Origin: Sulfurovum sp. TSL6 | Lineage (GTDB): Bacteria; Campylobacterota; Campylobacteria; Campylobacterales; Sulfurovaceae | DNA: 64,000 nt | Assembly (NCBI RefSeq): GCF_019972115.1 | Contig: NZ_BPFJ01000003.1 | Span: forward strand, 248,001 to 312,000 | Direction of reading: 5' to 3' | Part shown: positions 1-64,000 of the stretch, one piece after another | Numbering within the stretch: the first letter of the stretch is position 1 | Layout of the letters: each line of letters starts with the position of its first letter | Program-made: the position numbers and the translations under genes | Notes under the pieces: generated by a model | The model's input: only the letters and a program-made list of their open reading frames with translations | Told to the model about the DNA's origin: nothing | Database searches by the model: none

Positions 1-925
1 CCATCACAGGTGTCGTTTCAAAATAGGGTATATCGTATTTTCGTGCGAACTCTTTTGTCATCTTCTGTACTTTAAGGAGATTAAACCGTGGTGCTTTGGG
101 AAAGAGATGGTGCTCTATCTGTGTATTGAGTCCGCCATAGAACCAGTGTATTAAAAAACCGCCTTTTAAAGAACGGCTTCCCCTCATCTGCAGTTCCATC
201 CAAGAAACATTTTTGGCTTCCTCTTCATTCAATGTCTCACAGCCCAAGTGGTTGGTAATGAAACCAAAAGCAAGCCATGGAGAGAGCACAAAATTGAGTG
301 TAAGTGCTACTATAAATGTATCAAGTGCACCTATCTGGTAGAGTAATGTTCCCCAAATGAGCGGCCAGTGAAGCAGCATAAGGGCAAACTCACCCCAGAG
401 TTTTCGGGTGATCACAAATTTGTATGATTGCGCAATAAATGCAGGAAACATAAAAAACATCGCGCCCCAAAAGATGAGATGTTTATATTTTTTGATAAAA
501 GGTTTGTTCCCTTTGTTTGGTGTAAATGCACCATCAAGCGCACGGATATCTGCATCTTTTTCTACGATGTTACAGTATGTATGATGGTTGACATTGTGTT
601 TATAGTCCCACCATGAAGAGGAGTTGCTTAGTATGAGTGCTGAAAAAGGATAGCTGAGCTTTTTGGAAAGGGATTTATTTTTGAAATACTGCGTGTGCAA
701 GATATCATGAGAAACAAATACGGCACGCGTGAAAAGCAAAGTGAGAAAGAGTCCTAAAAGTATGGGATGCCAAAATACTGCAGTTGCAAGTGCAGCTGTC
801 ATAGAGACAAGAATAGCGAGCATTTCTATGCTACCGCGAACAGGTACACGCTCAAGCAGACCGGCATTACGTACTTGTTCTTTGAGTTCATCGAAATTAT
901 AAGGATATTGGGGGAGTTTAGACAC
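1..925 (-). CDS. Fatty acid desaturase, C-terminus cut by window edge
   Basis: A membrane di-iron fatty acid desaturase that would introduce a double bond into acyl chains at the inner membrane. Translating the minus strand from a GTG at 925 gives an open frame to the window edge. It shows the three histidine boxes in order: HDILH, HNVNHH and QIEHH. Hydrophobic stretches lie between them, and there is no cytochrome b5 domain at the N-terminus. The start is chosen from a purine-rich AAAAAGAAA upstream of GTG; no in-frame ATG precedes it. Family assignment is firm from the boxes, but substrate and regiospecificity cannot be read. The C-terminal end is missing only because the window begins here. 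Confidence 0.88.
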   Translation of the reverse strand, partial: MSKLPQYPYNFDELKEQVRNAGLLERVPVRGSIEMLAILVSMTAALATAVFWHPILLGLFLTLLFTRAVFVSHDILHTQYFKNKSLSKKLSYPFSALILSNSSSWWDYKHNVNHHTYCNIVEKDADIRALDGAFTPNKGNKPFIKKYKHLIFWGAMFFMFPAFIAQSYKFVITRKLWGEFALMLLHWPLIWGTLLYQIGALDTFIVALTLNFVLSPWLAFGFITNHLGCETLNEEEAKNVSWMELQMRGSRSLKGGFLIHWFYGGLNTQIEHHLFPKAPRFNLLKVQKMTKEFARKYDIPYFETTPVM

Positions 926-1025
926 GATTATTTCTTTTTATTTAATTTGCGTATTATAACCAGTATAGGTTAATGGATTATGTCTTGGAGAAGATAGGTA
1001 CAACATACAATGACGATGTATCACT

Positions 1026-1928
1026 TTAAGCCAGACGAAAAAATGTACTTCCACTACCTGAAAAGAACCATCCTTCTTTAGCCTCTTTTTTTAACTCAGG
1101 ATACGCGATGAGTGCAGCCTTATAAAGATCATTCAGGATGATTGGATCTGCAATACTTTCGAGTAAAGTTTTTGAATCAAGTTTGTCCCATCCTATGAAA
1201 GAACTGAGGGTAATATCATCCAGAAGATGTTCTTTAAATGTTTTGTAGACCAGAGCAGTGTCACACCCTATCTCTGGGGTATAAAGTTCTAAAGATAGAG
1301 GTTCCTCCTCAAAAGGTTCAACGATCTCCCCAAAGCCGCTGACGTTTGCCGAGGCGTAATTGTAGATGAAAAAAGGGAGGTCCGCACCTATGGTACTTCC
1401 GAGTTTGGCAAGTTCTTCAGTACTGATGAGAAGGTTGCATACCTCTTTGACCAAACGCATGAAGGCTGCGGCATCAGAACTTCCTCCGCCTAAACCTGCC
1501 TGACTTGGAATACGTTTGGTGACGACGACTTTATGTTTATAAAAGAAGTTGAGTATATCTAAGTCACCGGTATAGTCGTTAAGTGCTTTGTAGGCTTTGA
1601 AAATGGTGTTTGATTCAAGAGGTACATTCTCACACCCTTCTATGGTAAACGTATCACATTCACAGGGTTCAAAGACAATAGTGTCATAGAGGTCTTCCAC
1701 ACACATAAAACGCGAGAGCAGGGTATGATAGCCATTTTCATGTCCAGTAATTTTTAAAAAAATATTGACTTTGGCATGGGCTCTGATACTGTATCCTGAA
1801 TCCGTTTTTTCTATAGTTGATGGTCTTCTATGTGTAGTAGAGGTATTGTCATTTCCGTTATTCATCCCTGCGGGAAGAGTATCGATATCCCAGTATCCAC
1901 CTTCATCACCACCTTCAAAACCACCCAT
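1026..1928 (-). CDS. ispE: 4-diphosphocytidyl-2-C-methyl-D-erythritol kinase
   Basis: IspE phosphorylates CDP-methylerythritol in the MEP route to isoprenoids. The GHMP-kinase glycine loop (PSQAGLGGGSSDAAA) and the N-terminal AKVNIFLKITG strand are clear, as is a C-terminal FFSGSGSTFF glycine motif. The start is ATG 1928, preceded by AAGGG at 8 nt and a TATAAT-like -10 at 1967-1962. Odd feature: about 50 residues rich in G, D, N and T precede the usual IspE beginning, with no nearer ATG. It lies downstream of truB on the same strand. In Campylobacter a csrA gene lies between truB and ispE, but the 110-bp gap here has none. Confidence 0.93.
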   Translation of the reverse strand: MGGFEGGDEGGYWDIDTLPAGMNNGNDNTSTTHRRPSTIEKTDSGYSIRAHAKVNIFLKITGHENGYHTLLSRFMCVEDLYDTIVFEPCECDTFTIEGCENVPLESNTIFKAYKALNDYTGDLDILNFFYKHKVVVTKRIPSQAGLGGGSSDAAAFMRLVKEVCNLLISTEELAKLGSTIGADLPFFIYNYASANVSGFGEIVEPFEEEPLSLELYTPEIGCDTALVYKTFKEHLLDDITLSSFIGWDKLDSKTLLESIADPIILNDLYKAALIAYPELKKEAKEGWFFSGSGSTFFRLA

Positions 1929-2041
1929 TAACAAAACCCTTTTTATAAAAATTGGATGCGTATTATACTATAAAAAAGATTGGTAGTAAAACCTCACTGC
2001 AGAGTCGTAGTTTTGATCTTCATAGAGCTTGACTGGCTGGA

Positions 2042-2872
2042 TCAGCATGCTTCAAATTTTGGGATACGGTTAAATCTGTATTTGACCTCTTCACCCATGA
2101 TTTCGATAATAGAAAAAAAGTTTGAAGTCTCGATGAGATAGACTCCATCGTCTTTTGTTTCAAAATACTCTACAGAGAGTTTTTTACCCAGTTCCATATA
2201 CGCTTCTTCACCCGTATAGACATTGGAAGGAATCGCTAAATGCGTAAAGGGGTTCAGTGCTTTTTCATCATCAAAGTAGAATTGTCCTTCATGGATACGA
2301 TGCAGGCTTGAGAGTGTACCGTCTACCCCAAGTTTATCTGCAACAAGGGCACCAAGACTGCGTATATAGGTACCTTCACTCACTGTAGCCTCGAAGTGTA
2401 CAAAAGGATGGTTATAGTTGATCAGTTTGATGTCGTAAATCGTGGATGTGATGGTCTTCAATGCGACTTCTTGACCCTCACGTGCAAGTTCATACGCACG
2501 TTTACCATTGATCTTTTTGGCACAAAATTTTGGCGGATAATAGGTAAGTTCACCTTTGAGGGAGAGCAATACTTCTTCTACCTGCTTTTCTGTAAAGTGA
2601 GGTACCTCTTTAATGCTATCTATCTTCTCTATATCAAGACTTGGAGAGTTTGCCCCTAGCCATAGTGTAGCTTTATAGCTTTTAGGCGTTTTATTGAGGT
2701 ATTGGAAGAGTTTGGTGTATTGTCCTGTAGCCACAATGAGGCATCCTGTCGCAAAGGGGTCAAGCGTACCAGAAAAGCCCACTTTCTTCGTCCCGTATTT
2801 ATGTTTGACATACCCCATATATCCATTGGAAGAACGGAAGATAGGTTTATTGACTACAAAAAGACGGTTCAT
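2042..2872 (-). CDS. truB: tRNA pseudouridine(55) synthase TruB
   Basis: TruB converts uridine 55 of tRNA to pseudouridine in the T-loop. At 276 aa it is a short version without a large PUA domain. The catalytic motif GTLDPFATG with its aspartate lies near residue 38. The KxSNGYMGYVKHKYG opening and the motif GTYIRSLGALVADKLG are also typical. It follows the helicase gene by about 150 bp on the same strand and is followed by ispE, which fits the uvrD-truB-ispE block known in Campylobacterota. Confidence 0.94.
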   Translation of the reverse strand: MNRLFVVNKPIFRSSNGYMGYVKHKYGTKKVGFSGTLDPFATGCLIVATGQYTKLFQYLNKTPKSYKATLWLGANSPSLDIEKIDSIKEVPHFTEKQVEEVLLSLKGELTYYPPKFCAKKINGKRAYELAREGQEVALKTITSTIYDIKLINYNHPFVHFEATVSEGTYIRSLGALVADKLGVDGTLSSLHRIHEGQFYFDDEKALNPFTHLAIPSNVYTGEEAYMELGKKLSVEYFETKDDGVYLIETSNFFSIIEIMGEEVKYRFNRIPKFEAC

Positions 2873-2895
2873 GTAACCTTCCCATTAAATAATGT

Positions 2896-2937
2896 CACGG
2901 CGAACGCCCTTGAAAGCGAAGCGATTCGAGAGCCGTG
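2896..2937. repeat. Nested hairpin element between truB and helicase gene
   Basis: CACGGC at 2896-2901 pairs with GCCGTG at 2932-2937. Inside are CTTGAA/TTCGAG and a small GC-GAA-GC stem, so the 42 nt can fold as nested helices. About 20 nt downstream CTACTTTT/AAAAGTAG forms another stem (about 2950-2970) that could end helicase transcription. It is more G+C-rich than its surroundings and looks like an extragenic palindrome; no second copy was seen in the window. Confidence 0.4.
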
Positions 2938-3022
2938 GCGATTTTTGCCTACTTTTGTAAAAAAGTAGATAGAAAAATTTAAAATAGTAGTCAGTTTTGG
3001 TTGTATCATAGAGTCAAACATT

Positions 3023-5089
3023 TTATATGGATTGCACAAATGAACTGAGTATCTCTTTCTTGTTCCCGCCAAAGTTGATAAGCAGTTTATACTCTTTACC
3101 GGATTTATTGGCAGCCTGTACACGTCCGATCCCAAAGATCTTATGTTTAACGAGGTCCCCTTTTTTGAAAGCGGAACTTTTAGTGATCTTGAGGCTTGTA
3201 TCTTGAATGAGTCCTGCTTCACCCAGGAAACGGCTCTTGTCAATCATTTTACGTCGGCCTTTGTAAAAACGACTGTCGACATAACACAAAGTCAGATCTG
3301 ATTTTGCTCTTGTGATCGCGACATAGCCCAGACGACGTTCTTCTTCCATGTTGGAACCTTCACCCAGAAGAGGGAAGAACTCTTCTTCCAATCCTATGAC
3401 AAAAAGGTGTTCAAATTCCAGTCCCTTGGCCGCATGGATACTCATGATGGTAATGGTATCTTCTTCAACCTGGTCCTGGTCACTCTGCAGTGAAATGTCA
3501 TTGAGGAACTCATCCAGTGTAAGGTCAGGGTTTTTGATCACAGCATCCCTGAAGTACCCGTAAAACTCATCAATATTCAAGATACGGTCAAAACCGTCAA
3601 CCATACCGGCATAATGATCTTTGAGCTTGATACGCTCTTCAAAGAGTGTAATGAAGTTATCCAGTTCATTTTCCAAGGCTTCTTGTAAAAACGTGATGTC
3701 TTCGACAAGTTTACCTAAAGCAGTGGCTACTTTTTTACTGATGACAGAAGGAAGTTCACCTTGAACCGATTTATCTATATATTCATATATTGACATTTTA
3801 TGATCAAATGCAGCTTTTTGAAGCTTCTCTATAGAAGCTTTACCGATACCTCTTTTAGGTTTGTTGATAATACGTATAAGAGAGAAGTCATCATGTGGAT
3901 TGGAAAGCACTCTTAAGTAAGAGATGAGGTCTTTGATCTCTGCACGTTCATAAAAGCGCATACCTCCAATCAGTTTGAAGCCTAAACCAGCTTTTGTAAA
4001 ACCCTCTTCAAGTGAACGTGACAACGCATTGATACGGTAAAGTACGGCTATCTCGTCTGGGTCTGCACCTTCATCAAGCAGTTTTTGGATCTCATGTGCA
4101 ATGGCCTTGGCTTCCATTGATTCGTCGAGTGAATGGAGAAGCTTGACCTCTGGACCGGACCCTTTATGCGAAGTGAGTTTTTTACCCAAACGTGTGGAGT
4201 TGTGTTCTATAAGCGTATTGGCAGCTTTGAGTATGGGTTCCGTAGAACGGTAATTTGTTTCAAGTTTTACGGTTTTGCACGTCTCAAAGTTATTTGAAAA
4301 TTCTAAGATATTACGAATGTTTGCACCTCTCCATCCGTAAATACTCTGATCATCATCACCTACCACACAGAGATTGTTATGTTCAGAGGAGAGCAGTTCA
4401 AGGAGCTGGAACTGCAGTTCATTGGTATCTTGGTACTCATCTACCATGATGTACTGGTATCGCTGGCTTGTCTCTTTTCTGAGTTCATCATTCTCACTGA
4501 GTATCTTGTGGGTGAGCATGAGAAGGTCATCAAAATCTACAAGGTTGTTCTCTTCGATGTTCGCTTGATATTTGACATAAATATTGGCGATTTTTTTGTA
4601 GTCAGGAAGTTCAGCTTTTTCCAACACAAGCTCAGGGGAGAGAAGTGAGTTTTTATATTTTGAGATCTCAGAAGCGATAAATGAGATGTTGAGGTCGACT
4701 TTTAACTCTTTGGCTATGGAACGTAAAAGACGTTTTTTATCATCACTGTCTATGATCACAAAGGCATTGCTTCTACCCAGTTTTTCAATATGAAATTTTA
4801 AAAAGAGCAAGCCAAATTTGTGAAAGGTACATAAAAGTGGAGGATAAGAGACTTTTTCGGGCATCAGTTTAAGGGCACGCTCACGCATTTCCGCAGCAGC
4901 TTTATTGGTAAAAGTAAGTGTTAAAGTGTTTGCCGGGTCAATCCCTACTTCACCCACAAGGTAAGCAAGTCTGGTCGTCAGTGTTTTTGTCTTTCCACTG
5001 CCTGCTCCTGCAAGGATAAGCATCGCACCGTCGATATGTTCAACGGCCTCACGCTGTGATGGGTTTAATGCATTTAAAATTGTTTCCAT
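3023..5089 (-). CDS. UvrD/Rep/PcrA-type ATP-dependent DNA helicase
   Basis: A superfamily 1A 3'-5' DNA helicase of 688 aa acting in repair and replication restart. Visible motifs are NPSQREAV (Q motif), Walker A AGAGSGKTKTL, TFTNKAAAEMRERA (Ia), VDEYQDTN (II), VGDDDQSIYGWRGA (III), NYRST (IV), IHAAKGLEFEHLF (V) and RRLGYVAITRAK (VI). The C-terminus carries a short KHKIFGIGRV Tudor-like segment, as in PcrA/UvrD. UvrD, Rep and PcrA cannot be told apart from sequence alone. First gene of the minus-strand run to truB and ispE; upstream is a 210-bp AT-rich gap. Confidence 0.93.
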   Translation of the reverse strand: METILNALNPSQREAVEHIDGAMLILAGAGSGKTKTLTTRLAYLVGEVGIDPANTLTLTFTNKAAAEMRERALKLMPEKVSYPPLLCTFHKFGLLFLKFHIEKLGRSNAFVIIDSDDKKRLLRSIAKELKVDLNISFIASEISKYKNSLLSPELVLEKAELPDYKKIANIYVKYQANIEENNLVDFDDLLMLTHKILSENDELRKETSQRYQYIMVDEYQDTNELQFQLLELLSSEHNNLCVVGDDDQSIYGWRGANIRNILEFSNNFETCKTVKLETNYRSTEPILKAANTLIEHNSTRLGKKLTSHKGSGPEVKLLHSLDESMEAKAIAHEIQKLLDEGADPDEIAVLYRINALSRSLEEGFTKAGLGFKLIGGMRFYERAEIKDLISYLRVLSNPHDDFSLIRIINKPKRGIGKASIEKLQKAAFDHKMSIYEYIDKSVQGELPSVISKKVATALGKLVEDITFLQEALENELDNFITLFEERIKLKDHYAGMVDGFDRILNIDEFYGYFRDAVIKNPDLTLDEFLNDISLQSDQDQVEEDTITIMSIHAAKGLEFEHLFVIGLEEEFFPLLGEGSNMEEERRLGYVAITRAKSDLTLCYVDSRFYKGRRKMIDKSRFLGEAGLIQDTSLKITKSSAFKKGDLVKHKIFGIGRVQAANKSGKEYKLLINFGGNKKEILSSFVQSI

Positions 5090-5301
5090 GAAAGTTATTG
5101 TGCTCCTATATAGTATTAATTATACCTTTAAATTGATTAGAAGTGCCATAAAGTAAAAAATTGGAATTTTAATAACACGTTAAATAAAATCATTCTAATA
5201 AGAACAACTTATGTTTAATTAAGTATAATTAGATATAATAACTTTCTTAATTTATTTATGTATATATTTAAGAATTAATTTAGAGTTAAGGACATTATTC
5301 A

Positions 5302-6204
5302 ATGTTAAAAGATTTTGTAAAATTAGAAACATTTTTAACTGTAGCGCGTGAGAGAAGTTTTTCTAAAGCTTCTGCAAAGTTAGGAATTTCACAACCGGCT
5401 GTTACACAGCAGATCAAGTTTATTGAAAAATATCTTGGGTGTAAGGTGATCGAACGTAAAAAGAATGGTATTAAACTCACGAATGAAGGTGAAGAGCTTT
5501 ATAAGATAGCCACAAGACTTGAAAAAGAGATACTCTCTTCAGAACAGGATATACTTAAGATCATCAATAAAGAGATCACATTTAAATTAGGTGCTTCTTA
5601 TACTATAGGGGCATATATTATTCCTGGTCAATGTCTTAATACGATCGCTGAAGCGATCAACAACAGTGTAAATTTGGATATTGATCGAAGTGATACCATT
5701 ATAGAAAAACTGAAAGACAGAAAGTTAGATGTGGGTCTGATCGAATCACCTCTTTTTGATAATGATCTTATTTACAGAGAGTGGTTGGAAGATGAACTTG
5801 TCGTAGTGAGTAATGTGCCTATAAATAAAACACTCAAAACAGAAGAGCTTTATGACTTTGATTGGATCTGTCGTGATGAGGGTTCACATACAAGACGTGT
5901 TGTTTCTGAAGTATTTGATGAATTGGGTGTTTCATGTAAAAGTTTTAATGTACTAAGCGAAGTAAATAACAGTGCTACTGTACTTCAAACGATCAAGAAA
6001 AGTGAAAAAAATCCAGAAAAACCGGTCGTATCTATCATTTCGAAATATGCTATTATGGACGAAGTGGCTAATGGAGAGCTTTTTGAAGCAAGACTTAGAG
6101 GTTACACGATGAATCGTAAATTCTTTATTGTCTATTCTAAAGAAAATAAACATAATGCGTATGTCGACAATGTCGTTAATTACATCTTAGCAGGTCGCTG
6201 CTAA
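5302..6204 (+). CDS. LysR-family transcriptional regulator
   Basis: A 300-aa LysR-type regulator. Residues 1-65 form the winged helix-turn-helix (ERSFSKASAKLGISQPAVTQQIKFIEKYLG); the rest fits the periplasmic-binding-protein-like effector domain. AAGGA lies 10 nt before the ATG. The upstream 5090-5301 gap is very AT-rich and probably holds divergent promoters for this gene and the helicase. No obvious target operon lies next to it (the SspB-like gene converges on it), so its effector and targets are unknown. Confidence 0.9.
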   Translation: MLKDFVKLETFLTVARERSFSKASAKLGISQPAVTQQIKFIEKYLGCKVIERKKNGIKLTNEGEELYKIATRLEKEILSSEQDILKIINKEITFKLGASYTIGAYIIPGQCLNTIAEAINNSVNLDIDRSDTIIEKLKDRKLDVGLIESPLFDNDLIYREWLEDELVVVSNVPINKTLKTEELYDFDWICRDEGSHTRRVVSEVFDELGVSCKSFNVLSEVNNSATVLQTIKKSEKNPEKPVVSIISKYAIMDEVANGELFEARLRGYTMNRKFFIVYSKENKHNAYVDNVVNYILAGRC

Positions 6205-6212
6205 GATCCAAT

Positions 6213-6674
6213 CTATTTTTTATTCTTGAGAAGTTTTTTATTCTCAGGATTCTTTAAAAGTGCTTCCATTGAAGATTTTTTGGATGCACTTTCTTCTTTT
6301 TTCTTTTCACTCTCTATCACCGGATCCGCAAGATTGATGACGATAGGATTATCCCCTACAAAGAGCTGTTTTATTCCAAGTAGAGGTAAGGATACCGTTG
6401 AACCGAAATTCTCACTTCCAAACCCTGCTTCAAAAGAGAAATACTCTTCATTGAGTTGCGCACTTTCAAAGGTAAAACCACTCAATATAAAAAGCACAGT
6501 ATCATCAAAAGAGTCTTTGATATCCGCAGGAAGTTCGGGTGTAAATGTGACATATTTCATCTCACATGCCAATGCAAATTCCTGATCTTTGTTCAATAGA
6601 AATTTAATGGTTTCAAAGATATGTGACTGGATGAGAGTACGATATTCAGGCGTTTGTAAAAGGTTAATGGTCAT
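6213..6674 (-). CDS. SspB-like protein (possible ClpXP adaptor)
   Basis: A 153-aa cytosolic protein. The middle part runs in the order seen in SspB proteins: a strand near YVTFTPELPADI, a hydrophobic block VLFILSGFTFESAQL, a phenylalanine-rich strand YFSFEAGFGSE, then VSLPLLGIKQLFVGDNPIV. A charged, lysine-rich tail follows. SspB delivers ssrA-tagged proteins to ClpXP; the tail could be the ClpX-binding end, as in known SspBs. This is pattern recognition only, so the function is tentative. It sits 10 bp downstream of the class IV PLP enzyme gene in the same transcription unit. Confidence 0.5.
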   Translation of the reverse strand: MTINLLQTPEYRTLIQSHIFETIKFLLNKDQEFALACEMKYVTFTPELPADIKDSFDDTVLFILSGFTFESAQLNEEYFSFEAGFGSENFGSTVSLPLLGIKQLFVGDNPIVINLADPVIESEKKKEESASKKSSMEALLKNPENKKLLKNKK

Positions 6675-6684
6675 TATGTACCCT

Positions 6685-7287
6685 TTATGGTATTTGGTAT
6701 GGTTCGATATTTAGAATTTTAAATCCTATCATAGCATTCATTAAAGCTACTTGTGAGTAGTCTCGGAGGTCTTCTTTCTTGATCTCTTTTGTTTTGAGAA
6801 ATCCCTCATCGATCAATTTGGCTCTCATCGTGCCTTCAAGCAGAGGGTTTACGGGGGTAACCCACTGTTCCCCATCAAAAAAAGCAATATTGGATATGGT
6901 GGTGTCGGTCAGATAGCCTTTTTTTTCTATGATGACCTCATCGACATCTTTGTTGGATTCAAGCAAAGCATTTAATGCATCTCTATTAGCATATTTTAAA
7001 CTGTATTCAATGTCTGAGGAGACGATTTTTACCTTTTGAATCTCTTTTGGTGTGTAGGGTATATACTCTATAGAGTGTAAGACTTTTCCGTAAAGGATAC
7101 GACAACGATATAAGCCCTTTTTGGGGGCATCTATAAAGGAAGAGAGATCGAGTGTATCATGACAGTCAAAGAGTATTTGACGGCTCTTGTTACACCGATG
7201 CTGATGGTAGCCAATGTTATGTACTGTTCCATCTTCTATCTTGATCGTTTCAAGTAAAAGAGGTGCTGCTGAGCGTTCTTGTGACAT
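6685..7287 (-). CDS. Class IV PLP-dependent enzyme (PabC/IlvE type)
   Basis: A small, 200-aa class IV aminotransferase-fold protein, closest in look to aminodeoxychorismate lyase (PabC), which makes 4-aminobenzoate for folate. The catalytic lysine is probably in YSLKYANRDAL. The C-terminal signature GYLTDTTISNIAFFDGEQW and the phosphate-loop region PLLEGTMRAKL are clear. It is shorter than most family members (about 250 aa or more). Its ATG overlaps the cysK stop, indicating coupling. A branched-chain or D-amino-acid aminotransferase role is less likely but not excluded. Confidence 0.75.
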   Translation of the reverse strand: MSQERSAAPLLLETIKIEDGTVHNIGYHQHRCNKSRQILFDCHDTLDLSSFIDAPKKGLYRCRILYGKVLHSIEYIPYTPKEIQKVKIVSSDIEYSLKYANRDALNALLESNKDVDEVIIEKKGYLTDTTISNIAFFDGEQWVTPVNPLLEGTMRAKLIDEGFLKTKEIKKEDLRDYSQVALMNAMIGFKILNIEPYQIP

Positions 7288-8207
7288 TAAGTGTCAAAGA
7301 GTTCCGTAGAGAGATAACGTTCAGCCGTATCACAGAGTATCGTGACGATGGTTTTACCTTTATTTTCCGGTCTGCTTGCTATGACATGGGCTGCATGCAG
7401 GTTTGCTCCTGCTGAAATACCCACAAGTAAGCCTTCTTCTCTGGCAATTTTTTGTGCCATGGAAAAAGCGGCTTCATTGCTCACTGCAACGATGTCATCA
7501 TAAATTTCTGTATTGAGTATCTCAGGGACAAACCCTGCACCGATACCTTGAATTTTATGCGGTCCCGCCTGTCCCCCTTCCAGTACAGGAGAATCTGAAG
7601 GTTCAACGGCGATGACCTGAAGTGAAGGTATCTTTGTTTTGAGTATCTCTCCAGCACCGGTCAGTGTCCCCCCTGTACCTACAGCAGCTATAAAGATATC
7701 TAGGTTTTCTGCTGTGTCATCCAGGATTTCAAATGCAGTTGTTTTTCGGTGAATATCTGGATTGTTTGGATTGTTAAATTGTTGAAGTACTTTTGCATTG
7801 TCTAATTCTTTTTCCAATGCAGATGCTTTAGAGATAGCCCCACCCATACCTTCTGAAGCTGGGGTAAGAACAAGCTCTGCACCTAAGTGCATAAGAATTT
7901 TACGACGTTCTATACTCATAGACTCAGGCATGGTCAAAATAAGTTTAAGGCCTTTTGATGCACAAATGGCTGCAAGACCGATGCCTGTGTTTCCGCTTGT
8001 CGGCTCAATGATGGTAGTGTTCTGATCAATGTCACCTGACTTTAGTGCTTCATTGATCATGTTAAATGCGATTCTGTCTTTTACCGAAGAGGTAGGATTC
8101 ATAAATTCACATTTACCTAAGATAGTTGTACCTGTCTCTTCTGAAAGTGTATTGATCTTGACTAAAGGCGTATTCCCTATCAGTTCTTCAATATTGTTTG
8201 CAATCAT
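7287..8207 (-). CDS. cysK: Cysteine synthase A (O-acetylserine sulfhydrylase)
   Basis: CysK joins sulfide to O-acetylserine to give cysteine, using PLP. The PLP lysine lies in NPTSSVKDRIAFNMI; the substrate loop is PTSGNTGIGLAA, the phosphate cup is GTGGTLTG, and the C-terminal part has VGISAGANL. Length (306 aa) is normal. The preferred substrate of CysK versus CysM cannot be fixed from sequence, but the general pattern is CysK. First gene of a unit with the class IV enzyme and the SspB-like gene. Confidence 0.92.
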   Translation of the reverse strand: MIANNIEELIGNTPLVKINTLSEETGTTILGKCEFMNPTSSVKDRIAFNMINEALKSGDIDQNTTIIEPTSGNTGIGLAAICASKGLKLILTMPESMSIERRKILMHLGAELVLTPASEGMGGAISKASALEKELDNAKVLQQFNNPNNPDIHRKTTAFEILDDTAENLDIFIAAVGTGGTLTGAGEILKTKIPSLQVIAVEPSDSPVLEGGQAGPHKIQGIGAGFVPEILNTEIYDDIVAVSNEAAFSMAQKIAREEGLLVGISAGANLHAAHVIASRPENKGKTIVTILCDTAERYLSTELFDT

Positions 8208-8316
8208 TTACCATCCTTGTTCATTTGTCTTATGTTAGCAGGTTATTTTTGAGTACGTGCTTTAAAGTCATCATTTTTATCATCATTGTAGTTAATATTC
8301 AAACGCTATGAATCAC

Positions 8317-9330
8317 TTATGTATCTCTTACATCTTTGATACTGTAAGCCAATGTTTCATCTGCATACATAGGGACTACACCATTGTAATCTGAAGGTAC
8401 GGTAAATGCTTTTTTCTCAAGGATAATGGTTTTACTCACAGGTGTGACGCCGTAGATCTTTTGGGCATTACCTGAAACAAAAGCCTGGAGATTTTCCAGT
8501 GGTGCATTTTCATTTTCAAAAAGTTCAGCCAAGACCTGCAGGGCGATAGGTGCAGTAAAAACACCTGCTGCACATCCACAAGACTCTTTGGCATGTTTTG
8601 GATGCGGAGCAGAATCTGAACCGAACATCACTTTAGGGTGTGCTTCCAGGGCGACTTTGAGAAGAGCACTTCTGTCTTCTGGACGTTTGGCTATAGGTTT
8701 ACAGAAGAGGTGCGGTTTAAGCATGCCTCCGGCTACATCGTCAAGGGTGATGATCAGATGATGCAGGGTAATGGTTGCATAAAGGTTTTCAAATTTATCT
8801 AACGCTTCGACACTCTCTTTGGTGGTTATATGTTCCATAATGATCTTGAGTTTCGGAAAGGCAGTGGCCAGTTTTTCATAGATACTGACAAATTCCGCTT
8901 CTCTGTCCATCACAAAACCATTGGTCTCCCCATGGACACACAGCGGTATATTCAATTCACTCATTGCTTCGAGTGCAGGACGCAACTCTTCTACATCAAA
9001 ACCGCTTACTCCACCTTCGGAGTTCGTGGTGATACCCGCAGGATAGAGTTTGATCGCTGTGATCTCATCTTTGACTGATGCTAAAAATGCTTTGTCATAC
9101 GAGGGTTTGAAAAAAAGTGTCATATAGGGTGTGAATTTTTCATCACCTATGTTTGCCATGATACGCTGTTTGTAGGCGATCACTTCTTCTTTGGTGCTCA
9201 CCGGGGGCACAAGATTGGGCATAATAATAGCACCTGAAAAAGTATGGGCACTCGTTTGAGCGATTTTCTCCAACATCTCTCCATCTCTGAGATGTAAGTG
9301 CATATCAAGCGGTGCGGTTAATTGCATCAA
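8317..9330 (-). CDS. pyrC: Dihydroorotase
   Basis: PyrC closes carbamoyl-aspartate to dihydroorotate in pyrimidine synthesis. The metal-binding DMHLHLRDG lies at the N-terminus. The carboxylated lysine is probably in AIKLYPAG, with later histidines in CVHGE and IMEHITT and the catalytic aspartate in [10 protein letters not shown]. At 337 aa it is the type II (E. coli-like) form. The 5' end overlaps the yidD 3' end by 26 bp. ATG 9330 and ATG 9327 are equally possible starts. Confidence 0.93.
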
Positions 9331-9667
9331 AGTCCTTTATTACATAATAGTTTGTATTGTCCTGGTCCATACTTTTGGGTACTAACCAATAGATTATATT
9401 AATTTTGCCACAAAATGCATTAAGTTTGAGTAAAGCAGTAGGCTTTGGAGGTTTGAAGTGAACCAAAGGGTAGTCTATTCCCCCTTTAAACAATTGATTG
9501 CACCGTAAAATACGCAAAGAGCTTGCGGTGAATGCTTTATGCGGTAGATTAAACTCAAACTGCCATTTGGCATATTCTGAACAAGAAGGATAGTAACGGC
9601 AGCTTGCAGGTAACATTTTTGAGATGTATTGATAGCCTTTGATAGGTGCTAAAAAGAAGTTTTTCAT
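9305..9667 (-). CDS. yidD: Membrane protein insertion efficiency factor YidD
   Basis: YidD is a small protein at the inner face of the cytoplasmic membrane that helps YidC insert proteins. The invariant signature is complete: a hydrophobic start ([16 protein letters not shown]), then [11 protein letters not shown], and later [16 protein letters not shown]. At 120 aa it has a longer C-terminal tail than the 70-90 aa norm. It normally accompanies rnpA and yidC; here it is paired with pyrC. The start overlaps the upstream region of the divergent CHAD gene. Confidence 0.93.
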
Positions 9668-9731
9668 GGCGTATTATAGCTCAAAAAGGCGTATAGAGTC
9701 AATTTTTGATTTTCGTGATATAATCCCTGAT

Positions 9732-11099
9732 ATGAATAACATACAACACAAGTTTTTAGTATCTGCAGACATACGCCGCTGGCTTAAAAAATATAGGCCA
9801 AAGATCCATAAAACAGAACAGTTCTATACGGTTTCAAATGTGAAAGAGACGTGTTCTTACCATAAACATTTTCCAGATACCTATACAAAAACAATGATAG
9901 ATGATCATGCAAATAAAGAGGTCGTATCTGTCAGTAAAGAGGCGTATGCATCCCAGCGTAAAAACCATTTGGGCAGAATTATCGTTAAAACATCGTACAC
10001 GGTTATGACAGACGGGAGTACTTTTGTGGTTGAAAAGTACTTAAAAAAACTTGAAGGACTCTATATAGTGATCGCACATTTTCAAGATGAAAAAGCATTT
10101 AGAAACTCAGAAACGATCCGGGAAATACAACCTTTTGTGCTTAAAGAGATCAACCAGGATGATAAATATAGTGATCATTCCCTTGCACTGTATGTGAAAC
10201 CTATGGAGTACAATGTACAAAAGTTTTTCGAAAAACTAGATGCTTTTGAGTCCCCCAATCTCTTTTTCTGGCAAGTGCCGCAACGTGTTTATGTACGTGA
10301 CGGTGTCTCTTTAGTACTTTACCGGAATATTCGTCTGATAAACTACTATAAAATGAATTTCCAGAAGAAACATTTTAGTGCAACACTGCATCGTTTACGT
10401 GTACTTTTACGTCGTACCGCTACTTTACTGGAGATTTTTCCAGATCTGTATACTCCAAATGTACAGCATTTTTCTATTGAGTTGTTTCAACGTTATTATA
10501 AAGAGACAACGCTATTGCGGTATCTTTACTTTTTAGATGAATTGAGTGCCACACGTGAAAATGTTAAATTAACGCTCTACACTGAATTAAAAAGTCTCAT
10601 CACCCAAGAAGAGGAAGCTGTTATACAAATGCTCTTGTCTCAACCTTTTAGACAAATGTTAAATATCGTTACAAGAGAGATAGGACTTCAGGAAAACCCA
10701 AAATATCTTTCTTTACAACAAGAGGTGCAAAAAGTGGTTCGAGAGCGTTTAGGAAGATTTGAAATGCTTTTAGCAAAAACAAAAGAGGGGTATGATGATG
10801 AAGTGCTTGAAGCGCTTTATGTCTTTATGGATTCTCTTCAAACTTTAATAGAAGATTTTTTCCATATCATCGGAGAAAAAGAGTCACGAATGCTCGTCGA
10901 AGAACTTAATCTTCTGTTTAAGCCTCTGCGTGAGTACAGAAACTGTAAAGAGCGTGCAGCTATACTTAATGACATTAAAGCGAAGTCAGAAACCAAAACA
11001 TTAGATATAGATCCTCTTTTATGCGAACATGAAGAGGTTTTAAAAGATAGAATTGCGCATGCTTTGAAGCTGTTGAGATCTTCTAGGTTTTATGTGTAG
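9732..11099 (+). CDS. CHAD domain protein with CYTH-like N-terminal part
   Basis: A 455-aa protein. The first about 190 residues resemble the CYTH/triphosphate-tunnel fold (opening IQHKFLVSADI, repeated charged strands). The second half is helical and basic with LHRLRVLLRRTATLLEIF and LKPLREYRNCKER-like helices, typical of CHAD, a polyphosphate-binding helical domain. The classic CYTH ExExK motif is not obvious, so triphosphatase activity is doubtful. The start ATG 9732 is preferred because the longer frame would run through the divergent yidD start; TATAAT lies just upstream, so the leader is short or absent. Confidence 0.75.
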   Translation: MNNIQHKFLVSADIRRWLKKYRPKIHKTEQFYTVSNVKETCSYHKHFPDTYTKTMIDDHANKEVVSVSKEAYASQRKNHLGRIIVKTSYTVMTDGSTFVVEKYLKKLEGLYIVIAHFQDEKAFRNSETIREIQPFVLKEINQDDKYSDHSLALYVKPMEYNVQKFFEKLDAFESPNLFFWQVPQRVYVRDGVSLVLYRNIRLINYYKMNFQKKHFSATLHRLRVLLRRTATLLEIFPDLYTPNVQHFSIELFQRYYKETTLLRYLYFLDELSATRENVKLTLYTELKSLITQEEEAVIQMLLSQPFRQMLNIVTREIGLQENPKYLSLQQEVQKVVRERLGRFEMLLAKTKEGYDDEVLEALYVFMDSLQTLIEDFFHIIGEKESRMLVEELNLLFKPLREYRNCKERAAILNDIKAKSETKTLDIDPLLCEHEEVLKDRIAHALKLLRSSRFYV

Positions 11100-11142
11100 C
11101 TGAAGATTACATATTTATGCCCCTAGGTGATCATCCTTATCC

Positions 11143-11706
11143 TTACCACCAATAGCGTGGATAATGTCGATTTGGATTGTTCGACATATTATTGACCACA
11201 AGTGCAATGATCAATAAAATGAAGGCACCTGTTGCAATCGGTGTCATTACGTACATATAGCCTAACTCATGTATTTGAGAACTCCCTATCACAGCGATTA
11301 GGGCCGTAGCACCTCCAGGAGGATGCAAAGTGCGTGTAAAGTGCATGAGCACGATAGATAAAGAGACAGCTAAGGCACTTAGGACTGAAATTTCCATTGG
11401 GACATATTTATATACCGTGATACCTATAAATGCCGAAACAATATGGCCGCCAATTAAATTACGGGGCTGTGACAACTCTGCTTGGGGAACACCGTATATT
11501 AATACTGCAGAAGCTCCAAACGAGCCAACGAGAAAAATAGTGTCTGATGCATTCACAAAAATATATTGATTGAGAACGGATATGAGGTAAATTCCAAGGA
11601 AAGCTCCTATCCCGGACCAGACAACATGTGACAAACGTGCTCTAGACGGCGGAGCTTCCAACCCCCGCATTCGATTGAAATAGCCATATAAATGCCGACG
11701 CATCAC
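11143..11706 (-). CDS. HPP-family integral membrane protein
   Basis: A 187-aa protein with about four membrane segments and the family signature LHPPGGATALIAVIG near residue 127. HPP proteins are thought to be transport or sensory membrane proteins; one branch is linked to nitrite transport in chloroplasts. The basic N-terminus (MRRHLYGYFNRMRG) fits cytoplasmic placement. It lies downstream of the globin gene on the same strand with a 70-bp gap holding a hairpin, so co-transcription is possible. Confidence 0.85.
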   Translation of the reverse strand: MMRRHLYGYFNRMRGLEAPPSRARLSHVVWSGIGAFLGIYLISVLNQYIFVNASDTIFLVGSFGASAVLIYGVPQAELSQPRNLIGGHIVSAFIGITVYKYVPMEISVLSALAVSLSIVLMHFTRTLHPPGGATALIAVIGSSQIHELGYMYVMTPIATGAFILLIIALVVNNMSNNPNRHYPRYWW

Positions 11707-11737
11707 CGTCTCCTTTGAAGGGTATTATTTGCAGTTA

Positions 11738-11766
11738 CAAGCCTATAAAAGTAATTATTAGGCTTG
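11738..11766. terminator. Hairpin between globin and HPP genes
   Basis: CAAGCCTA (11738-11745) and TAGGCTTG (11759-11766) form an 8-bp stem with a 13-nt loop. A T-tract follows on the plus strand only, while both flanking genes run on the minus strand, so it is at best an attenuator or processing site for the globin-HPP transcript. Confidence 0.35.
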
Positions 11767-11776
11767 AATACTTTTT

Positions 11777-12205
11777 TTACGATGCGTAGTATAGCTCTTT
11801 TTCTCTGGCAATTAGAATATCAGCTAAGAAAAAATAGGCTTCTTTCCACGCATCAAGAATCTCATCTGTAGCAGCATCACCCAGCACCTCTTTGATAGCA
11901 CCAAGAATGGCAGCACCGACCATTGGGTAGTGCTCAGGTTTGACATTGGTGCGGACATGGCTTTGCGCCATCTTCTCTACCGCTTTAGATAAAACGTCCA
12001 GGTTATCAATATTGGCAGCATATGCACCAACAGCCGAAGCAAGTTTTTTGTGTTGCTCGGGATCTGCATCCTTGAATAGCTCTTTGAGTTCCGGATGTTG
12101 GCTAAAAAGGATCTCATACATTTTTGTTGTGATCGCTTCTGCATGTTGAGAAACAACACCAGATGTAGCTTTGACCGTATTGATTGTTGATTGTGAAAGT
12201 GACAT
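11777..12205 (-). CDS. Single-domain globin (Cgb/Vgb type)
   Basis: A 142-aa haemoglobin without a reductase domain, like Campylobacter Cgb and Vitreoscilla Vgb. Cgb detoxifies nitric oxide to nitrate. The proximal histidine is in QSHVRTNVKPEHYPMVG; the LSQSTINTVKATSGVVSQH start and the YEILFSQHPELKELF helix are typical. AGGAG lies 5 nt before the ATG. A perfect FNR-type box and -10 lie upstream (separate entry). Its neighbours (hemerythrin, cytochrome c, Crp/Fnr regulator) support a role in NO or oxygen stress. Confidence 0.93.
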   Translation of the reverse strand: MSLSQSTINTVKATSGVVSQHAEAITTKMYEILFSQHPELKELFKDADPEQHKKLASAVGAYAANIDNLDVLSKAVEKMAQSHVRTNVKPEHYPMVGAAILGAIKEVLGDAATDEILDAWKEAYFFLADILIAREKELYYAS

Positions 12206-12233
12206 TTAATCTCCTGTTTTTTTAAGTGTTCGA

Positions 12234-12275
12234 AGTATAACCCAGAAAACGATTTAAAAAATTGATTTATATCAA
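12234..12275 (-). promoter_or_regulatory. FNR-type box and promoter of globin gene
   Basis: TTGATTTATATCAA at 12262-12275 is a perfect TTGAT-N4-ATCAA palindrome. A TATACT -10 lies at 12239-12234. The palindrome centre is 41.5 bp from the predicted start (about 12227), the class II activator position for Crp/Fnr proteins. Confidence 0.8.
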
Positions 12276-12365
12276 CTTCCAGGAAAACGAGACAAGATTT
12301 AAAACATTCATCTGGTTGCTGACACAAAATTTCTAACGGACTCGGAAAAACTATCCCACTCTTAT

Positions 12366-12974
12366 CTAATTGACTTGAATTATTTTATTTCTTAACTCTT
12401 TGGTAAGTAAAATGTCTTTTACTCTTTCCTGCCATAACGCTTTGAAAAGATTTTTCTCTTGATCGGACGCTTTTCCTTGCAATACTTTTCCCATCAAAGG
12501 CTTTAATCTTTGATCTCCTGGAATAACTGAAGGGTCATAACTGAGTGATACGGAGATATCCTTGTCCGTTCTTTTTAAAGTGACTTCTCCCGCCATTTTT
12601 TGATCATAAGCCATTAAATTATTCCTTGAAAACTTCCCATGGATCCCTTTAAAGCCTTCTTCACCACTAGCGCCTACAATAAAGGAAATAATATTTCCTA
12701 TGACACCGGTTGTTCCCTCTGTCTTTTCCCCTTTTATACCGACATGTATGTTCCCACGCTGCGGCAGTTCAGAACCGTAAAGAACGTTTAACCCAAGCAT
12801 TGCCATAAGATAGGCTCCTGCAACAGTAGGACAAGAGTGGCCTGCTTGCTTCACACAATCTAAATAACCAATCTCAATTTTACCCTCTGCAAATGCTCCT
12901 AAAAAATCACTGAGCGGATCGTAAAGTAGAATTGAATCAACTTCATCAAAAAATAAGGGATATTTCATTTTCAT
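12366..12974 (-). CDS. FmdE-domain protein
   Basis: A roughly 200-aa cytosolic protein with the FmdE-type segment CVKQAGHSCPTVAGAYLMA near residues 42-60, giving a candidate metal-binding C/H/C set. FmdE was named from the methanogen formylmethanofuran dehydrogenase operon, but its exact role is unknown, and bacteria carry it without that enzyme. ATG 12974 is preferred because AGGA lies 5 nt upstream; ATG 12968 is also possible. A palindromic operator lies upstream. Downstream of the cytochrome c gene on the same strand (75-bp gap). Confidence 0.75.
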   Translation of the reverse strand: MKMKYPLFFDEVDSILLYDPLSDFLGAFAEGKIEIGYLDCVKQAGHSCPTVAGAYLMAMLGLNVLYGSELPQRGNIHVGIKGEKTEGTTGVIGNIISFIVGASGEEGFKGIHGKFSRNNLMAYDQKMAGEVTLKRTDKDISVSLSYDPSVIPGDQRLKPLMGKVLQGKASDQEKNLFKALWQERVKDILLTKELRNKIIQVN

Positions 12975-12990
12975 CACCATCCTATTTAAA

Positions 12991-13030
12991 ATATACTATT
13001 GGACCAGTATATATATTCTACTCAACTGGT
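12991..13030 (-). promoter_or_regulatory. Palindromic operator candidate upstream of FmdE gene
   Basis: ATATACT (12991-12997) and AGTATAT (13006-13012) flank ATTGGACC, and ACCAGT (13003-13008) is answered by ACTGGT (13025-13030). Overlapping inverted repeats in this short gap suggest a repressor or activator site separate from the FNR boxes. Confidence 0.4.
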
Positions 13031-13055
13031 ATTGCAATTCGAGATACAAAAAGAG

Positions 13056-13844
13056 CTATTTATATTCCCAAAAAGGCAGTAAATACTCTATTTGTTCATC
13101 ATCGAGTATCTCAAGTGTGTCAGCAATACATTGAATATGTACTTTTGTCACAGATGCTTTCAACTTGGCTATTTCATCTATCTTATGGTCCAGACTTTTT
13201 GGGGATGCATCATCCATGAACAAAGCCTCCATCATTTCGGATTCTAAAGTATCAATTTTTCGCTTTGCTTTTTGAACCTCTCCCATCGTATGCTCTCGAA
13301 TCAAAAGAAGTTTCTTTTTTTGCTCGTCACTCAGTCCTAAAGCCTGTTTATCCCAATGTTTGATAAGCAGCTTTGTCATATGAGGCAATGCTTCTTTGTT
13401 GATCAAGAATGGAGAGTTTTGCAGTGCATTCATTTTGTCATTTCTTTGAATTTCATTGATCATAGCTACAAATTCTTCGGAGGGATAATGCTCGATCAGG
13501 TAATCTGAGATTTTAGACAGCTCTTCTTTCGAAACTGTACCTTTAAGTGAAGGCATCACGCCGTACTGTTGTACTTTGTTGGATTCACATACTGATTTTT
13601 CTGCTGCAGGGTTTAGCACATAATCAGCAATAAATGTTTTGATTTTCTCTTTATCATTCATCACCAGCTTCGTATGAAACATCACAGCCTCCATAGGGGG
13701 CGCTTTTAATGTAGGTATCATATCAGGTGTGGGTCTCTCAAGCATATGGCATGTGGCACATTTTGACTTTAATAGATCAACTTCGCTCGCGTGTAATGTA
13801 CTGATCCCAATCATTGCTGCGGCTAAAACAGTTTTTTTTATCAT
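13056..13844 (-). CDS. Periplasmic c-type cytochrome with Spy/CpxP-like C-terminal part
   Basis: A 262-aa secreted protein. A signal peptide ends around LHA at residue 19. One haem site, CATCH, is at residues 29-33, and the likely axial methionine is in YGVMPSLKG near residue 100. The second half is helical with a LTxxQ-like LGLSDEQKKKLLLIREHTMGEV segment, as in Spy/CpxP/ZraP periplasmic stress proteins, which can bind metals or act as chaperones. This pairing of a monohaem domain with an LTxxQ-type domain is unusual. It follows the hemerythrin gene by 11 bp, so both are expected to share the FNR-box promoter. Confidence 0.8.
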   Translation of the reverse strand: MIKKTVLAAAMIGISTLHASEVDLLKSKCATCHMLERPTPDMIPTLKAPPMEAVMFHTKLVMNDKEKIKTFIADYVLNPAAEKSVCESNKVQQYGVMPSLKGTVSKEELSKISDYLIEHYPSEEFVAMINEIQRNDKMNALQNSPFLINKEALPHMTKLLIKHWDKQALGLSDEQKKKLLLIREHTMGEVQKAKRKIDTLESEMMEALFMDDASPKSLDHKIDEIAKLKASVTKVHIQCIADTLEILDDEQIEYLLPFWEYK

Positions 13845-13855
13845 TTTTTCTCCTT

Positions 13856-14281
13856 TTAATTTTTATACATTTGTTGTGAAATAAACATCGCTGTCATATT
13901 ATCCATGGTGTGTATATGATTGATGATCCAATCAACGGACTGTCTGAGGTAAGCGATGATCGCATCAAGTTCACCATGTTGCTTCCAACGTATTGTAAAA
14001 TGATTCAATTCATGCAGTACTCTGTCATGTTCTGCTTTATGCATCTGATAAGGAGGGAACGCATATAAGCGCATAAGACGCTCTTCATTGGCAAAGTGCT
14101 CTTTTACATGTTGAATATATGCTTCAAGCTTTGCTTCCAGTGTTGCATGTTTTGTTTTATCATTTTCATAGATAGTGGCAAGTGCATCTATCTCATTGAG
14201 CATACTGATCTCTTCTTCATGTGTATGCTGCATCTCATCTACAGCAACATGATGCACTTGATCGATCGTAAGTAGTGGCAT
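13856..14281 (-). CDS. Bacteriohemerythrin (copy 1)
   Basis: A 141-aa hemerythrin-fold di-iron protein binding oxygen or reacting with NO. The ligands are visible in order: the first-helix H in MQHTHEEEISMLNEID, HFANEE, HKAEHD and HIHTMDNMTA. It is homologous to the divergent copy at 15228 but clearly different in sequence. Preceded by AAAGGA and the FNR-type promoter at 14303-14344. Confidence 0.92.
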   Translation of the reverse strand: MPLLTIDQVHHVAVDEMQHTHEEEISMLNEIDALATIYENDKTKHATLEAKLEAYIQHVKEHFANEERLMRLYAFPPYQMHKAEHDRVLHELNHFTIRWKQHGELDAIIAYLRQSVDWIINHIHTMDNMTAMFISQQMYKN

Positions 14282-14302
14282 GCAATATCCTTTTTTTATT
14301 GC

Positions 14303-14344
14303 ATCTTAAATGAAAAAGAAAAAAAGTGTATTGATATTTGTCAA
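14303..14344 (-). promoter_or_regulatory. FNR-type box and promoter of hemerythrin-cytochrome operon
   Basis: TTGATATTTGTCAA at 14331-14344 matches TTGAT-N4-ATCAA with one mismatch. A TAAGAT -10 lies at 14308-14303. The centre is again about 41.5 bp from the predicted start (about 14296). Confidence 0.7.
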
Positions 14345-14354
14345 GAATTACAAA

Positions 14355-14981
14355 TTAGGGTACTTTATATCCGGCTGCAGTTTGTACCAGTTTTTCTTCT
14401 TTCAGGAGTTTAGCTATATTACGAGAGAGTGTTTCGGGAGTCATGCTGAGTATGGAAGCTATCTCATATTGCTTGAGATCTAGAGCCAACTTAGGGTTTT
14501 TCTGGTAAAAATTTAATACTTTTTCTTTGGAAGTTGCAGCAAGGTTAAAATGTATATTTTGTTGGAGGAGATCGATTTTTGCAAGAAGTGATTGGATAAT
14601 CTCATAAGAAAGTCCAGGATGACTGAGAAGAAAACTTTCAAAACCATCCAGTGAAATTTTAAGAAGTGACCCATCTGTTTGAAACCTGGCTGATGAGGGT
14701 AACGGGGTCTTTCTTAGGACAGCTGCCTCAGCCAGTAATGCATATCGGTTAAAGTATCCGATCACAACCTCATTTCCTTTACTGTCATGTTTATAGACAC
14801 TCACTACGCCATCGATCAATATCATTACATTTTTACTCATCTCTCCCTGTGTAAAAACGATCGAATCTTTAGGATAATGAGATATATGTGCTTCTGTTGC
14901 AAGTTCACTGAGTTCTTGTTCATTTAATGAAGAAAACAGATTGATTTGTTCAAGGATATCTATAATATTCCGTTTTTCCAT
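14355..14981 (-). CDS. Crp/Fnr-family regulator without cysteines
   Basis: A 208-aa regulator with an N-terminal cyclic-nucleotide-binding-like barrel (about residues 10-120), a dimer helix and a C-terminal HTH. The protein has no cysteine, so it cannot carry the FNR iron-sulfur cluster. The recognition helix MTPETLSRNIAKL keeps the E-x-x-S-R set that in FNR reads TTGAT, matching the three boxes beside it. DNR/NnrR-type proteins, which sense NO through haem, have these properties. Campylobacter NssR is a functional analogue but reads a different half-site. NO sensing is inference. Confidence 0.85.
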   Translation of the reverse strand: MEKRNIIDILEQINLFSSLNEQELSELATEAHISHYPKDSIVFTQGEMSKNVMILIDGVVSVYKHDSKGNEVVIGYFNRYALLAEAAVLRKTPLPSSARFQTDGSLLKISLDGFESFLLSHPGLSYEIIQSLLAKIDLLQQNIHFNLAATSKEKVLNFYQKNPKLALDLKQYEIASILSMTPETLSRNIAKLLKEEKLVQTAAGYKVP

Positions 14982-15060
14982 AATACACCTTACATCTATC
15001 TATGTTTGATAAAGAGACTTTGAGATCGTTCAGAGTTTTGTATGACCGATAGTTGAGTGA

Positions 15061-15066
15061 ATTATA
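15061..15066 (-). promoter_or_regulatory. -10 element of the Crp/Fnr regulator gene
   Basis: TATAAT on the minus strand (15066-15061), in GTGCTATAATTC, lies about 80 bp upstream of the regulator ATG. No FNR box accompanies it, so the regulator is probably not strongly autoregulated. Confidence 0.45.
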
Positions 15067-15165
15067 GCACAACTCCAGAGCTCTATCTATCTTCCTTCAA
15101 AACATTTTCAATTTTCATATACAACCATTTCAGTCAAGTGTTTTCATTAACAGAAATAAGACATA

Positions 15166-15207
15166 TTGATCTATATCAATACACTTTTTACACTTCTATA
15201 CTATAAT
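15166..15207 (+). promoter_or_regulatory. FNR-type box and promoter of second hemerythrin gene
   Basis: TTGATCTATATCAA at 15166-15179 is a perfect palindrome. A consensus TATAAT -10 is at 15202-15207. The box centre is 41.5 bp from the predicted start (about 15214). AAAAAGGAG then precedes the ATG at 15228. Confidence 0.82.
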
Positions 15208-15227
15208 AGATAAAAAAGGAGCCTCAT

Positions 15228-15665
15228 ATGGGAATCATTTATGCTGAACAGGTAGAGTATATGAGTGTCGATCAGATGCAGAAGACACATGAGGATGAAA
15301 TTAAAATTATCAATGAGATCGATAAACTGGCTATAGGATACGAAAGAGGTACCATAGAAAAAGAAGAGCTCGAAAATAAACTGGATGAATATATCGAACA
15401 TGTGAAAGCACACTTTGCCAATGAAGAGCGTTTGATGCAAAAGTATGACTTCCCGTCTTATGAGATGCATAAATTGGCACATGATATGTTTTTAATGGAT
15501 CTTCAGTATGCAACAAGACAGTGGAAAGAGTTTGGAGATATCAATAAAATTATCAACTTTGTAGCGAAAACACCTGAGTGGATCGTCATGCACGTCAGGT
15601 CGGTAGATGCTCCAACAGCAGATTACCTTGCGAGAAAAATGGAAGATAATCATTCAGAGGATTGA
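15228..15665 (+). CDS. Bacteriohemerythrin (copy 2)
   Basis: A 145-aa hemerythrin with the iron ligands in MQKTHEDEIKIINEID, HFANEE, HKLAHD and MHVRSVDAPTA. It is divergent from the regulator and related to copy 1. The first-pair context VEYMSVDQMQKTHEDE aligns with VHHVAVDEMQHTHEEE of copy 1, indicating duplication followed by drift. It is monocistronic, facing the lnt gene end to end. Confidence 0.92.
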   Translation: MGIIYAEQVEYMSVDQMQKTHEDEIKIINEIDKLAIGYERGTIEKEELENKLDEYIEHVKAHFANEERLMQKYDFPSYEMHKLAHDMFLMDLQYATRQWKEFGDINKIINFVAKTPEWIVMHVRSVDAPTADYLARKMEDNHSED

Positions 15666-15718
15666 TAGCAAAGCATTTGGATCATATACAAATAGAATGC
15701 CTGCCACCCTAAGGTTTT

Positions 15719-17065
15719 CTACTGATCCACTTCTCCATTTTTCACTACATAAGACTCCGACATATTCACCGAGTGATAGATAGTCGTTCCATACTTCCTG
15801 CTGTAGTACTGTAACAGAAGTTTTTGCAGCGTAGGTTCGATAGAGGGGGTGAACCACCCGTTGTTACTTAGAACGATCATATTTTTTGGCTCGCCTTCGT
15901 AGAGCTTTTCACTGGTCGCTTCAAAGCAGATGGCATTTCTATAGGTTTTTTCGTCTATTTTATAGTCTATGACATTGGGACTGGCCACATAATCCACTGC
16001 ACCATCGTAAAATACCTTATTGACCCATTCACTTAAAAAATCCGGCAGCGGATTGCTTTCTCCAAAAGGAACCAGAACGACTTTATTGGCTACAGAGATC
16101 TTGTTGCCTGTGAAAACATAGGTTGAGTTACGCGGCGTTTTCCCATCCCAGTATAGTCCTCCGGTGACGATAGAGATATCTTTGGCTTTTTCCTGCAGTT
16201 TGTCCAGAAGTTTTGAACGATTGAGAAAGATGGGAAAGACAGATTCGGGGAGTATGATAAGCGTTTTATTCTCTTTGATGGCTTGGTCTATCTGTTTGAA
16301 AAGGTTCTCAAATTGTGCAGGATGAAGTGTTTCATCCCATTTGTCCTGAACAGAAGTGTGGGTCGTTACAAGTTTGATTTTGTCATCTGCTCTTATTTTG
16401 TCATCTGCTTTCAAATGTGTGGGAAGATGGACCTGGTAAGCAAAGAGCATAAGTAACATATAGAGGAACTGTTGTTTCCAAATACTCAAAACAATGGCAG
16501 ATAAAATGATGGCATACTGCCATTTTTCTATGCCGAGATAACTCTCTACGAACATTAGTTCAGGCTTGAGCCAATCAAAAGAGAAAGGATGGATATAGCT
16601 TAAGATGCAAAGACCTGAAGCCTTGATGAGTAAAGGAAGTAAAGTGTCAGAGATTTGCAGCAGTGATGTGATCTTTTGGCTGATCCATGCAACAAGCCAA
16701 AAGAGTACCCCGTAGCATAGCATGATGATAGCTATCTCTATAGGTACAGCCCAAACCATGCCATAATGTTTAAAGCTTAAGGCGATCCACCAAAACCAAA
16801 ACAGTCCTATAAAAGCACCGGAAATGAACCACACTTTTTTCCCTTCCCGCAGAAGCAGATAGAGTGCTGTAATACCTAAGATGGTATTCAAAAGAGGATA
16901 TGAAAATCCCCAATGATTAAGGTAGATAAAGCCCGAGCTTAAAAGTGCTATGAAAAAGCCTTTTGTTAGTTCAAAGGTGCTAGAATATTGGCTAATTTTA
17001 TACAAAAGGATTCCTATGGGAGCAGAACAAGGCAGTATGATCGGTTCATTTTTACCCCTCATCAT
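15719..17065 (-). CDS. lnt: Apolipoprotein N-acyltransferase
   Basis: Lnt adds the third acyl chain to lipoproteins at the inner membrane. About six membrane segments come first, then a nitrilase-type domain with the E-K-C triad: LIILPESVFP, NKVVLVPFGES and NAICFEATSE. The 5' end is uncertain. The frame opens at 17065, but that would overlap yajC by 50 bp on the other strand; an in-frame TTG at 17005 gives a start outside most of the overlap. The gene is divergent from yajC-secDF. Confidence 0.88.
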   Translation of the reverse strand: MMRGKNEPIILPCSAPIGILLYKISQYSSTFELTKGFFIALLSSGFIYLNHWGFSYPLLNTILGITALYLLLREGKKVWFISGAFIGLFWFWWIALSFKHYGMVWAVPIEIAIIMLCYGVLFWLVAWISQKITSLLQISDTLLPLLIKASGLCILSYIHPFSFDWLKPELMFVESYLGIEKWQYAIILSAIVLSIWKQQFLYMLLMLFAYQVHLPTHLKADDKIRADDKIKLVTTHTSVQDKWDETLHPAQFENLFKQIDQAIKENKTLIILPESVFPIFLNRSKLLDKLQEKAKDISIVTGGLYWDGKTPRNSTYVFTGNKISVANKVVLVPFGESNPLPDFLSEWVNKVFYDGAVDYVASPNVIDYKIDEKTYRNAICFEATSEKLYEGEPKNMIVLSNNGWFTPSIEPTLQKLLLQYYSRKYGTTIYHSVNMSESYVVKNGEVDQ

Positions 17066-17303
17066 TTTATTTGCGATTTTTTATTTTTTAATTATCAGAC
17101 CACAGCAAAAACATCAAAAAGCGCACAAAGCAATGCTTGACAGTCTTGCTAAAGGTGACAACATTATTACGACAGGCGGTCTTATAGCTGTGATCGTTAA
17201 AACTGAAGAAGATTTTATCAAAATCAAATTAAATGACGACACGATTGTCAAACTTGATAGAGCATATGTAGCTAAAAAGGTTGAGTCTGGTGAAGACGCT
17301 TAA
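17016..17303 (+). CDS. yajC: Preprotein translocase subunit YajC
   Basis: YajC is a small single-span membrane partner of SecDF. The hydrophobic span LPLIILFAIFYFLIIRPQQK is followed by the usual KGDNIITTGGLIAVI stretch. ATG 17016 has AAAAGGA 6 nt upstream and gives the normal size of about 95 aa; an upstream ATG at 16950 would run through the lnt start. It overlaps secD. Confidence 0.93.
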   Translation: MGAEQGSMIGSFLPLIILFAIFYFLIIRPQQKHQKAHKAMLDSLAKGDNIITTGGLIAVIVKTEEDFIKIKLNDDTIVKLDRAYVAKKVESGEDA

Positions 17304-18870
17304 TTTTAGGGTCATCCTTTTTGCTTTTGCTCTGATCTTCGGTGTCGTTTTCTCTATTCCCTCTTTGACACAAAGTGAAAGTGGAAAGAAGATCACTTTA
17401 GGGCTTGACCTTCAAGGTGGTCTGCATATGCTGCTTGGTATTAAAAGTGAAATTGCCATTGAATCACGTATTAAGTCTATGGCGGCATCCGTCAAGTACA
17501 TCTTTGATGATGAAGAGATCATTTTTGATGCACTTCGTATGGTCGATGGTGAACAAATCACGTTTGAACTTCTTGATAAAGATGATGTGGCGAAAGCCAA
17601 AGCGCTTCTCAAAAAAGAGCTTGAAGGTACAGTGATTATTGACAATGGGATGAAATTTTCAGTGGCTATGACCGAAGCTGAAGTAGAGCGTACGAAACAA
17701 AATGCCATTCAACAGGCAGTAGATACGATCAGAAACAGACTCAATGAGTTTGGACTTGCAGAACCTACTGTGGCTAAACAGGGTGAAGATAAGATCCTTG
17801 TAGAAGTACCGGGGATCAAAACACAAGAAGATGAACAGCGTATACGTGAACTTATCGCGCGTGCGGCACATCTGCAGCTTATGGCTGTAGATGAAGACAG
17901 AAACATAAGAGTAAACACGATGAGCCTGGCTGAAGCAAAAAGTTATGGTGATGTGATACTCCCTGATGTCAATACAGGTGAAAAATATCTGCTTCGTGCC
18001 ATTCCGGTACTTGACGGTTCTATGCTGACTGATGCAAAAGTAGGTTTTGATGAGAACAATCAGCCTGTGATCAACTTTACACTGAACGGACAAGGTGCCA
18101 AGATCTTTGGTGACTTTACAGGTGTGAGTGTAGGGAAACGTATGGCGGTTGTTTTGGACAATAAGGTCTATTCAGCACCAAATATTAACGAACGTATCGG
18201 TGGCGGACGTGTCCAGATCTCTGGACGATTTGAACTTTCAGAAGCCCATGACCTTGCTATCGCACTTCGATCGGGAGCACTCCTTGCACCTGTCTATGTG
18301 ATGGAAAAACGTTCGGTGGGACCAAGTCTGGGTGCCGATAGCATTAAGGCCAGTTCTATGGCTTTGGCCTTAGGGTTTATTTTGGTTGTGCTTTTTATGG
18401 TGGTTTACTATGGTATGGCAGGGATCATCGCAAATGTCGCACTGATAGGCAACCTCTTTTTGATACTTGCGATCATGTCACTCTTTGGTGCAACACTGAC
18501 ACTGCCTGGTATGGCAGGTATCGTTCTTACTGTCGGTATGGCAGTGGATGCGAATGTCATTATTTCTGAGCGTATCAGGGAGCTACTCTATGCAGGTAAA
18601 TCTATCGGTAAATCGATAGAAGATGGGTATAGTAATGCCTTTACTGCGATCTGGGATGCTAACGTGACCACACTGATCGCGGCAACAGTATTGTATGCCT
18701 ATGGTACTGGTGCGATCAAAGGGTTTGCGCTTACGATGAGTATCGGTATTATGGCATCTATGTTGACGGCTATTGTAGGAACACATGGTATTTACCAATG
18801 GGTCTTGCCAAAGATAGATAAGAACAAACTGGGATTATGGTTTGGTATCAGAACCGGGGGAGCAAAATAA
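17290..18870 (+). CDS. secD: Protein translocase subunit SecD
   Basis: SecD uses the proton motive force to help proteins leave the Sec channel on the periplasmic side. The D1-type motif LGLDLQGGLHMLLG is near the start, the periplasmic P1 region spans about residues 60-330, and the six-span RND-type core includes GMAVDANVIISERIRE. GTG 17290 is chosen because it gives the usual KTLNFRVILF beginning with AAGG upstream; a TTG at 17281 is the alternative. It overlaps yajC by 14 bp and shares one base with the secF start. Confidence 0.94.
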   Translation: MKTLNFRVILFAFALIFGVVFSIPSLTQSESGKKITLGLDLQGGLHMLLGIKSEIAIESRIKSMAASVKYIFDDEEIIFDALRMVDGEQITFELLDKDDVAKAKALLKKELEGTVIIDNGMKFSVAMTEAEVERTKQNAIQQAVDTIRNRLNEFGLAEPTVAKQGEDKILVEVPGIKTQEDEQRIRELIARAAHLQLMAVDEDRNIRVNTMSLAEAKSYGDVILPDVNTGEKYLLRAIPVLDGSMLTDAKVGFDENNQPVINFTLNGQGAKIFGDFTGVSVGKRMAVVLDNKVYSAPNINERIGGGRVQISGRFELSEAHDLAIALRSGALLAPVYVMEKRSVGPSLGADSIKASSMALALGFILVVLFMVVYYGMAGIIANVALIGNLFLILAIMSLFGATLTLPGMAGIVLTVGMAVDANVIISERIRELLYAGKSIGKSIEDGYSNAFTAIWDANVTTLIAATVLYAYGTGAIKGFALTMSIGIMASMLTAIVGTHGIYQWVLPKIDKNKLGLWFGIRTGGAK

Positions 18871-19841
18871 TGGAAATTTTTAAATATAAAAAACCTCTCT
18901 CATTGATGAATAAGAGTAAACGTTTTGGATTGCTTTCGGTCACGATATTGATACTGTCGTTGGGACTGATCATAGGTAAAGGATTTAACTACGGTATAGA
19001 CTTTGCAGGTGGTACACTCATACAGGTACAATACGAAGGTCAAGCACCTATAGAGAAAGTGAGAGAAGCGATAGATTCTGATACCTCTTATGAAGGTGCA
19101 ACAGTGACTTTCTTTGGGGGTGAAGATGAAGTGGTTATCCGTACGAAGACAAGTTCAAAAGCCCTGGGTGTAGATGTCGGTGATCAAATCAGAACACTGC
19201 TTCAAGAGACAGGTAACTTTGAAGTAAGACGTGTGGATATGGTAGGTGCAAAAGTAGGATCTGAGTTACGTGAAAAGGGACTGATGGCTATGGTTCTTGC
19301 GATCATCGGTATCCTTATTTATGTTTCCTTTAGATTTGAATGGCGTTTTGCTGTCGCTTCTGTGATGGCACTCATGCATGATGTTACCATTGCTATGGGA
19401 ATGATCGTCTTGTTTAATGTTGAGGTAAACCTTGATATACTCGCAGCACTATTGACCATTCTCGGGTATTCACTGAACGATACAATCATTGTATTTGACC
19501 GTATCCGTGAGGGTATCAGAACGATCAAAGACCCAGATCTTGGGGGTATTATTGATGAGTCTGTCACACGTACACTTTCTCGTACGACGTTGACATCACT
19601 GACAACGTTCTTTGTGGTTCTTACACTTTATCTTTTTGGTGGTGAGATCATTAACGGGTTTAGTTTCACACTACTGGTAGGTGTGATAGTGGGTACATAC
19701 TCTTCTATCTTTGTTGCATCGCCTATCTTGATGTGGCTTGGTTTCTCAGTGGGCGGCTTCAGAACAAAAGAAGCAGAAAAATTAAAAAGAGAAAAAGAGA
19801 AAGAAAAAATGCGTGCCATGTATGAAAATGGAACGCTCTAA
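18870..19841 (+). CDS. secF: Protein translocase subunit SecF
   Basis: Partner of SecD. It shows the N-terminal span, GFNYGIDFAGGTLIQV, then the membrane core with ILGYSLNDTIIVFDRIREG and the SRTTLTSLTT loop. ATG 18870 overlaps the last base of the secD stop and has GGGGGAG upstream. The lysine- and glutamate-rich C-terminal tail is cytoplasmic. A 170-bp gap with small hairpins (TACCC-CAA-GGGTA at about 19884-19894) follows. Confidence 0.94.
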   Translation: MEIFKYKKPLSLMNKSKRFGLLSVTILILSLGLIIGKGFNYGIDFAGGTLIQVQYEGQAPIEKVREAIDSDTSYEGATVTFFGGEDEVVIRTKTSSKALGVDVGDQIRTLLQETGNFEVRRVDMVGAKVGSELREKGLMAMVLAIIGILIYVSFRFEWRFAVASVMALMHDVTIAMGMIVLFNVEVNLDILAALLTILGYSLNDTIIVFDRIREGIRTIKDPDLGGIIDESVTRTLSRTTLTSLTTFFVVLTLYLFGGEIINGFSFTLLVGVIVGTYSSIFVASPILMWLGFSVGGFRTKEAEKLKREKEKEKMRAMYENGTL

Positions 19842-20012
19842 AAAAAGTATTTTTTCTTGCCAACTACGCGACTTTCGTGAGATGTACCCCAAGGGTATTT
19901 CCTGCGGGCATTTTGTATGGGCTTCGCCTCTACAAAAGAAGAAAGAGTATAATAATACATGTATGCCATAGAATGATATGGTACACTTATAGTTAAAAAT
20001 GAAGGATTTTGG

Positions 20013-20351
20013 ATGAATTGGGGTAAAGTTTTTTATATGTTTTTTACATTGATGTCACTTACGACATCAGCAGCATTTTTGTATGACCATTCTATAGTAG
20101 CACTGTTCATAGCGGGCTCAGTGAATGTGATCTCTACACTGTTAAAGATAGGGGTAAGAAACCTGCTTTCAGCTGAACTTTTGGCAGGTTCATTGGTTGC
20201 GGATCTACACCTTTTACCTGCATTTTTTGCTTTACAGTTTTATGGGAATGATGCGCTAGCCACCGGATTAGTGATCGGTGCTGTGATCGCGAACCTTTAT
20301 ACCATTTTCATCTCTATGATCGAGAGTTCAAAAGAAAAGGCAGATTTTTAA
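20013..20351 (+). CDS. Small membrane protein (DUF6394-like)
   Basis: A 112-aa protein with about four hydrophobic segments (YMFFTLMSLTTSAAFLY, IVALFIAGSVNVISTLL, LLAGSLVADLHLLPAFFAL, GLVIGAVIANLYTIFISMI). It resembles the DUF6394 group, which I recall from Campylobacterota and related bacteria; function unknown. It has its own TATGGTACAC-type promoter region and lies just before ovoA. Confidence 0.7.
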   Translation: MNWGKVFYMFFTLMSLTTSAAFLYDHSIVALFIAGSVNVISTLLKIGVRNLLSAELLAGSLVADLHLLPAFFALQFYGNDALATGLVIGAVIANLYTIFISMIESSKEKADF

Positions 20352-20398
20352 GTATTAGGTAGGTATCTTGCATGTATACTAATTCGAAGGAATGTGAC

Positions 20399-22510
20399 GT
20401 GATAAAGATGCCTACACTTTATGGGACTGACCCTGAACAGAAACGAAAAGAGATTCAACGTTATTTCCAACGTTGTTATAGACGATATGAATCTCTCTTT
20501 CATCTGGTTGTAGACAAAAACGCTTATTTTCAAAAAGCAGATCCTCTTCGTCATCCTATCATTTTTTACTATGGACATACGGCTACCTTTTTCATTAACA
20601 AATTAAAGCTTGCCAAGATCATCGATGAACGTGTAGACCCTGGACTTGAGTCACTTTTTGCTGTGGGTGTAGATGAAATGAGCTGGGATGACCTGAATGA
20701 AGCACATTATGACTGGCCGACTTTAGAAGAAACCCAAGCCTATCGTAACAAAGTATATACGAAAGTCTCTTCTCTCATTGATTCCCTTCCTTTAGAACTT
20801 CCTATTACGGAAGATTCACCCTGGTGGGTCATTTTGATGGGCATTGAGCATGAAAATATCCATCTTGAAACGTCTTCCGTACTGATACGTCAACTTCCCT
20901 TTGAAACCATACTGGAAAACAGAGAATGGAAAGAGTGTGAAATGGTTGGTTCTGCACCCCAAAATGTACTTCTTGATGTACCTCAGGGTACCGTGATCCT
21001 GGGGAAAAATAAAGATGCAAAACTTTTTGGCTGGGACAATGAATATGGAGACCATCAGGCACATATACCAGCATTTAAAGCAGCCAAATATCTCACTTCG
21101 AATGCAGAATTTTTAGAGTTTGTCAAAGATGAAGGATACATCAATGATAGGTTTTGGTGTGAAGAGGGAAAAGCATGGAAAGCCTATACCCATGCAGCAC
21201 ATCCAATATTTTGGCGCAAAGGTGAAGAGGGATACACACTTCGTACACTAAGCAGAGAGATAGACCTTCCCATGAACTGGCCAGTAGAAGTAAATCACTT
21301 GGAAGCCTCTGCATTTTGTAAGTGGAAGAGCCAGAAAGAGGGTGTCACTATCACTTTGCCGACTGAGGATGAATACATCCGACTGCGTGATGAAAGCAAA
21401 GTGCTTTCTTACCTGGAATGGACCTCCAAAGGTGAAACGATCGCCAACATCAATCTTGAAGGTTTTACCTCATGCATGCCTGTAGATACCTATAAACATG
21501 GTGACTTTTATGACGTGATAGGAAATGTATGGCAATGGTCACGAACACCAATATATCCTTTTGAGGGCTTTAAAGTCCATCCTGTCTATGATGACTTTAC
21601 CGTACCTATTTATGATGGAGAACATAATCTGATCAATGGCGGATCATGGATAAGCTGTGGGAACCTTGCCACACAAAAGAGCCGTTATGGATTTAGACGA
21701 CATTTTTATCAACATGCAGGGTTTAGGTATATACAGAGTGAATATGAAGAGAAGGTAACCACCAATATTTACAATACAGACAGCCTTATTTCCCAGTATT
21801 GTCATTTCGGGTGGGGTGAAAATGCTTTGGGTGTAGAAAATTATCCCGCAGCATGTGCGCGGATCGCTTTAGAGAGTATGAAAGGGAAGCCTAAGAAAAG
21901 AGCATTGGACATTGGATGTGCCATAGGGCGAAGTACCTTTGAACTTGCCCGTGGTTTTGATGAAGTGATAGGTGTCGATTTTTCTGCACGTTTCATACAG
22001 GAAGCACAGAAGCTCAAAGAGGATGGCATATTGCGTTATACGATGCCGAAAGAGGGTGAACTGGAGAATTTTTATGAGGTACAACTTTCAGATTTTCACT
22101 TGGAAGAAGAACGAAACAAAGTCTCATTTTGGCAAGCGGATGCGTGTAATTTAAAACCTATTTACAAAGATTTTGACCTGATCTTTGGGGGTAACCTGTT
22201 AGACAGGCTCTATGACCCTAAAAAGTTTTTAGATGCTATGGCGTCGCGTATTAATGATGGAGGACTACTCATTTTAACGTCTCCCTACACATGGCAGGAA
22301 GAGTCTACACCTAAAGAGAAATGGATAGGCGGGTACAAAAGAGACGGTGAAAATATTAGCACACTGGATGGGCTTAGAGAGATACTGGGTAAAGACTTTA
22401 CACTTATCGATACCAAAGACGTTCCTTTTGTCATACAAGAGACTGCACGTAAACATCAGCATACGATAGCGCAGATGACTTTGTGGGAAAAGAGAGGTAA
22501 AAATGTTTGA
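20399..22510 (+). CDS. ovoA: 5-histidylcysteine sulfoxide synthase/methyltransferase OvoA
   Basis: OvoA couples cysteine to C5 of histidine with oxygen and iron, then methylates the imidazole after C-S cleavage. The DinB-like iron domain carries HENIHLE (HX3HXE). The central FGE-sulfatase domain has INGGSWISCGN and YGFRRHFYQHAGFRY. The last about 230 residues are a SAM methyltransferase with ALDIGCAIGRSTFELARG. Start: GTG 20399 has GAAGGA 8 nt upstream; ATG 20372 or ATG 20408 remain possible. It overlaps the next gene by 8 bp. Confidence 0.93.
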   Translation: MIKMPTLYGTDPEQKRKEIQRYFQRCYRRYESLFHLVVDKNAYFQKADPLRHPIIFYYGHTATFFINKLKLAKIIDERVDPGLESLFAVGVDEMSWDDLNEAHYDWPTLEETQAYRNKVYTKVSSLIDSLPLELPITEDSPWWVILMGIEHENIHLETSSVLIRQLPFETILENREWKECEMVGSAPQNVLLDVPQGTVILGKNKDAKLFGWDNEYGDHQAHIPAFKAAKYLTSNAEFLEFVKDEGYINDRFWCEEGKAWKAYTHAAHPIFWRKGEEGYTLRTLSREIDLPMNWPVEVNHLEASAFCKWKSQKEGVTITLPTEDEYIRLRDESKVLSYLEWTSKGETIANINLEGFTSCMPVDTYKHGDFYDVIGNVWQWSRTPIYPFEGFKVHPVYDDFTVPIYDGEHNLINGGSWISCGNLATQKSRYGFRRHFYQHAGFRYIQSEYEEKVTTNIYNTDSLISQYCHFGWGENALGVENYPAACARIALESMKGKPKKRALDIGCAIGRSTFELARGFDEVIGVDFSARFIQEAQKLKEDGILRYTMPKEGELENFYEVQLSDFHLEEERNKVSFWQADACNLKPIYKDFDLIFGGNLLDRLYDPKKFLDAMASRINDGGLLILTSPYTWQEESTPKEKWIGGYKRDGENISTLDGLREILGKDFTLIDTKDVPFVIQETARKHQHTIAQMTLWEKRGKNV

Positions 22511-23657
22511 AGCGATCAGCCGCCAAGGGACACACAGTGTAAAATGGGATGAAGCCAAGAAAAAGTTTGGTACAGATGAGTTACTTCCCTTATGGGTAGC
22601 AGATATGGATCTGGCTTCTCCTCCCTGCGTACAAGAATCAATGCTCAAAAGAGCCTCCCATCCTCTCTACGGTTATACGATGTATCCAGATGCTTATTAT
22701 GAATCGATACAACATTGGATGCAAGACCGTTTTTCCTGGCTGATAGAAAAAGAGTGGATCGTTCCTTGTTATGGGGTTGTGCCTTCTTTGAACTTTATTA
22801 TATCTGCATACAGTCAGGAGGGTGATGGAATCATTATACAAACACCGTTATACCCGCCATTTTCAAGTTCTGTAAAACATCAAAAGAGAAGAGTACTTGA
22901 CAATACCTTGGTGTATGAGAACGGCAGTTATCATATAGACTTTGAAGACTTTGAACATAAAGCCAAAGAAGCCAAACTTTTTTTACTCTGCTCACCGCAT
23001 AACCCAACTGGACGTGTATGGTCTGAAGAAGAATTGGAGAAGATCATTGATATCTGCATAGAGCATGAGGTTTTGATCATTTCTGATGAGATCCATGCGG
23101 ATATTGTCTACAAAAAAACACATCATAGCATTGGCAGTTTTGAGAAGATCATGCATCATTGTGTCATCTTAAATGCACCTTCCAAAACGTTTAACGTCGC
23201 AGGGCTGAATACCTCTTATGCGATCATTCCTGACACACGATTACGTCAAGCTTACAGAGTGGAACAAGACAGGTCAGGCATTAGCAACGGAAACCCTTTT
23301 GGGTTAGAAGCTTTGATGAGTGCCTACAAAGAAGGTGCACCATGGTTAGAGGAGTTAAAAGAGCACTTACTCTCAAATATTGGCTATGTGAATACATTTC
23401 TAAACGAGCATCAACTGCCTATAAAGGCCGTCCCTACAGAAGCGACTTTTTTAATGTGGCTTGATTGTACAGGGATGGGTTTGTCTCATGCCCAACTGGT
23501 TGATTTTTTTGTACATAAAGCAAAACTTGGGCTGAATGACGGAAAGAGCTTTGGTCAGGCGGGTGAAGGGTTTATGCGCTTAAATGTGGGTACATCCCAA
23601 GAAGTACTCAAAGAAGCGATGCAGCGACTGCTTTCTGCATATAAGGCAGTATGTTGA
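22503..23657 (+). CDS. ovoB: PLP-dependent C-S lyase, probable OvoB
   Basis: A PatB/MalY-type fold type I PLP enzyme of 384 aa. Markers are LWVADMDLASPP, YGVVPSLNFII, CSPHNPTGRVWS, ISDEIHADIVY and the PLP lysine in NAPSKTFNVAGLNTSYA. In known ovothiol pathways a PLP beta-lyase (OvoB) cleaves the OvoA sulfoxide product to 5-thiohistidine. The 8-bp overlap with ovoA makes OvoB far more likely than cystathionine beta-lyase, although the family itself is broad. Confidence 0.85.
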   Translation: MFEAISRQGTHSVKWDEAKKKFGTDELLPLWVADMDLASPPCVQESMLKRASHPLYGYTMYPDAYYESIQHWMQDRFSWLIEKEWIVPCYGVVPSLNFIISAYSQEGDGIIIQTPLYPPFSSSVKHQKRRVLDNTLVYENGSYHIDFEDFEHKAKEAKLFLLCSPHNPTGRVWSEEELEKIIDICIEHEVLIISDEIHADIVYKKTHHSIGSFEKIMHHCVILNAPSKTFNVAGLNTSYAIIPDTRLRQAYRVEQDRSGISNGNPFGLEALMSAYKEGAPWLEELKEHLLSNIGYVNTFLNEHQLPIKAVPTEATFLMWLDCTGMGLSHAQLVDFFVHKAKLGLNDGKSFGQAGEGFMRLNVGTSQEVLKEAMQRLLSAYKAVC

Positions 23658-25393
23658 GAACGCTATTTGCCTATGTGATACTGTCCCTATGGCTGTATGC
23701 ATTACCACAAGTCATCAATGAAGAGATCCGTAAATCAGGCATCTCAAAAAAAGATATCAGTATCTATATTAAAGAAGCCGGTAAAAATGGAAAACTGATC
23801 GCTTCACTCAATGCATACAAGAGCAGAACACCTGCATCTCTGATCAAAGTGTTAACCACCTATGCCTCGGTACTGAAACTGGGGTTTGATTACCGTTGGC
23901 CTACGAAATTTTATACCACTGGGACATTACAAAGCGGTGTACTTCAAGGTGATCTACTTATTAGAGGGTTTGGAGACCCTACCTTAAATGCTGAGGACCT
24001 TGAGAAGATCGTCTTTGATATACGTGCGGAAGGCATACGTGAGATCAGGGGTGATATTGTGATAGACAGAAGCTATTTTGAAGTCGGTGACAAAGACAGT
24101 TCTGGATTTGATGAAAACCTCTACAGCGCCTATAATGCAATGCCAGATGCCATGATGTTCAATGAACGTGTGGTGACCGTCTGCGTGATACCCAAGGAAA
24201 AAAAAGTACATAAAAAACATGTGGATGAAAGTTACAAAGTGGTTGATCAATTAGAACATGTCAATAAACCCTGTAGAGGAAAATACTCCTGGCCAAAGGT
24301 AAAAATTGATAAAAGTGAAGTGGTCCCTACCGTGTTTCTTAAAGGGAAGATCTCCAAACGATGCGGTAAACGGAATATCTGTAAAGTCATTACCAAACCT
24401 TATATGTCATTCTATTATGCATTGAAAGATAGATTGACACAAGAGGGGATATCTGTAAGTGGGGGCTTGAAATTACGTCAGATACCTAAAGAGGCAAGAG
24501 GACTTTTTACCCATTACTCGAAGCCATTAGAAGAGATCATCTCTGAAACTGCCAAAGAGAGTAATAACCTTTATGCAAGACATCTTTTACTGCTTTTGGG
24601 TGCAAAAGTCTATGGTACACCTGCTACAGTACAGAAGGGAAGAGATGCTATTGTAGAGATATTGAAAACAAAAGGTGCACTGGGTAAAGGAAAATTAAGG
24701 GTAGACAATGGAAGCGGCCTTTCTCGTACCTCCAAGGTCAATGCCAAGCTATTGGCTCAAATGTACGATAATGCCTATGACCGTTATGGGTACAGATGGA
24801 TGGAGACACTCTCGATAGCAGGTATCGATGGCACTATCAAACACCGTTTGAGACATACCGCGGTCAAGAAACATGCATGGATGAAGACAGGGACACTTAA
24901 GCGTGTGAAAAATATAGGGGGGTATGTCAAAAACAGAGCAGGAAAATTCTATACGGTTGTCATTATCATCAACAGTGCAAAGGCAAAATACCGTGGAGCC
25001 AAATTACAAGATGAGATCATAAAATGGTTGGCAAAAAGCAGGGTGAAACCTAGCATATTATCTTCAGCACCATCCTCTTCTAAAAGAGTGAAACCCAAAA
25101 AGCCTGCAGCAGAAAAGTTATTCAGGAATGTCAAAACAAAAGCAGTACCTACAATGAAACGTGAAACAAAAGAGAGTGCTGTGCAGTATTATATTCAAGT
25201 GGGAGCATTTTCTGCAATGCCAAACAAAGCCTATTTATCAAAGATAAAAGCATTAGGATTACGTTACAAGGTTCACCATACAGATAACTATAAAGTGCTT
25301 ATAGGTGCCTATCAAGATGAAAAAAATGCAAGAGAGGCATTGAAAAAAGTACGTACACATATTAATGGCGGTGCATTTGTCGTAAAGTTATAG
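23651..25393 (+). CDS. dacB: PBP4-type D-Ala-D-Ala carboxypeptidase with SPOR domain
   Basis: A periplasmic peptidoglycan peptidase (peptidase S13). A signal peptide covers about residues 1-17. The active-site motifs are TPASLIKV (SxxK), ESNNLYARH (SxN) and WMKTGTLK (KTG). A basic linker of about 60 residues leads to a C-terminal SPOR domain (YYIQVGAFSAMPNKAYLSKI), which binds denuded glycan at division sites. The S13-SPOR fusion is less common and suggests septal targeting. It overlaps ovoB by 7 bp. Confidence 0.9.
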   Translation: MLRTLFAYVILSLWLYALPQVINEEIRKSGISKKDISIYIKEAGKNGKLIASLNAYKSRTPASLIKVLTTYASVLKLGFDYRWPTKFYTTGTLQSGVLQGDLLIRGFGDPTLNAEDLEKIVFDIRAEGIREIRGDIVIDRSYFEVGDKDSSGFDENLYSAYNAMPDAMMFNERVVTVCVIPKEKKVHKKHVDESYKVVDQLEHVNKPCRGKYSWPKVKIDKSEVVPTVFLKGKISKRCGKRNICKVITKPYMSFYYALKDRLTQEGISVSGGLKLRQIPKEARGLFTHYSKPLEEIISETAKESNNLYARHLLLLLGAKVYGTPATVQKGRDAIVEILKTKGALGKGKLRVDNGSGLSRTSKVNAKLLAQMYDNAYDRYGYRWMETLSIAGIDGTIKHRLRHTAVKKHAWMKTGTLKRVKNIGGYVKNRAGKFYTVVIIINSAKAKYRGAKLQDEIIKWLAKSRVKPSILSSAPSSSKRVKPKKPAAEKLFRNVKTKAVPTMKRETKESAVQYYIQVGAFSAMPNKAYLSKIKALGLRYKVHHTDNYKVLIGAYQDEKNAREALKKVRTHINGGAFVVKL

Positions 25394-25437
25394 TTTACCC
25401 CAAATACGCTATAATCACTTAAAAATACAGGGCAACA

Positions 25438-26565
25438 ATGAACTTCGAAACTTACCCTTTTGAGAAACTTAATCAACTACTTCAAAATGTAACCCCCAAC
25501 AGTGATTACTCTGCACTGAGCCTGACGATCGGGGAACCTCAGTTTGAGACACCGGCATTTATACTGGATGCATTCAAAGGTGCTGCTGCATTGCTTAACA
25601 AGTATCCCAAAACAGCTGGGGAAACAGAGCTGAGAGAGGGAATGCTAACCTATAACAAAGAGCGTTTTGGTCTCACGCTGACCAATGGGCAGATCATCCC
25701 TACTTTTGGGACTAGAGAAGTCCTCTTTAATTTTCCCCAGTTTTTACTGCATGATGTGGAAAACCCGGTGATGGTTTTTCCTAACCCTTTTTACCAGATC
25801 TATGAAGGTGCGGCCAAAGCATGCAGGGCTGAAGTGATCTACCTCAATCTGAATGAAGCGAATCACTTTCAACCCGTAGTGGATGAAGTAGCATTGGCAA
25901 AAGCAGATTTTGTGATACTCAATTCACCTAACAATCCTACATCATCTGTGATGGGTATGGAAGAGCTGAAACGTTGGGTTAAGCTTGCTCTGAAATATGA
26001 TTTCGTGCTTTTAAATGATGAGTGTTATGCGGATCTTTACCTGAACGAACCTTTGCCGTCACTACTTAATGCAAGTATAGAAGTGGGGAACGAAAGTTTT
26101 AAAAATGTGTTGGTCATCAACTCTGTCTCTAAACGTTCATCTGCACCGGGACTTCGTTCGGGCTTCATTGCCGGTGATGCAGAGATACTCAAAGCGTATA
26201 TGGTGTACAGAACCTATGTGGGATGTGCATCACCCCTACCGCTGCAGCATGCCGCAGCAGTCGCATGGGCTGATCAAGCGCATGTAGAGGGTTTTAGGAA
26301 AAAATATAAAAAGAACTTTGAAGTAGCCAAAGAAGTTTTAGGAGTTGAGGCACCTGAAGCGACATTTTATATTTGGCTCAAAGTGGAAGATGAGATAGCC
26401 TTTACGACAAAACTCTATCAAGAGTATAACCTTAAAGTCATCCCTGGTTCATTTTTAGGACGCGAAGGGGAAGGTCAAGGGTATGTAAGACTGGCCCTTG
26501 TCTATGAAGAAGAGTTAACAAGAGAAGCATTAGAACGAATACAATTAGCATTGGAGCAATCATGA
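25438..26565 (+). CDS. dapC: Succinyldiaminopimelate aminotransferase DapC-type
   Basis: A fold type I aminotransferase (375 aa) of the diaminopimelate/lysine route. It shows LTIGEPQFETP, YPKTAGETELREG, NSPNNPTSSVM, the LLNDECYADLY aspartate and the PLP lysine in NSVSKRSSAPGLRSGF. Alternatives such as alanine or aspartate aminotransferase are less likely given the cell-wall neighbours (dacB, murC). Confidence 0.8.
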   Translation: MNFETYPFEKLNQLLQNVTPNSDYSALSLTIGEPQFETPAFILDAFKGAAALLNKYPKTAGETELREGMLTYNKERFGLTLTNGQIIPTFGTREVLFNFPQFLLHDVENPVMVFPNPFYQIYEGAAKACRAEVIYLNLNEANHFQPVVDEVALAKADFVILNSPNNPTSSVMGMEELKRWVKLALKYDFVLLNDECYADLYLNEPLPSLLNASIEVGNESFKNVLVINSVSKRSSAPGLRSGFIAGDAEILKAYMVYRTYVGCASPLPLQHAAAVAWADQAHVEGFRKKYKKNFEVAKEVLGVEAPEATFYIWLKVEDEIAFTTKLYQEYNLKVIPGSFLGREGEGQGYVRLALVYEEELTREALERIQLALEQS

Positions 26566-27164
26566 AGGAAACCCCAGAAATACACGTAGAAGAGTTAAAA
26601 AAAGACCCAGAGTTTTTAGCGAACATTCAAAGACTGGAAACTGAATGTAAAGAAGAAGAGAGTATTGCCAAAGGGTACCAGCTCTTAGACGCACAGCTTA
26701 TCATCGAAGCACCAGAAGATGAGATCAACGAGATCTTTACATTCATCGTCAACACGGCATTTGACAGACTGGCAGAAAAACTCACGACTTCGCAGACCTT
26801 TGATATGAACGATGCCGAAGATTTAGCCACGGCAAGAGCCATCTATGAGCATGGTATTCAACGTTACAGTGAAAATGATAAAAAGGGTGCAAAAGAGATC
26901 TTTCTTGTATTGAACTATACCATAGACCATGCAGAGCTTAAAGATGCTATGATGGTGCATGCGGCTGCAGTGATGGCTGGGAAAAGTTTTGAAGACTTTA
27001 TAGAAAATCTTGTAGATGTTGAAGGTGTTGATGAACATGACCCTTTGGCATTTTTTATCCAGACATTTACACAGCCTACAGATATTTTACTTACGATGTT
27101 CGCTAAAGAGGTCAAGCAGGCTAAAGAAGAACTCAAAGTATTGGATGAGTCAAAGGAAAAATAG
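26562..27164 (+). CDS. Acidic hypothetical protein between dapC and murC
   Basis: Not recognised. 200 aa, acidic, mainly helical, no signal peptide or membrane span. Residues 50-190 have regular helices (FTFIVNTAFDRLAEKL, ARAIYEHGIQRYSENDKKGAKEIFLVLNYTI) that look TPR-like. It overlaps dapC by 4 bp and is followed directly by murC, so it is an integral member of this wall-synthesis operon, possibly a scaffold. This function is inference from context only. Confidence 0.65.
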   Translation: MKETPEIHVEELKKDPEFLANIQRLETECKEEESIAKGYQLLDAQLIIEAPEDEINEIFTFIVNTAFDRLAEKLTTSQTFDMNDAEDLATARAIYEHGIQRYSENDKKGAKEIFLVLNYTIDHAELKDAMMVHAAAVMAGKSFEDFIENLVDVEGVDEHDPLAFFIQTFTQPTDILLTMFAKEVKQAKEELKVLDESKEK

Positions 27165-28481
27165 GTGAAAAAAATACATTTCATAGGCATCGGAGGTATA
27201 GGACTTTCTGCATTGGCTAAATTTCTCTTCAATGATGGACATAAGATCTCCGGATCAGATATTAAACAAACGGAGATCACCAATGACCTGGCAACCAACT
27301 ATGATGCCAAGATCACGATACCACACCATGAAGATGCAGTGGAGGGTGTCGATAGGGTGATCTACTCTGCTGCCGTACGTCCTAACAACCCTGAGTACCA
27401 AAAGGCAAAGGAACTGGGGATAGAGTTACTTTCACGCAAAGAGTCTTTAAAAAGTATTTTAGGTGAAAAAGAAGTCTATGCGGTAGGCGGAGCACACGGT
27501 AAGAGTACCACTTCAGCGATGCTTGCATCGATCATACCTGAGTCCAATGCACTCATCGGTGCTATCAGTAAAGAGTTCGGTTCAAACGTACGTAACTATC
27601 CGAACAACAAAGTGGTCTTTGAAGCCGATGAGAGTGATGAGAGTTTTTTAAACTCCAATCCCTATCTTGCCATCGTGACCAATGTAGAACCGGAACATAT
27701 GGAGTACTACGGGTATGATGAAGAGCGTTTTTACAATGCCTATAGAAACTTTTTGTCATTGGCTGACATACGTGTCATTAATGCAGAAGATGAATTCCTC
27801 TCTTCTCTAGAGACGGAGAGCATTAAACTTTACCCTTCCAAAGACATCAAAAACATAGAGTTTGTGTTAGTAGAGGGTGAACCACATACAAAATTCGAAC
27901 TTTTGGACCTGGGTGCATTTGAAGTATTCGGTTTTGGAAATCACATTGCCTTAGATGCCGCATTAGCGATATTGGGTGCTTTAGAGTTAGGTGAAAAAGT
28001 AGAAGATATAAGAAGTAACCTTTTACACTACAAAGGCATTAAAAAACGTTTTGACATTGTACAAAACCAAGAAGAGTGTGTGGTCATCGATGACTATGGA
28101 CACCACCCGACAGAGATAAAAGTGACGATGGAGTCACTGCAAACCTATAAAAAGTTACGAAGTTTTTCCAAACTCAATGTCATTTGGCAACCGCATAAGT
28201 ACAGCCGAACGATGGATAACCTGCAAGGATTTGTAGAGTGTTTTGAAGGAGTAGATGAGCTTGTGATCCTTCCTATATGGGCTGCAGGTGAGCTGGAAGT
28301 TGACATAGACCTGAAAGGTGCATTCAGTCGATACAAGTTACTCATGGCAGACTCTGTCACAAAAGAAGATGGCATTGTCAAAGTGTTTAAAGATGGACAT
28401 ATCATACAAGAATACAGTGACGGGCTTGTGACAGCCTTTGGTGCGGGAGATATTACGTATCAGATACGCGGAGAGGCATAA
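27165..28481 (+). CDS. murC: UDP-N-acetylmuramate--L-alanine ligase
   Basis: MurC adds the first amino acid to UDP-MurNAc. The N-terminal FIGIGGIGLSALAKFL binds the UDP part, AVGGAHGKSTTSAML is the ATP loop, EADESDESF and VTNVEPEHMEYY are the Mur-ligase core, and DDYGHHPTEIK is MurC-specific. The GTG start has a weak leader (AAAGGAAAAATAG). Length is normal (438 aa). Confidence 0.95.
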   Translation: MKKIHFIGIGGIGLSALAKFLFNDGHKISGSDIKQTEITNDLATNYDAKITIPHHEDAVEGVDRVIYSAAVRPNNPEYQKAKELGIELLSRKESLKSILGEKEVYAVGGAHGKSTTSAMLASIIPESNALIGAISKEFGSNVRNYPNNKVVFEADESDESFLNSNPYLAIVTNVEPEHMEYYGYDEERFYNAYRNFLSLADIRVINAEDEFLSSLETESIKLYPSKDIKNIEFVLVEGEPHTKFELLDLGAFEVFGFGNHIALDAALAILGALELGEKVEDIRSNLLHYKGIKKRFDIVQNQEECVVIDDYGHHPTEIKVTMESLQTYKKLRSFSKLNVIWQPHKYSRTMDNLQGFVECFEGVDELVILPIWAAGELEVDIDLKGAFSRYKLLMADSVTKEDGIVKVFKDGHIIQEYSDGLVTAFGAGDITYQIRGEA

Positions 28482-28485
28482 GGTG

Positions 28486-30708
28486 ATGCATTCGCAGGAG
28501 AGTAGCGAAAAAACCATTATCCAAAAACTGGACCTGGACGGGTATATACAGCAGTTCCAAAAGTTTTTAGCAAGAGAGAAACCTGTGGCAATGATGGGTG
28601 ATATCAACCAGCACTATCGTTATATACAAGCACTTTCCAAAGTACAATTCCCCATACCCCATACTGTACCGAACTTAGACAGAGAATTGAACCTTATTAA
28701 AAAACAAGGGGTACTTTCACTGGATGAGATCTATGCTTTTGTCACCATGATCTCTTACTTCAATACCTTAAAGACAGTGGGTTTCACAGAACCGCTCATC
28801 TCTTGGATACAAGGTATAGAGATACCAGAAGAGATCCTAGAGGTTATAGGGGTTTTTACTGCTGAGGGCGACATTAATCCTGAACGTGATCCGGAACTTT
28901 TTAAACTTGAACGTGCCATCAAGCAAAACAAGATAGATATCAAAGAGACGCTCTATAAGCTGGCACACTCCAGCAGGCTTAGAGATTATCTCGTGGATAC
29001 ACAAGTACATTTCAACGGTGGGGAAGAGACTTTACTGGTACGCGGAGGGTTTAACAATGCTATTAAGGCCACTGTGGCTGCACGTAGTCCAGGAGGCTTT
29101 TTTTATATCATCCCCCAAAGTATTTCTCACTTAAAAGAGAAAGAGTCTGCTCTGCTAAGCAGTAAAGAGGAGTTGATCTATACCTATTGTAAAAATATCT
29201 CGGCGATCTTTTTCAAGTGGGAACGTTTTTTGGCATTCATTAACAAAGAGTATGATAGATTTGACCATTATCAGGCACGTGTCAGTTTTGCTAGAGCCAA
29301 AGAGTATGAATTCATTTTGCCGAGTAAACACAAACGTATTAAGCTGCAGGATTTTGCCCACCCAGCTATAGAGAATCCTGTCCCTATAACCATGGATCTC
29401 TCCAAGCAGATCATGCTTGTCACGGGGGTGAATGCCGGGGGTAAAACGATGTTGCTCAAGTCAATGCTCTCAGCAGTCTACATGAGTAAGTATCTGCTTC
29501 CTTTTCAATGTAATGCTGCACAGACAGAAGTCGGGCATTACAAAAGCATAGAAGCGGTTATAGATGACCCTCAATCGGTGAAGAATGACATCTCTACTTT
29601 TGCAGGGCGTATGCAGGAGTTTGCAAAACTCTTTCACAAAGAAGATGCCATCGTAGGGGTCGATGAGATAGAACTGGGTACGGACAGTGATGAAGCAGCC
29701 AGCCTGTTTCGCGTGATGTTGGATGAATTACGCAAAAAAGGTATTACCTTTATTGTGACAACACACCATAAACGTTTGGCTTCACTGATGGCCAGTGATG
29801 ATGAGGTGGAACTCATCGCAGCACTGTACGATGAAGAGCGCAGAGTACCTACGTATACTTTCTTGCAGGGAAGTATAGGGAAGAGTTATGCTTTTGAAAC
29901 AGCGCAACGTTATGGTGTACCTGTAGCCATTGTGAACAAAGCAAAAGAGGTCTATGGAGAGGACAAAGAAAACCTCAATGAACTCATAGAAAAATCTACC
30001 TCACTTGAACGTGAAATGCGCACGAAGATCGCCAAAATAGATGATGAGTTAAAAGCTGTAGAGAGACAAAAACAGAGACTCCAGGATGAAGAAGTGAAGC
30101 TTCAGGAGAGCCACAGAAAAGCCCTAGCAACCCTGGAAAACCGTTATAATGCAGCGACAAAAAAAGCAAGAGAAGCGCTCAAAGCACAAGAGTCAGCAGA
30201 GGGTAGACGCCTGCTGAATGTGGCACATCAACGTAAAGATTTCAAGCAAAAAGAAGTGAAATTAAAAGAGGAAGTACCACTCAAAGAAGGGGACAAGGTG
30301 AAATACCGCTCTCACAAAGGTGAGATACTCGGTATCCGTGGTAAAGATGCGACGATCATCGTAGATGGATTGAAGATGAGAGTGCCTTTGGGACAACTCA
30401 AAAGAAGAGGAGATACCCCTCAGATCAAAGTCAAACCTAAAGCAAAAGAGGTCAAGGTCAATGTTGAAAAGTCAGGAGCAGCTGTTTCTGTAAAACTACT
30501 TGGTATGTATGCTGATGAAGCTATAGATACCGTCGATAAATTTATTTCAGATGCCTTAGTGAACGGACTAAGTGAAGTACAGATCATTCATGGTACTGGC
30601 GGGGGTGTATTAGCCAAATTGGTGACAGAGTATCTTAAACAACATCCTAAAATACAGAAGTTTTATAGAATGCCCGGAAACTTAGGCATTACAGTCGTCG
30701 AACTCTAG
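28486..30708 (+). CDS. mutS2: Endonuclease MutS2
   Basis: MutS2 binds branched DNA and limits recombination; in Helicobacter it also takes part in oxidative-damage repair. About 740 aa: helical core, Walker A in TGVNAGGKTMLLKS, ABC-type VGVDEIELGTDSDEA, a long coiled coil (about 500-610), a KOW-like turn (KEGDKVKYRSHKGEILGI), and the C-terminal Smr nuclease domain with IHGTGGGVLAKLV. Start ATG 28486 or GTG 28483 (GGAGAGG upstream); the earlier ATG inside murC is rejected. Confidence 0.93.
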   Translation: MHSQESSEKTIIQKLDLDGYIQQFQKFLAREKPVAMMGDINQHYRYIQALSKVQFPIPHTVPNLDRELNLIKKQGVLSLDEIYAFVTMISYFNTLKTVGFTEPLISWIQGIEIPEEILEVIGVFTAEGDINPERDPELFKLERAIKQNKIDIKETLYKLAHSSRLRDYLVDTQVHFNGGEETLLVRGGFNNAIKATVAARSPGGFFYIIPQSISHLKEKESALLSSKEELIYTYCKNISAIFFKWERFLAFINKEYDRFDHYQARVSFARAKEYEFILPSKHKRIKLQDFAHPAIENPVPITMDLSKQIMLVTGVNAGGKTMLLKSMLSAVYMSKYLLPFQCNAAQTEVGHYKSIEAVIDDPQSVKNDISTFAGRMQEFAKLFHKEDAIVGVDEIELGTDSDEAASLFRVMLDELRKKGITFIVTTHHKRLASLMASDDEVELIAALYDEERRVPTYTFLQGSIGKSYAFETAQRYGVPVAIVNKAKEVYGEDKENLNELIEKSTSLEREMRTKIAKIDDELKAVERQKQRLQDEEVKLQESHRKALATLENRYNAATKKAREALKAQESAEGRRLLNVAHQRKDFKQKEVKLKEEVPLKEGDKVKYRSHKGEILGIRGKDATIIVDGLKMRVPLGQLKRRGDTPQIKVKPKAKEVKVNVEKSGAAVSVKLLGMYADEAIDTVDKFISDALVNGLSEVQIIHGTGGGVLAKLVTEYLKQHPKIQKFYRMPGNLGITVVEL

Positions 30709-30774
30709 AACTATAACCCCTCTTTTAACTCCAAAAGGTATAATATATGCATAAAAATGTTGCAGGAGAGCTAC

Positions 30775-31353
30775 GTGAGCATTCAAGATGATGTGAATTA
30801 TGTAAAAAAAGAGTTAAGTGGTGATGAGAAGGTACTAGAGAGTGCTTTTAAACTAGAGTCACTGTATAAAAAATACAAGTTTCAATTGTGGGGTGTGATT
30901 GTCGTACTTATTTTGTTCTTTGGGGGACAAGCTGTGATAAGTGCTCTGCATGAAGCAAAGCTTGTAAAAGCAAATGAAGCTTTCCTAACACTACAGAGTG
31001 ACAGTGATGATAGCAATGCTCTTAAAGTACTTCAAGAGAATAATCCGGCACTTTTAGAGCTTTACACTTATGCGCAAGCAGTGAAAAAGGAAGATATCAA
31101 AGCGTTAGAGTCTTTGACTTCAAGTACGAACAGTGTGATCGCTGATGCCAGTGGCTATACTGCAGGCGTGCTCAAGAAAAAACCTGTGGACTCAAAGCTC
31201 TATAAAGAGATGGCACTGTTTGAAGAAGCCTATTTGTCTATTCTTGCAGGTGATGTAAAAACGGCTCAGAATAAATTGGAGCTTATAGACGAACGTTCAT
31301 CCCTTTCAGTGATCAAAGAGTTCCTTAAACACTCTACCATAAAGGCAAACTAA
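30775..31353 (+). CDS. YfgM-like membrane-anchored TPR protein
   Basis: 192 aa. A cytoplasmic N-terminal helix (VNYVKKELSGDEKVLES), one membrane span (FQLWGVIVVLILFFGGQAVI) and a periplasmic helical part with TPR-like repeats. This layout matches YfgM, an accessory subunit of SecYEG that hands over periplasmic chaperones. GTG 30775 is the start because GCAGGAG lies 6 nt upstream. The next gene is a BamB-like lipoprotein, as in E. coli (yfgM-bamB), which supports the call. Confidence 0.7.
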   Translation: MSIQDDVNYVKKELSGDEKVLESAFKLESLYKKYKFQLWGVIVVLILFFGGQAVISALHEAKLVKANEAFLTLQSDSDDSNALKVLQENNPALLELYTYAQAVKKEDIKALESLTSSTNSVIADASGYTAGVLKKKPVDSKLYKEMALFEEAYLSILAGDVKTAQNKLELIDERSSLSVIKEFLKHSTIKAN

Positions 31354-32366
31354 TGAAAGGTTTGTCACTACTTACATTTACTGTAGCAGCTTTACTCTTT
31401 TCAGGGTGCAGCAGTAAAAAATACTTTGAACCAGAACAGACATTTTCAGCCTCCAATGCTTCAACTTCGTATGGTGGAAGTATCAGCGACCTTAGTCGTG
31501 AAGGCGGAACACTTAAAAGTGGTCAATACATTAGTAAGGCGGGTGTAAGCACTGTCAACCTTGGTGAAGGGTATAGATTTTTAAATGAAAACGATACCTA
31601 TATACTGGCTACAAATACTGAGGGTATTTTAAAAGTAATTGATAAAAAAACGAAAGAAGCGGTACGTGAAGTATCTTTAAAAGTGCCTGTCGTTTCTGCA
31701 ACGATCCACAATGGTGTCATTGCCTATATTCTCAACAACAATACCTTTGGTATTTATCAAATGAAAGACAATAGAAAATTGGTTGAAAGTAGATCTGAGG
31801 CAACAGTTGCCATTGATACAAGAGCGGCAAGTCCGATCTTTATTGATGGTTTAGTTGTTATGCCTATGCTTGACGGAAAACTCATTATTGTCAATATCAA
31901 TGACAGTGATAATGCAAAAGTGGTCTATCTCAGTACTGAAAAAGTATTTAATAACATTATATACTTGTCTCGCAAGGGCAACACTATGATCGCTGCAACG
32001 CCAAAAAGACTCCTTACCTTAGGTAGCAGTGGACAGAATGAGTATAAAGCAAATATCTCTGAAGTGGCATTTGATAAGGGTATTATTTATCTCTTTACAA
32101 AAGAAGGAGAGATACTTGCTTTAAATAGCTATCTTGAAAAAGTGGGAGAAGCAAAGTATAAATTTGCACACTATTCTGTAGGTACGGCCTTTAATGGCAA
32201 GGTGTATGGTTTAGACCAGGGAGGGTCACTGATCGTGATGAACAGTGCATTGACAAAACAGAAGATCTATGATGTTGGTGAAGTGGATGAGCCAGCATTC
32301 ATTACTGGAACAAAGCTCTATAAAGACGGTGATATGATTGAATTATCTAAACTAGGTTATGAGTGA
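31353..32366 (+). CDS. BamB-like outer membrane lipoprotein (beta-propeller)
   Basis: A 337-aa lipoprotein. The lipobox LLFSGCSS puts the lipidated cysteine near residue 19. The rest has repeated strands of about 40 residues (for example ILKVIDKKTKEAVREVSLKVPVV, YLFTKEGEILALNSYLEKVGEAKY), consistent with a PQQ-type propeller such as BamB of the outer-membrane assembly machine. Sequence similarity is weak; the gene order after the YfgM-like gene is the best support. The start overlaps the previous stop by one base. Confidence 0.65.
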   Translation: MKGLSLLTFTVAALLFSGCSSKKYFEPEQTFSASNASTSYGGSISDLSREGGTLKSGQYISKAGVSTVNLGEGYRFLNENDTYILATNTEGILKVIDKKTKEAVREVSLKVPVVSATIHNGVIAYILNNNTFGIYQMKDNRKLVESRSEATVAIDTRAASPIFIDGLVVMPMLDGKLIIVNINDSDNAKVVYLSTEKVFNNIIYLSRKGNTMIAATPKRLLTLGSSGQNEYKANISEVAFDKGIIYLFTKEGEILALNSYLEKVGEAKYKFAHYSVGTAFNGKVYGLDQGGSLIVMNSALTKQKIYDVGEVDEPAFITGTKLYKDGDMIELSKLGYE

Positions 32367-33183
32367 TCTACTGAGTGCTTTCGAAGAGTATCTTAGTGTC
32401 ACCAAGGCACTGGATACACTGACTATTTCTTCTTATTTGGGTGACCTTACCCAACTCGAAGTGTTGAGTCAAAAAGCACTGACGAAACTCGATACTACGG
32501 ATATATTAAAATTTTTATCTACCTTTGAGAACAAAAGAACGTTAAACAGAAAACTCTCTTCTATCAATACATTTTTCCATTTTTGTCATAAGCAAGACTT
32601 TACACATGAAAAGATCAAGATCCCTATGGCAAAAGTACCCAAAAATCTACCCAAATACATGAGCAGTGAAGAGATACTGCAAGGTTTAAAAAATATTGAC
32701 AGAAGTAAGATCATGGGACTGCGTGATTATTCACTGATACTCTTCTTGTATGCGAGCGGTTGCCGTATTTCAGAAGCATTGAATGTACAGCGCAGTGATA
32801 TCGTGGACGGATGGCTGAAGATACGTTTTGCAAAAGGAGAAAAAGAGCGCATCGTACCTCTTGCACCTATAGCTGTTCAGGCATTGGAGATGTATATGCA
32901 GGAACAGGATATGGCAAGCAGTTATATTTGGTTAAATTACAAAGGTGATGTCCTCAGCCGTATCTCTGCGTATAAAATCGTGAAGAAGTATTTGGGTGTA
33001 TCACCCCATGTATTACGACACTCTTTTGCCTCTTCTCTTATCATCGGTGGCGCAGATCTGCGTGTGGTGCAGGAGTTGTTGGGACACAGTTCTCTGGAGA
33101 CCACACAGATCTATACCCATATACAAAAACAGAATTTGGCAGAGACCATGAACAGTTATCATCCGTTAAAAGGAGTGTCATGA
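32359..33183 (+). CDS. xerH: XerH-type tyrosine recombinase
   Basis: A 274-aa site-specific recombinase that resolves chromosome dimers at difH in Campylobacterota with a single Xer protein. Catalytic residues are visible: R in ASGCRISEALN, K near FAKGEKERIVPL, HVLRHSFASSL, LLGHSSLETTQIYTH with the nucleophilic tyrosine. The SAM-like N-terminal domain is complete. It is embedded in a conserved operon, so it is a housekeeping recombinase rather than an island integrase. Confidence 0.88.
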   Translation: MSDLLSAFEEYLSVTKALDTLTISSYLGDLTQLEVLSQKALTKLDTTDILKFLSTFENKRTLNRKLSSINTFFHFCHKQDFTHEKIKIPMAKVPKNLPKYMSSEEILQGLKNIDRSKIMGLRDYSLILFLYASGCRISEALNVQRSDIVDGWLKIRFAKGEKERIVPLAPIAVQALEMYMQEQDMASSYIWLNYKGDVLSRISAYKIVKKYLGVSPHVLRHSFASSLIIGGADLRVVQELLGHSSLETTQIYTHIQKQNLAETMNSYHPLKGVS

Positions 33184-33512
33184 AAGCACTGGTTGAATAT
33201 TTGAACTATAAAAAACTTATTTTTAAATCTCTTCAGGAGATCCTGCCAAAAGAACTGGGTTCCCGTAAAAAAGTTTCACTCTATTTAGGTGTTGACCTGA
33301 AAGGGTATTATGCACTGGTCATGCAGCTTGAAAAGAAAAGCAGAGTACTTCGTAAAGAAACAGGTGACTTGATGGTATTACATGAAAAACTGGAAAAGTA
33401 TGTGGGCAGTAATATCACTAAAAAATACATACTTATCAAAGCACCATTATGCTCACATGCCAAAGCAATGCTTGAAGAGAATGGCTGGAAGGTATGGCAT
33501 GAGCCCGAATGA
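33180..33512 (+). CDS. Hypothetical protein downstream of xerH
   Basis: Not recognised. 110 aa, basic, soluble. The beta-strand KVSLYLGVDLKGYYALVMQLEKKSR and the end LCSHAKAMLEENGWKVWHE suggest a small alpha/beta domain. It overlaps xerH by 4 bp and coaX by about 14 bp, so it is co-translated with them. Confidence 0.6.
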   Translation: MKALVEYLNYKKLIFKSLQEILPKELGSRKKVSLYLGVDLKGYYALVMQLEKKSRVLRKETGDLMVLHEKLEKYVGSNITKKYILIKAPLCSHAKAMLEENGWKVWHEPE

Positions 33513-34164
33513 AATGAGAAGTACTGAGATAAAGGATAGGTTGTTACTCGCAGATATAGGAAATACCCATTTCCATATTTATAATGGGCGTGAGATAGAG
33601 CATTTGTCCTATGAAGAGGCGATTCGTAAATATAACAAAGAGGCCCTCTGCTATATCTCTGTCAAACAACACTTTGACAGTACCATAGAAAATATTGCCT
33701 TATGGAAAAATATCTCTCCACAGATACACTTGGAAGGTGCCTATGAGACAATGGGCGTAGATAGAAGAGCATTGTGTCTGAGTCATGAAAATGGGTTGTT
33801 TGTGGATGCAGGTTCTGCTATTACCGTCGATATCATGGAAGAGGGAAAGTATAGGGGCGGATTTATCTTGCCCGGAATAAAAGCGATGTTACAAGCCTAT
33901 CGTTCTATCTCACCGGTCTTGGACACAACGTTGAATGAAACGATATCTTTAGAGCAATTGCCCTCCACAACTAAAGATGGGATAAGCTATGGTATAATCG
34001 CGTCTATAAAAGCACTCATAGATAAGCATAGTGATGGTAAAAAGCTTTATTTTACCGGTGGAGACGGAAAATTTTTATCAAGTTTTTTTGAAGAAGCCAC
34101 TTACGATGAAATGTTGGTATTTAACGGGATGCGGAAAGTGATTAAGGAATCAGAGATATGTTAA
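33499..34164 (+). CDS. coaX: Type III pantothenate kinase
   Basis: CoaX phosphorylates pantothenate in CoA synthesis. The ASKHA-fold motifs are LLLADIGNTHFHIYNG (P-loop), GVDRRALCLS and VDAGSAITVDIM, then GGFILPGIKAMLQA. At about 220 aa it is the short Campylobacterota form. ATG 33499 has GGAAGG upstream; ATG 33514 directly after the previous stop is equally plausible. The longer frame from 33382 is rejected because its extra residues are a shadow of the previous gene. Confidence 0.88.
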   Translation: MSPNEMRSTEIKDRLLLADIGNTHFHIYNGREIEHLSYEEAIRKYNKEALCYISVKQHFDSTIENIALWKNISPQIHLEGAYETMGVDRRALCLSHENGLFVDAGSAITVDIMEEGKYRGGFILPGIKAMLQAYRSISPVLDTTLNETISLEQLPSTTKDGISYGIIASIKALIDKHSDGKKLYFTGGDGKFLSSFFEEATYDEMLVFNGMRKVIKESEIC

Positions 34165-34778
34165 CAGTAGCACTTCCAAAGGGAAGAATAGCAGAACAGA
34201 CACTTGAAATATTTGCTGAGATTTTCGGTGGAGAATTTAAGTTTGAAGGTAGAGAACTCATCTTGGATATGGGTGAGTTTCGTTTTTTGAATGTACGTAA
34301 TCAAGATGTACCGACTTACGTAGAACACGGTGCAGCAGACATCGGTGTGGTTGGACTTGACGTCATTACTGAAAAAGAGTTAGATATTATCCAGCTTCTG
34401 GATATGCAGTTAGGAAAATGTAAAGTGGCTATCGGTATCAAAAATGAAGATGAACTTGACTGGTCACGTCCTAACATCAAAGTGGCTACAAAGATGGTCA
34501 ATATCACGAAGAACTATTTTGCAAAAAAAGCCGTAGGTGTAGAAGTAGTGAAGCTTTACGGCTCTATAGAACTGGCACCTCTTGTCGGTCTGGCTGATGC
34601 TATTGTGGACATCGTTGAAACAGGTTCAACGATGAGAGAGAACGGATTGAAAGTGGCTGAAGACATTATGGATTCTTCTGCACATCTGATCTCAAATAAA
34701 AATAGTTTTTATGCAAAGAAAGAAGAGATTCTCTCTTTATATGAAAAGATCAAAGCTGTTGTAGAAAGCCGTGGCTAA
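34158..34778 (+). CDS. hisG: ATP phosphoribosyltransferase, short form
   Basis: HisG joins ATP and PRPP in the first step of histidine synthesis. ALPKGRIAEQTLEIF opens the protein and IVDIVETGSTMRENGL binds PRPP. At 206 aa it lacks the regulatory domain, so it should need the HisZ partner, which is not in this window. It overlaps coaX by 7 bp and the next gene by 8 bp. Confidence 0.94.
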   Translation: MLTVALPKGRIAEQTLEIFAEIFGGEFKFEGRELILDMGEFRFLNVRNQDVPTYVEHGAADIGVVGLDVITEKELDIIQLLDMQLGKCKVAIGIKNEDELDWSRPNIKVATKMVNITKNYFAKKAVGVEVVKLYGSIELAPLVGLADAIVDIVETGSTMRENGLKVAEDIMDSSAHLISNKNSFYAKKEEILSLYEKIKAVVESRG

Positions 34779-35478
34779 TTCTACTTCAGACCCTCTTGAC
34801 CTCTACGCAAAAGTAGAGGGCCTTCTTGGCGTAAAAGAGGCTGCCCCAAGTCTCTATGCCCATTACCTTCTTTTTTTAAACTCCATAGATTTTAACAGCC
34901 TTCTGGATGTGGGGTGCGGTTCTGGAGACTTCTTACGTCAAATGCAAGGTGCATTAGAGATTCCAGAGGTTAAAGGGATAGACCTCAGTCCCCTTATGGT
35001 CTCAAGAACACTTGAACAAGGCTATGATGCGGAGTGTGTAGACTTATGCAAACTACATGCCCATTATGACGTATTGACAGCTGTTTTCGATATGCTGAAC
35101 TATCTCGATAAAGTACAATTGGCACAATTCTTAGGATGTGTAAAAGAGCACTTACATGATGGCGGATATTTTCTTTGTGACATCAACACGCTGTATGGTT
35201 TTGAAAATGTAGCAGTAGGTTCTTATATCGTGGATGACGAAGAGAGATTTTTAACTGTGGACAGTGACTTTGAAGAGGGTGTGTATAGTTCTGAGTTCAC
35301 ACTTTTTGAAAAAGAGGGGAGCAGTTTTAAAAAGTCTCAAGAGACGATTAGACAATATTATCATTCTCTAGACGAGATAGTGATGCTAAGTGGTTTGGAA
35401 CTGGTTCAGAGTGATGATGTCAATCTTTATGATTTGGATGAATCGGATAAATTGTTTCTTGTATTGAAAAAAGGTTAA
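34771..35478 (+). CDS. Class I SAM-dependent methyltransferase
   Basis: 235 aa. SAM motif I is LLDVGCGSGDFLRQM, with VKGIDLSPLMV for the acidic loop and the later YDVLTAVFDMLNYLD as motif IV. GTG start inside the end of hisG. Substrate unknown. Last gene of the long plus-strand run; the terminator at 35497 follows. Confidence 0.8.
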   Translation: MANSTSDPLDLYAKVEGLLGVKEAAPSLYAHYLLFLNSIDFNSLLDVGCGSGDFLRQMQGALEIPEVKGIDLSPLMVSRTLEQGYDAECVDLCKLHAHYDVLTAVFDMLNYLDKVQLAQFLGCVKEHLHDGGYFLCDINTLYGFENVAVGSYIVDDEERFLTVDSDFEEGVYSSEFTLFEKEGSSFKKSQETIRQYYHSLDEIVMLSGLELVQSDDVNLYDLDESDKLFLVLKKG

Positions 35479-35496
35479 GAGGGTTTATTGAGATGT

Positions 35497-35523
35497 AAAG
35501 TCCATCTTGAAGATGGACTTTTT
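35497..35523. terminator. Bidirectional terminator between methyltransferase and rpsR
   Basis: AAAGTCCATC (35497-35506) pairs with GATGGACTTT (35512-35521), loop TTGAA, followed by further T residues. It is placed between converging genes and can serve both strands. Confidence 0.75.
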
Positions 35524-35541
35524 GTCACTGTAAGCTAAAAT

Positions 35542-35805
35542 CTATTTTACGTTTTCAAATGGATTTTCAACAACATTCTTTCTATCTACGATATAAGGAA
35601 TAAGTGCTGTTTGTCTAGCTCTTTTGATTGCTCCAGTTACAAGCTCTTGGTGTCTTTTACAGTTACCAGTGAGTCTTCTTGGCATAATTTTAAATCTCTC
35701 ACTTAGTGAGAATTTAAGTTGCCCTAAATCTTTGTAGTCTATAAAGTCTACTTTCATTTCACAATATTTACAAAATCTTTTTTTGAATTTTCTTCTTTCT
35801 GCCAT
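35542..35805 (-). CDS. rpsR: 30S ribosomal protein S18, copy 1
   Basis: 87 aa with [10 protein letters not shown] and [26 protein letters not shown], the S18 signature; the cysteines could bind zinc. The strong leader AGGAGA lies before ATG. S18 normally follows rpsF and ssb, but neither is upstream here; a 480-bp AT-rich spacer and a second rpsR are. It ends in lysine where copy 2 ends in arginine. Confidence 0.95.
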
Positions 35806-35819
35806 GGTGTTCTCCTAAA

Positions 35820-36285
35820 AAGGTTATGTATAACAAATATAGTGTAAATAACTGTGTATTCCCCTTATTTATGGGATTAGCACACAATTATATTACGTTA
35901 AATGTAAATAAATCCAATTATTTTAGAAAAAACAATTAATTATATTTACATTTTGAGTGGTTATAGAATATTTTTATAGACTTTTTCCTGAAGATGTAGA
36001 TTTTAAAAATATCCCTTAAACAAGGACTGTGTTTTCAAGGTTTCCTAGATAATAAATTATAGAGGCACAGTGGATACTTGGATTGTGTATAAACACAAAA
36101 AACCAAAAATATATTTGGTAAAATTAATATTAAGATAATACATTAACTTTTATAAATATACACTTTTTACTCCCTTTATCGATACTATTTTATTTTACTT
36201 TTAGTCAGTTATTCTTTAGACAAATTATTTAAAATAGGTGTGTTTTAATAGTGATTTTAAAAAGTTTAGAGGATATTTAAGGTAT
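35820..36285. other. AT-rich spacer between the two rpsR copies
   Basis: About 465 bp with no convincing reading frame on either strand and no recognisable RNA gene. It probably carries the promoter of rpsR copy 1 and otherwise looks like decayed sequence. Confidence 0.5.
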
Positions 36286-36312
36286 TTGTTCCCATTGATA
36301 GAATGGGAACAA
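36286..36312. terminator. Hairpin downstream of rpsR copy 2
   Basis: TTGTTCCCATT (36286-36296) and AATGGGAACAA (36302-36312) form a perfect 11-bp stem with loop GATAG, 15 bp after the copy 2 stop. No long T-tract follows, so it is a terminator or a 3'-end stabiliser. Confidence 0.6.
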
Positions 36313-36326
36313 GAGGAAGGTACAAT

Positions 36327-36590
36327 CTATCTTACGTTTTCAAATGGATTTTCAACAACATTCTTTCTATCTACGATATAAGGAATAAGTGCTGTTTGTC
36401 TAGCTCTTTTGATTGCTCCAGTTACAAGCTCTTGGTGTCTTTTACAGTTGCCAGTGAGTCTTCTTGGCATAATTTTAAATCTCTCACTTAGTGAGAATTT
36501 AAGTTGTCCCAAGTCTTTGTAGTCTATAAAGTCTACTTTCATTTCACAATATTTACAAAATCTTTTTTTGAATTTTCTTCTTTCTGCCAT
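36327..36590 (-). CDS. rpsR: 30S ribosomal protein S18, copy 2
   Basis: 87 aa, identical to copy 1 except for the last residue (R instead of K). The few nucleotide changes I see inside the gene are otherwise silent. Similarity stops at the start codon and about 7 bp after the stop: leader, spacer and upstream DNA are unrelated (here AAAGGACCATC before ATG). Both copies keep a ribosome-binding site and look functional. Confidence 0.93.
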
Positions 36591-36920
36591 GATGGTCCTT
36601 TTGGTTTAATAGCCCAGATAAATACGAGTAATTTATAACTCGTCCTATAATGAGCAAGAATTTTAAAGTCGTATATTACAGTAAATAGACTTTGATTTTT
36701 CTTATGGGGGGTGACTTATATAAAAGTCCATCAACATGATATTAGACTTGTTTGTTTCAAACATCATTATGTTAAATAGATTACTTTTCTAAAACCTTAT
36801 AAAGTATATAGATTATAAGGTCTCTTCTACAAAGTATTTTTGATATACTCTTAATAATTAACTTCCATAAAATATAGAGCATATTACTTAAGTGCCCATA
36901 ATTTAGAAGAAAATACATAT
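36591..36920. promoter_or_regulatory. Spacer with palindrome and promoter-like block (first occurrence)
   Basis: An AT-rich 330-bp gap without genes. ACCTTATAA/TTATAAGGT forms a hairpin at 36791-36823. It is followed by ACAAAGTATTTTTGATATACTC at 36829-36850, the promoter-like block repeated at 38725 and 43051. It presumably drives the 36921 gene. Confidence 0.5.
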
Positions 36921-37379
36921 GTGCAAATGTTGAAAAACTTTTTTATATTAAGGTGTGGCATAAGGATTATTTTGAATAGGCGACAAGTAGAAAAAAATAA
37001 ACCAAGCATTAAAGCTTACTCTTCTGGTGACATTGCAGCTGTTCGAATTTATCTAGAGTTTTCCAAATCTAAAAGTATTATCACAATTCAGCAATTATCA
37101 AAAGAGCTTAGTGATAATATTTTTTTGAAAAGAAGTATAAGAATTCGAAAACCCTATATAAAACGTATGAGAATAGGTATAGGTGGCTCAATTCAAACAA
37201 CACAAAGAGCTTACAGGAAAATTTTCAAAAAGAACATAACACATATTGGTATATATACATCAAATCCTCTTGCTGTAGAACTTATCAATGAGATTATTAA
37301 ACCACTCTACTTGTCAAGAAAAAATATTAAAATTATTCTCATTTCAGAGGAAGACAAAGATCTGCTAAAAGATAAATGA
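36921..37379 (+). CDS. Hypothetical basic protein
   Basis: Not recognised. About 152 aa, very basic, with a strand-helix pattern: SGDIAAVRIYLEFSKSKSIITI, a basic block RSIRIRKPYIKRMRIGIGG, then THIGIYTSNPLAVELINEIIKPLYLS. It could be a small nucleic-acid-binding protein. Start GTG 36921 or ATG 36927; the leader is weak. The stop overlaps the palindrome at 37379. Confidence 0.5.
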   Translation: MQMLKNFFILRCGIRIILNRRQVEKNKPSIKAYSSGDIAAVRIYLEFSKSKSIITIQQLSKELSDNIFLKRSIRIRKPYIKRMRIGIGGSIQTTQRAYRKIFKKNITHIGIYTSNPLAVELINEIIKPLYLSRKNIKIILISEEDKDLLKDK

Positions 37380-37412
37380 AAACCTTATATTGTTATATAT
37401 TTTATAAGGTTT
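37379..37412. terminator. Palindrome AAACCTTATA/TATAAGGTTT (second occurrence)
   Basis: A perfect 10-bp stem (37380-37389 with 37403-37412) and a 13-nt AT loop, beginning on the stop codon of the preceding gene. The same arms recur at 36791 and 41186. It may end transcription of both converging genes. Confidence 0.6.
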
Positions 37413-37475
37413 CTATGTTTTGTTTCAAATCCGTCTTCCGTAAATAATTCACACATAATTCTTCGCGTTTTAAAA

Positions 37476-38561
37476 TCAGTTATTTTTGTCCTCGATAAAT
37501 ATCATTGACCTAGTGTTAAATTGTCCATCCTCATCCACTAGAAAAGTTGTTAGTCCTTCTTTAACCTCTTGTTTTACATCCGATATGTTGTCTACAACCA
37601 TATGTTCCAATAAGCCTTTTGTTGTTTGATAAAATAACATACCAAAGTCTTCATTTTCGTGATCTAGCATTTCAATATTATCAGGAACATCGCCAAGAAT
37701 CATTGTACTTCCATTGTCTGGGTCAGTCATTGTATGATACACTGGACGTTCTTTTAAGATGAAATTTGCAAAACCAATCCGTGCTAAAATTTCCCTTGCT
37801 TGTATTGGGGTTATATTATTTCCTGCAACTTTATCTAGCATTGGTCTAGCAGCATATGTTGCCATGCCCGAATCATCTAATGCAAAAATAATACATTTTT
37901 CATCTATTTGCATCATCATTGAAGTACAATAACTTAGATCAGCATAATCATATGAATTTGCATAATCATCATCTATATGAAAAATATTGAGCATTGGAAA
38001 TGCTGACTTATCAATTGTGCATTTGGTATAAAATGCACGTGCCATACAATGAATATGATGAAGTGTTTTCAAATCCAAAAGTGATGATACTTTACCATCA
38101 CCCTTTCTTCTGTCCTGATTGAGTCTCACTGTAGTATCTTTGAGATGAGTTTTTAAAAAAATCAAGTATAACCAGTTGACAAATTGTAAATATGTTTCAT
38201 TATCGACATCGAATATCTTTCCTACAAATTCATTGAATGGAAGATGTAGTAAGTCCCTAATTGGTTCCTCTATAGTTTGACCCATTAATGAGTTACACTC
38301 TTCGCAACAAGGGATTTTATAATGACCATAGTTATATAACTTATCGCCTGGCAATTCTATTGTTGTTCTATGAAGTTTGTATTTGCGTAAGATCCAATTT
38401 GGAATAACATGTTCGTCATTAAAGTTTTTATCAGATTGTTTTGCACCACATATAAAACAACAATTACCATGACAAATATCATTGATGAATTTTTCAAAAC
38501 TGAAAAATATATATTTACCAGAGATATCAACTATACTTCCATCACACTCTTTATGGTACAT
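37476..38561 (-). CDS. HNH-type nuclease-like protein
   Basis: A 361-aa protein. Residues 35-90 have the layout of a zinc-supported HNH/McrA-like fold: CFIC, then DEHVIPNWILRK, then CCEECNSLMGQ. The remaining about 260 residues are not recognised (helical LQFVNWLYLIFLKTHL, then mixed strands). HNH proteins of this layout are frequent in defence islands, but no partner gene is visible, so function is open. It is the only minus-strand gene in this island section and has no clear leader. Confidence 0.6.
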   Translation of the reverse strand: MYHKECDGSIVDISGKYIFFSFEKFINDICHGNCCFICGAKQSDKNFNDEHVIPNWILRKYKLHRTTIELPGDKLYNYGHYKIPCCEECNSLMGQTIEEPIRDLLHLPFNEFVGKIFDVDNETYLQFVNWLYLIFLKTHLKDTTVRLNQDRRKGDGKVSSLLDLKTLHHIHCMARAFYTKCTIDKSAFPMLNIFHIDDDYANSYDYADLSYCTSMMMQIDEKCIIFALDDSGMATYAARPMLDKVAGNNITPIQAREILARIGFANFILKERPVYHTMTDPDNGSTMILGDVPDNIEMLDHENEDFGMLFYQTTKGLLEHMVVDNISDVKQEVKEGLTTFLVDEDGQFNTRSMIFIEDKNN

Positions 38562-38685
38562 GGTTAAAAACTCATCTCTATACTGAAATTATGTTTTGGC
38601 ATATTTTTGCCCCCTTTTCTTCGTAAATTATATCCAAAGCTTAATTTGATATCCTCAAATTTAAAGGCAAGACATATGAAGATAA

Positions 38686-38745
38686 AAAAGCTCATAAAGA
38701 TATATATTGTATAAGGCTTTAATACAAAGCGTTTTTGATATACTT
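38686..38745 (+). promoter_or_regulatory. Palindrome and promoter-like block (third occurrence)
   Basis: AAAGCTCATA...TATAAGGCTTT (38687-38720) is an imperfect version of the island palindrome. TACAAAGCGTTTTTGATATACTT at 38723-38745 repeats the promoter-like block seen at 36829 and 43051, here about 75 bp before the 38821 gene. Confidence 0.5.
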
Positions 38746-38820
38746 ATTACTGAAGTACGGTAACAAAAGAACATATATTCTTTGAATAAGTTGAATAAAT
38801 AGTTAGGATAACAATCAAGA

Positions 38821-39570
38821 ATGAAGTATATAAGTATAATCATTTCAATTGCTACAGCCTTTATTTTAGGTACAGTTGCTGGATGGATTTTAAAAGGAAA
38901 ACACGTAGATTACCTGTTTTCCAACTATGTCCCAGCAATCGTAACCTTGTTAGCTGCTTATTTTGGTGCTAAGTTTGCTTTCGATTTTCAAAGTAACAAA
39001 GAAAAACAGGAGCAAATAAATAAAAATAGAGTGAGTGGCAATTTGGCAATTTTTAAACTTGCTACAATGCTTAATACACTTACGCAATATCAAAGACAAT
39101 TTATTGATCCAGTACGCGCTAAACCTACTGCATTTCTTGAAATGATACCTACTCTTCTACATTTTAAAGATGATATTTCATTTAATATTGATTCATTATC
39201 ATTTTTGCTCGATACGGATGATAAAAATCTAGTCGGCGAGCTTTCAGTAGAAGAAGCAAGATATAAAGCTGCAATAGCAGTGATAAATGAAAGGTCTATA
39301 GTTCATCGCCAAGAAGCACAACTAGCATTAGAAACTGCAAACATAATGCATGGTGGTGATTATACAGTTGAACATATGAAAAAAGTGTTAGGTGAAAGAC
39401 TTTTCCATACATTATGTAACACTACAGATGATGTTATCGAACATGTTGATTCTACAATTCTAAGTCTAAATTCCATAGCTAACAAATTAAGCAAATCTCT
39501 GAAAAAACAATTCCCGAAAGAAAAAATAATTTCTTTATCTACTGGAATTGATAAAGAAAATACTAATTAG
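38821..39570 (+). CDS. Hypothetical membrane-anchored protein
   Basis: Not recognised. 249 aa with two N-terminal spans (IIISIATAFILGTVAGWIL and YVPAIVTLLAAYFGAKFAFDF), then a roughly 190-residue helical cytoplasmic part. The layout (short membrane hairpin plus long helical domain) is common in small accessory proteins of defence islands, but no known motif is seen. It stands alone between spacers. Confidence 0.55.
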   Translation: MKYISIIISIATAFILGTVAGWILKGKHVDYLFSNYVPAIVTLLAAYFGAKFAFDFQSNKEKQEQINKNRVSGNLAIFKLATMLNTLTQYQRQFIDPVRAKPTAFLEMIPTLLHFKDDISFNIDSLSFLLDTDDKNLVGELSVEEARYKAAIAVINERSIVHRQEAQLALETANIMHGGDYTVEHMKKVLGERLFHTLCNTTDDVIEHVDSTILSLNSIANKLSKSLKKQFPKEKIISLSTGIDKENTN

Positions 39571-39596
39571 CAAAAAGTCTAACATCGTGGGAATGC

Positions 39597-39676
39597 ATAT
39601 GAGGGTTTGATTATAAACTCATATTTAGCTAGTATAAAAAATTGAAGTATGGGTTACCACGTACAACGTGGGAACC
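39597..39676. repeat. Two hairpins in the spacer after the 38821 gene
   Basis: ATATGAG-GG-TTT with AAACTCATAT (39597-39624), and GGTTACCACGT with ACGTGGGAACC (39652-39676, one mismatch, 3-nt loop). CGTGGGAA also occurs as a direct copy at about 39586 and 39667. The spacer begins with GTCTAAC 17 nt after the stop. Confidence 0.45.
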
Positions 39677-39708
39677 AGTAAACGTTATTAATTAATGAGG
39701 AAATAACC

Positions 39709-40413
39709 ATAGAATCACACCTAATTTATCGTTCAATGATGCTCGAAATAAAATTACGAATGAAAGCTATTAATGATAATCTCAACAATAGAAACAGCAA
39801 TCTCTCACCTTTGGATATAGAGTTTTGTTTTCTTCAATTCAGAAAAATAGTTGAGCAAGTCTGTTTTGCCTCTATCATTTGTGATCAAAAGCGTTATGAG
39901 GATTTTAGAGCCCTTGAAGGAGAAACAGATGACGACGATTCTGGTGATTACACTCAAGATTGGAATGCTCGAATTATTCTAAAAAAATTAAATGATATTA
40001 GTCCTCACTTTATGCCTAGACCACTAGGAGAAAGAACAAGTAATGCTGGAAGGCATCATTTTAAACGTAAAGATATTAATGCCACTCATAAAAAATTAAT
40101 CACAATATACAAAAAATGTGGGGCATTTATGCATATTCCAAGACCATTCGGCGAAGATTATGAAACACACGTATCGAGAAATAGAAACAAATATCAATCA
40201 GCAATTAATACAATAAAAGACTATTCAACATATTTTAAAGAACTACTATGGCATCATGCAGCTATGGGTCTTGAATATAATCAAGAAAATGACAAGCTAG
40301 AATCATTAGAGCCTGGAAATCCAAAAAATGCATGGATTGTTGATTTTGGAGATTATGAAAATGATGACATTGATATTATCATTGCCATTGCCGAATCAAC
40401 TCATAACAAGTAA
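39709..40413 (+). CDS. Hypothetical protein, possible ATA start
   Basis: Not recognised. The first ATG is at 39736 but has no leader. In the same frame, ATA at 39709 lies 7 nt after GAGGA and extends the protein by ESHLIYRSM. Either ATA is used or a former ATG decayed. The protein (225 or 234 aa) is helical and charged, with CFLQFRKIVEQVCFASIICDQ and repeated aromatic residues; the C-terminal end is acidic. No membrane span. Confidence 0.5.
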   Translation: MESHLIYRSMMLEIKLRMKAINDNLNNRNSNLSPLDIEFCFLQFRKIVEQVCFASIICDQKRYEDFRALEGETDDDDSGDYTQDWNARIILKKLNDISPHFMPRPLGERTSNAGRHHFKRKDINATHKKLITIYKKCGAFMHIPRPFGEDYETHVSRNRNKYQSAINTIKDYSTYFKELLWHHAAMGLEYNQENDKLESLEPGNPKNAWIVDFGDYENDDIDIIIAIAESTHNK

Positions 40414-40478
40414 CTGCAGACGAATCAAAACATACGAACGGCTTTTGGTTGGTGCGTTTAAACATTAAAGGTATGTAA

Positions 40479-41057
40479 ATGAAGTATGCGAATGACTATA
40501 CTGGATATGGGAACACAATTCTATATAGGATGTGTGAAGAAAAACCGCTTCATGATGATTTAGATGTAGTACGTTCTAAACTTTGGATTATCGGTAGAGC
40601 ATATTCGGCCTCAATAGAACGAAAAGCGGGCAAAGACTTTAAAATCGATGATGTGGCTAATATCTTAATAGAGTCAAAGATAGATCAAAAGATTCGACAA
40701 CTTAACGAGATAGGGAGGATCAATGAAAGCAATATGGACGAACTACTGAGTGTTCATGAATATTTGATGCTATTATTGAAAAAATCGACTGATGTAGAAA
40801 AGCGTTCTCTAGCCTCCAAATACCTTCATTTTCACGCTCCAATGTCAGTATTTATCTATGATTCTGTCGTACGTAATAATTTAAGATGTAAACTTAGAGA
40901 AATTGGAAAAACAAGGTTTCCTGTATCAAAAAGTTATGATGATGAATATGAGTCACATGTTATCAGATGCATATATTACAGAGACAATGTGTATGAAAAG
41001 GAACTAGGGGCACTGGCAACTCCAAGAAAATTGGATGCACACCTTTATGGTTACTAA
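40479..41057 (+). CDS. Hypothetical cassette-type protein
   Basis: 192 aa. The family is familiar as an uncharacterised one: a conserved block LWIIGRAYSASIER near residue 35 and SLASKYLHFHAPMSVFIYDS near residue 110. To my memory such proteins occur on mobile elements and cassettes; no activity is established. No membrane span. It ends 10 bp before CTCTAACAAAGCC (see the following spacer). Confidence 0.55.
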   Translation: MKYANDYTGYGNTILYRMCEEKPLHDDLDVVRSKLWIIGRAYSASIERKAGKDFKIDDVANILIESKIDQKIRQLNEIGRINESNMDELLSVHEYLMLLLKKSTDVEKRSLASKYLHFHAPMSVFIYDSVVRNNLRCKLREIGKTRFPVSKSYDDEYESHVIRCIYYRDNVYEKELGALATPRKLDAHLYGY

Positions 41058-41409
41058 TATCTCTAACAAAGCCTTATTCAAGCCCGCAGAGTGGAGATCG
41101 GTAGATGGCAGTGGTCACGGTTAGTTATCAGCGTCTCCACTGCAGAAATCTGTGATTAAGATAATTTCATATTCCTAAAAAACTGAAAACCTTATAATCT
41201 AACATATTTTATAAGGTTTTGAGATTGTTTCAACTAATACAGGATTGTTAACTTTTATACCATGTAAATTCTATATCCATTGACATGGATTCATTGCAAT
41301 TATTTTTCCTGTAAAAGCTAAAGCCTATTAGTGAGATATTTCATTCCTGTGTTTATCATAAGACATATGATAAAATGGGAGGATCAGAATAAACATTTAG
41401 AGGGCAATA
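41058..41409. promoter_or_regulatory. Spacer with attC-like end, palindrome and operator-like repeat
   Basis: 350 bp without a gene. CTAACAAAGCCTTATTCAAGCC at about 41068 resembles the start of integron attC sites, and AGTGGAGA/TCTCCACT (about 41089-41140) forms a stem. AAAACCTTATA/TATAAGGTTTT (41186-41220) is the perfect 11-bp island palindrome. TTTATCATA-N5-TATGATAAA (41352-41374) is a perfect 9-bp inverted repeat just upstream of the HNH gene and overlapping its probable promoter. Confidence 0.5.
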
Positions 41410-42993
41410 ATGGCTAAAAAGAAAAGGGACAATTTTTTAGAATCCACAATAGCAACGCTGGCTTCACGTGTCGCCTATAAATGTTCTAGCCCAAAATGTC
41501 GTAGAGTAACAGCGGGTCCATCTTCAAAGAAAAATAGTTTTAATAAAACAGGTGAAGCAGCACATATCTATGCTGCATCGCCTAATGGTCCAAGAGCAAA
41601 CCCTAATATGACAAGAGAAGAGAGAAGATCTATTGATAATGCTATTTGGTTATGTGGGGCATGTTCAGATGAAATCGATAAAGATCCGGATAGTTATCCA
41701 GCAGAAATGCTTAAATCTTGGAAAAATGAAGCTGAAAAACTTGCCAAAGAAGAGCTTAACCAAAGACTTCCGCAAAAAAATGATGCACTTGATACCCTTA
41801 CCACTGCACTCACTGGAACAGCAAGCCGTTTTTTACCTGATATGATAAGTAACGTATCTCAGGCAACCGTATCTTATCTTGAGAGAATAGACCCTCGATT
41901 AAAGGTTAAAGTTAACTATGATGAAGATCTTACAAGTTATATTTTTAATGCAAAGCCTGGTCAAGAAGTAAAATTTAATACAGTGATTGAGCCTAGGGAT
42001 CCCGAAGTATTTCAAAAACAATGGCAAGACCTTATGAAATATGGCATTCCTCTTGATGCTAATGTTAAAGGTATTGATTTTAAAAATCTTCCAATCATGG
42101 AAAAAATATTAGCAGAGCAAGACCTTACTACTAAAACAATACAATTAACACCTATTCCCAAAGATGCATTGATGAAAATAGTTTTCATCAAAAATGATAC
42201 TGATGAAATTTATGTTGTTGATGATATGCCCTTAAAAGTTTATACTGGGGAAAAAGCTATGAATGTTGAGGGTATTCTTTATAATATGATCAACTTAACA
42301 TATAAATCTGAGTTCCCCGCATCAGGCTCTATCAACATCAAGGTATCATTAAACATAGACTTTAGTGTATGGAAAGGACAGAATATTCTTTCTATCCCAT
42401 TTTTTACAAAAGTTTACGAATTTATTTCTAAAATATATGAAGGATGGGAACTGCAAGGATCTTTGGAATTTAATGGAGAACGATTGGCAAAGTATAGTAA
42501 TTCAAACTTTTCAAAAAGTGAAGCCTTATGTTCAGACTACAGGATACTACGTTATATATTTCTTGCAAGAGAAATCGCAAAAGCTTTTGATGTAGAACTA
42601 ACTTTTAATACTTTTAGTTTTACTGGTGATGACATGAATAGATTAGAGAATATTTATCGTGCAATACGTGGGAATAGGGAAATGATGAGTGCTGGGCTTG
42701 AAAATAAAGTAACTCTTTATGTAGATTTACAAGAAGCAGATACGTTTATAGAAATGTTTTCAAAAACCAATAAGATCCTTCTAGGTAACATACAAGTTAA
42801 AGAAGATATAGGTGAAATAAAGTTATTTAATACGCCGATACAGATTCCTCCGCTTTTAATTTCTTTTACTAATGTAGAAGCCTATATCAATGAGAAAATT
42901 GATTTATCAATCCTCAAAGAAAACAATAAAGTAACTATTCACTATATGGCAACAGAAAACTCATATTTTAGTTTATCAATATATGAAGAATAA
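41410..42993 (+). CDS. HNH nuclease fused to unknown C-terminal domain
   Basis: A 527-aa protein. Residues 20-100 form a HNH domain of the type seen in defence effectors: CSSPKC, GEAAHIYAASPNGPR, REERRSIDNAIWLCGACSDEID (zinc cysteines at 25, 30, 82, 85; H52 and N77 as candidate catalytic residues). The following 400 residues are mixed alpha/beta, predicted soluble, not recognised, and may be the sensor. SAVED-like or other ligand-binding folds cannot be decided by eye. Good leader GAGGG before ATG; a palindromic operator lies 36 bp upstream. Confidence 0.7.
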   Translation: MAKKKRDNFLESTIATLASRVAYKCSSPKCRRVTAGPSSKKNSFNKTGEAAHIYAASPNGPRANPNMTREERRSIDNAIWLCGACSDEIDKDPDSYPAEMLKSWKNEAEKLAKEELNQRLPQKNDALDTLTTALTGTASRFLPDMISNVSQATVSYLERIDPRLKVKVNYDEDLTSYIFNAKPGQEVKFNTVIEPRDPEVFQKQWQDLMKYGIPLDANVKGIDFKNLPIMEKILAEQDLTTKTIQLTPIPKDALMKIVFIKNDTDEIYVVDDMPLKVYTGEKAMNVEGILYNMINLTYKSEFPASGSINIKVSLNIDFSVWKGQNILSIPFFTKVYEFISKIYEGWELQGSLEFNGERLAKYSNSNFSKSEALCSDYRILRYIFLAREIAKAFDVELTFNTFSFTGDDMNRLENIYRAIRGNREMMSAGLENKVTLYVDLQEADTFIEMFSKTNKILLGNIQVKEDIGEIKLFNTPIQIPPLLISFTNVEAYINEKIDLSILKENNKVTIHYMATENSYFSLSIYEE

Positions 42994-43002
42994 GCTTTAG
43001 AA

Positions 43003-43072
43003 TAAGGGCTTTAAGGTTCTTAATTGATATATCTATAAGATTTCATGCATAAGTCATTTCTGATATACTCAT
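43003..43072 (+). promoter_or_regulatory. Promoter-like block (further occurrence)
   Basis: ATAAGTCATTTCTGATATACTC at 43049-43070, followed by TGATATTGAAGTAGG, matches the blocks at 36829 and 38723 (shared TGATATACT and, with 38745, TGAAGTA). A degenerate stem region precedes it. It lies about 40 bp before the 43109 gene. Confidence 0.45.
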
Positions 43073-43108
43073 GATATTGAAGTAGGAAGGCATAGTAAAG
43101 GGGAAAAG

Positions 43109-43924
43109 ATGAGTAATGAAGAAAATAATGAATTGCCAGAAGGTGGAAAGGTTGCTAAGATATCCCGTGGAGCATTGCAAGCTGTTGGTGGAGCCATCCC
43201 CTTTGCTGGTGGTGTATTTTCAGCTATAGCAGGTGCTTGGTCAGAAAAAGAGCAAGAAAAAATAAATCGCTTTTTTGAACATTGGGTAAAAATGTTGCAA
43301 GATGAGCTAAAAGAAAAAGAAGAAACCATAGTAGAGATTATGGGTCGTCTTGATCTGCAAGATGATGCAATATCTGAGAGAGTCGAAAGTAAAGAATATC
43401 AATCATTAATCAAAAAAACGTTTAGGGAATGGTCTGGTGCTGAAAGTGAAGACAAGCGAATATATATTAGAAATATTCTTGCCAATGCAGCCGCCACACA
43501 AATTTCTAGTGACGATGTTGTACGCTTATATATTGATTGGATTAATCTGTATTCTGAAATGCATTTTCAAGTAATAGGAGCAATTTATAATAGCGATGGA
43601 ATAACTCGTGGGGCCATATGGAGAAAAATTGGCAAAGGAGAAGTTCGAGAGGATTCAGCTGATGCAGACTTATATAAGTTACTTATTAGAGATTTAAGTA
43701 CAGGTGGAATTATCAGACAGCACCGAGAAACAGATCGATTTGGGAACTTTATTTCAAAACCTCCAAGACGACGTCCAAAAGGTAGTGGCCCAAAACCACC
43801 AGTTTCAGCTTTCGATGAAGAGGAAGGTTATGATTTAACTGAACTCGGTAAGCAATTTGTTCATTATGCAATGACAGAATTGCCATTAAAAATTGAGTTT
43901 ACTGCTGATAAAGAAGAGACTTGA
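43109..43924 (+). CDS. Hypothetical protein with glycine-rich hydrophobic segment
   Basis: 271 aa, not firmly recognised. Residues 24-44 (ALQAVGGAIPFAGGVFSAIAG) are a glycine-rich amphipathic or membrane-active segment, followed by a coiled coil (KEQEKINRFFEHWVKMLQDELKEKEET). A helical core follows (QSLIKKTFREWSGAESEDKR) and a winged-helix-like end (AIWRKIGKGEVRE, LIRDLSTGGIIRQHRETDR). It could be a membrane-disrupting effector with a regulatory domain. The IS256 element begins 20 bp after its stop. Confidence 0.55.
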   Translation: MSNEENNELPEGGKVAKISRGALQAVGGAIPFAGGVFSAIAGAWSEKEQEKINRFFEHWVKMLQDELKEKEETIVEIMGRLDLQDDAISERVESKEYQSLIKKTFREWSGAESEDKRIYIRNILANAAATQISSDDVVRLYIDWINLYSEMHFQVIGAIYNSDGITRGAIWRKIGKGEVREDSADADLYKLLIRDLSTGGIIRQHRETDRFGNFISKPPRRRPKGSGPKPPVSAFDEEEGYDLTELGKQFVHYAMTELPLKIEFTADKEET

Positions 43925-43943
43925 TAAATTATTACCTGGGAGT

Positions 43944-45240
43944 GTTAGAAATTTCGTGTCAGTCTGATAAAATACTATCAAGGACTGACAATGAAAGAAG
44001 AAATAGAGTTTGATTTTAATGAGATACTCGATGAATTTAGAAGTGGTAAAAAGCTTACAGGTAAAGGTGGTCTTTTAGCCCCGCTTATCAAACAACTCAC
44101 AGAAGCTGCACTCGAAGCGGAAGCAGAATCCCATATCGCGGAGGATGTACTTTCTGGTAAAAAGAACCGACGTAACGGTTCCAATAAAAAAACCATCAAA
44201 GGCACCAGTGATGGTACATTTGAATTAGAAACTCCAAGAGACCGTAATGGTACCTTCGAACCTCAGATCGTTAAAAAACATCAAACTACTATTAGTAATG
44301 AAATAGAAGAGAAGATCATCTCTATGTAGGGCTTAGGCATGAGCTATAGAGATATCTCTTCTCATATTGAAGAGATCTATCAGGTATCTATTTCAACAGC
44401 CACAATAAGCCTAGTTACAGACAAGATCATATCCAAAGTCAAAGAGTGGCAGGCAAGACCATTGGAAGCTATGTATCCGCTTGATGCCATACACTACAAG
44501 ATCAAAGAAGATGGCAGATATATCTCTAAAGCAGTCTATACCATTTTAGGTGTCAATTTAGAAGGCAGAAAAGAGGTATTGGGGCTTTATCTCTCTGAGA
44601 ATGAGGGAGCCAACTTCTGGCTTCAGGTACTTACTGATCTACAGAACCGTGGGGTAGAAGATATATTGATCGCTTCAGTAGATGGATTAACGGGTTTCCC
44701 TCAAGCGATTAACAGTATCTTCCCTAAAACAGAAGTACAACTCTGTATCGTGCATCAGATAAGAAACTCACTTAAATATGTGGCTTCTAAAAATCAAAAA
44801 GAGTTTATGAAAGATCTCAAGATCGTTTATAAAGCCATCTCCAAAGAAGCAGCAGAACTCGAGCTTGATAGGCTAGAAGAAAAATGGGGAAATATGTATC
44901 CTATAGTCATACAGTCATGGAGAAGCAAATGGGAGAATCTCTCGTACTACTTCAAGTATCCAGCAGAGATCAGAAAGATCATCTATACTACCAACATCAT
45001 AGAGTCAGTGCATCGCCAGTTCAGGAAACTGACTAAAACCAAGGGTGCATTTCCTAATGAAAACAGCTTGATGAAATTACTCTATATGGGTATCTTGAAT
45101 GCATCTAAAAAATGGACTATGCCAGTTTGGAATTGGTCATTGACCATATCGCAACTGGCAATCTTCTTTGAAGGGAGATTAGACAAATATCTAGAGGTGT
45201 AACTTATGTTACTAATTGGGACTGACACGGAATTTTAAAC
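43944..45240 (+). mobile_element. IS256-family insertion sequence, inactivated
   Basis: Imperfect terminal inverted repeats lie at 43944-43964 and 45220-45240 (shared core CGTGTCAGTC), enclosing one transposase frame. No 8-bp target duplication is seen: the left flank is CTGGGAGT, the right is GCTCTCAC. The element may therefore mark a rearrangement joint between the defence-type and metal sections. Confidence 0.85.
43991..45202 (+). pseudogene. IS256-family transposase broken by an amber codon
   Basis: The frame is continuous from 43991 to 45202 except for TAG at 44327-44329, where related transposases read a tyrosine-like residue before the GMSYRDI helix. The DDE parts are intact: LDAIHYKI (first D), ASVDGLTGFPQAI (second D) and TTNIIESVHRQFRK (E). 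Only a point mutation separates it from a complete enzyme of about 400 aa, so inactivation is recent or is suppressed. Confidence 0.88.
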
Positions 45241-45247
45241 GCTCTCA

Positions 45248-45637
45248 CTACATACCCTTATCGCATTTTCCTGTTTCGCACTTCATAACAGAGGTTTCTT
45301 TTTTTGGTATCTGAAGGCTATTGTCAGAAGAACATTTTGTACTTAGTCTTCCAGTCTTCCTTACTCGAACACAAGCGTATAACTCTTTGGTTGTCATGGC
45401 TTTAAGTACACAGTCCCGCCTATTGTCATCTTCTGTGAGTTGGTTTAAAATATTCATTTTCTTTTTTACCAGTAGAGCAGAACCATCCACCATACTTGCT
45501 CCACATTTACCGGCACCACACTTCATGCCACCTTCAGTGAGCGATTTGGTTTTTTCTTTTTCATTACAGCCTGACAATAAAGTTATGGATGCAAGGGCAA
45601 CAAAGAGTAGGGTTGTAGTTAATAATTTAGGGTTCAT
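45248..45637 (-). CDS. Lipoprotein with two MKCxxGKC motifs
   Basis: 129 aa. Lipobox LLSGC gives a lipidated cysteine at 24. MKCGAGKC lies at residues 38-45 and MKCETGKC at 118-125, ideal soft-metal (copper/silver) ligands. The middle is helical and basic. The second motif with its preceding PKKE is nearly the same as one in the adaptor encoded at 48762. It is translationally coupled to the RND pump (4-bp overlap), so a periplasmic copper-handling role is inferred. Confidence 0.7.
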   Translation of the reverse strand: MNPKLLTTTLLFVALASITLLSGCNEKEKTKSLTEGGMKCGAGKCGASMVDGSALLVKKKMNILNQLTEDDNRRDCVLKAMTTKELYACVRVRKTGRLSTKCSSDNSLQIPKKETSVMKCETGKCDKGM

Positions 45638-48600
45638 TTTCTATCCTTAAGTATTTTTTTGAGTTTATGTTTCTCATACATTTCAAAGAAGATAGGTATA
45701 AGAAGTAGGCTAAGTACAGCAGAGGTTACTACTCCACCAATCATTGGTGCAGCTATACGTTTCATTACTTCCGAACCTACACCAGAAGTCATCATTATAG
45801 GAAATAATCCTGCTAAAATGGCAAAAACAGTCATAAGTTTAGGTCTTACTCTTTGTACAGCACCTTCATAGATGGCAGCATCTAAATCTTTGAAATTAAA
45901 TGCATCTCCTACTTTTTGACGCATTTCATCTACGCTTTCCTGTAGGTAGACTATCATCACGATGGCAGTCTCTGCAGCAATACCCAACAAGGCTAAGAAT
46001 CCAACAATTACAGCGATACTCATGTTAAAGTCTAACATTTGTATATAGATAAGTCCTCCTATTAAGGCAAATGGCAGAGTGAAGAAAACGATAAGTGTAG
46101 GTACCATAGTTTTAAGTGCAAAATAGATGAGTACTAAGATAATTAAGAGTATTGTGGGGATGATCCATTTGATCTTTTTCATCGCTGATTCAAGATATTC
46201 TGACTGTCCTGCCCATTCAAAATAGTACCCTGCAGGCAGCTTTAGATCAGCCAATACTTTCATAGCTTCTTCTTTATAGGTGACAACACTCATCCCTTGT
46301 TGTGGGGTAATGTACACAAAGGTCACTGGTGTTGCCATCTCAGATTTGATGACTGAAGCACTCTCTCTGTATTCGACTTTTGCAAAAGTCGAAAGTGGTA
46401 CAAACCCCAGTGCTGTCTTGACTTGAATGTTACGTATTGCATCTAGATTACGACGTTCTTCTTCTTCAAAACGCAGTGCAATAGGATAGCGTTCCAAGCC
46501 TTTATACATAGTAGTTATTTTTTTACCACCAATGGCAGCTGATGTATACTCTTCTATGAGCGATTTAGATATATTGTAACGCTGAAGGGCTTCTACATCA
46601 ATATTGATATCTATAAAGAAACCTGCACTTGCTTGATCAGAGAAAACAGATTGGGTACTTTTCATATCACGTAGTTTACGCTCTATCTCTAGGGCTACTG
46701 ATTGCAGTCCATCAGAATCTTTTCCAAAAAGTTTGATCCCTATAGGGGTACGGATACCTGAGAGAAGCATATCTATACGTCCACGGATAGGATAGGTCCA
46801 CGAGTTGACCAACCCAGGTATCTGTAGTGCTTTTTCCATTTCTGCTAAGAGTTTTTCACGTGTCATACCTGGACGCCACTGATCTTTAGGCTTAAAGGTA
46901 ATGATAGTCTCTAACATACCAAGTGGCGCTGGGTCAGTAGCAGAATCTGCACGGCCTCCTTTACCAAACACAGTGGCTACTTCAGGGAAACTTTTAATGA
47001 TTGCATCTGTTTTTTGAGTCAGTGCTTTACTTTGATCGACAGAGATCCCATAGGGTGTCACTGGCATATACATCATAGTCTGTTCATCAAGCATTGGCAT
47101 AAACTCCCAGTTTAACTTTTCATAAAGAGGTTCTGAAAAAGCGAGAAGCCCAATAGCTAGAGCGATAACCACATATTTGAGTTTTAATCCATAAATCAAA
47201 ATAGGATGGTAAAGCCAAATAAAAAAACGGTTGAGTGGGTTTTTACTTTCAGGGATGATATGCCCTCTAACAAAAAACACCATCAATACTGGTACCAAGG
47301 TTACAGAGAGTAATGCACCTGCTGTCATCGCAAAAGTTTTTGTAAATGCCAATGGTGAAAAAAGTAATCCCTCTTGTCCGTTGAGTGCAAAGATAGGTAA
47401 AAATGATACCACAACCAAGGCTAAGGCGAAGAAAATAGGACGCCCGACAAGCTGTGAAGACTTGACGAGAATGGCGATACGTTCAGCATTGTTAAGTTTG
47501 GCACCTTTTTTTGTTTCTTCTTTATGGATAGATTTATGGGCATTCTCTATCATCACAATGGAAGCATCTACCATGGCACCGATGGCAATGGCTATCCCTC
47601 CCAAGCTCATAATATTAGAACCTATACCAAAAAGTTTCATCAGTAAAAATGGTAGAGCGATGGTAAGCGGTAGCACGATAAGCATAATGATTATTGAACG
47701 AAAGTGCATCAAAAACAGCCCAATGATGATCACAACAATGATACTCTCTTCAAGAAGAGTATGTTGTAGTGTTTCAACAGAAGCTTCTATAAGTTCAGAA
47801 CGATCATAAGTAATCATGATATCTACATCTTCAACTTCAAGCTCTTTCATCTTTGTTTTAATACGGTTGATGGCAGAATAGACATCTTCACCATACCGTA
47901 CCATAACTATACCGCCGACGACTTCTCCTTCGCCATTAAGATCTGCCATACCACGACGTGCTGCAGGGACCATCTCTACACGACCTACATCGCCTAGCGT
48001 AAGAGGTACACCATCTTTGGTAGTAATGACAAGTTTTTGGATCTCATCGAGATCTTTAATGTACCCTTTTGCCTGTACCATCCACTCAAATCCATTTTGA
48101 ATGACAATACGCCCACCCGTATCATTATTGTTCTCTTTGAGTGTTCTTGCGATGTCTTTCACTGAAAGATTGTATTGGACCAATGCATCATTATTGACCG
48201 TTATTTGGTAGGTTGGAACAAAGCCACCAATGGTCGCAACATCACTGACACCATCGACACCCATAAGTGCGTACTTATAGTAGTAATCTTGCAAGGTTCT
48301 AAGTTCATCCAGTGTTTTTGTTTTAGAGGTAAGTGCATATTCATATGCCCAACCCACACCTGAAGCATCAGGTCCAAGTGTGACTTCCATGGTGTCCGGA
48401 AGCTGGCTCTGTATGGATGCGAGTTGTTCAAGTACGCGGCTTCTTGCCCAGTAAAGGTCTGTATCTTCTTTGAAAATGATGTATATAAGAGCATTTTCAT
48501 AGGTAGAAAAACCACGAACCGTTTCAATGTTGGAAATGGCAAGAAACTGTGAGACCAAAGGATAGGTTCCCTGGTCTTCTATAATTTCAGGGCTTTGTCC

Positions 48601-48765
48601 TTTCCATGTTACCTGCACGATGACCTGTGGAGGGGAGAGGTCAGGTAGTGCATCTAACGGCGTGTTTTTCATAGCCCAGACAGAACCGAGGATGAGAAAG
48701 AGTGTTGCCATTAAGACTAGAAATCGGTTTTTTACACTAAAGGATATAAGTTTTTCTATCATCAA
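45634..48765 (-). CDS. cusA: CusA-type heavy-metal efflux RND pump
   Basis: A 1043-aa HME-RND inner membrane pump. It shows the N-terminal NTPLDALPDLSPPQVIVQV, DASGVGWAYEYAL, MDASIVMIENAHK in TM4, the methionine-rich porter region (MLDEQTMMYMPVTPYG) and LLGIAAETAIVMIVYL in TM10. The methionines favour Cu(I)/Ag(I). It overlaps the genes for adaptor and lipoprotein, making a complete CusCBA-like operon. Confidence 0.93.
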   Translation of the reverse strand: MMIEKLISFSVKNRFLVLMATLFLILGSVWAMKNTPLDALPDLSPPQVIVQVTWKGQSPEIIEDQGTYPLVSQFLAISNIETVRGFSTYENALIYIIFKEDTDLYWARSRVLEQLASIQSQLPDTMEVTLGPDASGVGWAYEYALTSKTKTLDELRTLQDYYYKYALMGVDGVSDVATIGGFVPTYQITVNNDALVQYNLSVKDIARTLKENNNDTGGRIVIQNGFEWMVQAKGYIKDLDEIQKLVITTKDGVPLTLGDVGRVEMVPAARRGMADLNGEGEVVGGIVMVRYGEDVYSAINRIKTKMKELEVEDVDIMITYDRSELIEASVETLQHTLLEESIIVVIIIGLFLMHFRSIIIMLIVLPLTIALPFLLMKLFGIGSNIMSLGGIAIAIGAMVDASIVMIENAHKSIHKEETKKGAKLNNAERIAILVKSSQLVGRPIFFALALVVVSFLPIFALNGQEGLLFSPLAFTKTFAMTAGALLSVTLVPVLMVFFVRGHIIPESKNPLNRFFIWLYHPILIYGLKLKYVVIALAIGLLAFSEPLYEKLNWEFMPMLDEQTMMYMPVTPYGISVDQSKALTQKTDAIIKSFPEVATVFGKGGRADSATDPAPLGMLETIITFKPKDQWRPGMTREKLLAEMEKALQIPGLVNSWTYPIRGRIDMLLSGIRTPIGIKLFGKDSDGLQSVALEIERKLRDMKSTQSVFSDQASAGFFIDINIDVEALQRYNISKSLIEEYTSAAIGGKKITTMYKGLERYPIALRFEEEERRNLDAIRNIQVKTALGFVPLSTFAKVEYRESASVIKSEMATPVTFVYITPQQGMSVVTYKEEAMKVLADLKLPAGYYFEWAGQSEYLESAMKKIKWIIPTILLIILVLIYFALKTMVPTLIVFFTLPFALIGGLIYIQMLDFNMSIAVIVGFLALLGIAAETAIVMIVYLQESVDEMRQKVGDAFNFKDLDAAIYEGAVQRVRPKLMTVFAILAGLFPIMMTSGVGSEVMKRIAAPMIGGVVTSAVLSLLLIPIFFEMYEKHKLKKILKDRK

Positions 48766-49946
48766 TATATCCCGTTTATTTGTGCATCAGAATCCATCAT
48801 GAAGAGAGCATTGTTCACAAGTGTTTCACCTGCATGTAAACCTTTGGTAACTTCAAAATATTTGTTATCCAATGGTTTAACATTAATGATGACTGGTTCA
48901 TATTCACCTTTGAATTCTGTCGCAAGAAATGCATACCATATACCATTTTTACGCATAGCTGCTGTACGTGGGATAAGCAAACGTTTTTTTGATTTTGCAG
49001 TAGCATGCACCTTTGCATACATGCCGGGTCTTAAACTCTCTTGTGAATCATTGTTTAAAACAAGACGCAGTGTTGCTGTGGCTTCTTTAGTGTCAAGCAT
49101 AGGATAGAGTAGTGATTTGTGTGCTTTGAATGTTTTTTCCACACCTTTGGGCTTTACCATGAAATTCTCTAGCATCGGTAGCATTTTTAGTTCTTCTTGA
49201 AAGAGTTTCACTTCCATCCATACTTTTTCTAGATTTACAATCTTAAAGAGTCTTTTTTTTGATGTAAACGATGCACCTTGATTGATATTTTTTTCAAAGA
49301 TCCAACCAGAAATAGGTGCATAGACAGTTGTATATATATCTGCATATTTATCCGTTTCTATACATTTAATCTCTTTTTCATCTACACCGAGGAGTTTAAG
49401 TTTTATTTTTGCACTTTCAAGCATTTCAGGCATGGAGGTCTTTTTATTGTAATTGATAGAATTTAAGTAGTCTTGTTTTGCTTTGTATACTTCTGGTGAA
49501 TAGACTTTTGCCAGCGCATCACCCTTTTTTACTTTTTTATAAAGCGTATCAGCGTAAAGCTCTTCTACAAAACCATTGTACCAAGTAAGTACATCTACCA
49601 TAGCTGAATCTTCTGCAACGATATAGCCATAGTTGACTTTTTCTTTAGCAGTACTAAGCTCTTTGACTACGACAGTTTTGACATTGAAAAGTTGTTTTAC
49701 TGTTGATTTTGTTGGCGCGATTTCTTTCTTTGGAATAACTTTTGATTTATTGGCATCTCCGGAAGAACATTTTCCTGTTTCGCATTTCATAGCAGAAGTC
49801 TTAATCTCTTTTTTGGGTACGTTTTTTGTAACAGCACTTTCCTCTGTTACGTTTACCTGCTTCACAGTCTTCATGGTACTTTCTGCCAAAAGTGTAGAGC
49901 TTAATATGAAAGCCGATGCGACTAAAAGAGTGATGTTTTTTAACAT
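48762..49946 (-). CDS. cusB: CusB-type periplasmic adaptor with MKCETGKC motif
   Basis: A 394-aa membrane fusion protein joining pump and outer-membrane channel. A signal peptide of about 21 residues is followed by a disordered stretch with MKCETGKC at residues 53-60. Then come the barrel-sandwich part (NGFVEELYADTLYKKVKKGDALAKVYSPEV) and beta-barrel (APISGWIFEKNINQGASF). Classical CusB uses N-terminal methionines to take copper from CusF; here a cysteine motif takes that place. Confidence 0.88.
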   Translation of the reverse strand: MLKNITLLVASAFILSSTLLAESTMKTVKQVNVTEESAVTKNVPKKEIKTSAMKCETGKCSSGDANKSKVIPKKEIAPTKSTVKQLFNVKTVVVKELSTAKEKVNYGYIVAEDSAMVDVLTWYNGFVEELYADTLYKKVKKGDALAKVYSPEVYKAKQDYLNSINYNKKTSMPEMLESAKIKLKLLGVDEKEIKCIETDKYADIYTTVYAPISGWIFEKNINQGASFTSKKRLFKIVNLEKVWMEVKLFQEELKMLPMLENFMVKPKGVEKTFKAHKSLLYPMLDTKEATATLRLVLNNDSQESLRPGMYAKVHATAKSKKRLLIPRTAAMRKNGIWYAFLATEFKGEYEPVIINVKPLDNKYFEVTKGLHAGETLVNNALFMMDSDAQINGIY

Positions 49947-51139
49947 TATAATTCTCCTATGAGTGATTTTAATTTTGCTTGTGTTCTAAAGTATTCCGCT
50001 TTTATAGAAATACTTTCTTCTTCTAAGTCTAGTTTTTGTTCAAGAAGGTTTGTATAGGCGAAGAGATCTCCACCTTGTTGTATACTTGCTTGTGTAAGTT
50101 CAAACATGTGTTCGAGTTGAGGCAAAGTTTCATGGTTTAAAATGTTATAGATAGTATGTGCTTCGATGAGTTTTGCATACATAGTTTCAATGTCACTTTC
50201 TAATGATGACTGATAGTCCAAAGAGGCACTGGCAGCAGCTAGGACTTCTTTACGGGCAGCTTCAGTTTTTAATTTTTCACTACCATAAAGCGGGATAGTG
50301 GCACCTATCGTAATGCTTGCAAAGTCATTAAAGTCATTACGACTAAAATATCCCACTTTTACATAAGGATCAGGCATTGTATCGAGAGATTGTATCTCTC
50401 TGTTCGCATCAGCAACACTTTTTTGAGAAAGACTCATATGGTAGACTGGATTGTTTTCAAGTTTAGCAAGGTAATAGTGTAAACTTTTAGGCTTTTTCAT
50501 GGTTAGTGTAGTTGAGATTGAATTTATGTTAGCGTTCACCAAGTACTTGAGTTTTGCTTTTTGAGTTTTAAGCATCGCCTTATAGTTGGCAGCTTTTATT
50601 TTGACTTTGGTCAGAAGTAAACTGGCATTCATACTATTGGTATGGCTCTTACTTTCTGTTGAAGCATATGAAGTGTAAAGTTTGATGTTCTGTTGTGATA
50701 CTTCAATATATTTTTTTACTATATCGATACGTGCTTCTATCTCTTTTATAGTATATACAGTCATTCGTATCTCTTCGGCAAGTTTAACCTTAGCTGCATC
50801 ATAGGAATTAAGGATAACGTTTTTTTGAGCTTCTGTATATGTTTTACGTGCATCTAACTTACCAAACCAAGGGAATTTTTGTTTAAAATTGATGGCTTGA
50901 TACTGCATGGGTTCAAGGTCTCTACTGAAAGGATCTCCAAGTTGTATGTCATTAATGGTAAAGGATAGATCCGGATTTGAAAAGTTCTGAGACAGTGCAA
51001 TTTTCTCATCCATGGCAGAAAGGCGATGTTCAATAGCTTGCAGGGATGGATGTGCTTCTATCGCATTATTAATAAGTTGCTGTATACTTTGTGCATGCAC
51101 TATACCTATAGATAGTATAGTTAAGAGTATGATATGCAT
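49946..51139 (-). CDS. cusC: CusC/TolC-type outer membrane efflux protein
   Basis: A 397-aa outer membrane factor with signal peptide (about 16 residues). It shows the family repeat of two long helical hairpins: AHPSLQAIEHRLSAMDEKI and LAEEIRMTVYTIKEIEARI, later QSLDTMPDPYVKVGYFSRNDF. First gene of the operon; the GGAG leader and regulated promoter are upstream (51160-51200). Confidence 0.88.
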   Translation of the reverse strand: MHIILLTILSIGIVHAQSIQQLINNAIEAHPSLQAIEHRLSAMDEKIALSQNFSNPDLSFTINDIQLGDPFSRDLEPMQYQAINFKQKFPWFGKLDARKTYTEAQKNVILNSYDAAKVKLAEEIRMTVYTIKEIEARIDIVKKYIEVSQQNIKLYTSYASTESKSHTNSMNASLLLTKVKIKAANYKAMLKTQKAKLKYLVNANINSISTTLTMKKPKSLHYYLAKLENNPVYHMSLSQKSVADANREIQSLDTMPDPYVKVGYFSRNDFNDFASITIGATIPLYGSEKLKTEAARKEVLAAASASLDYQSSLESDIETMYAKLIEAHTIYNILNHETLPQLEHMFELTQASIQQGGDLFAYTNLLEQKLDLEEESISIKAEYFRTQAKLKSLIGEL

Positions 51140-51159
51140 GAGTCTCTCCTAAGTTATAA

Positions 51160-51200
51160 ATTATAGATATTTTATTTAAAAAGTGTGTACAAAGTGTGCA
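51160..51200 (-). promoter_or_regulatory. Promoter of cusCBA with GTGTGCA-type box
   Basis: GTGTGTA (51183-51189) and GTGTGCA (51194-51200) are direct repeats at 11-bp period. On the minus strand they take the -35 position, 17 bp from a TATAAT -10 (51165-51160). This is the layout of an OmpR-type response regulator activator site. Confidence 0.7.
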
Positions 51201-51362
51201 CATCATATTTTAGTTTATTTCATGTTTTATATGTAAAAGATAAGCTTTTTACTAGAGATTATACATTACGTATATAGGAGCTTTGTAGAGATGTTTTTAA
51301 AAAAATATTCAAAAAATTATAATAAAGAGCCACTTGTAAATTCAACTCAAAAAAGTAGCCAA

Positions 51363-51518
51363 TTATAGTTTGATTATGTTAGCGGATTGTATGGTAGCTT
51401 TGTTTGTTTCGGTCGTCACCTCATTTTTATGACTGACGTCCCCATGTGTCTACACCAGAGTAGGAGACAAAGCCAAGATAGCGATCTCAATATATTTGTT
51501 TGAGGTTATTGTTCTCAT
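51363..51518 (-). pseudogene. Truncated, amber-interrupted gene after the CDF transporter
   Basis: ATG 51518 overlaps the CDF stop codon (ATGA), the usual sign of coupling. The frame reads MRTITSNKYIEIAILALSPT, then TAG after LV, then THGDVSHKNEVTTETNKA, and ends at 51363. It looks like a signal peptide plus the start of a secreted protein. I infer an efflux adaptor because of the HGD-type histidine and charged start and the context, but this is uncertain. The remainder of the gene is gone. Confidence 0.55.
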
Positions 51519-52480
51519 GTTTTATTCTTTGTGTTTTGTACATGATTACTGTAGGATGAGTATACATTGACGGCTATATCAGATGCCTCTTTGTCGTCCA
51601 AACACTCTGTTTCAATCTGTATCGTAGAAAAATAGACTGAAAAATCTTTTTTCAACAAATTATGGATTTCTTTAAGTACCTCTTTTTGATCTGTTGTGTC
51701 TTTGACAAGCACATGCATTGATACAATATTTTTTCCGCTGGTTAAAGCCCAAACATGTGTGTGGTGTACATTCTCAACTGTATTAAATTTTTCTATGCTT
51801 TTTACCATTTTAGCCAGATTAAAATCTTCAGGAACAGTTTGCAGAAGAATATTTGTTGCTTCACGTATGATGCCCCATGAAGCCCAGAATAAAACTACTC
51901 CAAACAGCATTCCTAAAATCGGATCGATCTGATAAAAACCTGTGAATTTGATGACAAGAGCCGCAATAATAATAATGAAGCTACCTACAAAAGTTTGTAT
52001 GATGTGCCAGATCGCTCCTTTCATATTAAGATTGTTCTTTTGTTTTCCAAATAACAGCCATAATGCATAAATCTCAGTCGCAAGCCCACCGGCTGCAGCC
52101 CATAGCATAGGTCCGGTAGGGATTTCGATCGGAGCACGAAGACGTTGGTATCCCATCCAAAAAACATAGAGTGCCATAAGAAGTAAAAAGAGTCCGTTAA
52201 AGAGTGCACCGATGATTTCAGCACGGATCAAACCAAAAGTTGCATATTGAGAAGCTGGTCGAGTGGAGTAGTACCCTGCCGTCAGGGCAATCAAAACACC
52301 GCCAACAGCTGAGAAGGTATGAAAAGCATCTGAAATGACCGCTACTGAACCGCTCCAGTATCCTATGCTAATTTCAATGATAAAATATATACCGGTCAGC
52401 CATCCGGTTATTTTTAAGGCGCGTGCATCACCTGTAGGCATGCCGTGACTGAAATGTGCACTTTTCATTTCATTGTTCAT
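51515..52480 (-). CDS. CDF-family cation transporter with altered metal site
   Basis: 321 aa, six spans and a cytoplasmic tail, aligning with ZitB/CzcD: SGSVAVISDAFHTFSAVGG in TM2, the histidine-free loop, IWHIIQTFVGSFIII in TM5, and NVHHTHVWAL in the tail. CDF zinc pumps use HxxxD in both TM2 and TM5. Here they read HTFSA (H54, A58) and HIIQT (H159, T163), so both site-A aspartates are replaced. The substrate may therefore not be zinc. Confidence 0.85.
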   Translation of the reverse strand: MNNEMKSAHFSHGMPTGDARALKITGWLTGIYFIIEISIGYWSGSVAVISDAFHTFSAVGGVLIALTAGYYSTRPASQYATFGLIRAEIIGALFNGLFLLLMALYVFWMGYQRLRAPIEIPTGPMLWAAAGGLATEIYALWLLFGKQKNNLNMKGAIWHIIQTFVGSFIIIIAALVIKFTGFYQIDPILGMLFGVVLFWASWGIIREATNILLQTVPEDFNLAKMVKSIEKFNTVENVHHTHVWALTSGKNIVSMHVLVKDTTDQKEVLKEIHNLLKKDFSVYFSTIQIETECLDDKEASDIAVNVYSSYSNHVQNTKNKT

Positions 52481-52554
52481 CTTTTGTTCCTTTTTGTTTT
52501 ATATTAAATTGAACAGAACGATGTCAGGACAATTATTACTGAACAAGTAAATTA

Positions 52555-53001
52555 CTAGTCACGTGGTCGTGTAAATGTAAATTCGGCAATAGATTTTACT
52601 CCATTTTCTGCACGTCGTATTTCGACTTTTATTATATATGGTGTTACTTCGGATAACGTAAAGTAATTGCCGTAACTTATCAGGTCACCGTACATAGATT
52701 CAAGCTTCTTGCTTAGACCTTTCATTCCTAAAGGTATTACGGTAGCCTTTATTTTGGCATCGGTAATGCGTTCTCCTGATTTGTTATCAAAAAGAGCAAC
52801 AAGTATATGATAGGTATGTTTTCCATGTATCATATCTGTGGTGCGGTGCATATTTCCATGACCAACTATAAGTTGTGCCGGGATGACACCAAAGTAAACA
52901 CTCAGCCCATCAACCTTCTGATGACGTTCCGCATGCTCGGCCATTACTGAAGTCGTGGCAACCATTATGAATAAGAAAATAAATATTTTTTTATACAACA
53001 T
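52555..53001 (-). CDS. Secreted hypothetical protein (YtkA/FixH-like pattern)
   Basis: 148 aa. A signal peptide ends near VMAE at residue 22. The mature part begins with several histidines and methionines (HAERHQK, HGNMHRTTDMIHGKH) and continues as a small beta-sandwich (YHILVALFDNKSGERITDAKIKATVIP ... YIIKVEIRR). YtkA- and FixH-like domains have this strand order. It lies upstream of the CDF gene and probably shares the promoter at 53119. Confidence 0.6.
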   Translation of the reverse strand: MLYKKIFIFLFIMVATTSVMAEHAERHQKVDGLSVYFGVIPAQLIVGHGNMHRTTDMIHGKHTYHILVALFDNKSGERITDAKIKATVIPLGMKGLSKKLESMYGDLISYGNYFTLSEVTPYIIKVEIRRAENGVKSIAEFTFTRPRD

Positions 53002-53118
53002 TGCTGTCCTTTCTTTTTGTTGTCCTTTTCCCAGAGTACCACTCTTTTAAATAGGAGAAATACGATTGATAGATTTCTCTATTTACGGTATTCAAGCTAT
53101 TTTTATTTTATACATATG

Positions 53119-53136
53119 GTGTGTAAAGTATGTGCA
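53119..53136 (-). promoter_or_regulatory. GTGTGCA-type box upstream of the 148-aa gene
   Basis: GTGTGTA (53119-53125) and ATGTGCA (53130-53136) again have 11-bp spacing. It lies in the gap between this gene and the divergent methyltransferase; which of the two it controls cannot be decided, but the metal context favours the minus-strand pair. Confidence 0.55.
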
Positions 53137-53356
53137 GAAGTTTCTGAATAGGATTTTTATAGGTGCCAATATATAATTTTATAAGGTTTTGAAAATAGAA
53201 ATGGTATGATAAATAATCAAAGGCAAGCAGAGAAAATAAACAATGCCCATCAGTATAATAAAGAGTAGATTTGAAAGAGAGTATGGTTTGTTTAGCATTA
53301 GCCATATAAAATTGATGGATATTAAATGGTACACTATTCAATGCATGGAGGTAATC

Positions 53357-54013
53357 ATGGCTTTTAGTAAGATAGAACTTGTCAATTTGTATAATAAAAG
53401 AGCACAATATTACGACTTTACTGCAAACCTGTATTATCTCATTGGATACAGAGAATATTATTATAGAAAGAAAACTATAGAAGCTCTTAATCTCAAAGAA
53501 GGCGATACTGTATTGGAAATAGCATGCGGAACAGGTCTGAACTTTTCTTTACTCCATGATGCAGTAGGACCAAGCGGTAAAATTATCGGTCTTGACGTCA
53601 CAGACAAAATGCTTGAGCAGGCTCAAAAACGCATTGAGTCAAAGAACTGGAAGAATGTAGAACTCATAAATGCCGATGCGACCCAATTTAAATTCCCGAA
53701 AGGTTTAAATGGTGTATTCTCGACATTTGCCATAACACTAATTCCCGAATATGAACAGGTAATTAAAAAAGGAAGTGAATCACTTGTATCAGGGGGTCGG
53801 TTTGCAATCCTTGACTTTAAAAAACCAGAAAATCGTCCAATGTGGATTATAAAACTACTAGCCCGCGCAATGAGACCGTTTGGTGTGACTCTTGATCTTG
53901 CAGACCGACATCCGTGGGAAGCTATCGAAAAGTATTTTCAGATAAACTATTTTCAAGAGTTCTACTTTGGTTTCAGTTATCTCTCCGTCGGTGAAGCGAG
54001 AAAAGGTAGTTAG
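53357..54013 (+). CDS. UbiE/PmtA-like SAM methyltransferase
   Basis: 218 aa. ATG 53357 has a perfect GGAGG 5 nt upstream, so the earlier frame start at 53243 is rejected. SAM motifs are TVLEIACGTGLNFSLL, IIGLDVTDKMLEQAQKRI and the ADATQF acidic loop. The order resembles phospholipid N-methyltransferases and UbiE-type enzymes. It is the only plus-strand gene among the metal genes here; a membrane lipid role is possible. Confidence 0.8.
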   Translation: MAFSKIELVNLYNKRAQYYDFTANLYYLIGYREYYYRKKTIEALNLKEGDTVLEIACGTGLNFSLLHDAVGPSGKIIGLDVTDKMLEQAQKRIESKNWKNVELINADATQFKFPKGLNGVFSTFAITLIPEYEQVIKKGSESLVSGGRFAILDFKKPENRPMWIIKLLARAMRPFGVTLDLADRHPWEAIEKYFQINYFQEFYFGFSYLSVGEARKGS

Positions 54014-54113
54014 CAACGGAATAATAATTGAGTATTTGAGAAGCAACATACTATGGAGATAGGAGAACCAATGGACTAATCAAAGTTTTCTTTGTCCATT
54101 GTCCTCATTTAGA

Positions 54114-54800
54114 TTAAAACCAAAACCTCACACCCACCATTAAACTGGTTTCATCTATAGGATTGTATTCGCGGGTATTTCCAAATGTCTTTTCCCAGGT
54201 GACACCGATATAGGGTGCAAATTCACGTATAAATTCATAGCGTAACCGTAATCCTGCTTCTATGTTGGAGAGTCCGGAACCAATGTGCAAATCCGGATCG
54301 TCTTTTGTGTAGAGATCTGCTTCGAGTGATGGTGTGAGTATCAGTTTCTGTGTCAGCAGTGCTTCATACTCTGCATCTAAACGTAAACCGATATTCCCAT
54401 CTCCATTGACAAGCAGAGCTGCTCTTGTCTCAAAGTAGTAAGGTGCCAAACCTGAAATCGCGATCTCTCCCCATGTTTTGGATGCATCATCATTTTTGTC
54501 ATAGGCCAACCCTATCTGTACATCCCAAAACGGTGCTACAGCCCTGGAATAGACCAGTTCATTTTGGCTTGACTCCAAGCCGTCAGAAGTCGCTTCCCCT
54601 TCACTGTAGATGTAGAGTTTATTGATATCGTAGCCTATCCAAAAGCTGCCTTCCCACACTCTGGTATTTTCATCATTGTCCAGTACTTCAAATCGATCCA
54701 TAAGGAACATGGTGACCAATGGGTCATCCTCCATACTTGCCTGTGCAGTTTGCCCCAGGGCGATCATAGCCATCAAATTTAATACTATTTTTTTCATCAC
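54114..54800 (-). CDS. copB: CopB-type outer membrane copper resistance protein
   Basis: 228 aa with a signal peptide (ends near AQA, residue 20) and alternating beta strands ending in GVRFWF, as in outer membrane barrels. Compared with CopB/PcoB of Proteobacteria it lacks the long Met/His-rich N-terminal region and starts directly at the barrel (LVTMFLMDRFEVLDNDEN). It follows the oxidase gene by 7 bp, as pcoA-pcoB do. Confidence 0.85.
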   Translation of the reverse strand: MMKKIVLNLMAMIALGQTAQASMEDDPLVTMFLMDRFEVLDNDENTRVWEGSFWIGYDINKLYIYSEGEATSDGLESSQNELVYSRAVAPFWDVQIGLAYDKNDDASKTWGEIAISGLAPYYFETRAALLVNGDGNIGLRLDAEYEALLTQKLILTPSLEADLYTKDDPDLHIGSGLSNIEAGLRLRYEFIREFAPYIGVTWEKTFGNTREYNPIDETSLMVGVRFWF

Positions 54801-54807
54801 TGTTCCT

Positions 54808-56538
54808 TTATACCACTACCACTTTTCTAAACATACCGGCCATATGATAAAGCATATGACAGTGGTATGCCCATGCATCTCTGGCATCAACGGTCACCCT
54901 GTAACTTATCTTGGCACCCGGCTGTACAACGACTGTATGTTTTCTTACCAAATGGTTATCGTCACCCGTTTCCAGGTCACTCCACATGCCATGCAGATGC
55001 ATGGGGTGGTTCATCATGGTATCGTTAATAAATGTAATGCGTATACGTTCACCATAGTAGAATGCCAAAGGTTTGGAGTCGGCATACTTAATACCATTGA
55101 TTGACCACATATAACGTTCCATATTGCCTGTGAGGTGTAAAATGATCTCTCTGTCGGGTTTTTTGGCTTTACGCGTGGAGTATCTGTTCTTCAGATCTGC
55201 ATAGGTCAGTACTTTTCGGCCATTATTTCTCAGCCCTACTCCGGGATCGTCCAGTCTGTATTTGGGTGCTACAGCCTTCATGGTCGTTTGTAATCCGCGT
55301 TCCATAGGCAGTTGAGTGATAGGATACCTCTGTGACCCCATCTTTGTATATTTGTCTTTTTCCAAGTCTTTTTTAGAAGACATCATACCTGAACCGCATT
55401 TCATGCCTTCTCCGTGATCCATTTGGCCCATATCCATTCCCATATCGGTGTGGGTGAGAACAGGTCGGGGATCCATGGCAGGTGCCTTTGCCAACATAGA
55501 AGTTTTCGGTGTGAGTGACCCCATGGCATACCCTGAACGGTCGATACTCTGTGCAAATAGGGCATAGGCTTTATGCTCATCAGGCTCTACTATGACATCA
55601 TAGGTTTCTGCTACCCCGATACGAAACTCATCGATGCTTACAGGTTTGACATGATTGCCATCTGCAGCTACTACGGTCATTTTGAGTCCGGGTATACGTA
55701 CATCAAAGAATGTCATGGCCGATGCATTGACAAAACGCAGACGTATCTTTTCCCCTTTGTTAAAAAGTGCTTTAAATTGGGTTGCAGGATTTTTTCCATT
55801 CATCAAAAACGTATAGGTATATCCTGTGACATCAGAGAGGTCCCGGTCATTCATACGCATCTCATTCCACATTTTTCGGTCAGAAAACGCATTTGAAAAG
55901 CCTTTTTCTTTCACTTCATCCAGAAAAGTACCTACCGTCCTTCGAGAAAAGTTATAGTAGTGGCTCATTTGTTTGAGTTTTTTATAGATCGTTTCCGGTT
56001 TTTCATCACTCCAGTCAGAAAGCAGTACAACATAGTCTTTGTCATAGGCAAACGGCTCTCTTTTCCGTGGCTTGATGACGATGGTGCCATACATCCCTGT
56101 TTGCTCTTGAAATTCTGAGTGACTGTGATACCAGTAGGTTCCGTGCTGCTGTACTTTAAAGGTATAGGTAAACGTCTCTCCCGGAGCAATACCGTCATAA
56201 CTGATCTCGGGAACACCATCCATACCGGCAGGCAAAATGATGCCGTGCCAGTGAATAGAAGAGCTTTTTTTTAAATGATTGGTCACATGCAGTGTGACAG
56301 TTTCACCTTCTTTCCAAACCAGGGTGGGACCCGGTATCTGTCCATTGATGGTAGTGGCTACAGCGCTTGCGCCTGTGAAGTTCACCGGGGTATAGTCGAT
56401 GTCCAGAAAAAATTCATTTCCCGTAAGGATATTACGGTTATTTATATTTTTTCGTGTAGGTCTAGCGTCGATGCTTGTAGTTGTCATTCCCATAATGGAA
56501 GCAACCGCTATTCCTTTGACAAATGTTCTTCTTTGCAT
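54808..56538 (-). CDS. copA: CopA/PcoA-type multicopper oxidase
   Basis: A 576-aa periplasmic oxidase exported by Tat (RRTFVKG). The four copper clusters are present: IHWHG, YWYHSHSEFQEQTG, HPMHLHG and YHCHMLYHMAGMF. A Met-rich insert before the last third (DMGMDMGQMDHGEGMKCGSGMM region) adds a CxxGM-type site like the MKCxxGKC motif of its neighbours. It oxidises Cu(I) to Cu(II) in the periplasm. It shares an operon with CopB and the SHOCT protein. Confidence 0.93.
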   Translation of the reverse strand: MQRRTFVKGIAVASIMGMTTTSIDARPTRKNINNRNILTGNEFFLDIDYTPVNFTGASAVATTINGQIPGPTLVWKEGETVTLHVTNHLKKSSSIHWHGIILPAGMDGVPEISYDGIAPGETFTYTFKVQQHGTYWYHSHSEFQEQTGMYGTIVIKPRKREPFAYDKDYVVLLSDWSDEKPETIYKKLKQMSHYYNFSRRTVGTFLDEVKEKGFSNAFSDRKMWNEMRMNDRDLSDVTGYTYTFLMNGKNPATQFKALFNKGEKIRLRFVNASAMTFFDVRIPGLKMTVVAADGNHVKPVSIDEFRIGVAETYDVIVEPDEHKAYALFAQSIDRSGYAMGSLTPKTSMLAKAPAMDPRPVLTHTDMGMDMGQMDHGEGMKCGSGMMSSKKDLEKDKYTKMGSQRYPITQLPMERGLQTTMKAVAPKYRLDDPGVGLRNNGRKVLTYADLKNRYSTRKAKKPDREIILHLTGNMERYMWSINGIKYADSKPLAFYYGERIRITFINDTMMNHPMHLHGMWSDLETGDDNHLVRKHTVVVQPGAKISYRVTVDARDAWAYHCHMLYHMAGMFRKVVVV

Positions 56539-56549
56539 GTTAATCCCTT

Positions 56550-56756
56550 TTATTCGTGCTCACTTAAATGCCTTGATTTCTCTTCATATTCTTCTTTGCT
56601 GATGTCGCCATTGGCATAGCGTTTATCTAAAATATCTTGTGCAGATGATTTTTTATCTTTTTTCTTATCTTGTAAAAAATAGAAAATAATACCTATGATT
56701 AAGAGTGGAACTAACCACCCAAAGCCCATACCCCAACCGTGATTAAAATAATTCAT
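56550..56756 (-). CDS. Small SHOCT-domain membrane protein
   Basis: 68 aa: one membrane span (GWLVPLLIIGIIFYFL) and a C-terminal SHOCT motif (AQDILDKRYANGDISKEEYEEKSRHL). SHOCT proteins are common in copper and stress operons; the precise role is unknown. First gene of the operon, 46 bp from the regulated box. Confidence 0.85.
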   Translation of the reverse strand: MNYFNHGWGMGFGWLVPLLIIGIIFYFLQDKKKDKKSSAQDILDKRYANGDISKEEYEEKSRHLSEHE

Positions 56757-56802
56757 TTTAGATCCTTTCTAAATTGTTTTCTTATTTTAGTGTACCAGCA
56801 AA

Positions 56803-56820
56803 GTGTGCATAAAGTGTGCA
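56803..56820 (-). promoter_or_regulatory. GTGTGCA-type box of the oxidase operon
   Basis: Two exact GTGTGCA copies (56803-56809 and 56814-56820), 11-bp period, spacer TAAA. A further GTGTACC half-site lies at 56790-56796. The -10 is not clear here (TAAAAT lies 13 bp away). Confidence 0.65.
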
Positions 56821-56823
56821 AGT

Positions 56824-57285
56824 CTATGTATCCCAACTGCGCATCACTCGTTTTAGATTTTCAAAGTGTATAATCATGTATGTTTTAAACTCTTCCTTTG
56901 TTTCAACAGCATTAATAATTTCTTCCACTCCAATAGTTGACAATGCTGTCATGCCATTATTTTCATACACAGATATCCTACAGGGAAGATAGACAGAAAT
57001 TTCCGGCAGTTTCGTAAGGCTTTTTGAAGAAACATAGCAATGCCCCCTTGCGGAAGGATAAGCATTAGACATTTTTATGTATGAATAGGCACTGAAAGCG
57101 GTGACCACTGCGACTGCAAGAAAAACAAGAGGAAAGAATGGGCCTGCAAGTTCGGCAATTTGCCCCGTAAGAGCCAGGATACCAGCACCGATCATCACAC
57201 CAGTACCCATTGATACAGCCCAAACAAGTGTCATGCTGTTTTCTTTATATTTGGTTGATCTATCGTGTTGGGAATGATCTTTCAT
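56824..57285 (-). pseudogene. Chimera of APC permease start and DUF302-like end
   Basis: Residues 18-83 read as the first two spans of an APC amino-acid permease (SMGTGVMIGAGILALTGQ, AYSYIKMSNAYPSARG). From there the sequence switches to a soluble tail (ISVYLPCRISVYENNGMTAL) resembling DUF302 (LPC-x-x-x-VYE). A deletion that joined two genes explains this best. Expression as a fused 153-aa protein is possible but unlikely to transport anything. Confidence 0.6.
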
Positions 57286-57310
57286 GCTACTCTCTGTTTA
57301 ATGATTGAAC

Positions 57311-57682
57311 TTAATTGTTCATCATACCTTTGCCTTTATTCATCATCATGTTTTGATCTTGCTTAGTCTTCATACCTTGACCTTGATTCATGCCCTGACC
57401 CTGACTCATCATGCCTTTACTCTGGTCGTTCATCATACCTTTGCCTTGGTTGCCCGTCATTCCTTGATTATTCTTTTTGTTTTTACTTTTTTTCATATAT
57501 TTTTGGCGCTCTTGAGGTGTCATGGATTGCATCCGTTTTTGCATCTCTTTTCTGAAATCTTCTTGTTGTTCCATGGGTACATTGCCTCGCATACTCATCA
57601 TCTTTTCAGTATCCATATGCGTAAAGTCTGTTGCGTAAAGCGAAGCCATCATCGCCGCTATTGTTAATATATATTTCATCAT
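57311..57682 (-). CDS. Secreted Met/Gln-rich low-complexity protein
   Basis: About 123 aa. ATG 57682 (or the next at 57679) has AAAAGGA upstream, followed by a signal peptide (YILTIAAMMASLYA). A helical part MTPQERQKYMKKSKNK precedes a tail of repeated units such as KGMMNDQ, KGMMSQGQ and GMNQGQGM, with more than a dozen methionines in the last 60 residues. Methionine clusters bind Cu(I) and Ag(I), so it is probably a periplasmic copper sponge. No close family is recognised. Confidence 0.65.
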   Translation of the reverse strand: MMKYILTIAAMMASLYATDFTHMDTEKMMSMRGNVPMEQQEDFRKEMQKRMQSMTPQERQKYMKKSKNKKNNQGMTGNQGKGMMNDQSKGMMSQGQGMNQGQGMKTKQDQNMMMNKGKGMMNN

Positions 57683-57938
57683 TTTTTCCTTTTCATGTAA
57701 ATTCATATCTTTATTAAACAAGTTTAAATCCTGTCAACATATTTCCGTTTGTCATAGTCTTTCAAACTCCTTTCTTAGTTATTTTATTTTTTTAGCAATG
57801 TTATTGATTTTTCTATCCAAACGAGCATGGTATATTCTTCTTTAGCAGTATTTCTAATGTCTTCTCTAATAAGAAAATTTTGTTCCATGATGTATCATTT
57901 ATCTTCACATTGTATGATTCAAGTGTGTATTCTTTGTG

Positions 57939-58011
57939 CAAATTCAACAGTAGATTTAGAAAGTGTCTGGTATGGAAAAACACCTTATGAGGTGTTTGAA
58001 GAACTTTCAGG
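57939..58011 (+). pseudogene. IS30-family transposase remnant A
   Basis: The segment encodes the IS30 C-terminal block (NSR-RKCLVW, then KTPYEVFEEL after a one-base shift). Only the tail is left, followed by unrelated sequence. A second copy of the same block is at 60180. Confidence 0.7.
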
Positions 58012-58178
58012 ATTGGATGCTAGAATTGTGGTTCAGGGTATTCCCTTGGAAAGCGAATTCAGGTATTGCGAATATTTTGCACAACAATCGATTACTACTC
58101 GGCCGTATGATCTATTTTGACGATGTACAGACGATATAATGAAGTGATTCAATTCGCCGCCAAAAATGGAGATAATCA

Positions 58179-58703
58179 TTGGAACAATATAAACCAAACA
58201 GTTTGACGCCCATTGGCGCTGTTGCAATGGGCACCTGGGAGATGAGCGGTGCCGTCATCTTTGCGTTGACCGGACAAGTGGCCGAACTGGCCAGTGACCT
58301 GTTTTCCGTCGCCTTTCTGGTGGCGGCGATAATTGTCGCTTTCTGCGCCTACTCCTACATTAAAATGTCTAATGCCTATCCCTCGTCCGACGGCATTGTC
58401 ATGTATCTGGGAAAAGCGTAAGGATCCGGGATGATCACCGTTTTCTTTGCCTTGCTCATGTATTTTTACATGGTCATCAATCAAAGCCTGGTGGCGAGGA
58501 CATTTGACGCCTATACCTTGCAACTGTTCGATGTCGAGCCGGTCAGCCTGTTGGTACCACTGTTGGTCGTTGCGCTGCTAAGGTTCGTCTTTGTGGTGAG
58601 CATCGCCGGCAATCGTCTGATCGGGACATTTTCCCTGGTGATGGTGGTGATCAAAATCGGTGCGGGCGCATTAAGGCAAACCGAAGGGTCCTGTGCATGC
58701 TGA
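58179..58703 (+). pseudogene. Broken APC amino-acid permease, G+C-rich
   Basis: A TTG start with GGAG upstream reads as an APC permease (MGTWEMSGAVIFALTGQVAE, AYSYIKMSNAYPSSDG). It is stopped by TAA at 58419, continues in the same frame (GSGMITVFFALLMYFYMVINQ) and ends at about 170 of the usual 450 residues. It is distinctly richer in G+C than the host, so it came from another bacterium. It matches the permease part of the chimera at 56824 over the first two spans. Confidence 0.75.
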
Positions 58704-59137
58704 TTACACTAAGTGTTACATTGGTACTGGTTATTCTATGTGTTATCCTGCACTATGAGGCCATGCGGATCATGCAACGGGCAGGTAACTGGTTACATGG
58801 AAACAATGCCTGGCATCGCTGGCATTTATCGATCCTGGTATGCGGTTTGCTACTTGCCCACGTGCTTGAGGTGATGCTGTTCGGTTTGACCTATTGTGGG
58901 TTAATTAACGGCAACACTTACGGCGCGATTGTTGGCAGCCAGTCCCCCGGCCTTGCTGAATGCACCTACTTCTCGTTCGCTAATTACACCTCGCTGGGTT
59001 ATGGTGATCTGGTGCCGTCTGGACCGTTGCGTTTTATGGCTGGTATGGAGGCACTCACTGGTCTGGTATTGATTACCTGGACGGCATCCTTTATGTATTT
59101 GCAGATGCGGCGCATCTGGGAACGCGACACACCCTGA
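58697..59137 (+). CDS. Two-span potassium-channel-like protein, G+C-rich
   Basis: 146 aa with spans near residues 4-24, 46-66 and 105-135 and the selectivity filter SFANYTSLGYGDLVP. No RCK or cyclic-nucleotide domain. The gene overlaps the broken permease end by 7 bp and has the same foreign base composition. The frame is intact, so it may still work as an ion channel. Confidence 0.75.
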   Translation: MLITLSVTLVLVILCVILHYEAMRIMQRAGNWLHGNNAWHRWHLSILVCGLLLAHVLEVMLFGLTYCGLINGNTYGAIVGSQSPGLAECTYFSFANYTSLGYGDLVPSGPLRFMAGMEALTGLVLITWTASFMYLQMRRIWERDTP

Positions 59138-59183
59138 TCATGTAATACCCATCACAAGAGCAGATAAAGATTGCGAATTTTCG

Positions 59184-59411
59184 ATGCATTCATCATTCCT
59201 ATCGGTCATGATAATCGCAGTCAGCACAATAAGGGGTCATAAATTCTGTTACAGAATAGGGGGTAACATAGATCGCGTTATCCGCCTAACATTGGTCATC
59301 GCTATTACCGCACTGTATTTCAGCGGAACAATATCCGGTGCCACGGCTATTGTCCTTGGCATGATCGCCACCGTCTTGCTGATCCACCTGGCAAATTATC
59401 TCTCTACCTAG
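59184..59411 (+). pseudogene. DUF2892-like fragment, G+C-rich
   Basis: From about 59261 on it reads GGNIDRVIRLTLVIAITALY and GATAIVLGMIATVLL, typical of DUF2892 inner-membrane proteins. The preceding 25 codons look like unrelated joined sequence and the usual FCPLY end is missing. Treated as a fragment; a shortened protein may be made. Confidence 0.5.
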
Positions 59412-59650
59412 AGGTAAAGATCTGTATCAAGTTTTATTCAAAATCTTTAGAAAAGAGCCTCTTAAATTGTCTTGACCAAATTATTATTAATATTAATATT
59501 TTTAGAAAGTATAAAAGTATATTAAATTATTATATTTATTGTATACTTATAATATGAGATCAACTAAAGTAGAAGCTTTACATTATGTTCTGCTCATAAA
59601 TAACTATTTTTCTTTAGTTATGGTTTCTACATTTAAATTTGGAGGAAGTC

Positions 59651-59902
59651 ATGAATATTAATGCGAAAAAAATAGGAGTTTCTAGTGCTATTTCTTTTGG
59701 GATACTTTGGATTATCTGTAGTGCTTTAGTGCATTTTTTTCCAGATCCTACGATGATGATTACTGAGTATATGCTGCATGCTGATTTAAGCGAGATTGTG
59801 TGGACGCTGACCTTTTCGAGTTTTTCAATTGGATTATTAGCTTGGTCTACTTTAGCAGGTATAAGTGCTTGGCTGATAGCCTCTATATACAACAGGTTGT
59901 AA
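59651..59902 (+). CDS. Small membrane protein (DUF5676-like)
   Basis: 83 aa. ATG 59651 has GGAGGA 4 nt upstream, so the earlier ATG at 59639 is rejected. It has two spans (ISFGILWIICSALVHFF and FSIGLLAWSTLAGISAWLIASIY) and the IYN end, as in DUF5676 proteins that accompany copper genes. The preceding 240 bp are very AT-rich, host-like, with a TATAAT at 59546. Confidence 0.65.
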   Translation: MNINAKKIGVSSAISFGILWIICSALVHFFPDPTMMITEYMLHADLSEIVWTLTFSSFSIGLLAWSTLAGISAWLIASIYNRL

Positions 59903-60132
59903 TGCCCTTATTGTAAGCTGTTTCTCTACCCAAGGCATAATAAAGATGTAGCAGTCTCAATTGGCGTACTTTCTCAGCCTCTACATATGTTGGATAACAT
60001 ACAAAAATATTGTGAGGCTGGACGGGTAGAGTAGTAACCTGCCACTTTATGCTAAAATGGTCTTACAGAAAATATCTCTTAAAGAGTGGCCAGATAATCT
60101 CCGCGTTTTCTGGCTGGTTTGAACGCTATACG

Positions 60133-60249
60133 AAGCTTCATGATATAGCTATGCATAAAGTCGTACAAGCTATGGACAAACTCAACAGTAGACCTAGAAA
60201 GTGTCTGGGATAGAAAACACCTCATGAGGTGCTTGAAGAACTTTCAGAT
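60133..60249 (+). pseudogene. IS30-family transposase remnant B
   Basis: Frame KLHDIAMHKVVQAMDKL then NSRPRKCLG, TAG, KTPHEVLEEL: the IS30 C-terminal block with an amber codon in the tryptophan position. It lies in the same orientation as remnant A about 2.2 kb away and ends just before the 36-aa gene. Confidence 0.7.
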
Positions 60250-60264
60250 TGTATGTATGTGTGG

Positions 60265-60375
60265 CTATTTATTGGACAGGTTCATGAGGGAAACGACTAG
60301 CAGAAGTGATGCCAGAACACCGATCAATGCACAAAGCCACATTCTTTTGCCTATCCAACCGTAAGTTTGATCCAT
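60265..60375 (-). CDS. 36-aa single-span membrane protein downstream of the P-type ATPase
   Basis: Minus-strand frame from ATG 60375 to TAG 60267: MDQTYGWIGKRMWLCALIGV then LASLLLVVSLMNLSNK. One clear membrane helix with a positive N-side. It lies 77 bp after the ATPase stop on the same strand. Leader weak (AGAAGAG). Not recognised, but small membrane partners of P-type ATPases are common. Confidence 0.45.
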   Translation of the reverse strand: MDQTYGWIGKRMWLCALIGVLASLLLVVSLMNLSNK

Positions 60376-60451
60376 TATAACGCTCTTCTTATATTGTGTT
60401 TCGGCCGGCCCGATCTGGGGCAATCAACATCGATTCCATCCTACTCTTTTG

Positions 60452-62434
60452 TCACCGTTTAATTTTCAGCAATCGAGCATTAATAGCAACGATTACCGTA
60501 CTTGCGGCCATCAATACCGCACCTATTGCAGGAGAGAGAAGTACACCCCATGAGTACAACACGCCTGCTGCTAGAGGAATGGCGACAGCGTTGTATCCCG
60601 TGGCCCAGATCAAGTTTTGGATCATTTTTTGATATGTGGCGCGGGAAAGCTGCACGATAGCTACAACATCCAGTGGATTGCTCCGTACCAGTATCACATC
60701 GGCGGTTTCTACCGCCACATCAGAACCTGCACCGATAGCGATTCCTACATCAGCCTGAGCCAGCGCAGGAGCGTCGTTTACACCGTCACCAGTCATGGCT
60801 ACCAGTACCCCTCGGGCCTGGACCTCTTTCACTTTTTCGGCCTTGTCCTGTGGCAGGACTTCGGCGAAATATTCATCTAGCCCGATCTGCTCCGAGACCC
60901 ACTGGGCCGTCGCCTTGTTATCGCCTGTGAGCATCATGCAGCGTATGTTCAGTGCCTTTAGCGCATTGATCGCCTGTTTCGCTTCGGGCCGTACGATATC
61001 GGCAAGGGCAATCGCGCCTTTCAACTGTTCGTCGACTAGGACGAAGACGACTGTTTTCCCCTGAGCTTGCAGAGGCTCAATATGCTGCTCATCAAGTTCG
61101 ATATTCTGTTCACGCAGGTAGCCGGGACTAACCACCTTGATCTCCTTACCCTCGACCCTGCCTTGCGCACCTTTTCCAGGGATACTTTTAAAGTTTTCGA
61201 CCGGCAGTTTCTTTTCAGCGGAAGCGGCAATAGCCTTGGCAATAGGATGTTCGGAATTCGCATCCACAGCAGCGGCGTATCGGTGCAATGTCTCTTCATC
61301 AATGTCCTGTGCAAGCATCAGTGTATCTGTCACGCCAAAGCGCCCCTCTGTCAGCGTACCGGTCTTGTCAAAAATGACAGCTTGCAGTTTCCGCGCGCTT
61401 TCGAAAGCAGTACGATTACGGATCAAGAGGCCATTGCCTGCGGCCAATGCCGTAGATACGGCCACCACCAGCGGCACAGCCAGACCGAGGGCATGCGGGC
61501 AGCTAATGACCATGACAGTGACGCTACGTTCGATAGCAAAGGCAAATTCCTTGCCCATAAAACCCAGCCAGATGAAAAAGGTGACGGCACCACCACCCAG
61601 AGCAATGATTGTGAGCCACACCGCCGCAGTGTTGGCCAGATTCTGGGTCTTTGACTTGCTTTGCTGAGCTTGCTTGACCAGGTCGATGACCTGTGACAGA
61701 AACGAGTCCTTTCCTGTGCCTTTGACCTCGATGGTCAACGAGCCTTCACCGTTGATTGCGCCGCCAATGACCTCGGCACCACTTATTTTAGTGACAGGAG
61801 TAGACTCGCCGGTAAGCATCGCCTCATTGACCGAGCTTTCGCCCTTCACGATGATACCGTCGGCGGGGATCTTCTCACCGGGTTTGATCAGCACCCTATC
61901 GCCCACTGCTAGTTCGCCAAGAGGAACGTCCTTTACGCTGCCGTCAGGCATTAGTTTATGGGCATCGGAAGGCATGAGTTTGGCTAGGGCCTCCAGGGCC
62001 TTTGAGGCACCCATCACCGACTTCATCTCGATCCAGTGGCCCAGCAGCATAATGTCAACAAGTGTCGCCAGTTCCCAGAAAAACATTTTGCCGGTCAGTC
62101 CAAACACGACTGCGCTGCTGTAGAGGTAGGCAGTGGTAATGGCAACGGCAACCAATGTCATCATGCCAGGCTGCAAGGATTTGAGCTCATTGAACAAACC
62201 TTTAAGGAATGGCCAGCCGCCGTACCAAAAGACTGCCGATGATAGCCCAAATAGAAGATAGAGGTCGCCGGAGAAAGAGATGGTTTCGCGCAGACCGACC
62301 AGATTTTGCAGCAGTGGCGAAAGAACGAGAATCGGTAGGGTCAGGACCAGCGAGATCCAGAAACGCTTGCGGAAATCCGCCGCCATGTGGCTATGATGAT
62401 CATGGTGCTCTGAATGGTCAGTATTGTGTTTCAT
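60452..62434 (-). CDS. copB: P1B-type heavy-metal ATPase, CPH type
   Basis: About 660 aa with a His-rich N-terminus (HNTDHSEHHDHHSHM) and no HMA domain. The TGES motif, the membrane motif VISCPHALG (CPH), DKTGTLTEG, the HP motif NSEHPIAK and GDGVNDAP are all present. CPH with an N-terminal His stretch marks subgroup P1B-3 (CopB-like, copper or silver export). ATG 62434 is preferred with AGGAG 10 nt before it. The gene is richer in G+C than the chromosome and was probably acquired from another proteobacterium. It is a different protein from the outer membrane CopB at 54114. Confidence 0.9.
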   Translation of the reverse strand: MKHNTDHSEHHDHHSHMAADFRKRFWISLVLTLPILVLSPLLQNLVGLRETISFSGDLYLLFGLSSAVFWYGGWPFLKGLFNELKSLQPGMMTLVAVAITTAYLYSSAVVFGLTGKMFFWELATLVDIMLLGHWIEMKSVMGASKALEALAKLMPSDAHKLMPDGSVKDVPLGELAVGDRVLIKPGEKIPADGIIVKGESSVNEAMLTGESTPVTKISGAEVIGGAINGEGSLTIEVKGTGKDSFLSQVIDLVKQAQQSKSKTQNLANTAAVWLTIIALGGGAVTFFIWLGFMGKEFAFAIERSVTVMVISCPHALGLAVPLVVAVSTALAAGNGLLIRNRTAFESARKLQAVIFDKTGTLTEGRFGVTDTLMLAQDIDEETLHRYAAAVDANSEHPIAKAIAASAEKKLPVENFKSIPGKGAQGRVEGKEIKVVSPGYLREQNIELDEQHIEPLQAQGKTVVFVLVDEQLKGAIALADIVRPEAKQAINALKALNIRCMMLTGDNKATAQWVSEQIGLDEYFAEVLPQDKAEKVKEVQARGVLVAMTGDGVNDAPALAQADVGIAIGAGSDVAVETADVILVRSNPLDVVAIVQLSRATYQKMIQNLIWATGYNAVAIPLAAGVLYSWGVLLSPAIGAVLMAASTVIVAINARLLKIKR

Positions 62435-62610
62435 GATGGGTAATCTCCTCTCTTCGTTATGCTGCACTTGGTGCATATTCCCGGATGATCCTGATGTGTC
62501 TCGGGATGTAAGGGACAGACGTAAAAGTCCTGGCCGATATCACACTTGTCATAATCTTGTTAAATCAAAGTCTCACACAAATTATGAGATTGTTTTCATT
62601 AACCCTTTCT

Positions 62611-62674
62611 ATTACACTAGTTTAATATCAAAGTGTGCAAATAGCGTGTACGCGATGCACACTATTTGCACACT
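62611..62674. promoter_or_regulatory. Head-to-head GTGTGCA boxes in divergent promoter
   Basis: Plus strand: GTGTGCA (62633-62639), GCGTGTA (62644-62650). Minus strand: TGCACAC at 62656-62662 and 62668-62674 region, again about 11-bp period. Together they form a near-perfect palindrome of about 46 bp. For the ATPase, a TGTAAT -10 lies 16 bp from the box (62616-62611). Confidence 0.65.
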
Positions 62675-62717
62675 TTAGTATTATTATTAATCATCTCAAA
62701 TACATAGAGGAGCTAAG

Positions 62718-62945
62718 ATGGATACTATCGTAAAAGATGTGGTTTGCGGCATGGACACTTCAACGGATTCGGAATTTCACACAGCACTTTCCTCAATCAT
62801 CTATTACTTTTTTTCACAAAATTGTCAACATCATTTTAATGAAAATCCTCAAGAGTATATTAAAGTGAAAAATGGGAGTACTGAAAAGCAGCAAGAGAAA
62901 ACAAATGAAAATACAGTCTCTAAACACGTGACTGAGATGGGCTGA
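62718..62945 (+). CDS. YHS-domain protein
   Basis: 75 aa. [18 protein letters not shown] then [19 protein letters not shown] is the YHS metal-binding pattern (C...C), followed by a disordered charged tail. YHS domains usually sit at the end of copper ATPases or as stand-alone copper chaperones. AGAGGAG is placed 8 nt before ATG. It is divergent from the ATPase across the shared boxes. Confidence 0.85.
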
Positions 62946-62955
62946 AAGGATGAAG

Positions 62956-63837
62956 ATGAAAATCAAATCAAAAGATTTCCAAGTAAAAGAAGGCAAAAGG
63001 GTCAATCTTAAGAAGTGGCCGACAATCGTAAAGCCTGCGTACAAGTCGAAGAAGAAGTACAAAAAACACCTCAAAGAACAGGTAGAAGAGTTAAGTGAAC
63101 TGCAACATCTTCATTACGCATCCGACCACTGTGCGTTGTTGCTGATTTTTCAGGCAATGGACGCAGCCGGTAAGGACGGTGCCATACGGCACGTTATGTC
63201 TGGCGTCAATCCTCAAGGGTGCCAGGTCTTCAGCTTTAAACATCCGAGTGCCACAGAATTGGAGCACGATTTTTTGTGGCGAACCACTCGTAATCTACCC
63301 GAACGTGGCCATATCGGCATCTTTAATCGATCCTATTATGAGGAAGTATTGATCGTTCGTGTGCATCCAGAGATTTTACGCAGCCAAGGGTTTCCGGATG
63401 GGATGTTCGACGAGGAAACGATCTGGCAGAATCGATACCGATCCATCGTGGATTTTGAGAACCATCTCTACCGTAACGGCACGCGGATTATCAAGTTTTT
63501 TCTTCATCTTTCAGAGGAAGAACAGCGAAAGCGTTTTATCGATCGTATCGACGAGCCTGAAAAAAACTGGAAATTCAATTTAGCCGACATTGAAGAGCGG
63601 AAATTCTGGCAACAGTATATGCAGGCCTATGAGTCGTGCCTTAGCGCAACGAGTACAAAAAATTCGCCCTGGTATGTGGTGCCCGCTGACGACAAAAAAA
63701 ATGCCCGTCTCATTATCTCGAGAATTATTCTTGATACGTTCAAGTCCCTCCAAATGCACTACCCCGAAACTGATGCAAAAAGATTGAAGGAGTTGTTGTC
63801 GATACGCCAACGGCTGATGCAGAAAGATCAAAGTTGA
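62956..63837 (+). CDS. ppk2: Polyphosphate kinase 2 (PPK2)
   Basis: 293 aa. PPK2 makes nucleotides from polyphosphate or the reverse. Walker A is [16 protein letters not shown], the lid region is [17 protein letters not shown], and [16 protein letters not shown] and [11 protein letters not shown] are typical. Length and the single domain fit class I or III. AAAGG lies 6 nt before ATG 62956. It starts 11 bp after the YHS gene, so both are in the same metal-controlled unit. Confidence 0.92.
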
Positions 63838-63873
63838 TACTGGGTGCGATACATTCGGTCACCCTTCACGTTG

Positions 63874-64000
63874 ATGAAAGCTGCAATACGAATTGCAAAG
63901 CATTATAGTCTTAATGTACCTAAAATAACCAACTTATTTGATGAGGAAGTTTTTACCCGGCTTAAAAAGCTTATTAAACTGCTTGAAGATTGCTTAGTTA
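63874..64000 (+). CDS. Partial hypothetical gene at window end
   Basis: Open frame from ATG 63874 to the window edge: MKAAIRIAKHYSLNVPKITN then LFDEEVFTRLKKLIKLLEDC. Helical and basic; the family is not recognised and only 42 codons are visible. No clear leader. Confidence 0.3.
   Translation, partial: MKAAIRIAKHYSLNVPKITNLFDEEVFTRLKKLIKLLEDCLV

Follow-up and report, generated by a model that had tools for sequence, protein, structure and literature searches.

In the account of Elvers 2005 given in PMC1274295, NssR of Campylobacter jejuni (Cgb, Ctb) is a Crp/Fnr activator that lacks the FNR cluster and controls a single-domain globin. It recognizes TTAAC-N4-GTTAA half-sites and carries A180/Q181 (PMC1274295). 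The Nss proteins of Wolinella and Nitrosophilus (NssA, NssB and NssC) have the consensus TTGA-N6-TCAA (PMC11539149) and target nap, nrf and nos genes (PMC6682613). The box of DNR is TTGATnnnnATCAA, and an operon for a cgb-type globin in A. ferrooxidans is a predicted target of a paralog of DNR (PMC1274295). In Pseudomonas aeruginosa, the Crp/Fnr regulator Anr activates mhr, encoding an O2-binding hemerythrin (PMC12403760).

Here we describe a locus from Sulfurovum sp. TSL6, a marine sulfur-oxidising bacterium with a genome of 2.25 Mb. The locus lies within a 64,000-nucleotide stretch of DNA, hereafter the window (contig NZ_BPFJ01000003.1, positions 248,001 to 312,000), and encodes a 208-residue Crp/Fnr-type regulator that we name REG (14355-14981, minus strand). 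The REG regulon works like that of NssR or DNR, yet without the half-site of the former and without the denitrification targets of the latter.

REG and NssR belong to the same phylum and are alike as cluster-free Crp/Fnr activators of a single-domain globin, a role that we infer for REG from the box found at every globin ortholog examined. As an earlier note on this DNA had claimed, the half-sites are unlike: REG boxes read TTGAY-N4-RTCAA and go with Pro-Glu in the protein, as opposed to TTAAC and A180/Q181 in NssR. Furthermore, the other genes behind REG boxes encode hemerythrins, not a truncated globin. The boxes also satisfy TTGA-N6-TCAA, a resemblance to the Nss proteins at the level of the site consensus; however, the nap, nrf and nos targets of those regulators contrast with a genome in which we found no NapA. 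The earlier assignment to the DNR/NnrR type stays tentative. The DNR box is also present at REG promoters, whereas the genes behind it, for a globin and hemerythrins, are not the nir, nor and nos genes of the core DNR/NnrR regulons, and searches for NapA and NorB found neither. Anr likewise governs a hemerythrin, but does so with an O2-labile iron-sulfur cluster and a large regulon, in contrast to the cysteine-free REG and its approximately five promoters. Finally, the TTGAC-N4-GTCAA site of HcpR also occurs at distant globin promoters in our comparison; nevertheless, none of the box promoters of this genome precedes a recognizable hcp gene, and the core targets differ. We found no description of a regulon of this kind in Sulfurovum in the literature searched, many subscription papers (including Kern and Simon 2016) being outside our reach.

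Results

REG carries an N-terminal cNMP-type beta-roll (PF00027, 1.2e-16) and a C-terminal Crp-type helix-turn-helix (PF13545, 5.6e-6, 0.3 bits short of the cut-off), and its structure model aligns with Crp/Fnr structures at Z 16 across approximately 200 residues. It is thus a member of the Crp/Fnr superfamily. The structure search, while backing this fold, gave no pointer to a ligand. In FNR of the iron-sulfur type, conserved cysteines hold a [4Fe-4S] cluster. REG possesses no cysteine, as previously noted, and none is conserved in 35 members of its clade, which rules it out as an iron-sulfur FNR. S96 is invariant in the clade and, in an alignment by eye, falls near the position of the cAMP-binding Arg82 in the phosphate-binding cassette of CRP; His65 and His144 are also conserved. 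The E-x-x-S-R motif reported for the recognition helix is indeed present, within TPETLSR, and a helix of the form P-E-x-x-S-R agrees with TTGA half-sites (PMC1274295). A candidate sigma-70 promoter for REG itself, TAGATA-N17-TATAAT with TG before the -10 (15061-15089, minus strand), is suggested by a consensus match of 10/12. This promoter contains no box, a feature overlooked in the earlier note, and autoregulation was rejected for this genome.

The three TTGAT-N4-ATCAA sites described earlier were all found, with 0, 1 and 0 mismatches. At the globin promoter, TTGATATAAATCAA (12262-12275, minus strand) matches perfectly and is followed by the -10 element TATACT (12234-12239, minus strand), which is kept in four relatives. 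The promoter of the predicted hemerythrin A-cytochrome-FmdE operon has TTGACAAATATCAA (14331-14344, minus strand), whose one mismatch conforms to the TTGAY form, together with TAAGAT (14303-14308, minus strand). The hemerythrin B promoter combines a second perfect site, TTGATCTATATCAA (15166-15179, plus strand), with TATAAT (15202-15207, plus strand). Box and -10 are exactly 22 bp apart at all three promoters, so that with a start point placed 7 bp past the -10 the box centre falls at -41.5, in agreement with the spacing claimed before. No match to a sigma-70 -35 was found at the box promoters. On these predicted starts, a site at -41.5, a -10 and no consensus -35 fit the class II layout of FNR-type activation.

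The globin (11777-12205, minus strand; Pfam Globin 7.2e-16) is a single-domain protein whose closest PDB relatives are thermoglobin 7dih, Vgb 1vhb and flavohemoglobins. We counted its Vgb/flavohemoglobin type as a point for NO. An HPP-family membrane protein (11143-11706, minus strand; Pfam TM_HPP 3.7e-57) is encoded in the same orientation 70 bp 3' of the globin gene, an order kept in four close relatives, and its gene is a probable, presumably co-transcribed, operon partner. Hemerythrin A (13856-14281, minus strand; Pfam Hemerythrin 2.5e-8), the iron-ligand motifs of which align among paralogs, is predicted to share its promoter with a one-haem cytochrome (13056-13844, minus strand) and, 3' of the cytochrome gene, with a probable further operon member encoding an FmdE-like protein (12366-12980, minus strand; Pfam FmdE 6.4e-5). 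Operon position probably brings both the HPP and FmdE-like genes into the regulon. In four relatives the box sits immediately 5' of the cytochrome gene, and FmdE-like homologs carry a box promoter of their own in two genomes lacking REG. The cytochrome, called stress-type in the earlier note, has one CxxCH motif (CATCH) and a Metal_resist-like C-terminal region that scores just under the family cut-off. A PDB sequence search with the cytochrome and the FmdE-like protein returned no informative relative. Hemerythrin B (15228-15665, plus strand; TIGR02481 8.2e-18, over the cut-off) matches PDB bacteriohemerythrins.

A box alone proves little, because counts in the window at up to two mismatches (86 observed against 75.7 expected) show no enrichment, and we dropped it as evidence by itself. 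This figure speaks for the rival view that, in a genome rich in A and T, so short a palindrome turned up by chance. The complete arrangement argues otherwise, since a perfect box followed by N22 and TANNNT occurs twice in the window as opposed to 0.01 times per shuffle. The genome-wide search proposed in the earlier note, which we ran with TTGAY-N4-RTCAA-N22-TANNNT, gave six matches, of which three were the promoters of the window, two were promoters of unlinked hemerythrin genes (C1:290660 and C1:932854) and one was a site within an unrelated ORF. Hence five of the six are globin or hemerythrin promoters. Comparison with relatives, likewise proposed, placed the box at the same N22 spacing before 18/18 globin orthologs with upstream sequence and before 18/18 hemerythrin B orthologs in the tested family genomes, the chance expectation being approximately 1e-4 each. 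Enrichment at N22, restriction to these promoters and conservation across genomes together refute chance, which we regard as vanishingly improbable. The three-site regulon first described was therefore real in all its sites but incomplete, as the two unlinked hemerythrin promoters also belong to it.

Perfect boxes occur at 15 other places in the genome; those inspected lie mostly inside ORFs and have no -10 at N22. As for the remaining one-mismatch matches, hemerythrin A excepted, each either falls within an ORF or has no gene in front of it. A second globin, both truncated globins and a glmS-linked hemerythrin were rejected as targets, no box being present at the activating position. The sole site of a further hemerythrin (C1:287240) has two mismatches and a spacing of 21, and this gene may be a weak member.

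Who reads these boxes? Family and protein searches of the genome recovered a single Crp/Fnr transcription factor, REG; beside it, the cNMP proteins comprised just one DUF294 nucleotidyltransferase protein. A cluster-type FNR encoded elsewhere, the case that the earlier note would have taken as refutation, is unlikely because no second such factor emerged. It is conceivable that another Crp/Fnr protein reads the boxes and that REG has a different role, for same-helix paralogs do occur in relatives. Sulfurovum paralogs of REG with 33-40% identity have the same recognition helix, and paralogs in relatives share both box and helix, in one genome (G063) near NapA; where such paralogs are held alongside REG, they could read the box. 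In this genome none was found, although a very divergent regulator could escape both searches, and we consider another reader highly unlikely. A regulon of about five promoters read by REG is, on sequence evidence, very probable, and boxes, spacing and conservation support the proposed coupling of globin, hemerythrins and cytochrome.

Orthologs of REG with 50-89% identity are spread through Sulfurovum and turn up also in bins of Sulfurimonas and Arcobacter. Among 48 family genomes, 24 with and 24 without REG, globin and hemerythrin B are each present in 19 of the former and none of the latter; because these genomes are related, the co-occurrence partly reflects shared ancestry. Globin was not detected in five genomes with REG, most of them incomplete bins. 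At two Sulfurimonas loci where globin adjoins REG (L156 and L160), the searched stretch contained no site.

Discussion

We propose that REG, presumably as a homodimer, would bind TTGAY-N4-RTCAA centred at -41.5 and recruit RNA polymerase in a class II manner. This would activate five promoters, namely those of globin-HPP, hemerythrin A-cytochrome-FmdE, hemerythrin B and the hemerythrins at C1:290660 and C1:932854. The products would bind O2 and NO: the globin, with O2, could convert NO to nitrate, while the hemerythrins may bind either gas and protect enzymes with iron-sulfur clusters. NO is the most likely signal, sensed perhaps via haem, as has been proposed for DNR. Taken as a whole, a REG-driven, NO-responsive globin and hemerythrin regulon is probably the explanation of this locus, judged from its sequence features.

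NO is favored because the box, the recognition helix and the FmdE-like target are common to denitrification-linked paralogs in relatives, and we think that it is probably the main signal of REG. The case is weakened because searches of this genome for two denitrification-linked proteins, NapA and NorB, found neither. Given this absence and the presence of aa3/caa3-type and cbb3 oxidases, an O2 or redox signal stays in play. The same regulator and regulon would then form an oxygen-handling set of a globin and four hemerythrins, protecting or feeding respiration in an aerobic Sulfurovum lineage. Consistent with this, the relative Sulfurovum sp. AR, which originates from aerobic sediment, possesses a caa3 oxidase (PMC10066037), the O2-binding hemerythrin of Pseudomonas is under Anr control (PMC12403760), and C. 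jejuni hemerythrins protect iron-sulfur enzymes, according to Kendall 2014 as cited in PMC6682613. Nevertheless, REG lacks the cysteines for an FNR-type cluster and the FmdE-like target and box are those of denitrification-linked paralogs; we therefore see an O2 or redox signal as possible but somewhat doubtful.

It may also be speculated, tentatively and as an unlikely extension, that REG represents a separate gas-sensing branch in Campylobacterota. In aerobic sulfur oxidisers that do not denitrify through NapA/NorB, its main genome-wide task would be to deploy a mixed haem/di-iron shield, in which several hemerythrins scavenge NO or O2 beside the globin. REG would then have an undescribed ligand site, possibly involving His65/His144.

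Bacterial hemerythrins are widespread, but what they do and which signals govern them is poorly understood. Our findings link them, throughout a family, to a likely regulator, a DNA site and a co-regulated globin, so that a role in defence against NO as opposed to O2 becomes directly testable. With one detected reader and approximately five target promoters, this genome offers a clean minimal case. Additionally, the regulon supplies a context for the HPP and FmdE-like proteins.

Box promoters of the globin and hemerythrin cluster

The cluster encodes an HPP protein (11143-11706, minus strand), a single-domain globin (11777-12205, minus), an FmdE-like protein (12366-12980, minus), a one-haem cytochrome with a Metal_resist-like region (13056-13844, minus), hemerythrin A (13856-14281, minus), the Crp/Fnr regulator REG (14355-14981, minus) and hemerythrin B (15228-15665, plus). 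The TTGAT-N4-ATCAA boxes that an earlier note had placed before the globin (12262-12275), hemerythrin A (14331-14344) and hemerythrin B (15166-15179) were recovered there with 0, 1 and 0 mismatches. At each promoter exactly 22 bp (N22) separate the box from a TANNNT -10 element, from which the predicted box centre of -41.5 follows if the start lies 7 bp past the -10. In the promoter scan all three lack a sigma-70 -35 element, which fits promoters at which an activator stands in for it. In the window, the box alone, with up to two mismatches, showed no enrichment; the perfect box with N22 and a -10 occurs twice, against 0.01 expected.

Conservation across relatives

The same cluster is present in four close relatives, where the three boxes hold their place and their -10 at N22 and change by at most one T-to-C in one half-site. 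Conservation at the globin promoter is complete in the box and 36% in its flank. Hemerythrin A is missing from these same four relatives, and the box lies directly before the cytochrome gene instead, an arrangement in which the cytochrome looks like a regulon target in its own right. Among the family genomes tested, TTGAY-N4-RTCAA stands at N22 from TANNNT at 18 of 18 orthologs of the window globin and 18 of 18 of hemerythrin B for which upstream sequence is present, including genes that do not adjoin REG; the chance of this arrangement is about 1e-4 per promoter. No box accompanies the second globin paralog in the source genome or three relatives. Outside this set, two Sulfurimonas loci with a globin next to REG (L156, L160) yielded no site over the stretch that was searched. 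Of 24 genomes that encode REG, 19 carry the window-type globin, and of 24 without REG none does; hemerythrin B gives the same counts (Fisher 7e-9, a guide only, since the genomes share ancestry).

A regulon reaching past the window

The source genome, of which the window covers positions 248001-312000 on contig C3, measures 2.25 Mb at a completeness of 99.98% and contains six matches to TTGAY-N4-RTCAA-N22-TANNNT. Three of these belong to the window promoters, another two stand before hemerythrin genes outside it (C1:290660 and C1:932854, the latter hemerythrin 65% identical to hemerythrin B), and the sixth falls within an unrelated ORF. The full box promoter is present at four of the six hemerythrins and one of the two window-type globins, and absent from the remaining ones. 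That five of six matches should fall at such genes by chance has a probability of about 8e-13 (8 genes among an estimated total of about 2200), which is a guide only because the half-site was relaxed to TTGAY once the sequences at hemerythrin A and in the relatives were known. The compact regulon proposed in the earlier note is strongly supported by sequence comparison and is larger than described, taking in two unlinked hemerythrin promoters.

On contig C1 (about 931.7-933.2 kb; L092:2705-4247), a boxed hemerythrin gene is divergent from truncated globin and thioredoxin genes, and the start of the truncated globin is preceded, at a distance of 33 bp, by a one-mismatch site, TTGATCTACATGAA, that has no -10 at N22.

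REG as the probable reader of the box

A cNMP-domain family search of the source genome returned two proteins, REG and a CBS/DUF294 nucleotidyltransferase protein, and a search with REG as query likewise gave two matches. Hence no Crp/Fnr transcription factor other than REG was found, and neither search revealed a cluster-type FNR encoded elsewhere. As had been claimed, REG lacks cysteine; none is conserved among 35 clade members, which rules out an FNR-type iron-sulfur cluster. Its recognition helix reads P-E-T-L-S-R, in agreement with the E-x-x-S-R first noticed, and Ser or Pro at position 180 with Glu at 181 correlates with TTGA half-sites (PMC1274295). NssR of C. jejuni, by contrast, has A180/Q181 and the half-site TTAAC (PMC1274295), a difference that had been anticipated and on which membership of REG in NssR fails. 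The box is instead of a type described for other Nss-like regulators in the phylum; for such proteins in Nitrosophilus the consensus applied, following work in Wolinella, is TTGA-N6-TCAA (PMC11539149). Assignment to DNR/NnrR is unsupported: box and helix fit, but denitrification targets do not.

On its own strand, the 250 bp preceding REG showed no box; a candidate box-free sigma-70 promoter lies there, at 15061-15089. Production of REG in the source genome is probably constitutive, with its action exerted through a ligand. Several distant relatives have the box first, then the globin and then REG, an arrangement that would create a positive feedback loop. Named records place REG orthologs mainly in Sulfurovum, including Sulfurovum sp. 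AR (87% identity), and the source genome is assigned to that genus accordingly. Two orthologs lie directly upstream of a protoglobin-PsiE domain fusion protein (L088:4168-5723; L139:269-1797), a pairing that suggests a gas sensor in the membrane with a link to REG.

Paralogous regulators

Sulfurovum genomes that lack a close REG ortholog and carry paralogs (35-40% identity; recognition helix T-P-E-[TG]-[FL]-S-R) are often rich in box-N22-TANNNT sites, with as many as 14 in one genome; some have few or zero. In genome G063, a region containing several such sites also encodes NapA and a paralogous regulator. In two REG-free genomes (G064, G086) an FmdE-like gene has its own box-N22-TATAAT promoter, linking one member of the window operon to paralogous regulators; loci L104 and L116 (box at 1529) carry FmdE-like genes so arranged in REG-free Sulfurovum genomes. 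At L165-L168, a divergent hemerythrin gene whose product shares 37-40% identity with hemerythrin A lies next to distant REG paralogs (33-36% identity); the link between regulator and hemerythrin therefore predates REG.

Other features of the window

Two 87-aa ORFs (35542-35805 and 36327-36590, minus strand), differing at the last residue alone, resemble ribosomal protein S18 (rpsR) by eye. They sit in a 281-nt repeat of 97% identity, with copies 785 bp apart; this unusual duplication could also be an assembly artefact. A small protein (57311-57721, minus strand) has a repeated C-terminal tail rich in Met, Gly and Gln, encoded by three imperfect 62-nt copies (57317-57489), and is possibly a periplasmic metal-binding protein.

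The signal sensed by REG

We regard NO as the probable signal, in view of the tie that boxed FmdE-like genes make to paralogous regulators and of the globin's nearest PDB relatives, namely thermoglobin, Vgb and flavohemoglobins. Furthermore, NssR controls a globin and a DNR-cgb pair is predicted in A. ferrooxidans (PMC1274295). The HPP gene also speaks for NO, as a candidate nitrite transporter of plant plastids belongs to its family (Maeda 2014, as cited in PMC4137279). A response to O2 or redox is a less likely alternative. In its favour, neither NapA nor NorB was found in the source genome, which has aa3/caa3-type and cbb3 oxidases, and the relative Sulfurovum sp. AR is of aerobic sediment origin with a caa3 oxidase (PMC10066037). 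A Pseudomonas hemerythrin, moreover, is controlled by Anr (PMC12403760).

A further cluster of the source genome (L175, G000:C2:104000-117000) encodes siroheme synthase, a nitrite/sulfite reductase, a ferredoxin-anchor protein and an assimilatory-type molybdenum reductase, adjoins ammonium transporter and PII-like genes, and is a probable nitrate assimilation cluster. With both reductases present, some NO from nitrite is possible. REG would function in the manner of NssR or DNR.
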